Positions 1 to 40,427 of a stretch of 40,427 nucleotides of DNA are shown in pieces (position 1 is the stretch's first letter; each line of letters begins with the position of its first letter). Source of the DNA: Myxococcaceae bacterium (GTDB lineage: Bacteria > Myxococcota > Myxococcia > Myxococcales > Myxococcaceae); assembly GCA_017881345.1 (NCBI GenBank), contig JADGQZ010000256.1, positions 1-40,427 of the forward strand, read 5' to 3'. A program made the position numbers and the translations under genes. The notes beneath the pieces were generated by a model. The model saw only the letters and a list, made by a program, of their open reading frames with translations. It did not search any database and was not told where the DNA came from.

Positions 1-1
1 C

Positions 2-31
2 CTGCCAACGCCGGGGAAAGCCGGATAGCGT
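2..31 (+). promoter_or_regulatory. Candidate promoter of the TAXI gene (CTGCCA-N18-TAGCGT)
   Basis: TAGCGT at 26-31 fits the TANNNT -10 form and CTGCCA at 2-7 is a four-of-six match to a -35 box with an 18-nt spacer. The box ends nine nt before the ATG at 41, so the transcript would start at or very near the start codon. It belongs to the recurrent TANNNT-before-start pattern of this window. Confidence 0.4.
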
Positions 32-40
32 CGACGCCCG

Positions 41-1453
41 ATGGCGGCGACCGACGGCAAGCGACGGGTGCTCGGCCTGGGAGCGGATCCGGGCGGGCTC
101 TCTCCCGGGGTCAAGACCCTCATCCTCTTCGGCGCGCTGGGCGTGCTCGGAGCGCTCTTCGCCTTCAGCAATCCCGAGGCGAGCCTGCGGCACCTCAAGG
201 TGGCGTTCCTCTCGGGGACCCCGAAGGGGAACTATCATGCGGTCGTCGAGCGGGTGGCGAAGGGCGCCGCGAGTCGCAAGGGGCATGTCACCAACGTCGC
301 GACCGCGGGCGCGGTGGAGAACGTCGAGCGGCTGATCGCCGCCCGGAAGGGTTGCACCGCGCACTTCGCCCTGGTGCAGGAGGGTGTGGACCTCCCGGAG
401 GGACACGGGCTCGAGCTGATCGGCCGCCTCACCCGTCCCGAGTCGCTGGTCGTGCTCGGTCGGGCCGCAGACCGCATCGCCTCGACGCAGGAGCTTCGCG
501 GCCTGCGCGTGGGAATCGGACCGGTGGGCAGCGGCACTGAGTTCCTGGTCCGGCGCCTGCTCGCGCCGCTTGCCGCGCTCCGGCTCCAGCTCTCGACCCA
601 GCCCATCGACGAGCAGATCCAGAAGCTCGAGCGTGGGGAGCTCGACCTCGGAGCGATGGTCATCGACGAGGACGCCACCCAGCTCCGCGAGGCGCTGCGC
701 GACCGGAAGCTGCAGATCCTGGCCATCCCGCGCGCCGAGGCGCTGGCCAGCGAGCTCCCCTTCCTCAGGGTCGGGCGCATCGAGGCCGGGCACTACGACC
801 CCGTGGCCGGAGTACCGCCCACCGACAAGCCCACGCTCCAGGTGGACACGCTCATCCTCGGCAACGGGTGCGCGAGCCGCTCGGCGACGCAGGGTCTGAT
901 CACCGTCCTCAACGATCTCTACCCCCTCTTCCTCAAGCACAACCGCGAGACGGCAAATCTCAGCGGGCTCCCCTACGCCACGGTGGCCCGGACCTACTAC
1001 GACACCAACGAGCCCGACCTGGTGGGGGTGTATGCCCCCTGGGTGGTGGACATCATGCCCACCGCGAGCTGGGTGCAGCTGGCACTCGGCATCTCTGTCC
1101 TCTTCAACGTGATCGGCGCCTTCAACCGGTTCCAGCTCTGGAGGATCGACGCGGCGCGGGTGTCGCTGGAGCGGGAGCTCCCCACCATCTTCGGGCCCGC
1201 GATCGGCGTGGGTGAGCTCCCGCGCGCCCAGCCGGACCCCACACTCGGGCCGGACGAGGTGCGCGCGCGGATCCGCTCCATCACCGAGCGGCTCGAAGCG
1301 CTGTATGACCGGTGCCGGAGGCGATCCCTCTCGTTCGTGGTGCCGATGGGCGGGGAGATGGCTTACCGGTACCAGGAGGCGCTGATCATGGATCTGCTCC
1401 AGGCGCTCCGGGCCTTCACCGACGGGCAGCTGCCCGCGCGGCGGCCAGGCTGA
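41..1453 (+). CDS. TAXI-family TRAP-type solute-binding protein, membrane anchored
   Basis: This 470-aa protein resembles the TAXI branch of TRAP transporter substrate-binding proteins, which capture small organic solutes outside the inner membrane. A hydrophobic stretch near residues 25-42 looks like an uncleaved anchor or signal. It is followed by a periplasmic-binding-type fold with the typical early segment 'GTPKGNYHAVVERVAKGA' and a central 'RVGIGPVGSGTEFLVRRLL' like the TAXI ligand-binding loop. A second membrane segment lies near residues 345-362 (WVQLALGISVLFNVIGAF), then a charged C-terminal helix-rich tail, so both ends are probably tethered. No TRAP permease gene (DctQM) is visible next to it, although upstream sequence is cut off by the window. 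The ATG at 41 is preceded by a -10-like TAGCGT nine nt away and no clear Shine-Dalgarno. The family assignment is fairly confident; the ligand is unknown. Confidence 0.8.
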   Translation: MAATDGKRRVLGLGADPGGLSPGVKTLILFGALGVLGALFAFSNPEASLRHLKVAFLSGTPKGNYHAVVERVAKGAASRKGHVTNVATAGAVENVERLIAARKGCTAHFALVQEGVDLPEGHGLELIGRLTRPESLVVLGRAADRIASTQELRGLRVGIGPVGSGTEFLVRRLLAPLAALRLQLSTQPIDEQIQKLERGELDLGAMVIDEDATQLREALRDRKLQILAIPRAEALASELPFLRVGRIEAGHYDPVAGVPPTDKPTLQVDTLILGNGCASRSATQGLITVLNDLYPLFLKHNRETANLSGLPYATVARTYYDTNEPDLVGVYAPWVVDIMPTASWVQLALGISVLFNVIGAFNRFQLWRIDAARVSLERELPTIFGPAIGVGELPRAQPDPTLGPDEVRARIRSITERLEALYDRCRRRSLSFVVPMGGEMAYRYQEALIMDLLQALRAFTDGQLPARRPG

Positions 1454-1493
1454 CCGCGCCTACACCTCGCTCATCTACCCCCTGCCATCGCGC

Positions 1494-1499
1494 TAGATT
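1494..1499 (+). promoter_or_regulatory. Candidate -10 box TAGATT, short-leader transcript
   Basis: TAGATT lies 10 nt before the GTG at 1510 and there is no good -35 at 16-18 nt. Only a weak AGGA sits near the start, too close to be a normal Shine-Dalgarno. The box supports choosing the GTG at 1510 over the longer ORF start inside the upstream gene. Confidence 0.35.
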
Positions 1500-1509
1500 G
1501 GTCAGGACC

Positions 1510-2304
1510 GTGGCCGCCGAACGCACACGCCCGAGCGCCCCCCCAACGGGCGATCCCGCTGGCGGGTCGATCCGCGAGCGGACCTACCGCGAGGAGGAGG
1601 TCGCGGCGATCCTCCGGCGCGCGGCGAGACTCGAGCACGACCGGCCGATCACCACCGGCGCGCTCAGCCTTCCGGAGATCGAGACCATCGCCCGCGACGC
1701 GGGCATCGACCTCGGAATGGTGCGGCAGGCTGCGCGAGAGCTCGACGAGGACCGTGGCGGAGGGATCGGCGCGGCGATCGCCGGTGCTCCGGTGCGCCGG
1801 ACCTTCGAGCGCGTGGTGGACGGGGAGATCGGCGCCGAGGATCACGAGCGCCTTGCCGAGGAGATCCGCGACGTGCTCTCGGGTCCCGGGGGCGGCTTCA
1901 CGGGCCGCACCTCGTCTCTGGGACGGAGCCTCACCTTCTCGGGCTTCGCCGGGATGAGCACGGTCCAGGTGAACGTCGGCCCCCGGGACGGGCGGACGTT
2001 GATCCGCATCGGCGTCGACCGTTCCCAGCTCGCCGGCGGGTTGTTCGGCGGGATCGTCGGCGGGGTGGGCGGAGGCCTCGGCGCGCAGGTGGGGTGGATG
2101 CTGCCCGTCCTTCTCCACCTCCCGGTGGAGGCGGGGCTCGGGGGCGCGGCCCTGGTCGTAGTGGCTTCCTTCGGCCTGGCCCGCTCCATCTTCGCCAGGA
2201 ATGGGCGCGGGCTCGACCGCGCTCTGGACGCGCTCGCGGATCGGCTGGAAGCGCTCGCGCAGCGGGCGATCGCGACGCATCCACCGCCGGTGAGCGGCGC
2301 CTGA
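1510..2304 (+). CDS. Conserved hypothetical protein, helical N-terminus plus glycine-rich membrane region
   Basis: This is a 264-aa protein if started at GTG 1510; the ORF track start at 1312 would overlap the previous gene by 142 nt and adds an implausible Arg/Pro-rich head. The N-terminal part (about residues 24-90) has the pattern 'YREEEVAAILRRAARLE...LSLPEIETIARDAGID', a helical module seen at the start of many uncharacterised soil-bacterial proteins. The middle is a beta-rich region, and a hydrophobic Gly-rich stretch ('AGGLFGGIVGGVGGGLGAQ') with a second hydrophobic segment suggests two membrane passes near residues 175-235. No catalytic motif is visible. It is transcribed toward the convergent DAHP synthase gene. 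The role is unknown. Confidence 0.7.
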   Translation: MAAERTRPSAPPTGDPAGGSIRERTYREEEVAAILRRAARLEHDRPITTGALSLPEIETIARDAGIDLGMVRQAARELDEDRGGGIGAAIAGAPVRRTFERVVDGEIGAEDHERLAEEIRDVLSGPGGGFTGRTSSLGRSLTFSGFAGMSTVQVNVGPRDGRTLIRIGVDRSQLAGGLFGGIVGGVGGGLGAQVGWMLPVLLHLPVEAGLGGAALVVVASFGLARSIFARNGRGLDRALDALADRLEALAQRAIATHPPPVSGA

Positions 2305-2350
2305 GCCCTCCGCAGCGCCCCGCCCATCGGCAGCACCCTCGCCGGCCGGA

Positions 2351-3445
2351 TCACCCTGCCGCGCGTGGGCCCGCGGCACCGGCCCGGCCAGTCCGCACCG
2401 CGCCGGCGAGCTCCTCGAGCACGCGCTCGGTGTCCTCCCAGCCCAGGCAGGCGTCGGTGATGCTCTGGCCGAAGCGAAGGTTGACCCGCGGGCCAGGAGC
2501 CTGCCGCCCCTCGACCAGATGGCTCTCCAGCATCAGTCCGAACACTGCGTCGTCGCCCTCGGCCCGGCGGAGTCCGAGCTCGCGGGCCACGTCGATCTGC
2601 CGGCGGGGGTCCTTCCCGCTGTTCCCGTGCGAGCAGTCCACCATCAGCCGGGGGCGCTGACCCGCCTCGCGGAGCGCAGCGCACGTCGCGGCGACCGAGG
2701 CCCGGTCGTGGTTCGGGCCGGTGGTCGAGCCGCGGAGAATGAGGTGCGTGTCCGGGTTGCCATTCGTCTCCACGATGGCGGCCAGACCCTGCTTGGTCAC
2801 CGAGAGGAAGCAGTGCGGATGGCCGGAGGCGGTCACCGCGTCGACGGCGATCTGCACGTTCCCATCCGTCCCGTTCTTGAAGCCCACCGGCATCGAGAGT
2901 CCCGAGGCGAGCTCCCGGTGCACCTGGCTCTCGGTGGTCCGCGCTCCGATCGCACCCCAGGACACGGTGTCGGCGAGGAACTGGGGAGTGATGGTGTCGA
3001 GGAACTCGCAGCCGGCGCGCACCCGCTGCTCGGCGAGCCCGACGAGCAGGCCTCGCGCCAGCGTGAGCCCCTCGTTGATCCGGAAGCTGCCGTCGAGGTG
3101 GGGGTCGTTGATCAACCCCTTCCAGCCGACCCGGGTCCGCGGCTTCTCGAAGTACACGCGCATCACCAGCAGTAGCGCGTCCGAGAGGCGACGCTCGGCG
3201 GTGGCGAGCCGCTCGGCGTACGCCCGCGCGGCGTCCACGTCGTGGATGGAGCAGGGGCCCACCACCACCAGCAGCCGATCGTCCAGCCCGTGCAGGATGG
3301 CGCTCACCTCACGACGGGCGGAGTAGACGAAGGACTCGGCCTCCTCACCGAGCGGCAGCTGCTCGATCAGGATGGCGGGCGGGAGGACCGGGCGCAGCCG
3401 CGCGATGCGGACGTCGTCGGTTCGATGCTGGGATTGGTCGGACAT
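2351..3445 (-). CDS. 3-deoxy-7-phosphoheptulonate synthase (DAHP synthase, class I)
   Basis: This 364-aa cytoplasmic enzyme condenses phosphoenolpyruvate and erythrose 4-phosphate, the first step of the shikimate route to aromatic amino acids. It has the class I AroF/G/H hallmarks in order: 'VVVGPCSIHD' near residue 60, 'RVYFEKPRTRVGWKGLINDP' near 95-115, 'GARTTESQVHRELASGLSMPVGFKNGTDG' near 165-195, 'RGSTTGPNHD', and 'MVDCSHGNSGKDPRRQ' near 265-280. Length matches the E. coli-type enzymes (about 350 aa). The sequence does not show which amino acid inhibits it, so no aroF/G/H symbol is given. It lies 45 bp downstream of the S9 peptidase on the same strand and could be cotranscribed. The ATG at 3445 fits the alignment start. 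Confidence 0.95.
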   Translation of the reverse strand: MSDQSQHRTDDVRIARLRPVLPPAILIEQLPLGEEAESFVYSARREVSAILHGLDDRLLVVVGPCSIHDVDAARAYAERLATAERRLSDALLLVMRVYFEKPRTRVGWKGLINDPHLDGSFRINEGLTLARGLLVGLAEQRVRAGCEFLDTITPQFLADTVSWGAIGARTTESQVHRELASGLSMPVGFKNGTDGNVQIAVDAVTASGHPHCFLSVTKQGLAAIVETNGNPDTHLILRGSTTGPNHDRASVAATCAALREAGQRPRLMVDCSHGNSGKDPRRQIDVARELGLRRAEGDDAVFGLMLESHLVEGRQAPGPRVNLRFGQSITDACLGWEDTERVLEELAGAVRTGRAGAAGPRAAG

Positions 3446-3490
3446 GCGAAGGCACCCGGAGGATGCCAGAGCACCCTGGCCTCTGTCGCC

Positions 3491-5488
3491 TCAGCGGGCC
3501 ACGGGAGCGGCCGGGCTGCCGAGGTAGCGCTCGAACCAGCCGACCTCGCGCTGCATCCGGTCCAGGAGGTGGGCAGCGTCCCGGAAGTGGTGACCCTCGT
3601 CGGCGTAGACCACCAGCTCGGTCGGGACGTCGAGCGTCTTCAGCGCGTGCCAGAACTCGTAGCTCTGGGGCGCCGGGCACTCGGCGTCGCGTTCACCCAC
3701 CACCACCAGCGTCGGCGTCTTCACCCTGGTGATGAACTGCATCGGTGAGCTCCGGGCGTATACCGCGGGGTCGGCGTACACCGTGGCGCCGAAGTACGGC
3801 AGCATCCACTGATCGATCTTGTTCTGGCCGTAGTAGCTCAGCCAGTTGGCGATGCCCGCGCTCGCCACTGCGGCCTTGAAGCGCTGGGTCTGCGTGACCG
3901 CGAACATGGCCATGTACCCGCCGTAGCTGTGGCCACGGATGCCGGCGCGCGCTCCGTCGACCCTTCCGGTGCGCGCCGCCGGATCGATGCCGGCGATGAT
4001 GTCGCGCAGATCACCGTGGCCGAAGTCCTTCACGTTGGCGCGGGTGAACGCCTCGCCCTGGCCGAAGCTGCCGCGCGGGTTCGGGGCGAGCACGGCGTAA
4101 CCCTGGCTGACCAGCAGGAGCTGCTCGATGGAGAAATGGTTCTTCGCCACTCCGGCCGGGCCACCGTGGACCGCGACCACCACCGGGCGCTTCCCCGGCC
4201 AGACGTCCTCCGGCGGCAGGTACAGCCAGCCCTGCACCTCCCAGCGGTCGCTCTTCCACGAGAGGCTCTCCACGCGCGCCGCCGGGCTCCTCAGCCCGGC
4301 GTTGACCTTCGAGACCTGCGTCCAGCCGCCGATCGGACCGGCCCAGACCTCCGGAGGCTCCAGGGCGGTCTCCCGGGCCACGGCCACCAGGGCGCCGTCG
4401 GCGGAGAACGCCGCGGACGTGCCCCAGCGCGCCTGGACGTGCTCCGGTCCACGCCACAGCGTGGTCGGTGGGGTGCCGCGATCCGGATCCACCTTCAGGA
4501 AGGCCGAGTCGCCGCCCATGACTGCCGTCGCCACCAGCCCGGCCTCGCGCGACCAGAAGAGCTGTGCTGCCGAGGCCCGCATGCCGGGTGTCACGTTGCG
4601 CGCCGGGCCCCCGCTCGCGGAGACGACGAGCACGTCGCCACCATTCGAGCCCGCGTCGCTCATCAGCCCTTCGATGAACGCGACCCGGCTGCCATCCGGG
4701 CTCCAGGTGGGCTCGCAGATCTGGAGCGCGGGGTGGTGGACCACACGGGCGAGGGCGCCTGCGATGGGGACGATGAAGAGCTCGGCGCTCCACCAGTTGT
4801 CGTCCCCGGAGCCGTGCGCGCCGGTCGCGGCAAACGCGGTGCCGTCAGGGCTCCACGCGTACTCGTAGATGAAGAGGTCCTCGGGAGAGATGGACACCAG
4901 CCGGCCGCCCTCGGCGGGGACCACCGCGATGCGCTGCTCGCGGACCACCGACCCGATCACGCCCGTCTCGCGCGGGCTCGGACCCAGTGGCCCCACCGCG
5001 TCCGGCGCGCCCTCGAGGTAGAGCACCGCCAGGCGCTTGCCGTCCGGTGACCACCGGGGCCGCTCGAGGTGCCCGCTGGCGTGGGTCAGCTTTCTCACCG
5101 CGGCCCCCGTCACGTCCGCGACGTACAGCTGGGGCTGTCCCGGCTGCTCGGCATCCGAGAGGAAGGCCAGCTGCTTTCCGTCCGGCGAGAAGACCGGATC
5201 GTCCTCCTCGTGATCCGCGGCATCCTTCGACGCGGTGATGCGCACCGGTGTTCCCCCGGCACGCGCGGCGAGGCGGATCCGCCTGAGACTTCCGGAGGGT
5301 CCCGCGGGCGTCGGCGCCGCCTCCACCCAGGCGACCCGCCCGCCGTCGGCTGAGAGGGCGACGCGCTTGATCTCGACCAGGCGGCTCAGGTCGGTGAGCG
5401 CCGACTCGACGCCACGGGGCGCGGGCCCGGCGGCGAGCAGCATGAGCGCGAGCGGGAGTGATGTCAGGGGACCACCTCCGGAAGCCAA
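3491..5488 (-). CDS. Exported S9-family prolyl oligopeptidase-like serine peptidase
   Basis: This 665-aa protein has an N-terminal hydrophobic signal segment ('SLPLALMLLAAGPAP'), a beta-propeller-like region with repeated WD40/TolB-type phrases ('FSPDGKQLAFLSD', 'WSPDGKRLAVLY', 'WSPDGTAFAATG', 'WSPDGSRVAFIEG'), and a C-terminal alpha/beta hydrolase domain. The catalytic triad is visible: Ser in GHSYGGYM (about residue 519), Asp in 'VVGERDAECP' (about 600) and His in 'YADEGHHF' (about 633). This is the dipeptidyl/acylaminoacyl peptidase S9 arrangement, probably periplasmic and acting on short peptides. The start is a TTG at 5488; an ATG at 5443 would shorten the signal segment. The start is uncertain, the family is not. 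Confidence 0.93.
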   Translation of the reverse strand: MASGGGPLTSLPLALMLLAAGPAPRGVESALTDLSRLVEIKRVALSADGGRVAWVEAAPTPAGPSGSLRRIRLAARAGGTPVRITASKDAADHEEDDPVFSPDGKQLAFLSDAEQPGQPQLYVADVTGAAVRKLTHASGHLERPRWSPDGKRLAVLYLEGAPDAVGPLGPSPRETGVIGSVVREQRIAVVPAEGGRLVSISPEDLFIYEYAWSPDGTAFAATGAHGSGDDNWWSAELFIVPIAGALARVVHHPALQICEPTWSPDGSRVAFIEGLMSDAGSNGGDVLVVSASGGPARNVTPGMRASAAQLFWSREAGLVATAVMGGDSAFLKVDPDRGTPPTTLWRGPEHVQARWGTSAAFSADGALVAVARETALEPPEVWAGPIGGWTQVSKVNAGLRSPAARVESLSWKSDRWEVQGWLYLPPEDVWPGKRPVVVAVHGGPAGVAKNHFSIEQLLLVSQGYAVLAPNPRGSFGQGEAFTRANVKDFGHGDLRDIIAGIDPAARTGRVDGARAGIRGHSYGGYMAMFAVTQTQRFKAAVASAGIANWLSYYGQNKIDQWMLPYFGATVYADPAVYARSSPMQFITRVKTPTLVVVGERDAECPAPQSYEFWHALKTLDVPTELVVYADEGHHFRDAAHLLDRMQREVGWFERYLGSPAAPVAR

Positions 5489-5629
5489 GCGAGACTAACC
5501 GCTGAAGGCCGTTGCGCGAGACCCGGAGTGGCCCAGGGGGTATTTCGGAAGCGCACCTGCCGAGGCCTCCGGGCCAGGTCCTACCGTCTCGATTCGAACG
5601 GGGGGCCGTTCCCCCCAGGGAGGCTTCAC
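5489..5629. other. Divergent intergenic region with GC-only hairpin
   Basis: This 141-bp region lies between the S9 peptidase and the small lipoprotein gene. It holds TAGTCT on the minus strand (plus 5492-5497) just three nt before the TTG start, too close for a simple leaderless start. It also holds a six-bp G/C hairpin just before the lipoprotein ribosome-binding site. No other gene is seen. Confidence 0.5.
5600..5616 (+). promoter_or_regulatory. GGGGGG/CCCCCC hairpin next to the lipoprotein RBS
   Basis: Six G (5600-5605), a five-nt loop CCGTT and six C (5611-5616) form a perfect stem abutting the Shine-Dalgarno AGGGAGG (5617-5623). An overlapping alternative stem, GAACGG/CCGTTC with a GGGG loop, uses the same bases. 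The C run could also pair with the Shine-Dalgarno itself. There is no T tract, so a terminator is unlikely; a translational or mRNA-stability role is inferred only. Confidence 0.4.
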
Positions 5630-5986
5630 ATGAATCGCCCGCTCGTTGCCCTCGCCGTCGCAGTCGCACTCGCAGGTTGCGGTGGATCGAGTGCTGCCAA
5701 CACGTCCGACCCGGCCGCAGCCTGCAAGACGCTGTTCACCACCGTCTGCAACAAGCTCTTCCAGTGCAACCCCACCGGCGCGGCACAGGCGTACGGGAGC
5801 TCCGCCGCCTGCGCGTCGAGCCTCTCGGCGGGCTGCAACTCGACCAGCGGGAGCGGCTCTTGCCCCGCCGGTACGAGCTACAACTCGTCGAACGCCAGCA
5901 CCTGCATCAACGACTACGGCAACGAGTCGTGCGCCGACATGAACGGTGGGGTCACGCCCGCGAGCTGCAGCAAGGTCTGCAGCTGA
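5630..5986 (+). CDS. Small Cys-rich lipoprotein
   Basis: This 118-aa protein starts at ATG 5630 behind a strong Shine-Dalgarno AGGGAGG seven nt upstream; the track start at 5528 lacks such support and adds 34 unlikely residues. It opens with a lipoprotein signal ending in 'AVALAGCGG', so it should be lipidated on the first Cys. The mature part is Ser/Asn/Gly-rich and carries ten further cysteines, enough for five disulfides, with short spacings such as 'VCNKLFQC' and 'SCSKVC'. Small Cys-rich lipoproteins of this look are common in myxobacterial genomes. No enzyme motif is seen; a cell-surface structural or binding role is a guess. Confidence 0.8.
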   Translation: MNRPLVALAVAVALAGCGGSSAANTSDPAAACKTLFTTVCNKLFQCNPTGAAQAYGSSAACASSLSAGCNSTSGSGSCPAGTSYNSSNASTCINDYGNESCADMNGGVTPASCSKVCS

Positions 5987-6057
5987 CCTGGAAACGGCGC
6001 ACCCTCGAGGCGCGATTGCCCTATGCTCCGCGCCCCACCCTCTCCACCGAGGCAGAA

Positions 6058-6883
6058 GTGCTGCGTTCCTTCCCCCAGGTTCTTCTCTCCGTCGCGCTGG
6101 CCGCGACCTCTGCGCTGGCCCAGTCCGCGCCGAAGCTCGATCTCCCACGCCCGAGCCCGAAGGGGTCGGTCAGCCAGACGGTCGGCCTGACCGACATCTC
6201 GATCGCCTACTCGAGCCCGGCGGTGAAGGGCCGGAAGATCTGGGGCGAGGTGGTGCCGTTCGACCAGCTCTGGCGTGCCGGAGCCAACGAGTGCACCAAG
6301 GTCACGTTCTCGACCCCGGTCTCCATCGAGGGCAAGCCGGTCGCGGCGGGGGCCTACTGCATCTTCCTGCTTCCCCAGAAGACCGGCTGGACGTTCATCC
6401 TGAGCAAGAACACCGAGGGCGGAACGGCCGAGTACAAGCAGAGCGAGGACGCGGTCCGGGTCCCGGCCACCGCCACGGCCATCTCGCCCCGCGAGCGCAT
6501 GGCCTTCGAGATCCTGGACTTCGACGACGAGAAGGGCACCCTGGCCATGGAGTGGGAGACCCTGCGGGTGGGCGTGAAGTTCACCACCGGCACCCGGCAG
6601 CGTGTCCTGACCGAGATCCGCGCCCTCAAGGGTGACGACTGGAGGCCGTACAACGCCGCCGCGCGCTACCTCCTGGGCGCCAGTCTCGAGCCCGCGCTGG
6701 CGATGCAGCTGGCTGACCGTTCCATCCAGCTCAAGGAGGAGTGGAACAACGTCTGGACCAAGGCCCAGCTGCTCCACGCGGCCGGAAAGAACCCCGAGGC
6801 GCTGGCCGCCGCGCAGCGGGCCCAGACGCTGGGCAAGGCCTCCAAGAACTTCTTCGAGGCCGACGACGTGGCCAAGGCCCTGG

Positions 6884-6900
<17 letters not shown>
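6058..6900 (+). CDS. Exported DUF2911-domain protein
   Basis: This 280-aa protein starts at GTG 6058 with GAGG five nt upstream. The long ORF in the track (from 5512) runs through the lipoprotein gene and is not credible as the start. A signal peptide (about residues 1-22, ending 'SALAQ') is followed by the DUF2911 domain, recognisable by 'SQTVGLTDISIAYSSPAVKGR', 'VPFDQLWRAGANE', 'FSTPVSIEGKPVAAGAYCIF' and 'WTFILSK'. The C-terminal part (about residues 190-280) is helical with a TPR-like 'AQLLHAAGKNPEALAAAQRA'. The function of DUF2911 is unknown; it is widespread in Bacteroidota and Myxococcota. The last 17 bp overlap the end of the convergent acyl-CoA ligase gene. Confidence 0.88.
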
Positions 6901-8503
<1,603 letters not shown>

Positions 8504-8541
8504 GGCTCGTTGAGCCTGCCTCGATCGGCGTCGGCCGTCAG

Positions 8542-9744
8542 CTACGTTCGGTCCCGGTCTTCCGGTCCGTGACGGGTCACCCGGACCACCACCTCCCGGT
8601 AGATCTCCTCCACCCGTGAGACGATCGGCCCCGGCTGGAACCGCGCCAGCGCCGAGGCCCGCGCCGCCCGTCCCATGGCCGCCCGCCGCGCGGAGTCCTC
8701 GAGCAAGGCGAGGGCCGCCGCTGCCATGGCCCCCGGGTCGCGCGGCGGCACGAGCCAGCCGGTCTTGCCGTGGGTCACCACCTCCGGCACCCCGCCCACC
8801 TCGCTCGCCACCACCGGGACACCCGAGGCGAGCGACTCCAGCGCCGCGAGGCCGAAGCTCTCCTGTTCGCTCGGGAGCAGGAAGAGATCCGCGTGGGCGA
8901 AGAGGTCCCCGAGCGAGCGCCGCTCACCGGAAAAGGCCACCGCGTCACGGACTCCGAGCGAGGTCGCGAGCGCCTCGACCGGCCCGCGCTCCGGCCCGTC
9001 GCCCACCAGCACCAGCACCGCGGGCCGCCTGCGCCGCACCTCGGCCAGCGCGCGAACCGTGTCCCCCACCCGCTTCACCGGCCGAAAGTTCGAGGCGTGG
9101 AGCAACACCGCCGGGCGCCTCCCGGGACTCCAGTCGAGGGCGGGAAAGAGCGCCGGCACCTCACCCGCCCCGTCGTCGAGCGGATGGAACGCCTCGGGAT
9201 CGACGAAGTTGGGCACGACCGAGATCTGGAGGCTCGGGGACAGACCCAGGGTCGCCGTGGCCACCCGGCGCAGCCAGGCGGACGGAGTCATGACCGCGTC
9301 GCTCCCGAGCGCCGCCTCGCGCACCTGGCCGCGCATCGCCGCGTCGTGCCCGAGCCCCGTGACGTCCGTCCCGTGAAGAGTGATCACCAGCCCCGGTGGA
9401 CGCCGGCCCTGATCGCGCACCAGCTCCCGGGCGAGCAGCGCGGCCGGCCCGTGCGGCAGAGCGTAGTGCATGTGCAGGAGGTCCAGCGACTCGCGCACCG
9501 TCACCTGGGCCATGGCGCGCGCCAGCGCCATCGGCCGACCGACCGCGCCCGACGGCGGTCGCGGTGACGTGTCCACCTCGTGCACCGTCCACGGACCGTC
9601 GCCCGCGAGGCGCACCGGCACCCCGGCGGAGAAGACGTGCACGCGGTGCCCACGCGCCGCCAGCTGCATCGCCAGCTGAGACGCGGCGACGCCGCTCCCG
9701 CCCACGGTCGGGAAGCAGGCGATGCCCACGCCCAGCGTGCTCAC
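8542..9744 (-). CDS. bshA: BshA: N-acetyl-alpha-D-glucosaminyl L-malate synthase (bacillithiol)
   Basis: This is a 400-aa GT4 glycosyltransferase. In the known pathway BshA joins UDP-GlcNAc to L-malate, the first step of bacillithiol synthesis. The start is GTG 9744, whose GTGA overlaps the stop of bshC; the track start at 10308 lies inside bshC and is rejected. Visible features are the BshA-like N-terminus 'IACFPTVGGSGVAASQLAMQ', 'LHMHYALPHGPAALLA', 'ITLHGTDVTGLGHD', 'VVPNFVDPEAFHP', and the GT4 nucleotide-sugar site 'LLPSEQESFGLAALESLASG' near residues 290-310. Length fits the family (about 375-400 aa). Coupling to bshC on the same transcript strongly supports the assignment over a generic GT4 enzyme. 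Confidence 0.93.
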   Translation of the reverse strand: MSTLGVGIACFPTVGGSGVAASQLAMQLAARGHRVHVFSAGVPVRLAGDGPWTVHEVDTSPRPPSGAVGRPMALARAMAQVTVRESLDLLHMHYALPHGPAALLARELVRDQGRRPPGLVITLHGTDVTGLGHDAAMRGQVREAALGSDAVMTPSAWLRRVATATLGLSPSLQISVVPNFVDPEAFHPLDDGAGEVPALFPALDWSPGRRPAVLLHASNFRPVKRVGDTVRALAEVRRRRPAVLVLVGDGPERGPVEALATSLGVRDAVAFSGERRSLGDLFAHADLFLLPSEQESFGLAALESLASGVPVVASEVGGVPEVVTHGKTGWLVPPRDPGAMAAAALALLEDSARRAAMGRAARASALARFQPGPIVSRVEEIYREVVVRVTRHGPEDRDRT

Positions 9745-11345
9745 GGGCGCACCGTCCGGACGTCCGGTGAGAGCGACGCCGCGGCCGCCACGAGGCTCGA
9801 GACCAGCGTGCGCGGGCCCACCTCGGCGGCGATGGCCCAGAATCCGTGGACCCGCTCCTGTGGCCGTCCGCCGGGATGGAGCGCCGCGGTCACCTGGTTC
9901 AGCGCCTCGAGCGCCCCGGTCCCCTCGCCGCTCGAGGCGAGCACCGCGCGCTGGAGCCGGCCGATGAAACGATCCACCCCGCGCGCGACGTGGGCCTTCG
10001 TCTTCTCCACGTTGCGGGCGAGCTTCGGGTCGAGTCCGGCGGCGTCGGGGCGCAGCGCCTCGAGCTCGCGCGCGATGGGCCCGAGCAGCCGCTCCCGGAG
10101 CGAGCCGTCCATCCACTCCGGCCAGGCGTGGAGCCGCGCGGCGAGGGCGTGCACCGGCTGGTCCGTGTCCTCGGGCGACAGGCGCAGCCGCTCGAGCACC
10201 CGGGCCGTCCACGGGTCCACCACCCGGAACCGCGCCCGCGCGCCGATCATCGGCAGCTCCACCCCGGCGAGCTTGTACAGAGGAGGAAGCTGCGCGAAGT
10301 ACGCGCACTCGGCCGGACCACCGAGGTACCCGGCCGTGGGCAGCAGGGTGTCCTGGACCAGGGGCCGGAGCAGGGCCGAGGTGCTGAAGCTCAGCGGATC
10401 ATCGGCGAGCCGCGTACACATCTCCGCCAGCGACACACGGCCGAGCGGGGTGCAGAAGCCGTCGCCGTCGCGGTCGGGCCGGAAGCGGGGACCCTCCAAC
10501 CCTGCTGGATGGAAGAACGCCAGCGAGGCATCCGCGCGGGCCGGCACCTGGGCGTGGAACCCGCGGCGGACCAGCTCCGCGGAGCGTTCCTCCAGGAGCA
10601 CCCCGATGGCGTCGCGTTCCTCGAGAGCGAAGCGGACCAGGGGCGCGGCGCGCGCGGCCATGATCGGCGTCCGCGGATCGAGCAGGACGAGCCCCTCGTC
10701 CGCGAAGAGCTCCGCGAGGACACCCGCGAAGGCGGTTCCCGGAGAACGCCCCGCGACGTAGTGCCGCGCGAGGAGGGCCGCCACCTCGGTTCCATGGGGC
10801 AGCGGGGCGAGCGCGCGCGACACGGTGGCGAGCTGGACGTCGATCTCCGGAGGAAGCTGCCGATGGGCGAGCGACACCCGGGCCTGGGCGCTCGACTCGG
10901 CGGGGAGCCGGCCGGAGATCCAGTTGCCCCGGACGCACCCGTCGAAGTGGGCGACCTCCGCCCAGTCGTGGTCCTCGGTCTGCAGCCAGAAGACCGGAAT
11001 GCACGGGCGCCCCGTGCGTTCGCCAAGCCACCGGGCCCGCGCCACCGCGGTCGCCGCCTTGTGCAACGTGTACAGCGGGCCGAGGAAGATGCCGACCTGT
11101 TGCCCGGTGACGATGCAGGTCGTTCCCGGCCGCCCCAGCGACGCGATCGCCGCAGTGCGCGCCGCAGAAGCTGGCAGGGCGGATGCCTGTCGCTGCAGCT
11201 CCTCGACCACTCCCTGCATCGGCCGGCGGCGGGCTGCCCGCGCCGCCGCGGCATCCCAGGCCTCCGGGTCGAGGGGTCTCGAGGGCAGGAGCGTCGCCGC
11301 CGCGGCTTCCCCGGCGATGAACTGCGCGAAGAAGTCCGAAGCCAT
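9741..11345 (-). CDS. bshC: BshC: putative cysteine-adding enzyme of bacillithiol synthesis
   Basis: This 534-aa protein belongs to the BshC family, proposed to add cysteine to GlcN-malate in the last step of bacillithiol synthesis. Diagnostic stretches are 'CIVTGQQVGIFLGPLYTLHKA' near residues 75-95 and 'VFWLQTEDHDWAEV' near 118, with the long C-terminal helical region typical of the family. The start ATG 11345 begins 'MASDFFAQFIAGEAAA', a normal BshC start; the track's start at 11456 would run through the divergent PIG-L gene. A promoter match (TTGGAT-N17-TACGGT) lies ten nt upstream. The stop overlaps the bshA start by four bases, so the two are a translationally coupled bshC-bshA operon. 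Confidence 0.93.
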   Translation of the reverse strand: MASDFFAQFIAGEAAAATLLPSRPLDPEAWDAAAARAARRRPMQGVVEELQRQASALPASAARTAAIASLGRPGTTCIVTGQQVGIFLGPLYTLHKAATAVARARWLGERTGRPCIPVFWLQTEDHDWAEVAHFDGCVRGNWISGRLPAESSAQARVSLAHRQLPPEIDVQLATVSRALAPLPHGTEVAALLARHYVAGRSPGTAFAGVLAELFADEGLVLLDPRTPIMAARAAPLVRFALEERDAIGVLLEERSAELVRRGFHAQVPARADASLAFFHPAGLEGPRFRPDRDGDGFCTPLGRVSLAEMCTRLADDPLSFSTSALLRPLVQDTLLPTAGYLGGPAECAYFAQLPPLYKLAGVELPMIGARARFRVVDPWTARVLERLRLSPEDTDQPVHALAARLHAWPEWMDGSLRERLLGPIARELEALRPDAAGLDPKLARNVEKTKAHVARGVDRFIGRLQRAVLASSGEGTGALEALNQVTAALHPGGRPQERVHGFWAIAAEVGPRTLVSSLVAAAASLSPDVRTVRP

Positions 11346-11355
11346 GCCAGATTGC

Positions 11356-11384
11356 ACCGTACCAGTGCCCATGCACCCATCCAA
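11356..11384 (-). promoter_or_regulatory. Candidate bshC promoter inside the divergent PIG-L reading frame
   Basis: On the minus strand TTGGAT (plus 11379-11384) and TACGGT (plus 11356-11361) are separated by exactly 17 nt, and the -10 ends ten nt before the bshC ATG. The -35 lies within the first five codons of the divergent PIG-L gene. This is a good sigma-70-type match and implies overlapping control of the two directions. Confidence 0.5.
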
Positions 11385-13857
11385 ACGCGCGCGTCGCGTC
11401 GTGCTTGCCCCGATGGCTCTCTCCCTGCTGCTCTCCACCGCCCACGCTGCACCCACGCTCCGCCCCTCTCAGCCCGATGGAGCGCGGCTGGAACGCTGGC
11501 TCGATCGCCTGCTGGTGGTGGGAGGCGTGCTCTACGTCGCTGCCCACCCGGACGACGAGAACACCCGCCTCCTGGCCTACCTTTCCAACCATTCGCTGCT
11601 TAGAACCGGCTACCTGTCGGTGACGCGCGGCGACGGAGGGCAGAACCTCATCGGCCCGGAGCTCGGGCCGGGGCTGGGTCTCATCCGAACCCAGGAGCTG
11701 CTCGCGGCGCGGGGCATGGACGGCGCCGAGCAGCTCTTCACCCGGGCGCGGGACTTCGGCTACTCGAAGAGCCCCGAGGAGTCGCTCTCCATCTGGGGCC
11801 ACGACGCGATGCTGGCCGACGTGGTGCTCGCCATCCGGCGCCTCCGCCCGGACGTCATCGTCACCCGCTTCCGGCTGGAGGCCGGCGACACCCATGGGCA
11901 ACACACCGCCTCGGCGCGCCTCGCCGTCGAGGCGTTCACCCTCGCGGCGGACCCGTCGTACATGCCGGACGCCGAGCACCGCCGGCTCGGTCCGTGGAAG
12001 GCGCTGCGGGTGGTGTGGAACGAGAGCAACTTCTTCGGGAAGTCCGACGCGGAGCTGATGAAGTCACCGCACCTGGACGTGGGCGGCTACGACCCCTGGC
12101 TCGGGCTCTCGTACCCGGAGCTCGCCGCCGACAGCCGCAGCAACCACCGCAGCCAGGGATTCGGCGCGGCCCGTCGCCGCGGACCGACGCCCGAGGCCTT
12201 CCACCTCCTCGCTGGCGAGCCGATGAAGGACAGTCCCCTGGACGGGCTGACGATGGATTGGTCGCGCGTCCCCGGGACGGCACGCCTCGTCTCCGAGCTG
12301 AAGCGGGCGCGCCAGGCGTACCGGACCGCGACCCCCGAGGCCGCGCTCCCCGGCCTGCTCGCGGCGCGCGCCGAGCTGCGAAAGCTGCCCGAGAATCCAT
12401 GGAAGCAGGCAAAGCTCGCGGAGCTCGATCGGGTGGTGCTCGCCTGCGCCGGGCTCTTCGGTGACGTCACCGCGGACCGCACCACCACCTCGCCTGGAGG
12501 CAGCGTGGTCCTCACCACCAGCGTGCTGCTCCGTCGTCCGGCGCAGGTGGCGCTGAGCTCGGCACGCCTCGGCGCGCAGGCGCTGGCTCCCCCCTCGCCC
12601 CTCAAGCCGGGCATCCCGCTCGAGACGAAGACCACCTTCGAGGTCCCGGCGGACACGCGGCTCTCCAACCCGGCCTGGCTGGACTCGCCGCAGGAGGGCC
12701 TCTACCCGGTGAGCGATCCGGCGCTGGCCGGGCTGCCCGAGGAGCCCGCGCCGCTCGAGGCCGAGCTCGTCTTCGCCTTCGGGAGCGAGTCGATCTCGCT
12801 GCGGCGACCGGTGGCCTACAAGTGGACCGATCCCGTGCTCGGTGAACGGTACCGCCGGCTGGAGGTCCTCCCGCTGGTGACGGTGGATGCCACCAGCGGT
12901 CTACTGCTCTTTCCGGACGCCGCCGCGCGTCCGCTCGACGTGACCGTGCGCAGCGTGCTCGGGGCGAGCGGCACTCTCGCGCTCGAGCTGCCCGCAGGAT
13001 TCTCCGCCGAGCCCGCCAGCGCGCCATTCACGGTGGCCGCCGGCGGCGAATCGACGGTCCGATTCAAGGTGACCCCTCCCCGCGCGGCGGCGCGGGGGAC
13101 GCTGCGGGTCGTGGCCACGGTGAAGGGCCAGCGGTACGACCGCGGGCTGCGGCGCATCGACCTCCCGCACATCCCCGTCCAGACCTGGCTCCCTCCGGCG
13201 ACGGTGCAGCTCACCCGCGCCGACGTGGCCCACGCGCGACGGCGCATCGGCTACCTGCCCGGCCCCGGCGACGAGGTCCCCGCCGCGCTCCGCCAGGCCG
13301 GCTACGAGGTGACGCCCCTCTCGCTGGCCGACCTGCGGGACGGGACCCTGAACCGCTTCGACGCGGTGGTTTTCGGGATCCGGGCGTTCAACGTGGAGCC
13401 GCAGCTGCAGGCGCTCCATGGCAAGCTCATGGACTACGTGGGCTCGGGCGGGATGGTGCTCGTGCAGTACGTGACGAGCAACTTCATCTCCAGGGCGCCA
13501 CCGGACCTCGGGCCCTTTCCCTTCACCATCGGGCAGGGACGGGTCACCAACGAGACCGCGGCCGTGGAGACCGTGGCCGACCCGGTGCTCGCCGCGCCCA
13601 ATCGCATCGGACCCGACGACTGGGCGGGCTGGGTCCAGGAGCGCGGGCTCTACTTCGCCGAGAAGTGGGACCCGCGCTACGCGACGCCGCTGTCGATGCA
13701 CGACCCCGGCGAGCCGCCGCTGAAGGGGTCGGTGCTGGTGGCGCGTTCCGGCAAGGGCGCCTTCGTCTACACCGGGCTGTCGTTCTTCCGGCAGCTCCCG
13801 GCGGGGGTCCCGGGCGCGTTCCGGCTCTTCGCCAACCTGGTGGATGCGGGTGGCTGA
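11371..13857 (+). CDS. Exported large PIG-L family deacetylase with C-terminal GATase1-like domain
   Basis: This is an 828-aa protein if started at ATG 11371; an alternative ATG at 11413 keeps a shorter signal peptide. The n-region 'MHPSKRARR' and hydrophobic core ending 'STAHA' indicate export. The PIG-L/LmbE zinc site is visible as AHPDDE (residues 58-63) and 'THGQHTA' (about 174-180), the signature of GlcNAc deacetylases including BshB and MshB. After the catalytic domain there are a helical linker, a beta-sandwich of NEW3 look near 510-565, and a C-terminal domain (about 620-825) resembling ThuA/class I amidotransferase-like folds ('FDAVVFGIRAFN', 'YVGSGGMVLVQY'). Cytosolic BshB is about 230 aa and has no signal peptide, so this is not an ordinary BshB although it stands next to bshC-bshA. 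The substrate is unknown. Confidence 0.88.
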   Translation: MHPSKRARRVVLAPMALSLLLSTAHAAPTLRPSQPDGARLERWLDRLLVVGGVLYVAAHPDDENTRLLAYLSNHSLLRTGYLSVTRGDGGQNLIGPELGPGLGLIRTQELLAARGMDGAEQLFTRARDFGYSKSPEESLSIWGHDAMLADVVLAIRRLRPDVIVTRFRLEAGDTHGQHTASARLAVEAFTLAADPSYMPDAEHRRLGPWKALRVVWNESNFFGKSDAELMKSPHLDVGGYDPWLGLSYPELAADSRSNHRSQGFGAARRRGPTPEAFHLLAGEPMKDSPLDGLTMDWSRVPGTARLVSELKRARQAYRTATPEAALPGLLAARAELRKLPENPWKQAKLAELDRVVLACAGLFGDVTADRTTTSPGGSVVLTTSVLLRRPAQVALSSARLGAQALAPPSPLKPGIPLETKTTFEVPADTRLSNPAWLDSPQEGLYPVSDPALAGLPEEPAPLEAELVFAFGSESISLRRPVAYKWTDPVLGERYRRLEVLPLVTVDATSGLLLFPDAAARPLDVTVRSVLGASGTLALELPAGFSAEPASAPFTVAAGGESTVRFKVTPPRAAARGTLRVVATVKGQRYDRGLRRIDLPHIPVQTWLPPATVQLTRADVAHARRRIGYLPGPGDEVPAALRQAGYEVTPLSLADLRDGTLNRFDAVVFGIRAFNVEPQLQALHGKLMDYVGSGGMVLVQYVTSNFISRAPPDLGPFPFTIGQGRVTNETAAVETVADPVLAAPNRIGPDDWAGWVQERGLYFAEKWDPRYATPLSMHDPGEPPLKGSVLVARSGKGAFVYTGLSFFRQLPAGVPGAFRLFANLVDAGG

Positions 13858-13951
13858 AACCGAGCGCTGGGGCAGACTCTACGCCCTGGTCCTCGGCGCT
13901 CTGACGCTGGAGATCGCCGCTCTCTGGCTGCTGGAGCGGGTCTTCCGGTGA
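13850..13951 (+). CDS. 33-aa single-helix membrane microprotein between deacetylase and symporter
   Basis: This gene is absent from the ORF track because of its size. GTG 13850 to TGA 13951 encodes a short polar head 'VAETERWGRLY', a hydrophobic helix 'ALVLGALTLEIAALWLLE' and a basic tail 'RVFR', a classic one-pass small membrane protein with a positive C-terminal end. It overlaps the end of the PIG-L gene by 8 bp, and its stop overlaps the GTG of the symporter (GTGA, 13948-13951). The two overlaps and the fact that it exactly fills the gap argue for a real, translationally coupled gene. Small helices next to transporters often act as auxiliary subunits; here that is inference. Confidence 0.7.
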   Translation: MAETERWGRLYALVLGALTLEIAALWLLERVFR

Positions 13952-15609
13952 GCGCGCTCGACTGGGCGGTGCTGGTGCTCACGCTGGTGGGCATCGTCGC
14001 CTTCGGCAGCTGGCGGAGCCGCGGGGTGCACACCACCGAGTCCTACCTGCGCGCGGGGAAGGACATCCGCTGGTGGACGATCGGTCTCTCGGTCATCGCC
14101 ACCCAGGCCAGTGCCATCACCTTCCTCTCGGTACCGGGGCAGGCGTACCAGGATGGGTTGGGCTTCGTGCAGTTCTACTTCGGGCTGCCGATCGCCATGG
14201 TGCTGCTCTCGGCGCTGGTGCTGCCCGTGTACCACCGGCTCCGGGTCTACACCGCCTACGAGTACCTGGAGCAGCGCTTCGACCGGCGCACCCGGCAGTT
14301 CACCGCCCTGCTCTTCCTGATCTCGCGCGGGCTCGCCTCGGGCCTGGCGATCTACGCCCCGGCGCTGGTGCTCTCGGCGGTGCTGGGATGGCCGGTTCTC
14401 TGGACCACGCTCGGCCTCGGCGCCGTGACGATTGTTTACACCGTCGCAGGCGGGAGCCGGGCGGTGAGCCGGACGCAGACCGCGCAGATGGCGGTCATCC
14501 TGGTGGGCCTGGTGGCCGCCTTCGGGGTGGCGGTCACGCTCCTGCCCCGGGGCTTCTCCTTCGGCCGGGGAGTGGCGCTCGCCGGGGCGCTGGGAAAGCT
14601 CCAGGGTGTCGACACCTCGCTGCGGCTCGACACGCGCTACACGCTCTGGTCCGGGCTCCTCGGCGGCCTCTTCGTGCAGCTGGCCTACTTCGGCACCGAC
14701 CAGTCGCAGGTCCAGCGCTATCTGGCAGGAGGGCCGCTGGCCGAGAGCCGGCGCGGGCTCCTGATGAACGGGCTGCTCAAGGTGCCGATGCAGCTCTTCA
14801 TCCTCTTCATCGGAGTGATGGTCTTCGTCGTCTACCAGCTCACGCCACCGCCCCTCTTCTTCAACCGGGCAGAGCTGGACCGGGTGCGGGCCACGCATCC
14901 GGTGGAGGTGGGCCGGCTGGAGGCGACCCAGGCCCGGCTCTTCGCCGAGAAGCGGCAGGCCATCGACGCCTGGATCGCCGACCCGGAGAGCGTGGGCGCG
15001 CTGCGCGCCGCCGAGGGGAAGGTGCAGGCGCTCCGGAAGGAGACCGGTGCGCTGGTGGCGAGGACCCATCCGGGGGCCGACTCGAAGGACGCGGACTTCA
15101 TCTTCCTCCGCTTCGTGCTCGACCACTTCCCCCGCGGGCTCATCGGGCTCCTGGTGGCGGTCATCCTCTCGGCGGCGATGTCCGCCAACTCGGCGGCGCT
15201 CTCGTCGCTCGGCGGTACCACGGTGGTGGACTTCTACCGGCCGCGTCACCCGGACGCGCCGGACGCTCGCACCCTCGCGGTCGCGCGCTGGTCCACGGCG
15301 GGGTGGGGCATCGTCGCGGTGGTCTTCGCGACGTTCGCCTCGCTGCTCGACAACCTCATCCAGGCGGTGAACGTGCTGGGCTCGCTCTTCTACGGACCGA
15401 TGCTCGGCGTGTTCGTGGTGGGCTTCTTCATCGCCCGGGTCGGCGGTCGGGCCGCGTTCTGGGCGACGGTGGCAGGTGAGATCGCGGTGCTCGCTGCAGC
15501 AGCGCTCGGCGGAGTGGGGTTCCTCTGGTACAACGTGCTCGGATGCGCCGTGGTCGTCGGGCTCGCCCCGCTGCTGCAGCGCGTCTGGTCCCGTCCCTCG
15601 CCCGTCTAA
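13948..15609 (+). CDS. Sodium:solute symporter (SSS family)
   Basis: This is a 553-aa integral membrane transporter of the SSS/LeuT-fold type, expected to couple sodium entry to solute uptake across the inner membrane. Hydrophobic segments run through the whole protein. Family phrases include 'DIRWWTIGLSVIATQASAITFLSVPG' in the unwound first core helix, 'YTVAGGSRAVSRTQTAQM', 'GTDQSQVQRYL' and 'ILSAAMSANSAALSSLGGTTVVDFYR' (sodium-site Ser/Ala-rich helix). About 100 residues near 310-390 form an unusual charged loop ('EVGRLEATQARLFAEKRQAI') predicted to be helical and soluble. The GTG start overlaps the stop of the 33-aa microprotein. Next to the exported deacetylase, it could import the deacetylation product, but the solute is unknown. 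Confidence 0.93.
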   Translation: MSALDWAVLVLTLVGIVAFGSWRSRGVHTTESYLRAGKDIRWWTIGLSVIATQASAITFLSVPGQAYQDGLGFVQFYFGLPIAMVLLSALVLPVYHRLRVYTAYEYLEQRFDRRTRQFTALLFLISRGLASGLAIYAPALVLSAVLGWPVLWTTLGLGAVTIVYTVAGGSRAVSRTQTAQMAVILVGLVAAFGVAVTLLPRGFSFGRGVALAGALGKLQGVDTSLRLDTRYTLWSGLLGGLFVQLAYFGTDQSQVQRYLAGGPLAESRRGLLMNGLLKVPMQLFILFIGVMVFVVYQLTPPPLFFNRAELDRVRATHPVEVGRLEATQARLFAEKRQAIDAWIADPESVGALRAAEGKVQALRKETGALVARTHPGADSKDADFIFLRFVLDHFPRGLIGLLVAVILSAAMSANSAALSSLGGTTVVDFYRPRHPDAPDARTLAVARWSTAGWGIVAVVFATFASLLDNLIQAVNVLGSLFYGPMLGVFVVGFFIARVGGRAAFWATVAGEIAVLAAAALGGVGFLWYNVLGCAVVVGLAPLLQRVWSRPSPV

Positions 15610-15622
15610 CCGGAGAGCCCAC

Positions 15623-16216
15623 ATGCCACTGACGCGCAAGTTGCTCCTCAGCTGCTGTCTCGCCCTGTCGCTCCCCGCCTTCGCACAGGGTGCAGCCGCG
15701 CCCGCCGTGCAGACCCCTGCCCCGGCGGCCCCTGCCGCACCGGCGTCCACGTTCCAGTCGGACGTGGTCGCGGTGCTCGGACACGTGCAGAAGGAGCTGG
15801 TCGGGCTCGAGCAGGCCATGCCGCAGAACAAGTTCAACTGGCGGCCGGCCAAGGGCGTCCGCTCGGTCGCCGAGGTGTACCTGCACGCCGCCGGTGCGGG
15901 CTACTTCTTCGGGAAGATGCTCGGGTTCGAGATCCCGGCGGACATCGCCGCGCAGATGAAGACCTACGAGACGAGCACCACCGACAAGGCCAAGATCCAG
16001 AAGGCTCTCGACGACTCCTTCGCCTGGTTCGGCAACCAGGTGAAGTCCATGCCCGACTCCGAGCTCACGAAGAGCATGGACTTCTTCGGCCACCCGGCGA
16101 CGAAGCGCGCCGTGGTGCTGACCGCGCTCGGTCACTACCAGGAGCACCTGGGCCAGTCGATCGCCTACGCCCGCTCCAACGGCGTGGTGCCGCCCTGGAG
16201 CAAGAAGGGCAACTAG
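15623..16216 (+). CDS. Exported DinB/YfiT-fold protein with His triad
   Basis: This 197-aa protein starts at ATG 15623 behind CGGAGAG seven nt upstream. A signal peptide (about residues 1-21, ending 'PAFAQ') and an Ala/Pro linker precede a DinB four-helix bundle. The metal-binding histidines expected for this fold are present: one in 'EVYLHAAGAG' and two spaced HxxxH in 'ALGHYQEHLGQSI'. The DinB/YfiT superfamily includes bacillithiol and mycothiol S-transferases (BstA-like), which are cytosolic; this one is exported. It lies 13 bp after the symporter stop, probably in the same transcript. Membership of the fold is well supported; thiol-transferase activity is an inference from the neighbourhood. 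Confidence 0.85.
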   Translation: MPLTRKLLLSCCLALSLPAFAQGAAAPAVQTPAPAAPAAPASTFQSDVVAVLGHVQKELVGLEQAMPQNKFNWRPAKGVRSVAEVYLHAAGAGYFFGKMLGFEIPADIAAQMKTYETSTTDKAKIQKALDDSFAWFGNQVKSMPDSELTKSMDFFGHPATKRAVVLTALGHYQEHLGQSIAYARSNGVVPPWSKKGN

Positions 16217-16304
16217 CAGACGTGGTGCCGCCAGGGGGTTGCCGCTTTCGAGCAGGCGCCCACCGCAAGTAGGGTCCGCGCTCTCACGCCCAGGGGGTTC
16301 ACCC

Positions 16305-16985
16305 ATGTCGCTGTCGAGGAGAGCGCTGCTCGGAACCGGAGTCGCACTGGCTGCCGTTCGCGTCGAGGCCGCGGGGAAGGACGCAGGCTCGCCGCCTGCC
16401 GGCCCGCCCGCCGACGGATGCGGCGATCGCATGCCCGAGATTCCCGCCGACAAGCTGACCGATGCCCAGAAGAAGGCCGCGGCGGAATTCCTGGCCAGCC
16501 GGAAGGTCCCGGTGTTCGGGCCGTTCGTGCCATTGCTCCGCAGCCCCGAGGTGATGCTCCGGGCAACGGCGATGGGCGACTACCTCCGCTACCGGAGCGT
16601 GCTCCCTCCGAAACTCAACGAGCTCGCGATCATCGTCACCGCCCGGCACTGGAGTCAGCGCTACGAGTGGGGGCTCCACCAGCCCATCGCCCTCAAGGCA
16701 GGGGTCTCGCCCGAGGTCGCCGCGGCCGTGGCCGAAGGGCGAAGACCGCCGAAGCTCGACGCCGACGAGCAGCTGGTGCTCGACTTCGTCCAGGAGCTGC
16801 TCCACAACCAGGCGGTCTGTGACGAGACCTACGCGGCCGCGGTGCGCCGGTTCGGTGAACAGGGCGTCATCGACCTCTGCGGCGTCTGCGGCTACTACAC
16901 CTTCCTCGCGATGGTGCTGAACGTGGCGCGCACGCCGATCCCACCGAACGGCCCCGCTCTCGCGCCGTTCGTCTGTGGTCGGTGA
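16305..16985 (+). CDS. Exported carboxymuconolactone decarboxylase-fold (AhpD-like) protein
   Basis: This 226-aa protein starts at ATG 16305 and begins 'MSLSRRALLGTGVALAAV', a Tat-like twin-Arg leader although the canonical SRRxFLK is not complete. The body matches the CMD family: 'LPPKLNELAIIVTARHWSQRYEWGLHQPIALKAGVSPEVAAAVAEG' and a C-terminal 'GVIDLCGVCGYYTFLAMVLNVA'. The catalytic CxxC of AhpD peroxidases is not present at the usual place; the segment reads 'YEWGLH', as in the gamma-CMD/4-carboxymuconolactone branch. Two cysteines occur later in 'DLCGVCGYY'. It follows the DinB gene by 88 bp on the same strand. Its substrate and its link to the bacillithiol block are unknown. Confidence 0.85.
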   Translation: MSLSRRALLGTGVALAAVRVEAAGKDAGSPPAGPPADGCGDRMPEIPADKLTDAQKKAAAEFLASRKVPVFGPFVPLLRSPEVMLRATAMGDYLRYRSVLPPKLNELAIIVTARHWSQRYEWGLHQPIALKAGVSPEVAAAVAEGRRPPKLDADEQLVLDFVQELLHNQAVCDETYAAAVRRFGEQGVIDLCGVCGYYTFLAMVLNVARTPIPPNGPALAPFVCGR

Positions 16986-17028
16986 CAGCCCGAAGGCGAA
17001 TTCGCGAATGGTTGAGCGCCCGCTGGTC

Positions 17029-17064
17029 GGCCTGCTCTCCGGCCTGCTCTCCGGCCTGACCACC
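17029..17064 (+). repeat. 12-bp tandem repeat, 2 perfect plus 1 degenerate copy
   Basis: GGCCTGCTCTCC occurs at 17029-17040 and 17041-17052 and is followed by the related GGCCTGACCACC. It lies in the 151-bp gap between the CMD-fold gene and the lipoprotein gene. No coding frame or known site explains it. Confidence 0.7.
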
Positions 17065-17136
17065 GGACGGTCGCGGCGCGCGTGTCGATACCTACACCGA
17101 CGCACCACGTCAAGCCGCTTATAGGGCGCGACTCTG

Positions 17137-18186
17137 ATGCAAAGACATCCTGGACCCTCCGTCGCCCTGAGCCTGCTCCTCGTCCTCGCCGCCTGCGGTG
17201 ACGGCTCCGATCCGACCGGTTCGCGCGTCCTCCAGAACGAGCCGGTCGTGCCGAGCCGCCCGGGCACTCCGCCCACCTCGCCCGCTCAGGACGGGGGAGC
17301 AATTGCGGACGCAGGCCCGAGCGGCTCGCCGACCCAGACGCCCCCCGCCGGCCCTCCCGCCTCCGGCATCTTCCCGCCCGACAACGACTGGAACATCCGC
17401 ATCGACGACGCACCGGTGGACCCACGCTCGGACGCGTACATCGCGGCGATGGGCGCCGACGATCCGCTCGTCGCAAGCTGGGATGCCGAGGGGAACGGGC
17501 TGCCCTACGTGGAGGTGGGCAAGGACCAGGGCAAGGTAGCGATGCACTTCTGGGGCTTCGCCCGCGAGAGCGACCCCGGACCCTACCCCGTGCCCTGGGA
17601 TGCACCGACGGACCGGAGCGCCGACCACCACGTCATCGTCGTGGACCGTGCGAACGGCTGGCTCTACGAGCTCTTCGCCGCCTCCCGGAGAGCGGACGGC
17701 TCGTGGGATGCGTCCAACGGGGCCAGGTGGAACCTGCGTACCAATGACCGGCGCCCCGACCGCTGGACCTCCGCCGATGCGGCCGGGCTGCCGATCTTCC
17801 CGGGCCTCGTCCGGTGGAACGAGGTGGAGGCCGGGTGGATCGGCCATGCGCTCCGCTTCGCCGTGAACCGGAGCCAGCGCGGATATGTCTGGCCCGCGAA
17901 CCACGCCGCGGGCAGCTGCGCTCTCGGCACCGACTGCCCGCCGATGGGGCTGCGCGTCCGGCTGAAGAAATCGGTCGACATCTCGCGCTTCAGCCACCGG
18001 ATGCAGGTGGTGCTTCGCGCGCTGCAGCAGTACGGGATGTTCGTCGCCGACAACAGCGGCGGGACCAGCTGGTGGTTGGCCGGCGCACCGGACCCGCGCT
18101 GGTCGGACGAGGAGGACCTCACGCTCGGCGCGCTCAAGGGGCGCGACTTCGAGGTCGTCGCGCACGGGGACATCCAGCCGCAGTAG
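17137..18186 (+). CDS. Conserved hypothetical lipoprotein
   Basis: This 349-aa protein has a lipoprotein signal ending 'LLLVLAACGDG' (Cys near residue 22) followed by a Pro/Gly/Ser-rich linker to about residue 78. The folded part begins 'GIFPPDNDWNIRIDDAPVDPRSDAYIAAMGADDP', a recognisable opening of an uncharacterised family common in soil bacteria, and continues with 'DHHVIVVDRANGWLYELF', 'GLPIFPGLVRWNEVEAGWIGHALRF' and 'YVWPANHAAG'. I cannot assign a catalytic role with confidence. The ATG at 17137 is preceded by a TATAGG stretch 11 nt upstream that could be a weak -10. It is probably anchored to a membrane facing the periplasm or surface. Confidence 0.82.
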   Translation: MQRHPGPSVALSLLLVLAACGDGSDPTGSRVLQNEPVVPSRPGTPPTSPAQDGGAIADAGPSGSPTQTPPAGPPASGIFPPDNDWNIRIDDAPVDPRSDAYIAAMGADDPLVASWDAEGNGLPYVEVGKDQGKVAMHFWGFARESDPGPYPVPWDAPTDRSADHHVIVVDRANGWLYELFAASRRADGSWDASNGARWNLRTNDRRPDRWTSADAAGLPIFPGLVRWNEVEAGWIGHALRFAVNRSQRGYVWPANHAAGSCALGTDCPPMGLRVRLKKSVDISRFSHRMQVVLRALQQYGMFVADNSGGTSWWLAGAPDPRWSDEEDLTLGALKGRDFEVVAHGDIQPQ

Positions 18187-18279
18187 CGAGCCGGGCCAAC
18201 CGGGAACCGGTGTGCGCTGAATGCGCCGCCGGCCGGGTCCGTCCAAGTGAGCAGTGGTTCCCCAGAGGAGAATTCCTCG

Positions 18280-18813
18280 ATGAAGACCTGGCTGCTCGCC
18301 GCCGTGTTCCTCCCGATCACCGCGCTTGCCCGTCCGTGGACTGCGCCCCCGGACCCGATTGCGCCGTTTCCGCCCCCGGCCGAGTCGTTCCGCGCCGGCC
18401 CGCCGGTCCCCGGTGTCCTGGCACCGCCGATGACCCGGCCGGATGTGGACCACCGGGCGCGGGAGGACGACGCCCGTGACCTCTGGACGGTGGACACGAC
18501 CCTCACCCAGCTCGACCGTGCGGCTGCCGCGCGCGACCTCCGGCTGCTCCGGTGGGTGGACGCGCGCGCGCAGGGTCTCCTCGTGGAAGAGGTGCGCGAG
18601 AGCGAGCGCGAGGCCGAGCGGGCTCGCCTCGAAGCCGGCCGCGGCAACCCGTGGCGCCTCCGGCAGGCGGAGTGGAAGCTCTCGCAGGTCGCGCAGCTCG
18701 ACCGAAGCTATCGCTCGCTCGGCTGGCAGCTGGATCCGCCGAGCGTCGCCCAGCACCGGGCGATCCTGGTCGGCCTGGATCGGCTGAACCGCCGCGAGCT
18801 CGCGGGGCGCTGA
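18280..18813 (+). CDS. Small exported hypothetical protein, charged helical
   Basis: This 177-aa protein starts at ATG 18280 with AGAGGAG nine nt upstream; the track start at 18247 adds 11 residues before the signal peptide. The signal peptide 'MKTWLLAAVFLPITALARP' is followed by a Pro-rich segment ('PPDPIAPFPPPAE') to about residue 45, then a charged, helical region rich in Arg and Glu ('EEVRESEREAERARLEAG') with coiled-coil character. No family is recognised. It lies 93 bp after the lipoprotein gene and 143 bp before the beta-helix gene on the same strand; all three products are exported, so a shared envelope function is possible. Confidence 0.7.
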   Translation: MKTWLLAAVFLPITALARPWTAPPDPIAPFPPPAESFRAGPPVPGVLAPPMTRPDVDHRAREDDARDLWTVDTTLTQLDRAAAARDLRLLRWVDARAQGLLVEEVRESEREAERARLEAGRGNPWRLRQAEWKLSQVAQLDRSYRSLGWQLDPPSVAQHRAILVGLDRLNRRELAGR

Positions 18814-18820
18814 GGCTCCG

Positions 18821-18835
18821 GGGCCGATCCGGCCC
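18821..18835 (+). terminator. Weak hairpin after the small exported protein gene
   Basis: GGGCC and GGCCC flank a five-nt loop GATCC eight nt after the stop codon at 18813. There is no T tract, so intrinsic termination is doubtful; it may only stabilise the 3' end. The rest of the 143-bp gap to the next gene holds nothing I recognise. Confidence 0.25.
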
Positions 18836-18956
18836 GGCCCGGTCGCGCCACACCGGAACCGCAACCGCGTTGAAGAGGGGCAGCGCGCCGCGTTGGCGTA
18901 TTTCGCTCGACGCGAGGAGCGGCCGGGCGTCTGGTGACCCGCACGGAGGGACCTCC

Positions 18957-20597
18957 ATGCGCCCATCAATGCGGCGAGTCCTGGTCGTGGTTCTCGGTCT
19001 TCTCGGCGCCTGCGGTCCAAGCGCCCAGCCCTCGGCGGGGATGCAGGTCCCGGCGAGCACGGAGTCGGCGCTCGGCGCCGCGCACGGCAGCCACGCCGCC
19101 CGCGTGCTCCACGTCGGCAAGTGGAAGAACCACCGCGGCGAGTTCCAGACCGTCCAGGCCGCCGTCGATGCGGCGAAGCCGGGCGACTGGATCCTCATCG
19201 GGCCGGGCGACTACCACGAGCAGGGCGCACCGAACGCCGGCGTGCTCGTCACCACGCCCAACCTCCACCTCCGGGGCATGGATCGGAACAAGGTCGTCAT
19301 CGACGGGACGCGGCCCGGCGCCTCCACCTGCAGCAAGAAGAGCTCGGACCAGGACTTCGGGCCGAGCGGCACAGGGCGCAACGGGATCCAGGTGGAGAAG
19401 ACCGACGGGGTGGTCATCGAGAACCTGACGGCCTGCAACTTCATCGGTGGCGCCGATGGCGAGAACGGAAACCAGATCTGGTGGAACGGCGGCGACGGTA
19501 GCGGCGTCATCGGGATGGGCAGCTACTCGGGCAGCCATCTCACCGCGAGCAACACCTGGTTCGACGGGTCGGTCCCCAACACGGCGCAGTACGGAATCTT
19601 CGCCAGCAACGCCAGGGGGCCGGGACTCATCGAATGGTCGTACGCCAGCAACATGGGCGACTCGGCGTTCTACGTCGGCGCTTGCACCGACTGCGACTCG
19701 ACGCTGCGGCACGTACACGCCCAGAACAGCGCGCTCGGTTACTCGGGGACCAACGCCGGCGGCCGGCTGCGGATCGAGGAGTCGGAGTGGGACCTGAACC
19801 GGTCCGGCATCCTTCCCAGCTCCCTGGCCAACGACGACCCTCCCTCGCCCCAGGACGGCGCCTGCCCCGATGCCCCCGGCAGGTCCTGCACGTTCATCCA
19901 GCGCAACGACGTGCACGACAACAACAACCCGAACACCCCGGCGTTCGGTCTCACCGCCGGCTCACCGATCGGCACGGGCATCGACCTGTCGGGTGGGCGG
20001 AACAACACCGTCCGGGACAACCGCATCGTTCGCAACGGGTCCTGGGGCATCCTGATCAACGACTACCCCGACCCCGATCTCCCCTCGGTCCCCGCCTGGT
20101 GCACGGGTGGTGACCCGTTCTTCAACCCACCGCCTCCGTTCGACCAGATCCTCGGCCCGGTCATCCCCTGCTACTTCCACGCGTACGGAAACCGCGTCGA
20201 GGGCAACACCTTCTCGGGCAACGGCTTCTTCGGCAACCCCACCAACGGGGACCTCGGGGTGGCCCAGCTCCCCTTCCCCACGAGCAACTGCTTCCACGGG
20301 AACGTGGACCGGGGCGGACCCGCGACCAGCTGGCCGCCGGCGCTGCCGAGCACATGCGATCAGGCCTGGAACCCGGACATCGACCAGATCGCGGTCCTCT
20401 TCACCGAGGTGCTCTGCGCCGCGTTTGGCCCCGCCTCGGGCGCCTGCAATGGCTCGAGCTATCCGGTCCCGGGAAAGATCGCGCTGCTACCCATTCCCCG
20501 CGAGCGCGGGATGAAGGACCCCTGCGAGGGCGTTCCCGGCCACGACCCCTGGTGCAACCACAAGGGCCACGACGACGACGACGACGACGACGACTGA
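18957..20597 (+). CDS. Right-handed beta-helix lipoprotein with poly-Asp tail
   Basis: This 546-aa protein starts at ATG 18957 behind GGAGG (an in-frame ATG 12 nt later is possible). The lipoprotein signal ends 'LLGACGPS'. Residues about 50-420 show the pectate-lyase/NosD-type beta-helix pattern: 'FQTVQAAVDAAKPGDWILIGPGDY', 'VVIENLTACNF', 'GLIEWSYASNMGDSAFYVG', 'NNTVRDNRIVRNGSWGILIN' and 'NRVEGNTFSGNGFFG'. Such folds bind or cleave polysaccharides, but no catalytic set is identifiable. The C-terminus is a His/Gly/Asp segment ending in eight Asp from a GAC repeat, a possible calcium-binding or acidic tail. It is probably a surface or periplasmic carbohydrate-interacting protein. Confidence 0.87.
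   Translation: MRPSMRRVLVVVLGLLGACGPSAQPSAGMQVPASTESALGAAHGSHAARVLHVGKWKNHRGEFQTVQAAVDAAKPGDWILIGPGDYHEQGAPNAGVLVTTPNLHLRGMDRNKVVIDGTRPGASTCSKKSSDQDFGPSGTGRNGIQVEKTDGVVIENLTACNFIGGADGENGNQIWWNGGDGSGVIGMGSYSGSHLTASNTWFDGSVPNTAQYGIFASNARGPGLIEWSYASNMGDSAFYVGACTDCDSTLRHVHAQNSALGYSGTNAGGRLRIEESEWDLNRSGILPSSLANDDPPSPQDGACPDAPGRSCTFIQRNDVHDNNNPNTPAFGLTAGSPIGTGIDLSGGRNNTVRDNRIVRNGSWGILINDYPDPDLPSVPAWCTGGDPFFNPPPPFDQILGPVIPCYFHAYGNRVEGNTFSGNGFFGNPTNGDLGVAQLPFPTSNCFHGNVDRGGPATSWPPALPSTCDQAWNPDIDQIAVLFTEVLCAAFGPASGACNGSSYPVPGKIALLPIPRERGMKDPCEGVPGHDPWCNHKGHDDDDDDDD
20571..20594 (+). repeat. (GAC)8 trinucleotide repeat encoding poly-Asp
   Basis: Eight consecutive GAC codons end the beta-helix lipoprotein just before its TGA. 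The run has only one codon for Asp, so it is a true microsatellite that could change length by slippage without a frameshift. Confidence 0.9.
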
Positions 20598-20647
20598 GCC
20601 TGCGGACGACCCTGGACCGACGTGACACGGACCTCCATGAGCTGAGG

Positions 20648-20653
20648 TAGGGT
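20648..20653 (+). promoter_or_regulatory. Candidate -10 box TAGGGT before the antiporter gene
   Basis: TAGGGT ends nine nt before the ATG at 20663 and no Shine-Dalgarno lies between. GTGACA at 20622-20627 is the nearest -35-like element, but its spacer of 20 nt is long. Confidence 0.4.
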
Positions 20654-20662
20654 CCGGCCTCC

Positions 20663-21751
20663 ATGGCGCGCGCACCCGGGGGGCTCATGAAGCACTGGTC
20701 GACGGCTGCGCCCCTGGTCGCGGCGGCGCTGCTCGGTCTGGCGGCTGTCCTTCCGCCGAGTGGAGCCTTCTCTGCGTTCTGCGGGCTCGCACTCATGGCC
20801 GCGGTGCTCGCCGCCGTTCACCACGCCGAGGTGGTGGCCCACAAGGTCGGCGAGCCGCTGGGGACGCTGATCCTCGCCCTGGCGGTGACGGTGATCGAGA
20901 CCTCGCTCATCGTCTCGTTGATGCTCGCCGGGGGCCCCGACAAGGCCGTGCTGGCGCGCGACACCGTCTTCGCGGCGGTGATGATCATCTGCAACGGGGT
21001 CATCGGCCTGTGCATCCTGGTTGGCGGTCTCCGGCACCGCGAGCAGTCGTTCCGGATCGAGGGCGCGGGGCCGGCGTTCGCTGCCCTGGTGGCACTGGTG
21101 ACGCTGGTGCTCGTGCTCCCCGGCTACACCATCAGCGCGCCCGGCCTCGCCTACACCCCGGCGCAGCTCGCGTTCGCCGGGCTCGCCTCGCTGGTGCTCT
21201 GGGGCGTCTTCGTCTTCGTCCAGACCATCCGCCACCGCGACTACTTCCTCCCCGCCGACCCCGAGGCGGAGGACGCGCACCTCCCGCCGCCCAGCACGGC
21301 CATGACCTGGCTGAGCCTCGGGCTGCTGCTGGTCTCGCTCGTCGGAGTGGTGGGCCTGGCCAAGGTGCTCTCGCCCAGGATCGAGGCGCTGGTACGTGCG
21401 GTCGGAGCGCCGGACTCGGTCATCGGCGTGGCCATCGCCATGCTGGTGCTGCTCCCGGAGACGGTGGCCGCGGTCCGGGCCGCGCAGGCCAACCGGCTCC
21501 AGACCAGCATGAACCTGGCGCTCGGTTCGGCGCTGGCGACGATCGGTCTCACCATCCCGGCGGTGGTCATCGCCTCGGAGGTGTTCCACCTCCCGGTCAT
21601 CCTCGGCCTGGAGCCGAAGGACGTCGTGCTGCTCGGGCTGACCTTCTTCGTCGGCACGATCACCCTCGGTACGGGCCGGACCAGCATCATGCAGGGCGCG
21701 GTGCAGCTGGTGGTGTTCGCGGCGTTCCTCTTCCTCTCGCTGATCCCCTGA
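20663..21751 (+). CDS. Calcium/cation:proton antiporter (ChaA/CaxA type)
   Basis: This 362-aa membrane protein of the CaCA superfamily exchanges calcium or sodium/potassium for protons across the inner membrane. About eleven hydrophobic segments are visible. The two alpha-repeat motifs are 'GEPLGTLILALAVTVIETSLIVSLM' near residues 62-86 and 'MLVLLPETVAAVRAAQANRLQTSMNLALGSALATIGLT' near 260-297, the pattern of ChaA-like antiporters. Length matches E. coli ChaA (366 aa). The ATG at 20663 is nine nt after a TAGGGT box; an in-frame ATG at 20687 is an alternative. It is convergent with the RDD gene, 18 bp apart. Confidence 0.92.
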   Translation: MARAPGGLMKHWSTAAPLVAAALLGLAAVLPPSGAFSAFCGLALMAAVLAAVHHAEVVAHKVGEPLGTLILALAVTVIETSLIVSLMLAGGPDKAVLARDTVFAAVMIICNGVIGLCILVGGLRHREQSFRIEGAGPAFAALVALVTLVLVLPGYTISAPGLAYTPAQLAFAGLASLVLWGVFVFVQTIRHRDYFLPADPEAEDAHLPPPSTAMTWLSLGLLLVSLVGVVGLAKVLSPRIEALVRAVGAPDSVIGVAIAMLVLLPETVAAVRAAQANRLQTSMNLALGSALATIGLTIPAVVIASEVFHLPVILGLEPKDVVLLGLTFFVGTITLGTGRTSIMQGAVQLVVFAAFLFLSLIP

Positions 21752-21769
21752 CCCCCTGCGCAGCCGGGC

Positions 21770-22306
21770 TCAGCGCCCGAGGTGCGCGACAGGTGCGGCG
21801 AGCAGCGCGTGCTCCGAGCGCTCGAGCCAGTCGTGGACCACGATGGTGCCGGCGATCCGGTCGTGCAGTCCTTGCCGGCGCACCGAGAAGGCCACGGCGA
21901 GAAAGCCGAGCCCGAAGGTGAAGAGGCAGGCGACGTAGCCGAGCGCTCGCCGGAGCGCGGTCCCGAGCCCGAGCGGACGTCCGTCCCTCCGAAGGACCCG
22001 CAGGCCGAAGAGGGCCATCCCCGGCGTCTGGCCGGTCACGGTCCAGAACCCCACCCGATAGAGCGGCGGGAGACCGAAGCCGACGACCGGGAGCACCCAT
22101 GGCAACCCCCGGCAGAGCCAGGTGCGGAGTCGCCACCACTCGGTCGCCGCGGCGCACCGGCCCGGCTCGAGGAAGGATCCGGCGAGGATCTGCCGACCGA
22201 TCTGCTGGATCACCCAGTTGGCGACCGCGATCAAGACCGCGAGGATGACCACGTCGGTCAGCAGCGCGCAGGTGCGGCTCACGAGGCCGGCGTAGCGGGG
22301 CGTCAC
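21770..22306 (-). CDS. RDD-family membrane protein
   Basis: This 178-aa protein is assigned from GTG 22306, whose GTGA overlaps the stop of the upstream helical-repeat gene; the track's start at 22333 would overlap that gene by 31 bp. The RDD signature is visible in 'YAGLVSRTCALLTDVVILAVL' (R and D in the first membrane segment), 'FWTVTGQTPGMALFGLRVLRRDG' and 'RRQGLHDRIAGTIVVH'. Three or four membrane segments are expected. RDD proteins are poorly characterised; some act in ion or proton exchange. Coupling to the helical-repeat gene suggests the two products work together. Confidence 0.88.
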   Translation of the reverse strand: MTPRYAGLVSRTCALLTDVVILAVLIAVANWVIQQIGRQILAGSFLEPGRCAAATEWWRLRTWLCRGLPWVLPVVGFGLPPLYRVGFWTVTGQTPGMALFGLRVLRRDGRPLGLGTALRRALGYVACLFTFGLGFLAVAFSVRRQGLHDRIAGTIVVHDWLERSEHALLAAPVAHLGR

Positions 22307-22758
22307 GACCGTCCCAGGAGCCTGCGGGCCCACGCATCCACTGCGTCGTCGGCCGCAAGCGCGCGCCCGCGCAGCGCCTCGGTCAGCTCCTCGATGGCGC
22401 TCCGGCTCTGTCCCTGCACGATGCGCCGGATCTGCTCGGGGTGCGCCTCGAGATGCTGGAGGTATCGCGAGGCCTGCGCCTGCACCAGGGCCGCGACGGC
22501 GTCGCTCCGCTCGAGCGCGCCGAGCACCCGGTCCACCTGGCGGTCGACCAGCGCGTCCACCGCGGGGCTGCGCTCGAGCTCGGTCACGGCCTGGGTCAAC
22601 AGCTGCTCCAGCGCGGGGCTACGGACGAGGGCCTGCAGGACGCGTTCGATCAGCGCATCCGCCAGCGGCGAGTCCAGGAGCCTCGCGGCGAGCCGGTCGG
22701 CGAGCTGGGCCTGGAAGCCGGCCGGCTCGATGCTCCGCTCTGACCGGAACGCACCCAC
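22303..22758 (-). CDS. Helical-repeat protein coupled to RDD gene
   Basis: This 151-aa protein is assigned from GTG 22758; the track ORF from 22983 begins with an implausible Arg/Pro-rich head and runs into the divergent gene. A TACCCT -10-like box lies seven nt before this GTG. The middle has about four related helical repeats of 17-21 residues, e.g. 'SPLADALIERVLQALVR', 'SPALEQLLTQAVTELER', 'SPAVDALVDRQVDRVLGALER' and 'SDAVAALVQAQASRYLQHLEA'. In actinobacteria comparable helical segments are often fused to the N-terminus of RDD proteins, so this looks like the split version. It is probably cytoplasmic or membrane-peripheral; the function is unknown. Confidence 0.75.
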   Translation of the reverse strand: MGAFRSERSIEPAGFQAQLADRLAARLLDSPLADALIERVLQALVRSPALEQLLTQAVTELERSPAVDALVDRQVDRVLGALERSDAVAALVQAQASRYLQHLEAHPEQIRRIVQGQSRSAIEELTEALRGRALAADDAVDAWARRLLGRS

Positions 22759-22765
22759 GGGCGTG

Positions 22766-22771
22766 AGGGTA
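22766..22771 (-). promoter_or_regulatory. Candidate -10 box TACCCT for the helical-repeat/RDD operon
   Basis: Read on the minus strand, TACCCT is followed by seven nt (cacgccc) and the GTG start at 22758, with no Shine-Dalgarno. A weak TTCGGT lies 16 nt upstream as a possible -35. Confidence 0.4.
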
Positions 22772-22821
22772 ACACGCTGGTCCAGGCACCGAATCCGGAG
22801 CGGATTGGCCCGGAGTGCCTG

Positions 22822-22850
22822 CTGACAGGGACCGTCGACGGACCTAGGGT
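22822..22850 (+). promoter_or_regulatory. Strong leaderless-type promoter of the DUF4344 gene
   Basis: CTGACA (22822-22827), a spacer of exactly 17 nt, TAGGGT (22845-22850), six nt and then ATG at 22857. This is the best promoter match in the window and leaves no room for a Shine-Dalgarno, so the mRNA should begin at or next to the A of the start codon. Confidence 0.6.
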
Positions 22851-22856
22851 GGTTCC

Positions 22857-23669
22857 ATGGGCCTCGCCTCGCTCGCGTGCCTCGCTCTCGTCGGTGCGGC
22901 GCCGAAGCTCCCGCCGGTGAGCGAGCGTTACCCCGTCGTCTACGAGGAGCCCACCAGCCCGTCGATGGCCGCGGTGGCCGCACGGATGAAGGAGAAGCGC
23001 GCGCTCGAGACCACCGCGGAGATGCTGGCCTTCCTGAAGCTGCCGCGGAAGCTGACGCTCAAGGCCGCGAGCTGCGGAGAGGCGAACGCCTGGTACGACG
23101 CCGAGACCGACGTCGTGACCTTCTGCTACGAGATGGCGGACGACTTCATCCGGGGGGCGAGTGCGGAGGAGCGCTTCGGCCTCACCCAGGAGCAGGCGGC
23201 AGCCGGCCCCTTCCTGTTCATCATGTTCCACGAGACGGCGCACGCCATCTTCGCCATCCTCGACGTCCCGGTGCTCGGCCGCGAGGAGGACGCTGCGGAC
23301 CAGCTGGCCACGCTGGTGGCAATCCGGTTGGGGGGCAACTTCGCCGAGCGGATGCTCCGCGGCGCCGCCCTGATGTACCAGCGTGACTCGGCGGCGCGGA
23401 AGATCGGGGAGGACGACTTCGCCGACATGCACGGGCTCGACCGGCAGCGCTACTACAATGTGCTCTGCATGGCGTGGGGCGCGGATCCGAAGCAGTTCGC
23501 CTGGGCTCAGGAGGTGGGCCACCTTCCCAAGGACCGCGCCGAGGGCTGCGCCGAGGAGTTCGCCCAGGTCCAGAAGGCGGTCCGGCGGCTCATCACCGGT
23601 AAGAACGTGGACCAGGCCGCGGCGGTGCGGGTGAAGGAGAAGGCGGCGAAGTCGAAGTTCGCCCGCTGA
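22857..23669 (+). CDS. DUF4344 putative metallopeptidase
   Basis: This 270-aa protein has a short hydrophobic N-terminus ('MGLASLACLALVGAAP') likely to be a signal peptide. The DUF4344 region contains the zinc motif 'MFHETAHAIFAILDVPVLGREEDAADQLA' (HExxH variant HETAH near residues 124-128, with Glu/Asp ligands 17-20 residues later), preceded by 'YDAETDVVTFCYEM'. DUF4344 is described as a putative metallopeptidase; no substrate is known. The C-terminus is Lys/Arg-rich ('VRVKEKAAKSKFAR'). The gene is convergent with DoxX, separated by six bp, and is served by the strong promoter just upstream. Confidence 0.88.
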   Translation: MGLASLACLALVGAAPKLPPVSERYPVVYEEPTSPSMAAVAARMKEKRALETTAEMLAFLKLPRKLTLKAASCGEANAWYDAETDVVTFCYEMADDFIRGASAEERFGLTQEQAAAGPFLFIMFHETAHAIFAILDVPVLGREEDAADQLATLVAIRLGGNFAERMLRGAALMYQRDSAARKIGEDDFADMHGLDRQRYYNVLCMAWGADPKQFAWAQEVGHLPKDRAEGCAEEFAQVQKAVRRLITGKNVDQAAAVRVKEKAAKSKFAR

Positions 23670-23675
23670 CGGCTG

Positions 23676-24068
23676 TCAGCCCGACGTGCCGCCGGACCAC
23701 GGACGGGTGAAGCTCCAGGCCCACGCCACGAGCACCGCCTGGAGCGGAAGGCGTGCCCAGAGCATCCACGGCGCGGCGGCATGCTTGCCGAAGGGAATGT
23801 GATTCACGGCCATGTTCACGTTGGCCGGGAAGACCGCCACCAGCAGGGCCACCAGCCCCCACGCCGCCCAGCGCCGCGTCGAGGGCACGAGCAGCCCCAG
23901 ACCACCGAGGACCTCGAAGGCGCCGCTGATGGCCACCAGCGCTCCTGGGGCGGGCAGCCAGCTGGGGACGATGCGGATGAACGCCCCGGGTGACACGAAA
24001 TGCATCACCCCGGCAAAGGTCATCAGCGTGGCGAGGAGGACGAGGAGGGCGATCTGCACGGGGGCCAT
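23676..24068 (-). CDS. DoxX-family small membrane protein
   Basis: This 130-aa protein has four hydrophobic helices and DoxX/DUF417-like phrases: 'FAGVMHFVSPGAFIRIVPSWLPAPG' and 'GAFEVLGGLGLLVPSTRRWAAWGL' and 'NVNMAVNHIP'. DoxX proteins are inner-membrane proteins, some linked to thiol or redox stress (for example the mycobacterial membrane-associated oxidoreductase complex). The ATG at 24068 has no clear Shine-Dalgarno. It is divergent from the interrupted beta-barrel gene and convergent with DUF4344. A functional tie to the bacillithiol block 8 kb away is possible but not shown by position. Confidence 0.88.
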   Translation of the reverse strand: MAPVQIALLVLLATLMTFAGVMHFVSPGAFIRIVPSWLPAPGALVAISGAFEVLGGLGLLVPSTRRWAAWGLVALLVAVFPANVNMAVNHIPFGKHAAAPWMLWARLPLQAVLVAWAWSFTRPWSGGTSG

Positions 24069-24137
24069 CGTACGCCGCCGTGGACCCTGGCGGCGTGTCG
24101 ATCGGGCGAGCGTCCCCCGAGCAGCGCCGCCGACGAC

Positions 24138-24147
24138 AGGGTACCCT
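24138..24147. promoter_or_regulatory. Palindrome AGGGTACCCT containing -10-like boxes on both strands
   Basis: This perfect 10-bp palindrome contains TACCCT on each strand. The plus-strand box ends seven nt before GTG 24155 of the beta-barrel gene; the minus-strand box is 70 nt from the DoxX start. It could be a bidirectional -10 or an operator half. Confidence 0.35.
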
Positions 24148-24154
24148 CTGCGCC

Positions 24155-24886
24155 GTGCATCGACTCCTCCGAGTGCTCGCCGGCGGTTGCGTGATTGCGC
24201 TGGGCCTCCGTCCTGCGCCCGCCCGCGCCTGAGGCATCGCTCCGCCCGTGGGTCTCACGGGCACCTGCGGCGCGGCGCTGGACGATGAGAGGCGCTTCCA
24301 GATCGCGGTGACCGGCGGCGCGCTGCGGACCGACCTCGTGTTCGACGGCGACCGGCAGCAGCTCCGGGAGGCGAGCGTGGCAGCGACGTTCACCTGGCGG
24401 CCATCGGCCCTCTCGGTCCAGGTGTCGCTCGGCGCCGTCATCGCCGGGACGCTCGACGGCCCGCTCGGCAACTACGATCTGAAGCCCGGGGTCATGGCCA
24501 GCGCGGCGGTGGCCTACACGTTCCTCGACGGGAACGGGCCGAGGCCTTACCTCGCGGTGAGCGGGTCGCTCAGCGTCGCCACCGCGGGCACCCAGTCGAC
24601 GTCGAACCCCGCGGACCGGCCGACCTTCACCGCCACCGACCTGCGGGTCTCCGGAGTGCTCGGGAAGCGGCTGTTCGACGTGTGGTTGCCCTACGTGGGC
24701 GTCGCCGTCTTCGGAGGTCCGGTCTGGTTCTCGCCGGGGGGGCAGTCGCTGACCGGCAGTGACGCGAACCACTACCGCATCAGCGTCGGGTCGAGCGTCA
24801 GCCTGCCGGCGCACCTCGAGCTGTTCGTCGAGCTGGGCTTCCTCGGGGAGCAGGCGCTGCTCGGAGGGCTCGGATGGGCGTTCTGA
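24155..24886 (+). pseudogene. Outer-membrane beta-barrel-like protein interrupted by in-frame TGA after its signal peptide
   Basis: GTG 24155 opens a textbook signal peptide 'VHRLLRVLAGGCVIALGL' ending 'PARA', then TGA at 24230-24232, and the same frame continues without another stop to 24886. The downstream part (track ORF 24248-24886, 212 aa) has alternating hydrophobic beta-strands and ends '-AF', with aromatic-terminal strands typical of small outer-membrane barrels, but as a separate ORF it lacks a signal peptide. The reconstructed product would be 243 aa. A single change at the TGA would restore it. It is either a recent nonsense mutation or a base-call error; reinitiation at GTG 24248 would give an unexported, probably useless protein. 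No specific family is recognised. Confidence 0.7.
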
Positions 24887-24910
24887 CCGGGTCTCCGCGC
24901 CCCCACCCCA

Positions 24911-24936
24911 AGGGGCAGGATCCTCGGGACGCCCCT
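24911..24936 (+). terminator. Possible hairpin in the gap after the beta-barrel gene
   Basis: AGGGGC (24911-24916) and GCCCCT (24931-24936) can pair across a 14-nt loop. No T tract follows. The remainder of the 162-bp gap 24887-25048 shows no gene or other signal. Confidence 0.25.
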
Positions 24937-25048
24937 CCACGGACGTAGGCACCAAGGTGCACGATCCATCGGCGAACACGGGGGTGTACGAGGGAGCGTC
25001 CGGACACGCGGTCTCGAGGTCGCGCTCCCACCACTGGAGATCAGACCG

Positions 25049-25429
25049 ATGCTCCCGTTGCTCATCGAGATGCTCCTGTGCCTCGTGGCCGCCGGGGTGA
25101 TCGGATTCCTGATCGCCTGGTTCTTGAGAATGCGTCAGCTGGTCCAGCTGACGCAGGAGCTGGAACGGCTCCGCGCCACCATGCCGACCGGGGTCCTTCC
25201 CTCCGCGCTGTCGACGCGCCTCGAGCTCCTGGCCCGCCTGATGGAGGAGGTACGGGCGCGGCCCGCGACCGACGCGGCGCTGGCGGAGCGGGTGGAGCAG
25301 CGCCTCGACCGGCTCGACGCGACCCTCGAGGAGCTGCGGGAGCGGCGGACCGAGACGCCTCGCCTCCCCGAGATCCCGGGAGCGAGAGTGATGCTGCCCG
25401 GAGAGGAGGCGCGACGGTCGGGACGCTGA
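25049..25429 (+). CDS. Small membrane-anchored coiled-coil protein
   Basis: This 126-aa protein has one N-terminal membrane helix ('LLCLVAAGVIGFLIAWFL', about residues 8-27), then a basic turn 'RMRQLVQLTQELERL' and a long charged helical region with heptad-like Leu spacing ('LLARLMEEVRARPATD', 'VEQRLDRLDATLEELRER') ending at about residue 105. It has no enzyme motif and no recognised family. The ATG is preceded by GGAG nine nt upstream. It is convergent with the frameshifted transglutaminase gene, 43 bp away. It may be a scaffold or regulator at the inner membrane, which is speculation. Confidence 0.72.
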   Translation: MLPLLIEMLLCLVAAGVIGFLIAWFLRMRQLVQLTQELERLRATMPTGVLPSALSTRLELLARLMEEVRARPATDAALAERVEQRLDRLDATLEELRERRTETPRLPEIPGARVMLPGEEARRSGR

Positions 25430-25472
25430 TCGCGGCACCGATCCCGCCCGGCCTGCGTGGCCCGAGTCGATG

Positions 25473-26197
25473 CTACGCGTGCTCTGGCGGCAAGGCGGGA
25501 CCTGCCTCTCGCCTCGCTCGCAGTGCGCGCACCCGCCGGTTGGCGGCGGCGAGGATGGGTCGGAGCACCAGGAAGCGGAACACGGGGTTCCTCGGGGTGC
25601 GTGCCTTCCCGCTGGCGTAGAAGGCCGGCACGTCGGCGTGGATCCCCGGCGAGCTCCCGTCGTTCACGAACTGCACGAAGCTGTCCGAACGCCCGTCCCA
25701 CGCCGATCGTCCATGCGCGTGGATGCCGAAGCCGATCGGACGTCCGGCCGCGCGGAGCCGTTCGAGCGCCGCCGCATGGAACGGCAAGTCGACGATGTAG
25801 CTGTCCCGTGGAGCCAGCGACCGTCGAGGAAGACCTCCGCATAGGAGTGACCCACGTACGGGCCGCGGGGCTCGATCAGCGGCGCGAGGAGCCGGGTGTC
25901 GATCCCTGCGAAGTGGATGCGCGCGGGGATGCCGGCCGCCCGGAGCATCGTCACGAAGAGCGGCGTCTTGGTGTTGCAGAAGCCGACCTTCCTCGCGAGC
26001 GTCGCGGACGCCCGTCCCCCGTCGAAGGTCGGTGCCCATCCGAAATCGACCTCGTCCCGGACGAGGTCGTGGATGCGCACTGCCCGGTCGATGTCATCGC
26101 GCGATCCCGCCGTCACCCGGGCCACGGCCGCCTGGATGGCCGGATTGTCCCGATCGAGAAACTCGGTCCGTTCGAGAAATGGGGCGAGCTCGTCCAT
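25473..26197 (-). pseudogene. Transglutaminase-like protein, frameshifted
   Basis: Two minus-strand frames together encode about 241 aa of a transglutaminase-fold (papain-like) protein. Frame one (from ATG 26197) runs 'MDELAPFLERTEFLDRDNPA' through the catalytic Cys in 'VGFCNTKTPLFVTMLRAAG' and the His in 'GHSYAEVFLDGRWL'. The catalytic Asp region 'DSYIVDLPFHAAAL' and the C-terminus are in the next frame (ORF to 25473). The switch falls at a G run (plus CCC 25805-25807); one extra G would join the frames as '...RWLHGDSYIVD...'. It is therefore either a real frameshift or an indel error. It sits 36 bp after the alpha-E gene in the same direction, as the third gene of the ATP-grasp/alpha-E operon. 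Confidence 0.8.
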
Positions 26198-26233
26198 CGG
26201 TGTTCCCGGGCGGAAGCCCGCGGCAACCGCGCC

Positions 26234-27226
26234 TCAGGCCTCGACCCGCGGCCGATCGCCCGGCTCAGCCGGTCGCGCGCGCACCGCCTGCTGGAAGAGC
26301 TCCTGGCGCAGGTCGCCGCAGATCGCCGCGGTCTCGTCCACCACGTGGGTGAGGAGCGCGTGCAGGTCCTCGGTCGCCACGGTCCGTGAGGAGAGGAACG
26401 TCTCGAGCGCCGCGAGCCGCGCCTGGCACTCCAGCGGAGGGAACGCCTGATCCCCCGGCACCCGGATGCTGGCCAGGCGCAGATCCGCCTCGTGCAGACA
26501 GAACACCAGGGAGCGGGGGAAGCGGGGCTCGAGCATCAGGAAGGCCGCAACCTCGCCCGGCGTGACCCGCCCGGCCTTGCGCTTCATGAACGGCTCGAAC
26601 CCGGCGCAGGCCCGGAGCAGCGACAGCCAGAGCGTCTCCTCGCGTACCAGGTCCGGCGGGAGCTGCATCAGCGCGTGGTGGTGCACGTCGAGGATGCGCG
26701 CGGTCTGGCCAACCCGCTCCAGGAACAACCCGAGCATGATGAAGTCGACGGCGTTGTCGTGGAGCATCGTGTGCTCCACCGCACCGAGGATGAGCTGCGT
26801 GCCGGTGCGCACCTGCCGGTAGAACGCGTCGGGCCGGACTTCCCACTCGCGCTGCCCGCTGCCGCCGTGCAGCCAGAGGTGCAGCTCGTTGATCGCCTCC
26901 CAGGCCTCGAGCGACACCACCTCGCGGATGCTGCGGGCGTTCTCCCGCGCGGCGCTCACCGAGTTGGAGAGGCTGGACGGCACCGAGGCGTCCCAGGTCA
27001 GGAACCTCGTGACCGCCACCCCGTCCGCCAGTGCCGCGGAACCGAAGCGCGCGGCGAACGGCTCCTCCTCGCCGGATACCGCCAGCGCGGCATCCCAGAC
27101 CTGCGCCGGCGGGAGGATGGCGTCCAGCACCAGGCTCGAGGTGACGCGCAGCACGCGGGAGGTGCTCTCGGCGCGTTCCAGGTAGCGGCCCAGCCAGAAG
27201 CAGTGGTCCGCCACCCGGGAGATCAT
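26234..27226 (-). CDS. Alpha-E domain protein
   Basis: This 330-aa all-helical protein begins 'MISRVADHCFWLGRYLERAESTSRVLRV', the typical start of the alpha-E family (COG2307), with later conserved 'SVSAARENARSIREVVSLEAWEAINELH' and 'FLERVGQTARILDVHHHAL'. The track ORF from 28417 is a run-through over the upstream gene; ATG 27226 overlaps the ATP-grasp stop by four bases (ATGA), so translation is coupled. Alpha-E proteins nearly always accompany circularly permuted ATP-grasp enzymes and transglutaminases. Comparative genomics has proposed that these sets make or modify peptides by amide ligation; the biochemical role of alpha-E itself is unknown. Confidence 0.93.
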   Translation of the reverse strand: MISRVADHCFWLGRYLERAESTSRVLRVTSSLVLDAILPPAQVWDAALAVSGEEEPFAARFGSAALADGVAVTRFLTWDASVPSSLSNSVSAARENARSIREVVSLEAWEAINELHLWLHGGSGQREWEVRPDAFYRQVRTGTQLILGAVEHTMLHDNAVDFIMLGLFLERVGQTARILDVHHHALMQLPPDLVREETLWLSLLRACAGFEPFMKRKAGRVTPGEVAAFLMLEPRFPRSLVFCLHEADLRLASIRVPGDQAFPPLECQARLAALETFLSSRTVATEDLHALLTHVVDETAAICGDLRQELFQQAVRARPAEPGDRPRVEA

Positions 27227-28689
27227 CCATCTCCCTTCAGCACCCAGGTGTCCTTGCTGCCCCCGCCCTGGCTGCTGTTCACCACGTAGCTGCCCTCGCG
27301 CAGCGCCACCCGGGTCAGGCCGCCGGGAAGCACCCACGGCCCGTTGGCCGAGTTGAGAACGAACGGACGGAAGTCCACCCGACGCGGCGCGATGCATTGC
27401 CCCTGCGAGACCCACGTCGGGCAGGTCGACAGCTCGATGCGTGGCTGGGCGATGTAGCGCCGGGGCGAGGCGAGGATCCGGCGGCGGAACTCCTCGCGCT
27501 CCTCGGCGGTGGACGTCGGCCCCATCAGCATCCCGTAGCCGCCGGCCTCGTCGACGACCTTGACCACCAGCTCGGCGAGATGCTCGAGCACGTACGCCCG
27601 GTCGTCGGGCCGCGCGCACTGGTAGGTGGGCACCTGCGCCAGGAGCGGCTCCTCGCCCAGGTAGAAGCGGACCATCTCCGGCACGAACGGATACACGCCC
27701 TTGTCGTCGGCCACGCCGTTGCCGGGTGCGTTGGCCAGGGCGACGTTTCCTCCTGCCCAGGCCCGCATCAGGCCGCGCACGCCGAGCATCGAGTCCGGCC
27801 GGAAGACCTCTGGATCGAGGAAGTCGTCGTCGGTGCGCCGGTACACGACGTGCACCCGCCTCGGGCCACGGATGGTGTGCAGGAAGAGCCGGTCGTCGTC
27901 GACGAAGAGATCCGCCGCCTCGACCAGCTCCACACCCATCTGGCGCGCCAGGAAGCTGTGCTCGAAGTAGGCGGAGTTGTGCGGGCCGGGAGTGAGGACG
28001 ACGATGGTCGTCTCCTCCGGGGCGACCGGCGAGACGCTGCGCAGCGCGGTGGCGAGCCGGCCCGGATACTGGTTCACCGGCCGCACCCTCGTCGCCTCGA
28101 ACGCCCGGGCGAGGAGCCGCTTGGAGAGCAGCCGGTTCTCCAGCACGTACGAGACGCCGGACGGCGTACGGAGGTTGTCCTCGAGGACGCGGAAGACGCC
28201 CTTCCCATCGCGGATCAGATCGATGCCCGAGATGTGGATGCGCACGCCCGCGGGCGGCCGGACCCCGCGGATCGCCGGCAGGTACTGCGCCGAGCCGAGC
28301 ACCACCTCGGCCGGGATCGCACCCGCCTTCAGGATGCGCTGGTCGGCGTAGACGTCCTCGACGAAGGCCTCGAGGGCCAGCACCCGCTGCTTGAGCCCGC
28401 GCTCGAGCTGGTCCCACTCGCTGGCCGAGATGACCCGCGGCAGCAGGCAGACCGGGAAGATCTTCTCCACGCCGCGCGCGTCCGAGTACACCGAGAAGGT
28501 GACGCCCTGGTTGAGGAGCGCCGCCTCGGCGAGCGCCTGCGTGCGGGCGAACTGCTCGGCCGAACCGCTCGCCACCACGGCCTCGACCGTCGCCCTCAGC
28601 TTGTCCGTCGCGCCCAGCAGCTCGTCGAAGGTGCCGGGGAGCGCCGTGTAGTCGGAGAGCATCGAATGTTGAGTCATGGTCACTGACAC
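27223..28689 (-). CDS. Circularly permuted type-2 ATP-grasp protein (putative amide ligase)
   Basis: This 488-aa protein matches COG2308. Recognisable stretches are 'QRVLALEAFVEDVYADQRILKAG' near residues 85-107, 'RIHISGIDLIRDGKGVFRVLEDNLRTPSGVSYVLENR' near 148-185, 'TPGPHNSAYFEHSFLARQMG', 'RTDDDFLDPEVFRPDSMLG', 'NAPGNGVADDKGVYPFVPEMV' and 'SQGGGSKDTWVL' at the C-terminus. ATP-grasp enzymes join a carboxylate to an amine through an acyl phosphate, so peptide or amide formation is the expected chemistry. The start is GTG 28689, with GTG/ATG alternatives 6 and 12 nt later; no clear Shine-Dalgarno. First gene of an operon with alpha-E and the transglutaminase. Confidence 0.93.
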   Translation of the reverse strand: MSVTMTQHSMLSDYTALPGTFDELLGATDKLRATVEAVVASGSAEQFARTQALAEAALLNQGVTFSVYSDARGVEKIFPVCLLPRVISASEWDQLERGLKQRVLALEAFVEDVYADQRILKAGAIPAEVVLGSAQYLPAIRGVRPPAGVRIHISGIDLIRDGKGVFRVLEDNLRTPSGVSYVLENRLLSKRLLARAFEATRVRPVNQYPGRLATALRSVSPVAPEETTIVVLTPGPHNSAYFEHSFLARQMGVELVEAADLFVDDDRLFLHTIRGPRRVHVVYRRTDDDFLDPEVFRPDSMLGVRGLMRAWAGGNVALANAPGNGVADDKGVYPFVPEMVRFYLGEEPLLAQVPTYQCARPDDRAYVLEHLAELVVKVVDEAGGYGMLMGPTSTAEEREEFRRRILASPRRYIAQPRIELSTCPTWVSQGQCIAPRRVDFRPFVLNSANGPWVLPGGLTRVALREGSYVVNSSQGGGSKDTWVLKGDG

Positions 28690-28799
28690 GGCGCGCGAAC
28701 GGGTTTACCCCTACCGGTCGGTCGGTGGGAAGGCTTGCTCAACCCCCCGTTCCTACAAGGGTCGCCGGCCGACAGGCCCGTCGCCTAGGGTGAGCTGCC
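28690..28799. promoter_or_regulatory. Divergent control region between ATP-grasp operon and amidotransferase-transglutaminase gene
   Basis: This 110-bp region must hold promoters for both directions. TAGGGT at 28786-28791 lies eight nt before GTG 28800 on the plus strand, without Shine-Dalgarno; no good -35 is seen. On the minus side only a G/A-rich 'TAGGGGTAAACC' (plus-strand GGTTTACCCCTA near 28702) is AT-richer than its surroundings. Shared control of the two transcripts is likely. Confidence 0.4.
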
Positions 28800-30542
28800 G
28801 TGCCGAATCTCCTGGCCATGTCCTTCGAGGGCGCGCTCTGCCCGGCGTTCGACCTGCGCTGCCTCCACCCTGGCGCGACGCGTCCCGACGGCTGGGGCCT
28901 CGGGTACTACCCGCCGGGAGAGCAGTCGGTGACGGTGCACAAGGAAGCGGCGCCCATCCACGGCAGCCCGCAGTCGGAGTTCGTGCGCCGGGCGGACCAC
29001 AAGGAGTCGTCCACCTTCGTGCTCCACCTTCGCACGGCCCTCTGGGGCGCCCTGACCGACGCGAACACCCAGCCCTTTGCCCGTGCCTGGGGCGGCCGCG
29101 AGTGGCTCTTCGCGCACAGCGGGAGCCTGGAGCGACGGCCGATCCTGCTCCCCGAGCCGCTCTTCGAGCCGGTGGGGGCGACCGACAGCGAGTTCGTCTT
29201 CTGCGAACTCCTGAACCGCATGGCCGCCCGGCGCTGGCGCTCGCTCGGCGAGGCGGACCCCCAGGTGCTCGCCGACTGGCTCCTGGACCTGAACACGCTC
29301 GGCACGCTCGACGTGGTGCTGACCGACGGGCTTGACCTCCTCGCCTGGGCCGACCGCGAGCGCAGCGGCCTGACCAGCTGGCTCCTCCGCCCGCCCTACG
29401 GGCCGATCGCCCTCGGTGACGCGCAGGTCGGCGTCGAGTTCGGCCGCGACGGGGCGCGGAACCGCAAGGGCGTCATCGTCTCCAGCGCACCGCTGGAGGT
29501 CAGCGGCGCGGGGCCAGCTGCGGAGTGGACGCCGGTGCCGGCGGGAACGCTCTGGCTCGTGCGCCAGGGCGAGCTGCGCGCCGAGGCGCGATCATCCGCC
29601 GCTCCGATGGCCGGGGCCATGCCGCGCCGGATCCGCAAGCTGGACCGGCCTCCTCAGGGGGAGACCCGGCGGCTGGACGTCGTCCACCGCACCGTCTACC
29701 GCTACGCCGAGCCGGTGGAGCGAAGCACGCACGTCTTCCGCCTCACCCCGATGCACGACCGGAAGCAGAGCCTCCTCTCGCACTCGTTCGAGGTATCGGT
29801 CGAGGGCCAGGCCCGCGAGTACGACGACGTCTTCGGCAACCGGGTGCGCCGGCTGAGCGTGAACACGCCCTTCACCGAGATGGTCATCGAGGCCCGGAGC
29901 CGGGTGGAGCTGCTCGACACCGCGCCGCTGGCCTCCCGCCCGCTGCGCTCACACTCCACCTTCCCGCTGGTCTGGCTTCCCTGGCAGCGCAACCAGCTCG
30001 CCCCGTACCTCCTGCCTCCGGAGCTCCCGGAGAGCGAGCTCGGAGATCTCACCGACTACGCGATGAGCTTCGTGCGGCGGAACGACGACGACCTCTTCGA
30101 CACCCTGATGGACGTCAACCAGACCATCTTCGAGGAGTACCGGTACGTCCCGGGGAGCACTCACCTCGGCACCACCGCCTACCAGGTGCACGCCACGCGG
30201 CAGGGCGTGTGCCAGGACTTCGCGAACCTCTTCATCTGCATGATGCGGCTGCTCGGTGTGCCCGCGCGCTACGTGTGCGGCTACGTCTACACCGGCCCGC
30301 GGAGCTCGCCGCCCCATCCGCACGCCGAGGCCAGCCACGCCTGGGTGCAGGTCTATCTCCCCGAGGAGGGCTGGGTGGGCTTCGATCCGACCAACGGAAT
30401 CCTGACCCAGACCGACCACGTCCGGGTCGCCTGCGGCCGGGCCTACTCGGACGCCACGCCGACCTCGGGAACCCTCTTCGTGGGAGGGCGAGGCGAGGAG
30501 CTCGAGGTCTCGGTCCGGGTGGAGCTGGCGAACGGCGTCTGA
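28800..30542 (+). CDS. Class II glutamine amidotransferase-like / transglutaminase fusion, N-terminal Cys absent
   Basis: This 580-aa fusion starts at GTG 28800; an in-frame TGA nine nt upstream excludes a longer start. Residues 1-260 resemble class II (Ntn) glutamine amidotransferases: 'RPDGWGLGYYPPGE' , 'SSTFVLHLRTALWGA', 'NTQPFARAWGGREWLFAHSGSL' and 'TDSEFVFCELLNRM'. The nucleophile Cys expected right after the initiator Met is replaced by Pro ('MPNLLAMS'). Residues about 295-580 are a bacterial transglutaminase with its N-terminal beta domain ('VVHRTVYRYAEPVERSTHVF') and triad Cys in 'GVCQDFANLF' (about 471), His in 'ASHAWVQVY' (about 512) and Asp in 'GFDPTNG' (about 528). It is divergent from the ATP-grasp operon and surely part of the same system. 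The amidotransferase half may be inactive or structural. Confidence 0.9.
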   Translation: MPNLLAMSFEGALCPAFDLRCLHPGATRPDGWGLGYYPPGEQSVTVHKEAAPIHGSPQSEFVRRADHKESSTFVLHLRTALWGALTDANTQPFARAWGGREWLFAHSGSLERRPILLPEPLFEPVGATDSEFVFCELLNRMAARRWRSLGEADPQVLADWLLDLNTLGTLDVVLTDGLDLLAWADRERSGLTSWLLRPPYGPIALGDAQVGVEFGRDGARNRKGVIVSSAPLEVSGAGPAAEWTPVPAGTLWLVRQGELRAEARSSAAPMAGAMPRRIRKLDRPPQGETRRLDVVHRTVYRYAEPVERSTHVFRLTPMHDRKQSLLSHSFEVSVEGQAREYDDVFGNRVRRLSVNTPFTEMVIEARSRVELLDTAPLASRPLRSHSTFPLVWLPWQRNQLAPYLLPPELPESELGDLTDYAMSFVRRNDDDLFDTLMDVNQTIFEEYRYVPGSTHLGTTAYQVHATRQGVCQDFANLFICMMRLLGVPARYVCGYVYTGPRSSPPHPHAEASHAWVQVYLPEEGWVGFDPTNGILTQTDHVRVACGRAYSDATPTSGTLFVGGRGEELEVSVRVELANGV

Positions 30543-30566
30543 GCGCGCTCGCCAGGTGCCGAATGC

Positions 30567-30947
30567 TCAGGCGTACTGCGCTTCACCGTTTCCGAAGGAC
30601 CAGTTCTCCTTCTTCACCTCGACCAGGCTGATGAACACGTCCTGGCGGCGGAGTCCGAGCCGCTGGTGGAGCCCGTCCGCCACCGCCCGGTAGAACGCCT
30701 TCTTCAGCTCGGTCGTCCGGCCATCGTTGAGCGTGACCTGGATGACGAGGCATTCCGGGCTGCGTTCCACGCCGAGATAGGTGCGATCGATGATCAGATT
30801 CTCCGGAACGTGCTCGGCGATGACCTGGAAGCGGTCATTCGCCGGGACGTTGAGCGTCTGGATCATCGCGTCGTACACGACTTCGCCGGCGGTGCGGCGG
30901 TACTCGGCGCTCTTCCCGCGTGGCAGATCGATTCGAACGAGTGGCAT
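30567..30947 (-). CDS. Tautomerase-family protein (4-oxalocrotonate tautomerase superfamily)
   Basis: This 126-aa protein starts at ATG 30947, giving 'MPLVRIDLPRGKSAEYRR' with Pro directly after Met, the catalytic N-terminal proline of this superfamily once Met is removed. The track start at 31064 would bury that proline and is rejected. Other family-like parts are 'VYDAMIQTLNVPANDRFQVI' and 'LKKAFYRAVADGLHQRLGLRRQDVFISLVEVKKENWSFGNGEAQ', close to the two-repeat, 125-130-aa MSAD/tautomerase group. A GGGAGG lies almost against the ATG. It probably catalyses keto-enol tautomerisation or a related reaction on an unknown cytoplasmic substrate. It is convergent with the amidotransferase-transglutaminase gene. 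Confidence 0.9.
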   Translation of the reverse strand: MPLVRIDLPRGKSAEYRRTAGEVVYDAMIQTLNVPANDRFQVIAEHVPENLIIDRTYLGVERSPECLVIQVTLNDGRTTELKKAFYRAVADGLHQRLGLRRQDVFISLVEVKKENWSFGNGEAQYA

Positions 30948-31187
30948 GCCTCCCAGAGTGCTCCGGAGCACGTCCGGCGGCCAGCACAGTCGGCGCGCAC
31001 CTGCTGGATCAGCCGCCGCGCCGCACGGCAGGGGGGTAGGTTGGGCTCGCGACAAGAATCTCACCCCGGGTGATGGCCTGCTGCAGCGCGACGACCCCTT
31101 CCGGCGTTACAGACCCTCGTGGTTCACGCTCGAGGAGACCGGCTCGGTGAGGCCGTTTGAGCTATGGTGCCTGACGAGGGAGTACGG

Positions 31188-32648
31188 ATGCTCGAGTCGT
31201 TCTTCGCGGGATTCCGCCAGAACATCATCGGCGTGGACCAGCGGCTGAACGGACCGTGCGGGGAACGTCCGCTCGTCTATGCGGACTGGACCGCCAGTGG
31301 CCGGCTCTACGGGCCCATCGAGCGACGGATGCTCGAGGACTTCGGCCCGCTGGTCGGCAACACCCACTCCGAGTCCAGCACCACCGGCATGGCCATGACC
31401 CGTGCGTACCAGCGCGCCCAGAGCCTGCTGAAGGCGCACGTCCACGCCGGGCCGGACGACGTGATCATCACCCAGGGCTCGGGGATGACCGCGGTGGTCA
31501 ACAAGCTCCAGCGGATGCTCGGGCTCCGGCTGCCGGAGCAGCTGGCGCCGTTCTGCCAGCTCCCGGAGAAGCTCCGTCCGCTGGTGCTCCTGACGCACAT
31601 GGAGCACCACTCGAACCAGACGTCGTGGCTCGAGACCGTGGCCACCGTGGAGGTGGTCCCGCCCGACGAGCGCGGCCTGGTCGACGTCGACGCGCTCGAG
31701 GCGCTGCTCGAGCAGTACCGCGAGCGGCCCCTGAAGATCGGTGCCTTCACCGCCTGCTCCAACGTCACCGGGGTGTGCCCGCCGGTGCACGCGCTCGCCA
31801 GGGTCATGCACCGGCACGGGGGCTACTGCTTCGTCGACTACGCCGCATCGGCTCCCTACGTCGACATCGACATGCACCCCGGCGACCCGCTGGAGCAGCT
31901 CGACGCGATCTACTTCTCGCCGCACAAGTTCCTCGGCGGCCCCGGGACGCCGGGGGTGCTGGTCTTCGACTCGCGCCTGTACCACAACCGCGTGCCCGAC
32001 CAGCCCGGCGGCGGGACGGTCAACTGGACCAACCCCTGGAAGCGGCACAGCTTCGTGGACGGCATCGAGGCCCGGGAGGACGGGGGAACGCCCGGGTTCC
32101 TCCAGACCATCAAGGCCGCGCTGGCGGTGCAGCTGAAGGATGCGATGGGCGCTTCCCGCATCCGGGAGCGCGAGCACGAGCTCCTGCGCATCCTCCTCGC
32201 CGAGCTCCGCACGGTCCCGCGGCTGCACATCCTCGCCGACCACCTCGAGGACCGGCTGCCGATCGTGTCCTTCTACGTCGAGGACATTCACTACAACCTG
32301 CTGGTGCGGCTCTTGAACGACCGCTTCGGAGTGCAGGTCCGCGGCGGCTGCTCCTGCGCCGGTACCTACGGGCACTACCTGCTGCACGTGGACCCCAACC
32401 GCTCCTCCGCGATCACCGACAAGATCGACCTCGGTGACCTCTCGGAGAAGCCGGGCTGGGTCCGGATGTCGCTGCACCCCACCACCACCACCGCCGAGGT
32501 GCGGGCGCTGGCGGAAGCGGTGCGCGCCTGCGTCGCGCACGCGACCGAGTGGGGAGCGGACTACCGCTACTCGTCCAAGACCAACGAGTTCACCCACCTG
32601 AGCGGGAACGCGGGCGTGCCGGACCTCGAGCCGTTCTTCCGGCTGTAG
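31188..32648 (+). CDS. Class-V aminotransferase fold PLP enzyme (cysteine desulfurase-like)
   Basis: This is a 486-aa protein if started at ATG 31188, which has GAGGGAG five nt upstream; the track ATG at 31164 has no such site. It belongs to fold-type I, class V: 'YADWTASGRLYGPIERRM' near the N-terminus, 'NTHSESSTTGMAMT', 'ITQGSGMTAVVNKLQ', 'LLTHMEHHSNQTSWLET', and the PLP-binding Lys in 'IYFSPHKFLGGPGTPGVL' near residue 250. A Cys-rich 'VRGGCSCAGTYGHYLL' occurs near 385, in the place of the mobile catalytic Cys of desulfurases. It could be a cysteine/selenocysteine desulfurase or lyase, or an isopenicillin-epimerase-like enzyme; the reaction is not settled. An alpha/beta hydrolase gene follows after 4 bp. 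Confidence 0.88.
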   Translation: MLESFFAGFRQNIIGVDQRLNGPCGERPLVYADWTASGRLYGPIERRMLEDFGPLVGNTHSESSTTGMAMTRAYQRAQSLLKAHVHAGPDDVIITQGSGMTAVVNKLQRMLGLRLPEQLAPFCQLPEKLRPLVLLTHMEHHSNQTSWLETVATVEVVPPDERGLVDVDALEALLEQYRERPLKIGAFTACSNVTGVCPPVHALARVMHRHGGYCFVDYAASAPYVDIDMHPGDPLEQLDAIYFSPHKFLGGPGTPGVLVFDSRLYHNRVPDQPGGGTVNWTNPWKRHSFVDGIEAREDGGTPGFLQTIKAALAVQLKDAMGASRIREREHELLRILLAELRTVPRLHILADHLEDRLPIVSFYVEDIHYNLLVRLLNDRFGVQVRGGCSCAGTYGHYLLHVDPNRSSAITDKIDLGDLSEKPGWVRMSLHPTTTTAEVRALAEAVRACVAHATEWGADYRYSSKTNEFTHLSGNAGVPDLEPFFRL

Positions 32649-32652
32649 CGTC

Positions 32653-33186
32653 GTGGAAGCCCAGGTCTTGATGCTCCCGGGCTTCGGCGGGCGCGCCGAT
32701 CAGCCGGTGCTCGTCCGCCTGGAACGTGCGCTCCGCGACCGTGGGGTGACGGCCCTGCGCGCCGAGCTGGCCCACGGACGCCCGTCGCCCGGACTGGCGC
32801 GAGAGGTCGAGGTGGCCCGAACCCTCGGCCCCCCGGATCGCAGCTTCTCTGCCTATGCCGGCCGGTCCTTCGGGGGACGCGTCCTGGCGCGGCTCGCGCT
32901 CGAGAACAGGCCGCGGGCACTGCTGCTGCTCGGATTTCCCATCCGCTCCGCAACTGGACGGCGACGCCCGGAGGACGAGGCCGTGCTCGAGCAGCTGGCC
33001 TGTCCGACGCTCATCGTCCAGGGCTCGGCGGATCCGCTGGGCCCTCTCCGGACGTTCGAGCGGCTCATGCGGAGGAACCCGTCGCTGGAGCTCCAGGTCG
33101 TGCGCGGAGCCTCGCACGCCTTCGGCGGCCGCGAGCGGGAGGCGCTCGACTCGGCGGCAGACTGGCTGGCCCTGCGGCTTCGCTGA
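32653..33186 (+). CDS. Small alpha/beta hydrolase (COG3571-like)
   Basis: This 177-aa protein starts at GTG 32653, four bp after the PLP-enzyme stop, so it is in the same transcript. It has 'LMLPGFGGRADQP' (oxyanion loop), nucleophile Ser in 'YAGRSFGGRVLARLA' near residue 74, Asp in 'VQGSADPLGP' near 121 and His in 'RGASHAFGG' near 155, a complete triad in a minimal hydrolase without a lid. This matches the KANL3/Tex30-like small hydrolases of unknown substrate. The pairing with a PLP enzyme suggests sequential action, but this is not proven. Confidence 0.87.
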   Translation: MEAQVLMLPGFGGRADQPVLVRLERALRDRGVTALRAELAHGRPSPGLAREVEVARTLGPPDRSFSAYAGRSFGGRVLARLALENRPRALLLLGFPIRSATGRRRPEDEAVLEQLACPTLIVQGSADPLGPLRTFERLMRRNPSLELQVVRGASHAFGGREREALDSAADWLALRLR

Positions 33187-33195
33187 TCCCGGCGG

Positions 33196-33591
33196 TCAGC
33201 CGTCCTTGTGTCCCTTGCCGTGCCCGTGGCCGGGTTGCTCCGCGGTCTGCTGGCGCGGCATCTGACGGCTGGGGAGATAGACCTCGTTGTACCAGCGCTC
33301 CTCGACGAAGAAGACGCGCTCGCCGCAGGCGTCGTATTCGCGGCAATGCTTGCTCCAGTGCTTGGCGTGCCCGGGCGGGACGCGGAGGTAGATCGGCGGG
33401 CGCTCCACCGCGACCGTCGCAGGGGTGACGACGACAGGGATCGGGGAGACCACCGGCGGCTTCGCTGCCGTGCCGATCTCGATGCGGCCATAGAAGTCGG
33501 CGCTGCCCACCGAGACCGAGGCATTGACGTCGGTCGCGCGCGCCGAGGCGGAGACCAGGAGCGCGGTGGTGATCAGGAGACGAATCTTCAT
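33196..33591 (-). CDS. Small exported hypothetical protein
   Basis: This 131-aa protein is assigned from ATG 33591, giving a clean signal peptide 'MKIRLLITTALLVSASARA'; the track start at 33639 precedes it with an unlikely head. The mature part has a Val/Pro-rich stretch ('KPPVVSPIPVVVTPATVAV') and then 'YLRVPPGHAKHWSKHCREYDACGERVFFVEERWYNEVYLP', an aromatic and Cys-containing motif seen in short periplasmic proteins of unknown function, and a His/Gly/Lys-rich end ('GHGHGKGHKDG') that may bind metal. On the minus strand a TATCCT lies 27 nt upstream. It lies 135 bp after the DUF2252 stop in the same direction. Confidence 0.75.
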   Translation of the reverse strand: MKIRLLITTALLVSASARATDVNASVSVGSADFYGRIEIGTAAKPPVVSPIPVVVTPATVAVERPPIYLRVPPGHAKHWSKHCREYDACGERVFFVEERWYNEVYLPSRQMPRQQTAEQPGHGHGKGHKDG

Positions 33592-33726
33592 CCTCGGGTG
33601 ACCTCCGGAGAGGCGCCGAGGATACAGCCGAGAAAACACCGGAGACCCCGGCGAGCGAGACGTACACCTCGCTCCCGGTGCGCCAGGCGATCACCCCGGC
33701 GACGGACGTCGCACAGCTGCGAGGCG

Positions 33727-35175
33727 CTAGCGATCCTTCTCGAACGCCGCCTTCACCTGCCCCTTCTTCACCGCGCGGGCGAGGGCTGCATGGTCGCGCT
33801 CGTTCTGGTCGGCGTAGGCCACGGCGAACCCCGCGATGGCCTGGTCGAAGGTGTCGCTCTTGCCCATGTAGCCGGTGAGGATCGCCGGGTGACCGGACCG
33901 TGCGTGGGAGAGAGCCAGCGCGCGCCCGCACCAGTCGGCGTAGACCTCCATGTCGACGCGCCCGAACATCTCCACCCTGGGGCTGATCTTCACGTCCCGG
34001 AGCTGGCGCACGAAGAAGTCGCGCTTCGGTCCCCGGGCCCAGCCGAGGAACATGTCGCTGGCCGGCTGCATCAGCCGGTACCCTTCCACCACCCGCTGGC
34101 CACTGTGCTTGAAGACGCTCGCCCCGGCGTAGGGCTCGAGCACCGAGGCACGCGCCTCCTTCACCTGGAGGAACATCGGATCCCCATCGCCGGCGGTGAA
34201 GAGCAGCACCCAGCACATCGTCCCGACGCTCCCGATGCCCACCACCTTGATCGCCACGTCCCGGAGCTCGAAGCGATCGAGGAGCGCCCGGTATGACGTG
34301 GGCAGCGTCGCGCGGTAGCCGGCGAGCGCCTCCATCACCACGTGATGCACCTCGCCCGGCGGATGACCCTCGGCGTGGAAGATGGTCGGCAGCTGGTCCT
34401 TGATGAACGGATTCTGCCCCTTGTGCTCGACAAGCTTGGGGAAGATGTCCTCGGCGACGCTCTTGCCCCGCTCCTTCTCGATCCGCCGGAGGGCCCTCTC
34501 ACGGATCTCGGGGTCCTTGATCCTGGCCGCGATGTCGGTCACGACGAGCGAGGCGTACCAGAGCTCCATCGTCTGCATCTCGCTGAACTCGGCCATCGAC
34601 TCACGGTAGGAGCGGATGCAGGCGAGGACGGTGTCGGTCGCGACGGCCTCGCTGAGCCCGTTGTCCCGGCAAGCAATGACGAAGCTCGACGCGAGCCGTT
34701 TGACGTCCCACTCCCAGGGCCCGGGCAGCGTCTCGTCCAGGTCGTTGATGGAGAAGATGATCCGCCGCTCCGGCGTGGCGAATCCGCCGAAGTTGCACAG
34801 GTGCGCGTCTCCACAGCACTGGACCCGCACTCCGGTGACCGGGGTGCTGGCGAGATCCGCCGCCATGGCCAGGGCCGAGCCCCGGTAGAAGGTGAATGCG
34901 GAGCGGACCATCCGACCGTGCCGCAGCGGCAGCAGCTCGGGCATGCGTCCCTTCTCCGCCGCAAGGACGAGCTCCACCGCATCCCGGCGGTTCCCGGGCG
35001 GCTTCCAGATCGCATGTGAGCGGCGGGGACAGGCGTCGCGCAGGGCCTTTCCCGCGGCGTAGCGCTCTTCCCGGGTCGTCTGGTGGTGGAGCGCGCCCTC
35101 CAGCGTGGCGTATCCGGAGTGGTTCGATGCCGTCCGTCCAGCGACGGCTCTGCGAGCAATGCTGAGGGTCGTCAT
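33727..35175 (-). CDS. DUF2252 protein (kinase-like fold)
   Basis: This 482-aa protein matches DUF2252: 'RMVRSAFTFYRGSALAMAADL' near residues 90-110, 'VRVQCCGDAHLCNFGGFATPERR' near 118-138, 'IFSINDLDETLPGPWEWDVKRLASSFV', and 'VGIGSVGTMCWVLLFTA' and 'GYMGKSDTFDQAIAGFAVAYADQ' later. The 'GDAHxxNFG' segment and the following 'DLDE' resemble the catalytic and metal loops of aminoglycoside-phosphotransferase-like kinases, so a small-molecule or protein kinase-like activity is suspected; none is proven. The ATG at 35175 has AGGAGAG about ten nt upstream. TATGCT lies 42 nt upstream. It follows the BchJ-like gene by 103 bp on the same strand. Confidence 0.9.
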   Translation of the reverse strand: MTTLSIARRAVAGRTASNHSGYATLEGALHHQTTREERYAAGKALRDACPRRSHAIWKPPGNRRDAVELVLAAEKGRMPELLPLRHGRMVRSAFTFYRGSALAMAADLASTPVTGVRVQCCGDAHLCNFGGFATPERRIIFSINDLDETLPGPWEWDVKRLASSFVIACRDNGLSEAVATDTVLACIRSYRESMAEFSEMQTMELWYASLVVTDIAARIKDPEIRERALRRIEKERGKSVAEDIFPKLVEHKGQNPFIKDQLPTIFHAEGHPPGEVHHVVMEALAGYRATLPTSYRALLDRFELRDVAIKVVGIGSVGTMCWVLLFTAGDGDPMFLQVKEARASVLEPYAGASVFKHSGQRVVEGYRLMQPASDMFLGWARGPKRDFFVRQLRDVKISPRVEMFGRVDMEVYADWCGRALALSHARSGHPAILTGYMGKSDTFDQAIAGFAVAYADQNERDHAALARAVKKGQVKAAFEKDR

Positions 35176-35278
35176 GGCGCCTTTCTCTCCTCGAGCGGGC
35201 CAACCTGGCTGGCCAGCATAGGCGCGCGGGTCGAAGAACCCGTCGATGATCTCTCCGAGGCCAACACGGCGTCCTGCG

Positions 35279-35851
35279 TCAACCCTGGATGCGGAACTGG
35301 CACTTCGCGGCCCCGCTCGCCTGGCACGCCACCTCGGTGACGCGCACCTCGCGTGCCGCGAGACGCAGGAGCCCTTCGAACGCGCCCTCGTAATAGGCGC
35401 AGCTGCAGCCCGTGCCGGGCGGGCCGCTCTCGGGACGTGCCGTGGGAGCCCCGTCCAGCAGGAGCATCTTGCCCTCGGAGCCGAACGTCCCCGCCCCGGC
35501 GAAGGTCCAGGCGTGCCGCTCGATGGCCTGCAGGATCAGTGGCATGGCCAGGAACGCCGGGAGCCCTGCAAGCGTTGCGCGGATCGCGGCCGGGATTCGA
35601 TGCGAACGGACGTCATCCGCCGTCAGCGCGCCGGACCTGCGAAGCACGGCCTCGGCACGTTCCCGGGGCAGCACGTCCCGGACCGCGCGGATCAGCTGGA
35701 CGAACACCCGCTCGGGGATCATCCCCTCCTCGAGCGGTTCCATCGGGGCCCGCGACTCCACGGCGGCGCGAGACCCGGGCTCGAGCTCCTCCACCGCGCG
35801 GAGCGTCTGCAGCACTGCGCTGGGCCCGATCCGCGCCTCCGCCCGATCCAT
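35279..35851 (-). CDS. BchJ-like protein with 4-vinyl-reductase (V4R) domain
   Basis: This is a 190-aa protein from ATG 35851 (a TTG at 35869 is the track start). The N-terminal 'EARIGPSAVLQTLRAVEE', the middle 'IPAAIRATLAGLPAFLAMPLILQAIERHAWTFAGAGTFG' and the C-terminal 'CAYYEGAFEGLLRLAAREVRVTEVACQASGAAKCQFRI' match the layout of BchJ, named for bacteriochlorophyll 4-vinyl reduction and carrying a V4R domain. V4R domains bind small hydrophobic or tetrapyrrole-like ligands, and BchJ's enzymatic role is doubtful. Cys residues in 'GCSCAYY' and 'VACQASGAAKC' are the usual V4R set. No other photosynthesis gene is in the window, so it may serve a heme/tetrapyrrole or signalling function here. Confidence 0.78.
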   Translation of the reverse strand: MDRAEARIGPSAVLQTLRAVEELEPGSRAAVESRAPMEPLEEGMIPERVFVQLIRAVRDVLPRERAEAVLRRSGALTADDVRSHRIPAAIRATLAGLPAFLAMPLILQAIERHAWTFAGAGTFGSEGKMLLLDGAPTARPESGPPGTGCSCAYYEGAFEGLLRLAAREVRVTEVACQASGAAKCQFRIQG

Positions 35852-35984
35852 GCCTCGATCGACATGCAAGCGTGCCGCCGGGCTCCCACCGCGCAGCTTC
35901 TGCGCGAGAACGGTCGACGACCCCCTCGCTCCGTCGCGAGCCAGGGGCGCGGCGCGGACATGCAGCCCGGGGCAGCGCGCCGTC

Positions 35985-36125
35985 TCAGGCCGCGTCGGCC
36001 GCGGAGCCCGGCGCGTCGCGCTTCATCCGGTCATCGCCCGGTCGGCCATCTGCAGCAGCGTCACCGCCCTCGGGCCAGAGCGCGACGCCGATGCTCACGC
36101 CGACGCGCGGCGCGGAGGGCACGGT
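35985..36125 (-). pseudogene. Remnant of a GGDEF domain C-terminus
   Basis: Directly after the stop of the double-PAS gene, the next frame reads 'PRVGVSIGVALWPEGGD', the strand-helix end of a GGDEF diguanylate cyclase. 'TLLQMADRAM' follows in another frame and 'RMKRDAPGSAADAA' plus stop is back in the first, so two compensating shifts are present. The first two-thirds of the domain, including the GGDEF motif, is missing between the PAS stop and this fragment. This looks like a deletion plus frameshift decay of a PAS-PAS-GGDEF protein. Confidence 0.65.
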
Positions 36126-36135
36126 CTGCATCGGC

Positions 36136-37005
36136 TCACCGGCGCTCGGTGATGTCGCTCACGCAGCCCACGAACCCGCTGACCCGGCCGGCGTCGTCGG
36201 CGAGGATGCGGGCCGTCGTCAGGACCCAGCGGACCTGGCCGTCGGGCCGGAGGAAGCGGAATTCACCCCGGTATGGCGCTCCGGAGCGGCTGGCCTCGCC
36301 CCACGCGGCCGCCACCGCGTCCCGGTCCTCGGGGTGAAGCGCATCGATCCAGCCACCACCGAGCGCGGAGGTCGGGCCGACCCCGGTGATCTCGCTCCAG
36401 CTCTCGTTGACGTACTGGAACTCGCCATCGGGCCCGGCGAGGAAGATGCCCACCGGAGCCTGCGCGCTCAGTCCGCGGAAGCGGGCCTCGCTCGCGCGGA
36501 TGGTGGCCTCGTGCGTCCGGCGCGCGGTGATGTCCTGGAAGGAGCAGACCACCCCCTGGAGCGGCCCGGAGTGCCCGTCCCGGAGCGGCTGGGTGTTGAT
36601 GCTGATCCACCGTGTGCCGCCTCCGGGCAGCCGCACACCCATCAGCACGCCGAGGAGCGGCTCGCCGGTCCGGAGCGTCTCCATCGCCGGGTGCTGCTCG
36701 CCGGGGAAGGGCGTGCCGTCGGCGTGTACCGCGGCCCAGCTCGGTTCGAGCGAGGTCCGTCCGGTCAGCTGCTCGGCGGTGAGCCCCAGGATGCGCAGGG
36801 CGCTCGCGTTGAAGGCGACGATCTTCCCGGTGATGTCCTGCACCACGATGCCCTCGACGAGCGAGGCGAGCACCGACTCGTAGAGCACCACCTGGCCGCG
36901 GAGGGCCTGCTCCACCGCCTCGACGTCGGCGAGGCTGGTCCGGAGCCGCTTCAAGGCATCGGCTGCGACCGCCTTGCTCGGAGCGCCCTGGCCTGGGTCC
37001 AGCAT
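36136..37005 (-). CDS. Double PAS-domain protein, probably truncated sensor
   Basis: This is a 289-aa protein if started at ATG 37005; the track start at 37149 and a GTG near 37032 are alternatives and no Shine-Dalgarno decides. A helical N-terminus is followed by PAS 1 ('LVEGIVVQDITGKIVAFNASALRILGLTAEQLTG', about residues 52-165, ending 'VVCSFQDITARR') and PAS 2 with PAC ('FLAGPDGEFQYVNESWSEITG' and 'GEFRFLRPDGQVRWVLTTARIL', about 175-287). It ends abruptly at 'DITERR', where an output domain normally begins, and a GGDEF remnant lies just beyond. No cofactor-binding residue is evident. It is probably a signal-sensing half without output: a pseudogene, or a stand-alone PAS protein. Confidence 0.82.
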   Translation of the reverse strand: MLDPGQGAPSKAVAADALKRLRTSLADVEAVEQALRGQVVLYESVLASLVEGIVVQDITGKIVAFNASALRILGLTAEQLTGRTSLEPSWAAVHADGTPFPGEQHPAMETLRTGEPLLGVLMGVRLPGGGTRWISINTQPLRDGHSGPLQGVVCSFQDITARRTHEATIRASEARFRGLSAQAPVGIFLAGPDGEFQYVNESWSEITGVGPTSALGGGWIDALHPEDRDAVAAAWGEASRSGAPYRGEFRFLRPDGQVRWVLTTARILADDAGRVSGFVGCVSDITERR

Positions 37006-37250
37006 CGTGGCCGCCGAGTCTTTCACAACGATCGCGCAAAGCGTGCGGGCGCGCCCTCTCCGACCTCGAGCACGCACGTCGGCAGCGCACGCACCTCCGC
37101 GCACTCGACGGTGCTGTCGCTTTCGCGCATCGGACAGCAGTCCGCCCATCCCGGCGCCGCCGCGCTCCGTCCGTCGGCGAACACAGTGTCCGGCGGGTGC
37201 CCCGAGAGGGTCCCCGCGGCGGCGGTGTACGTCCGGTAGAGTGCTCCTCC
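37006..37250. other. Divergent gap between PAS gene and thioesterase gene
   Basis: This gap of about 245 bp includes the plus-strand TAGAGT box and a stretch of C/G-rich DNA with only low-quality ORFs in both directions. The head of the track ORF from 37149 (Arg-rich) is not credible coding sequence. Nothing else is recognised. Confidence 0.4.
37237..37242 (+). promoter_or_regulatory. Candidate -10 box TAGAGT before the thioesterase gene
   Basis: TAGAGT ends eight nt before GTG 37251, with no Shine-Dalgarno between. It supports GTG 37251 over the track start at 37197. No -35 is evident. Confidence 0.38.
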
Positions 37251-37712
37251 GTGCGCCCGCCCCGCCCCACGGTCGAGGAGCTTACCGCGCTCGCCGCGGT
37301 CTGGAACCAGAGCGAGATTCTCAGGCACCAGGGGATGCGCGTGTCGTTCGAGCCGGATCGGGTGGTGGTGGAGCTCCCGGAGGTCCGCGCCGAGCACCGG
37401 GGTGGCCTCGGTACCGCGGCAGTGAACGGCCTGGTGCTGGCCGGGCTGTTCGATCTTGCGGTGGGGAGCACCGTGGTGCTGCTCGATCCGCGGCGTCGCA
37501 GCGCCACCGTGCAGCTCTCGATGAGCTTCGAGCGGGCGGTGTTCGGCGCCTCGGCTCGCTGTGAGGCACGGATCGACCGCGCCGGACAGCGGACGCTCTT
37601 CGCCAGCGCGCGCATCCTGGACGCCGAGGGACAGGTCTGTGCCCGCTGCCAGGCGGTGGTCGCGGTGAGCCGGCAGGTCCTCGAGGGCCCGCAGGGCGCG
37701 CCGGGCGGCTGA
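37251..37712 (+). CDS. PaaI-type hotdog-fold thioesterase
   Basis: This is a 153-aa protein from GTG 37251. It has a short helical N-terminus, then a hotdog-fold pattern: 'MRVSFEPDRVVVELPEVRAEHRGGLGTAAVNGLVLAGLFDLAVG' in which 'HRGGLGTAAVNGLVLAGLFDLA' is the central helix of PaaI-like acyl-CoA thioesterases, followed by beta strands 'TVQLSMSFERAVFG', 'RCEARIDRAGQRTLFASARIL' and 'CARCQAVVAV'. It probably hydrolyses an acyl-CoA; the specific substrate cannot be told. It is followed on the same strand by the MFS transporter after 61 bp and could be cotranscribed. Confidence 0.85.
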   Translation: MRPPRPTVEELTALAAVWNQSEILRHQGMRVSFEPDRVVVELPEVRAEHRGGLGTAAVNGLVLAGLFDLAVGSTVVLLDPRRRSATVQLSMSFERAVFGASARCEARIDRAGQRTLFASARILDAEGQVCARCQAVVAVSRQVLEGPQGAPGG

Positions 37713-37773
37713 GCCGGAACAGTTTCGATGGGAACCGACGCATCAGCGGTGTGGCGCCGGGCAGTCGGGCGGG

Positions 37774-38979
37774 ATGGCCGTTAGCCCACCGGCCTTGGAC
37801 ACCACACGAGACGAGCGGCGACTCACGCTGGCGCTGTTCGCCGTTGCGTGGGGCGCGAACCAGTTCACCCCGCTGCTGCTGGTGTACCGGGAGCGCTTCG
37901 GCTTCGGCCCCGCGGTCCTCGGTGCGCTCTGGGGCTGCTACGCCGTCGGGCTCGTCCCGGGTCTCCTGGTGGGGGGCGCCGCCTCCGACACCCGCGGGCG
38001 GAGGCCGGTGGTGCTCCCCTTCTTCTTCCTCTCGCTGCTGGCGACCGGCGTTTTGATGGTCGGCGCGGTCTGGAGCCCCGCGCTCGCGCTCGGGCGGCTG
38101 GTCGCCGGTCTCGTCTCGGGCGTGGTGTTCGGCGCGGGATCGGCGTGGCTGGTGGAGCTGTCGGCGGCGCTGCACACCCGACGCGCGGCGCTCGCGGTCA
38201 CCGCCGGGTTCTGCCTGGGTCCGCTGGCGGCGGGCCTCATCGCCGACGCGCTGCCGTGGCCCGCGGTGGTGCCCTACCTGCCGCATCTGGCATTGATGGC
38301 TGCCGCGCTCCCGGGTGTTCTCGCGGCGCGCGAGACGCTCCGCCCGGGGGCCCACGCCCGCCGGACGGCCCCGTCGACCGAGGTCCGCCGCAGGTTCCGC
38401 CGCGGCGTCGCGCCGGTCGCGCCCTTCGTCTTCGCCAGCGTCGCGGTGGCCTTCGTGGTGCTGCCGACGCGGTTCGGGCCGCTTCCGCACCCCCTGGCGC
38501 TGGTCGGCCTGATGACCGGCGTGACGCTGGGCATCGGCGCAGCCATCCAGCCGGTCGGGCGGCGGCTGGAGGCGGCGCGACCCGGGCGCTCGGCGGTGGC
38601 GGGGCTGGTCGTCGCCACGGTGGGCTGGGCGGTGGCGGCGTGGACGGCGCATGCCCCCGCGCTTCCCGGCGTGCTCGTCTCGATGGGCCTGCTGGGAAGC
38701 GCCTATGGGCTGTGCCTCGTCGGCGGGCTGTCGGGAGCAGGCCGGCTTGCGGATTCCGCCACCCGGGGAACCCTGGTGGGCTGGTTCTACGCCTGGGCGT
38801 ACGTGGGCTTCGGAGCCCCCTTCGTCATCGCCTGGCTCACGCGCTGGCTGGCGATGCCGCAGGTGCTCCTTGGAGGAGGCGCCATCGCGGCCCTCTCGGC
38901 GGTCACCGTGGCGCGGGAACTCTCACGCTGGGCGGCAAACCCGGGTGACGCCGCGCTGGCCGAGCCAACCGGAACCTGA
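37774..38979 (+). CDS. Major facilitator superfamily transporter
   Basis: This 401-aa protein has about 12 hydrophobic segments and the MFS loop 2-3 motif in the form 'GGAASDTRGRRPVVLPFF' near residues 65-82. It also has 'GRLVAGLVSGVVFGAGSAWLVEL' in the fourth/fifth helix region. It is probably an inner-membrane exporter or importer of a small molecule; no specificity motif is visible. The ATG at 37774 has only a weak GGCGGG before it. It lies between the thioesterase and kinase genes, all on the plus strand. Confidence 0.9.
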   Translation: MAVSPPALDTTRDERRLTLALFAVAWGANQFTPLLLVYRERFGFGPAVLGALWGCYAVGLVPGLLVGGAASDTRGRRPVVLPFFFLSLLATGVLMVGAVWSPALALGRLVAGLVSGVVFGAGSAWLVELSAALHTRRAALAVTAGFCLGPLAAGLIADALPWPAVVPYLPHLALMAAALPGVLAARETLRPGAHARRTAPSTEVRRRFRRGVAPVAPFVFASVAVAFVVLPTRFGPLPHPLALVGLMTGVTLGIGAAIQPVGRRLEAARPGRSAVAGLVVATVGWAVAAWTAHAPALPGVLVSMGLLGSAYGLCLVGGLSGAGRLADSATRGTLVGWFYAWAYVGFGAPFVIAWLTRWLAMPQVLLGGGAIAALSAVTVARELSRWAANPGDAALAEPTGT

Positions 38980-38980
38980 C

Positions 38981-38986
38981 TACCCT
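38981..38986 (+). promoter_or_regulatory. Candidate -10 box TACCCT upstream of the kinase gene
   Basis: TACCCT begins right after the MFS stop codon and ends nine nt before an ATG at 38996 that opens a six-codon ORF overlapping the kinase start. The kinase ATG at 39013 also has its own GGGGAG six nt upstream. No convincing -35 is seen. Confidence 0.35.
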
Positions 38987-38995
38987 CCCGCGCCG

Positions 38996-39016
38996 ATGAC
39001 GGGGAGCGGCGGATGA
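38996..39016 (+). other. Candidate six-codon leader ORF (MTGSGG) coupled to the kinase start
   Basis: ATG 38996 opens M-T-G-S-G-G and stops at TGA 39014-39016, which overlaps the kinase ATG as ATGA. If the TACCCT box starts a leaderless transcript, ribosomes would enter here and reinitiate on the kinase. It may be coincidental. Confidence 0.3.
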
Positions 39017-40427
39017 GCGGGAAGCCGGGCGACGCCGTCGACGAGCCAGGCGCAACCTTCGTCAGGCCCCCCGAGGAGCGCACCCAGGATCTGCTTCCCT
39101 CGCCTTCCCTCGGCTCCAGCGGCGAGGCGGACCCGGATCTCCCCCGGCTGCGCCCGCAGGAGCTGCTCGCCGGCCGGTTCTCCATCGTCCGCTTCATCGC
39201 CCGCGGCGGCATGGGGGCGGTCTACGAGGCCGAGGACCTCGGTCTCCGGACCCGCGTCGCCCTGAAGATCATCCGCAGCGCCCTGCTCGCGGACTCCTCG
39301 GCCCTGGAGCGCTTCCGGCGCGAGGTGTTGCTCGCCCGGCGCGTGGGCCACCCCAACGTCTGTCACGTCTACGAGTTCTATGACGCCCGCACCGCGGACG
39401 GGGTGGCGGTCCACTTCCTCACCATGGAGCTCCTCGAGGGCGGCACGCTCGCCCATCGCCTCCGCGATCACGGGCGGATGAGCACCGCCGAGGCGCTGCC
39501 GCTGGTCCTCCAGATGTGTGACGGGCTCTCGGCCGCCCACGCCGAGGGCGTCGTCCACCGCGACTTCAAGAGCAGCAACGTCCTGCTGGTGCAGCGGCGC
39601 GGTGGTTCTGCAGAGTCGGGGTCGACGCGGGCGGTGATCACCGACTTCGGCATCGCCCGCCCCTTCGAGACGGGTGGCGAGCGAGATCCCGGACTGACCG
39701 GCGGTGCCGGGATGATCGGCACGCCGGAGTACATGGCGCCCGAGCAGGTCACCGGCGGCGCCATCACCCCGAGCACCGACGTCTTCGCGCTGGGGGTGGT
39801 GATGTACGAGATGGTGACGGGCGAGCTGCCCTTCACCGGGGAAACGCCGCTGGTCACAGCCGCGAAGCGAATCCAGGAGGTGGCGCGTGCACCGCACACC
39901 GTGCTCCCCGGCCTCGACCGACGCTGGAGCGAGATCATCGTCCGCTGCCTCGCGCGCGAACCGGAGCGGCGGTTCGCCAGCGCCGCCGAGGTGCGCGCCG
40001 CCCTCCTTGCGCCGCCCAGGCATCCGGTGCGGCGGGCCGGGCTCGTCGCGGCTGCGGTGCTGGCGCTCGCGGCGGTCGTGCTCCTCGCCTCGCTCTACCT
40101 CCGCCGGGAGGCGCGGGTGCGCTGGGCGCGCGACGTGGCATTCCCCAAGCTCGTCGAGCTGGTCGAGCTGAACAAGTACGCCGAGGGGATGGCCCTCGCC
40201 GAGCAGATCCAGCAGATCCTCCCGGACGACCCGAAGCTCAAGAAGCTCTTGCCCGAGATGTCCCGGCTCTACCGGGTCGAGAGCAGCCCGCCGGGCGCGA
40301 CCGTCACGGTGAAGCCGTATGGAGCGCCCGACGCTGCCTGGCGCCCGCTCGGCACGACGCCGCTCGATCCGTTCCGGCTTCCTCTCGGCTTGCACCTCTG
40401 GCGCATCGCCCTGCCCGGCTACGAGAC
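39013..40427 (+). CDS. Ser/Thr protein kinase with membrane anchor and PEGA domain (3' partial)
   Basis: This gene is absent from the track because it runs off the window; 471 codons are open from ATG 39013. The kinase domain (about residues 55-335) has the Gly loop 'IARGGMGAVYEAEDLG', catalytic Lys in 'VALKII', 'GVVHRDFKSSNVLL' (HRD with Asp, Lys and Asn), 'ITDFGIARP' (DFG) and 'GTPEYMAPEQVTGG', so it should be active. A membrane helix ('GLVAAAVLALAAVVLLASLYL') lies near residues 345-365, then a helical segment and a PEGA domain start 'VESSPPGATVTVKPYG' to the edge. In myxobacteria kinases of this layout often continue into a formylglycine-enzyme-like or other sensor domain outside the membrane; what follows here is not visible. 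It is likely a signalling kinase with a periplasmic sensor part. Confidence 0.93.
   Translation, partial: MSGKPGDAVDEPGATFVRPPEERTQDLLPSPSLGSSGEADPDLPRLRPQELLAGRFSIVRFIARGGMGAVYEAEDLGLRTRVALKIIRSALLADSSALERFRREVLLARRVGHPNVCHVYEFYDARTADGVAVHFLTMELLEGGTLAHRLRDHGRMSTAEALPLVLQMCDGLSAAHAEGVVHRDFKSSNVLLVQRRGGSAESGSTRAVITDFGIARPFETGGERDPGLTGGAGMIGTPEYMAPEQVTGGAITPSTDVFALGVVMYEMVTGELPFTGETPLVTAAKRIQEVARAPHTVLPGLDRRWSEIIVRCLAREPERRFASAAEVRAALLAPPRHPVRRAGLVAAAVLALAAVVLLASLYLRREARVRWARDVAFPKLVELVELNKYAEGMALAEQIQQILPDDPKLKKLLPEMSRLYRVESSPPGATVTVKPYGAPDAAWRPLGTTPLDPFRLPLGLHLWRIALPGYE

Follow-up and report, generated by a model that had tools for sequence, protein, structure and literature searches.

A transglutaminase-fused class II amidotransferase domain of Myxococcota as a predicted pseudo-glutaminase with a retained substrate pocket

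Class II glutaminase domains usually supply ammonia to a partner domain, and Ntn catalysis requires that the nucleophile sits on the N-terminal residue. What, then, does such a domain do when it opens with Met-Pro instead of Met-Cys and precedes an intact transglutaminase? This question is raised by a gene of a Myxococcaceae bacterium (assembly GCA_017881345.1, contig JADGQZ010000256.1), located in a stretch of 40,427 nucleotides that is referred to here as the window (Table 1).

The fused gene and its first domain

The translated product of the fused gene begins with MPNLLAMSFEGALCPAFDLRCL. As a previous sequence-only reading had proposed, codon 2 is CCG and encodes Pro, and a Cys further upstream is impossible, since an in-frame TGA is separated from the GTG start by two codons only (GCT GCC). 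Residues 1-266 match the Pfam GATase_4 profile (PF13230) over positions 1-260 of 272, with an E value of 2.4e-64 and 217 bits against a cut-off of 23, while residues 292-530 match Bact_transglu_N and Transglut_core, with a catalytic triad (Cys471/His513/Asp529) that is invariant among 65 homologues. A convergent tautomerase-family gene (30567-31064, reverse strand) adjoins the fused gene on its 3' side and looks unrelated.

Table 1. Position of the features discussed in the text. Coordinates are those of the window, except for the locus in the last line.
Feature	Coordinates	Strand	Evidence or remark
Alpha-E protein	26234..27230	-	PF04168, E 4.4e-66; genome scan G000:C38:26300-27226
Circularly permuted ATP-grasp type 2 (predicted amide ligase), divergent neighbour	27223..28689	-	PF14403, E 1.1e-162
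In-frame TGA stop shortly 5' of the start codon	28791..28793	+	
Fused GATase_4 + transglutaminase gene	28800..30542	+	GTG start, 580 aa
Class II glutamine amidotransferase (Ntn-fold) domain, residues 1-266, predicted catalytically degenerate	28800..29597	+	Pfam PF13230, Foldseek 1te5
Residue 2, Pro (CCG), site expected for the Cys nucleophile	28803..28805	+	homologue columns
Cys14, proposed substitute nucleophile	28839..28841	+	sole occurrence among 96 fused
Cys21 ("Cys 20" of the sequence-only reading)	28860..28862	+	present in 93/96 fused
Arg78, counterpart of the Arg gripping the glutamine alpha-carboxylate	29031..29033	+	96/96 fused, 23/23 unfused
Ser107, site of the oxyanion-hole Asn (HNG) in unfused members	29118..29120	+	homologue columns
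Asp129, counterpart of the Asp gripping the glutamine alpha-amino group	29184..29186	+	96/96 fused, 23/23 unfused
Bact_transglu_N domain	29673..29909	+	PF08379, E 1.6e-22
Transglut_core domain, triad Cys471/His513/Asp529 intact	30066..30389	+	PF01841, E 8.2e-23
Divergent fused homologue (L136)	G139:C401:15500-20500, ORF from 1545		

An AlphaFold2 model of the fused protein, built on a 65-sequence alignment, reaches a pLDDT of 90.8 and a pTM of 0.89. The Foldseek hits are 1te5 (TM 0.83, target length), EgtC structures including 4zfl (about 0.7) and GPATases, with beta-lactam synthetase (1mb9, 1jgt) as a weaker match (TM 0.2-0.3). Together with the PF13230 match and with an Arg78 and an Asp129 present in 96 of 96 fused homologues, these hits identify the domain as homologous to the Ntn amidotransferases. 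With the YafJ/GATase_4 type (PF13230; 1te5) it shares both the fold and the pocket residues, but it differs in lacking the N-terminal Cys and the oxyanion Asn and in being joined to a transglutaminase. EgtC, the gamma-glutamyl amidohydrolase of the ergothioneine pathway (4zfj/4zfk/4zfl), shares the Ntn fold but is an enzyme with Cys2. The window protein was rejected as an EgtC proper, scoring 46.3 bits with TIGR03442, whose cut-off is 218.65. Beta-lactam synthetase belongs to the AsnB-like lineage and carries a synthetase partner domain; together with those asparagine synthetase B relatives whose glutaminase domain is degenerate, it provides a precedent for a Cys-less class II glutaminase-like N-terminal domain attached to another catalytic domain.

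Residues lost and residues retained

The columns of 96 distinct fused homologues were compared with those of 23 unfused class II domains, one divergent fused homologue (L136, discussed below) being left out of the fused set. Residue 2 is Pro in 83 and Leu in 13 of the fused sequences, versus Cys in 22 of the 23 unfused ones, the lone exception being an alignment row misplaced at its start. Position 107, occupied by the oxyanion-hole Asn in all 23 unfused domains, is Ser in 63, Ala in 28 and Gly in 5 of the fused ones. Among the 265 columns screened, these two alone are invariant in the controls (one exception being tolerated) and never seen in their control state in the fused set, in which both the Cys nucleophile and the Asn-Gly oxyanion hole of an active class II enzyme are found in 0/96. 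The domain had been described as well preserved on the basis of RPDGWGLGYY, HLRTALWGA and FAHSGSL; all three motifs are present, but the last one is degenerate, as HNG stands at that place in 23/23 unfused members.

It had also been anticipated that close homologues with Cys at position 2 would reveal a local change or error in the window. Given that none of the 96 has it, the loss of Cys2 is, on this alignment, a trait of the whole family rather than a local change, and by its predicted active site the fused GATase_4 domain of the family is a pseudo-glutaminase, very likely devoid of glutaminase activity.

The loss contrasts with the fate of the rest of the pocket. Arg78, Asp129, Asn89, His106, Gly108, Glu131, Asp30 and Gly31 are invariant in the 96 fused and the 23 unfused domains alike, and DGWG is invariant or nearly so in both. 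Asp129 corresponds to the residue that binds the alpha-amino group of glutamine. In GPATase, a bound glutamine analogue has its carboxylate gripped by Arg73, the equivalent of Arg78, and its side-chain oxygen contacted by the Gly102 amide (PMC7953260). These invariant residues make it likely that the domain binds a free-ended glutamyl group. The structure 4zfl, in which an EgtC C2A variant holds its natural substrate, indicates that such a pocket can bind a gamma-glutamyl compound even without the Cys. Since the catalytic pair is lost and the glutamine-holding residues are kept, the domain probably functions as a binding module, within a peptide-modifying operon, rather than as an enzyme; of the two alternatives left by the sequence-only reading, a non-glutaminase binding domain or the use of another nucleophile, it is the former that agrees with the absence of Cys2 from all 96, the missing oxyanion Asn and the invariant gripping pair. 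Two points count against this assignment: Arg78 and Asp129 could have been retained for folding, and nearly all members of the fused clade share Cys21, a state derived within that clade.

Operon context and possible function

In the window, the ATP-grasp, Alpha-E and transglutaminase genes lie together. Of the loci that span at least 11 kb (48 in all), 37 have an Alpha-E gene in the neighbourhood and 35 an ATP-grasp gene, and the genes mostly follow one another as ATP-grasp, Alpha-E, GAT-transglutaminase; a DUF2126-type query matches 24 of the 48. In one locus (L032:2708-5983), the match is a second transglutaminase, fused to a putative amidoligase DUF2126 (PF09899). The class was represented by 121 genomes, and the fused gene and Alpha-E occur in exactly the same 27 of them, a coincidence whose nominal value of 1e-27 is no true p-value, for lack of independence among the genomes. 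The fused gene is patchy within genera, which suggests that its gains and losses concern the block as a whole. Alpha-E also accompanies the fused gene in all genomes of other lineages that have it, but is missing from both genomes that encode the Cys-bearing sister family (see below). Three genomes (G014, G086, G091) contain two copies of the fused gene and one Alpha-E gene. A role in anti-phage defence was considered and rejected, as the three operon proteins gave no PADLOC match.

The first three components of the described amidoligase operon (ATP-grasp, Alpha-E, transglutaminase, Anbu; Iyer et al. 2009, cited after PMC6376114) are shared with the window, whose transglutaminase differs in bearing an N-terminal pseudo-glutaminase, as predicted above. 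Elsewhere in bacteria the operon includes Anbu, an Ntn-fold protein for which no peptidase activity was detected (PMC6376114). A proteasome-family (PF00227) search of 14 genomes returned one HslV-sized gene in each of 13 and no other match, so Anbu is probably absent from these genomes. A putatively dead Ntn domain in the place of Anbu would be a suggestive parallel rather than a sign of homologous function.

The reading that we consider reasonably probable as a whole, judged from the residues retained, is that of a pseudo-glutaminase that kept its pocket and became a glutamyl-binding partner of the transglutaminase. An active class II (Ntn) amidohydrolase, free-standing and akin to YafJ/GATase_4, would have been the ancestor, and a single event would have fused it onto the N-terminus of a transglutaminase in an Alpha-E/ATP-grasp amidoligase operon. 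After the fusion, the Cys nucleophile and then the oxyanion-hole Asn would have been lost, probably in that order, while selection would have kept the pocket for a free-ended glutamyl group, with Arg to the carboxylate and Asp to the amino group. The present domain would hold, but not cleave, a ligand such as glutamine, glutamate or the end group of a gamma-glutamyl compound, and the bound group may be a substrate that is recruited, oriented or gated for the adjoining intact transglutaminase; such delivery or gating is plausible. A more specific version, which we put forward tentatively, is that the ATP-grasp enzyme adds glutamyl to a peptide or protein and that the dead pocket recognises this tag and passes it to the transglutaminase for crosslinking, transfer or removal.

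The best surviving competitor, doubtful though still worth considering, is a purely structural or docking domain, which would mediate dimerisation or keep the ATP-grasp and Alpha-E partners together, and whose pocket would bind no small molecule. The missing catalytic residues, the tight coupling of the genes to Alpha-E and ATP-grasp, and a two-domain model whose pTM of 0.89 suggests fixed packing would all suit such a scaffold. However, none of the 96 deviates in the gripping Arg and Asp or in the pocket around them, whereas the catalytic pair has drifted to Pro/Leu and Ser/Ala/Gly, and so clean a split of binding from catalysis is unexpected for a mere scaffold.

Alternative nucleophiles and evolutionary history

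It has to be considered whether the domain remains an amidohydrolase through another nucleophile, be it Cys14, Cys21, Ser8 or the amine of an N-terminal Pro. Cys14 and a "Cys 20" had been put forward for this role; the former number is correct, while the latter residue is number 21 when Met is counted as 1. Cys14 occurs in 1 of the 96 fused homologues, which is the window sequence itself. Cys21 is a better candidate, being present in 93/96 where the active sister family (L152, L153) has Gly, and all 96 have Ser or Cys at position 8. But Cys21 is replaced by Phe in the same-genus orthologue (L002/L031, 69% identical) and by Gly and Ser in the other two exceptions, which together with the uniqueness of Cys14 makes another nucleophile unlikely. 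As for the N-terminal amine, Met-Pro ends are normally trimmed to Pro, which would expose it; a tautomerase-like use of this amine across the family was nevertheless discarded, and is no general answer, because 13/96 homologues begin with Met-Leu, where Met is normally kept. Moreover, the oxyanion Asn is lost too, in all 96, so that rescued activity is unlikely, and Ntn chemistry wants its nucleophile on the N-terminal residue. On balance, we regard continued hydrolysis as highly improbable.

In a maximum-likelihood tree, all fused domains form one clade (support 100/96), which groups with the free-standing sister proteins L152 and L153 (96/97). The latter begin with MCELLALSFN or MCELLGMSFN and keep Cys2 and HNG. 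L136, from genome G139, is a fused protein that branches at the base of the clade: Cys is absent at the aligned position, where the sequence reads STRIVALSF after an extension of about 38 residues, HNG is kept, and YGWG replaces DGWG. It may represent an evolutionary intermediate or, alternatively, a protein with an unusual processed N-terminus. The order of losses that it indicates, Cys first and then Asn, is provisional, as L136 is a single gene with a long branch in a fragmented genome. Viral contigs were searched for the L136 variant and none was found.

A stepwise loss of catalytic residues is also what a decaying relic would show, that is, a domain without function that has been disappearing since the fusion. 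We give this view very little credence, since the pairwise dN/dS of the GAT domain (about 0.02-0.29) is near that of the catalytic transglutaminase half, and 35 of its 265 positions are near-invariant in a clade that covers several families and extends into other phyla. By these sequence estimates, purifying selection acts on the GAT domain as it does on the intact transglutaminase.

The distribution of the fused form was examined in several ways. Related genomes contain orthologues (L002-L007) whose domain is 51-69% identical and whose N-terminus reads MPNLLAMSFEG, MPNLLAMCFEG or MLNLLALSFEG. When about 85,000 species genomes were scanned, 80 loci emerged, mostly in Myxococcota, the others being in MAGs labelled Gemmatimonadaceae, Thermoanaerobaculia and Acidobacteria. 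Two patterns were used: M[PL]NLLA[ML][SC]F, which favours Cys-less N-termini, and [ST][DE]ANTQPF, which has no such bias and can by itself account for the numerous loci that have GTG/TTG starts or N-termini such as MPNVLAM, MPNYLGM and MPKYLAM. Two profile-based surveys were independent of the N-terminal motif. In the class of the source genome, every GATase_4 match examined in a transglutaminase fusion lacked Cys2, and every unfused one examined with a resolved start had Cys2 and HNG; apart from L136 and unfused domains, the phylum-wide survey gave no outliers. The source genome also encodes an ordinary class II domain (G000:C420:7203-8100, L132) with MCRLFGF and HNG, a handy internal control. 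A plasmid search for the fused form matched 310 records; the best ones listed align with the transglutaminase half, with none reaching 80% query coverage. That a sequencing or assembly error or a wrong start codon masks a normal Cys2 domain is a suspicion that a source genome of 517 contigs and 83% completeness might raise, but it has virtually no chance of being right and was already refuted by the homologues: Corallococcus isolates and the complete chromosomes of Sorangium cellulosum So ce26 and So0157-2 and of Minicystis rosea carry the same N-terminus, 51 of the 80 loci have no alternative in-frame upstream start, and 36 have a stop at most 10 codons upstream.

Degenerate class II glutaminase domains are a known theme, to which the transglutaminase-fused form is new; a literature search did not find the GATase_4-transglutaminase fusion described. 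In this family, a clean exchange of two residues would have made a class II glutaminase domain non-catalytic, and because both a sister family with its full catalytic set and a protein that may stand half-way (L136) survive, this conversion from enzyme to binding module can be traced and tested. As a functional annotation of the fused domain, the label "glutamine amidotransferase" given by the family profiles would be misleading. For the ATP-grasp/Alpha-E/transglutaminase operons, for which the literature searched names no substrate, the pocket would be a concrete point of entry, as it is expected to bind whatever bears a free glutamyl end.
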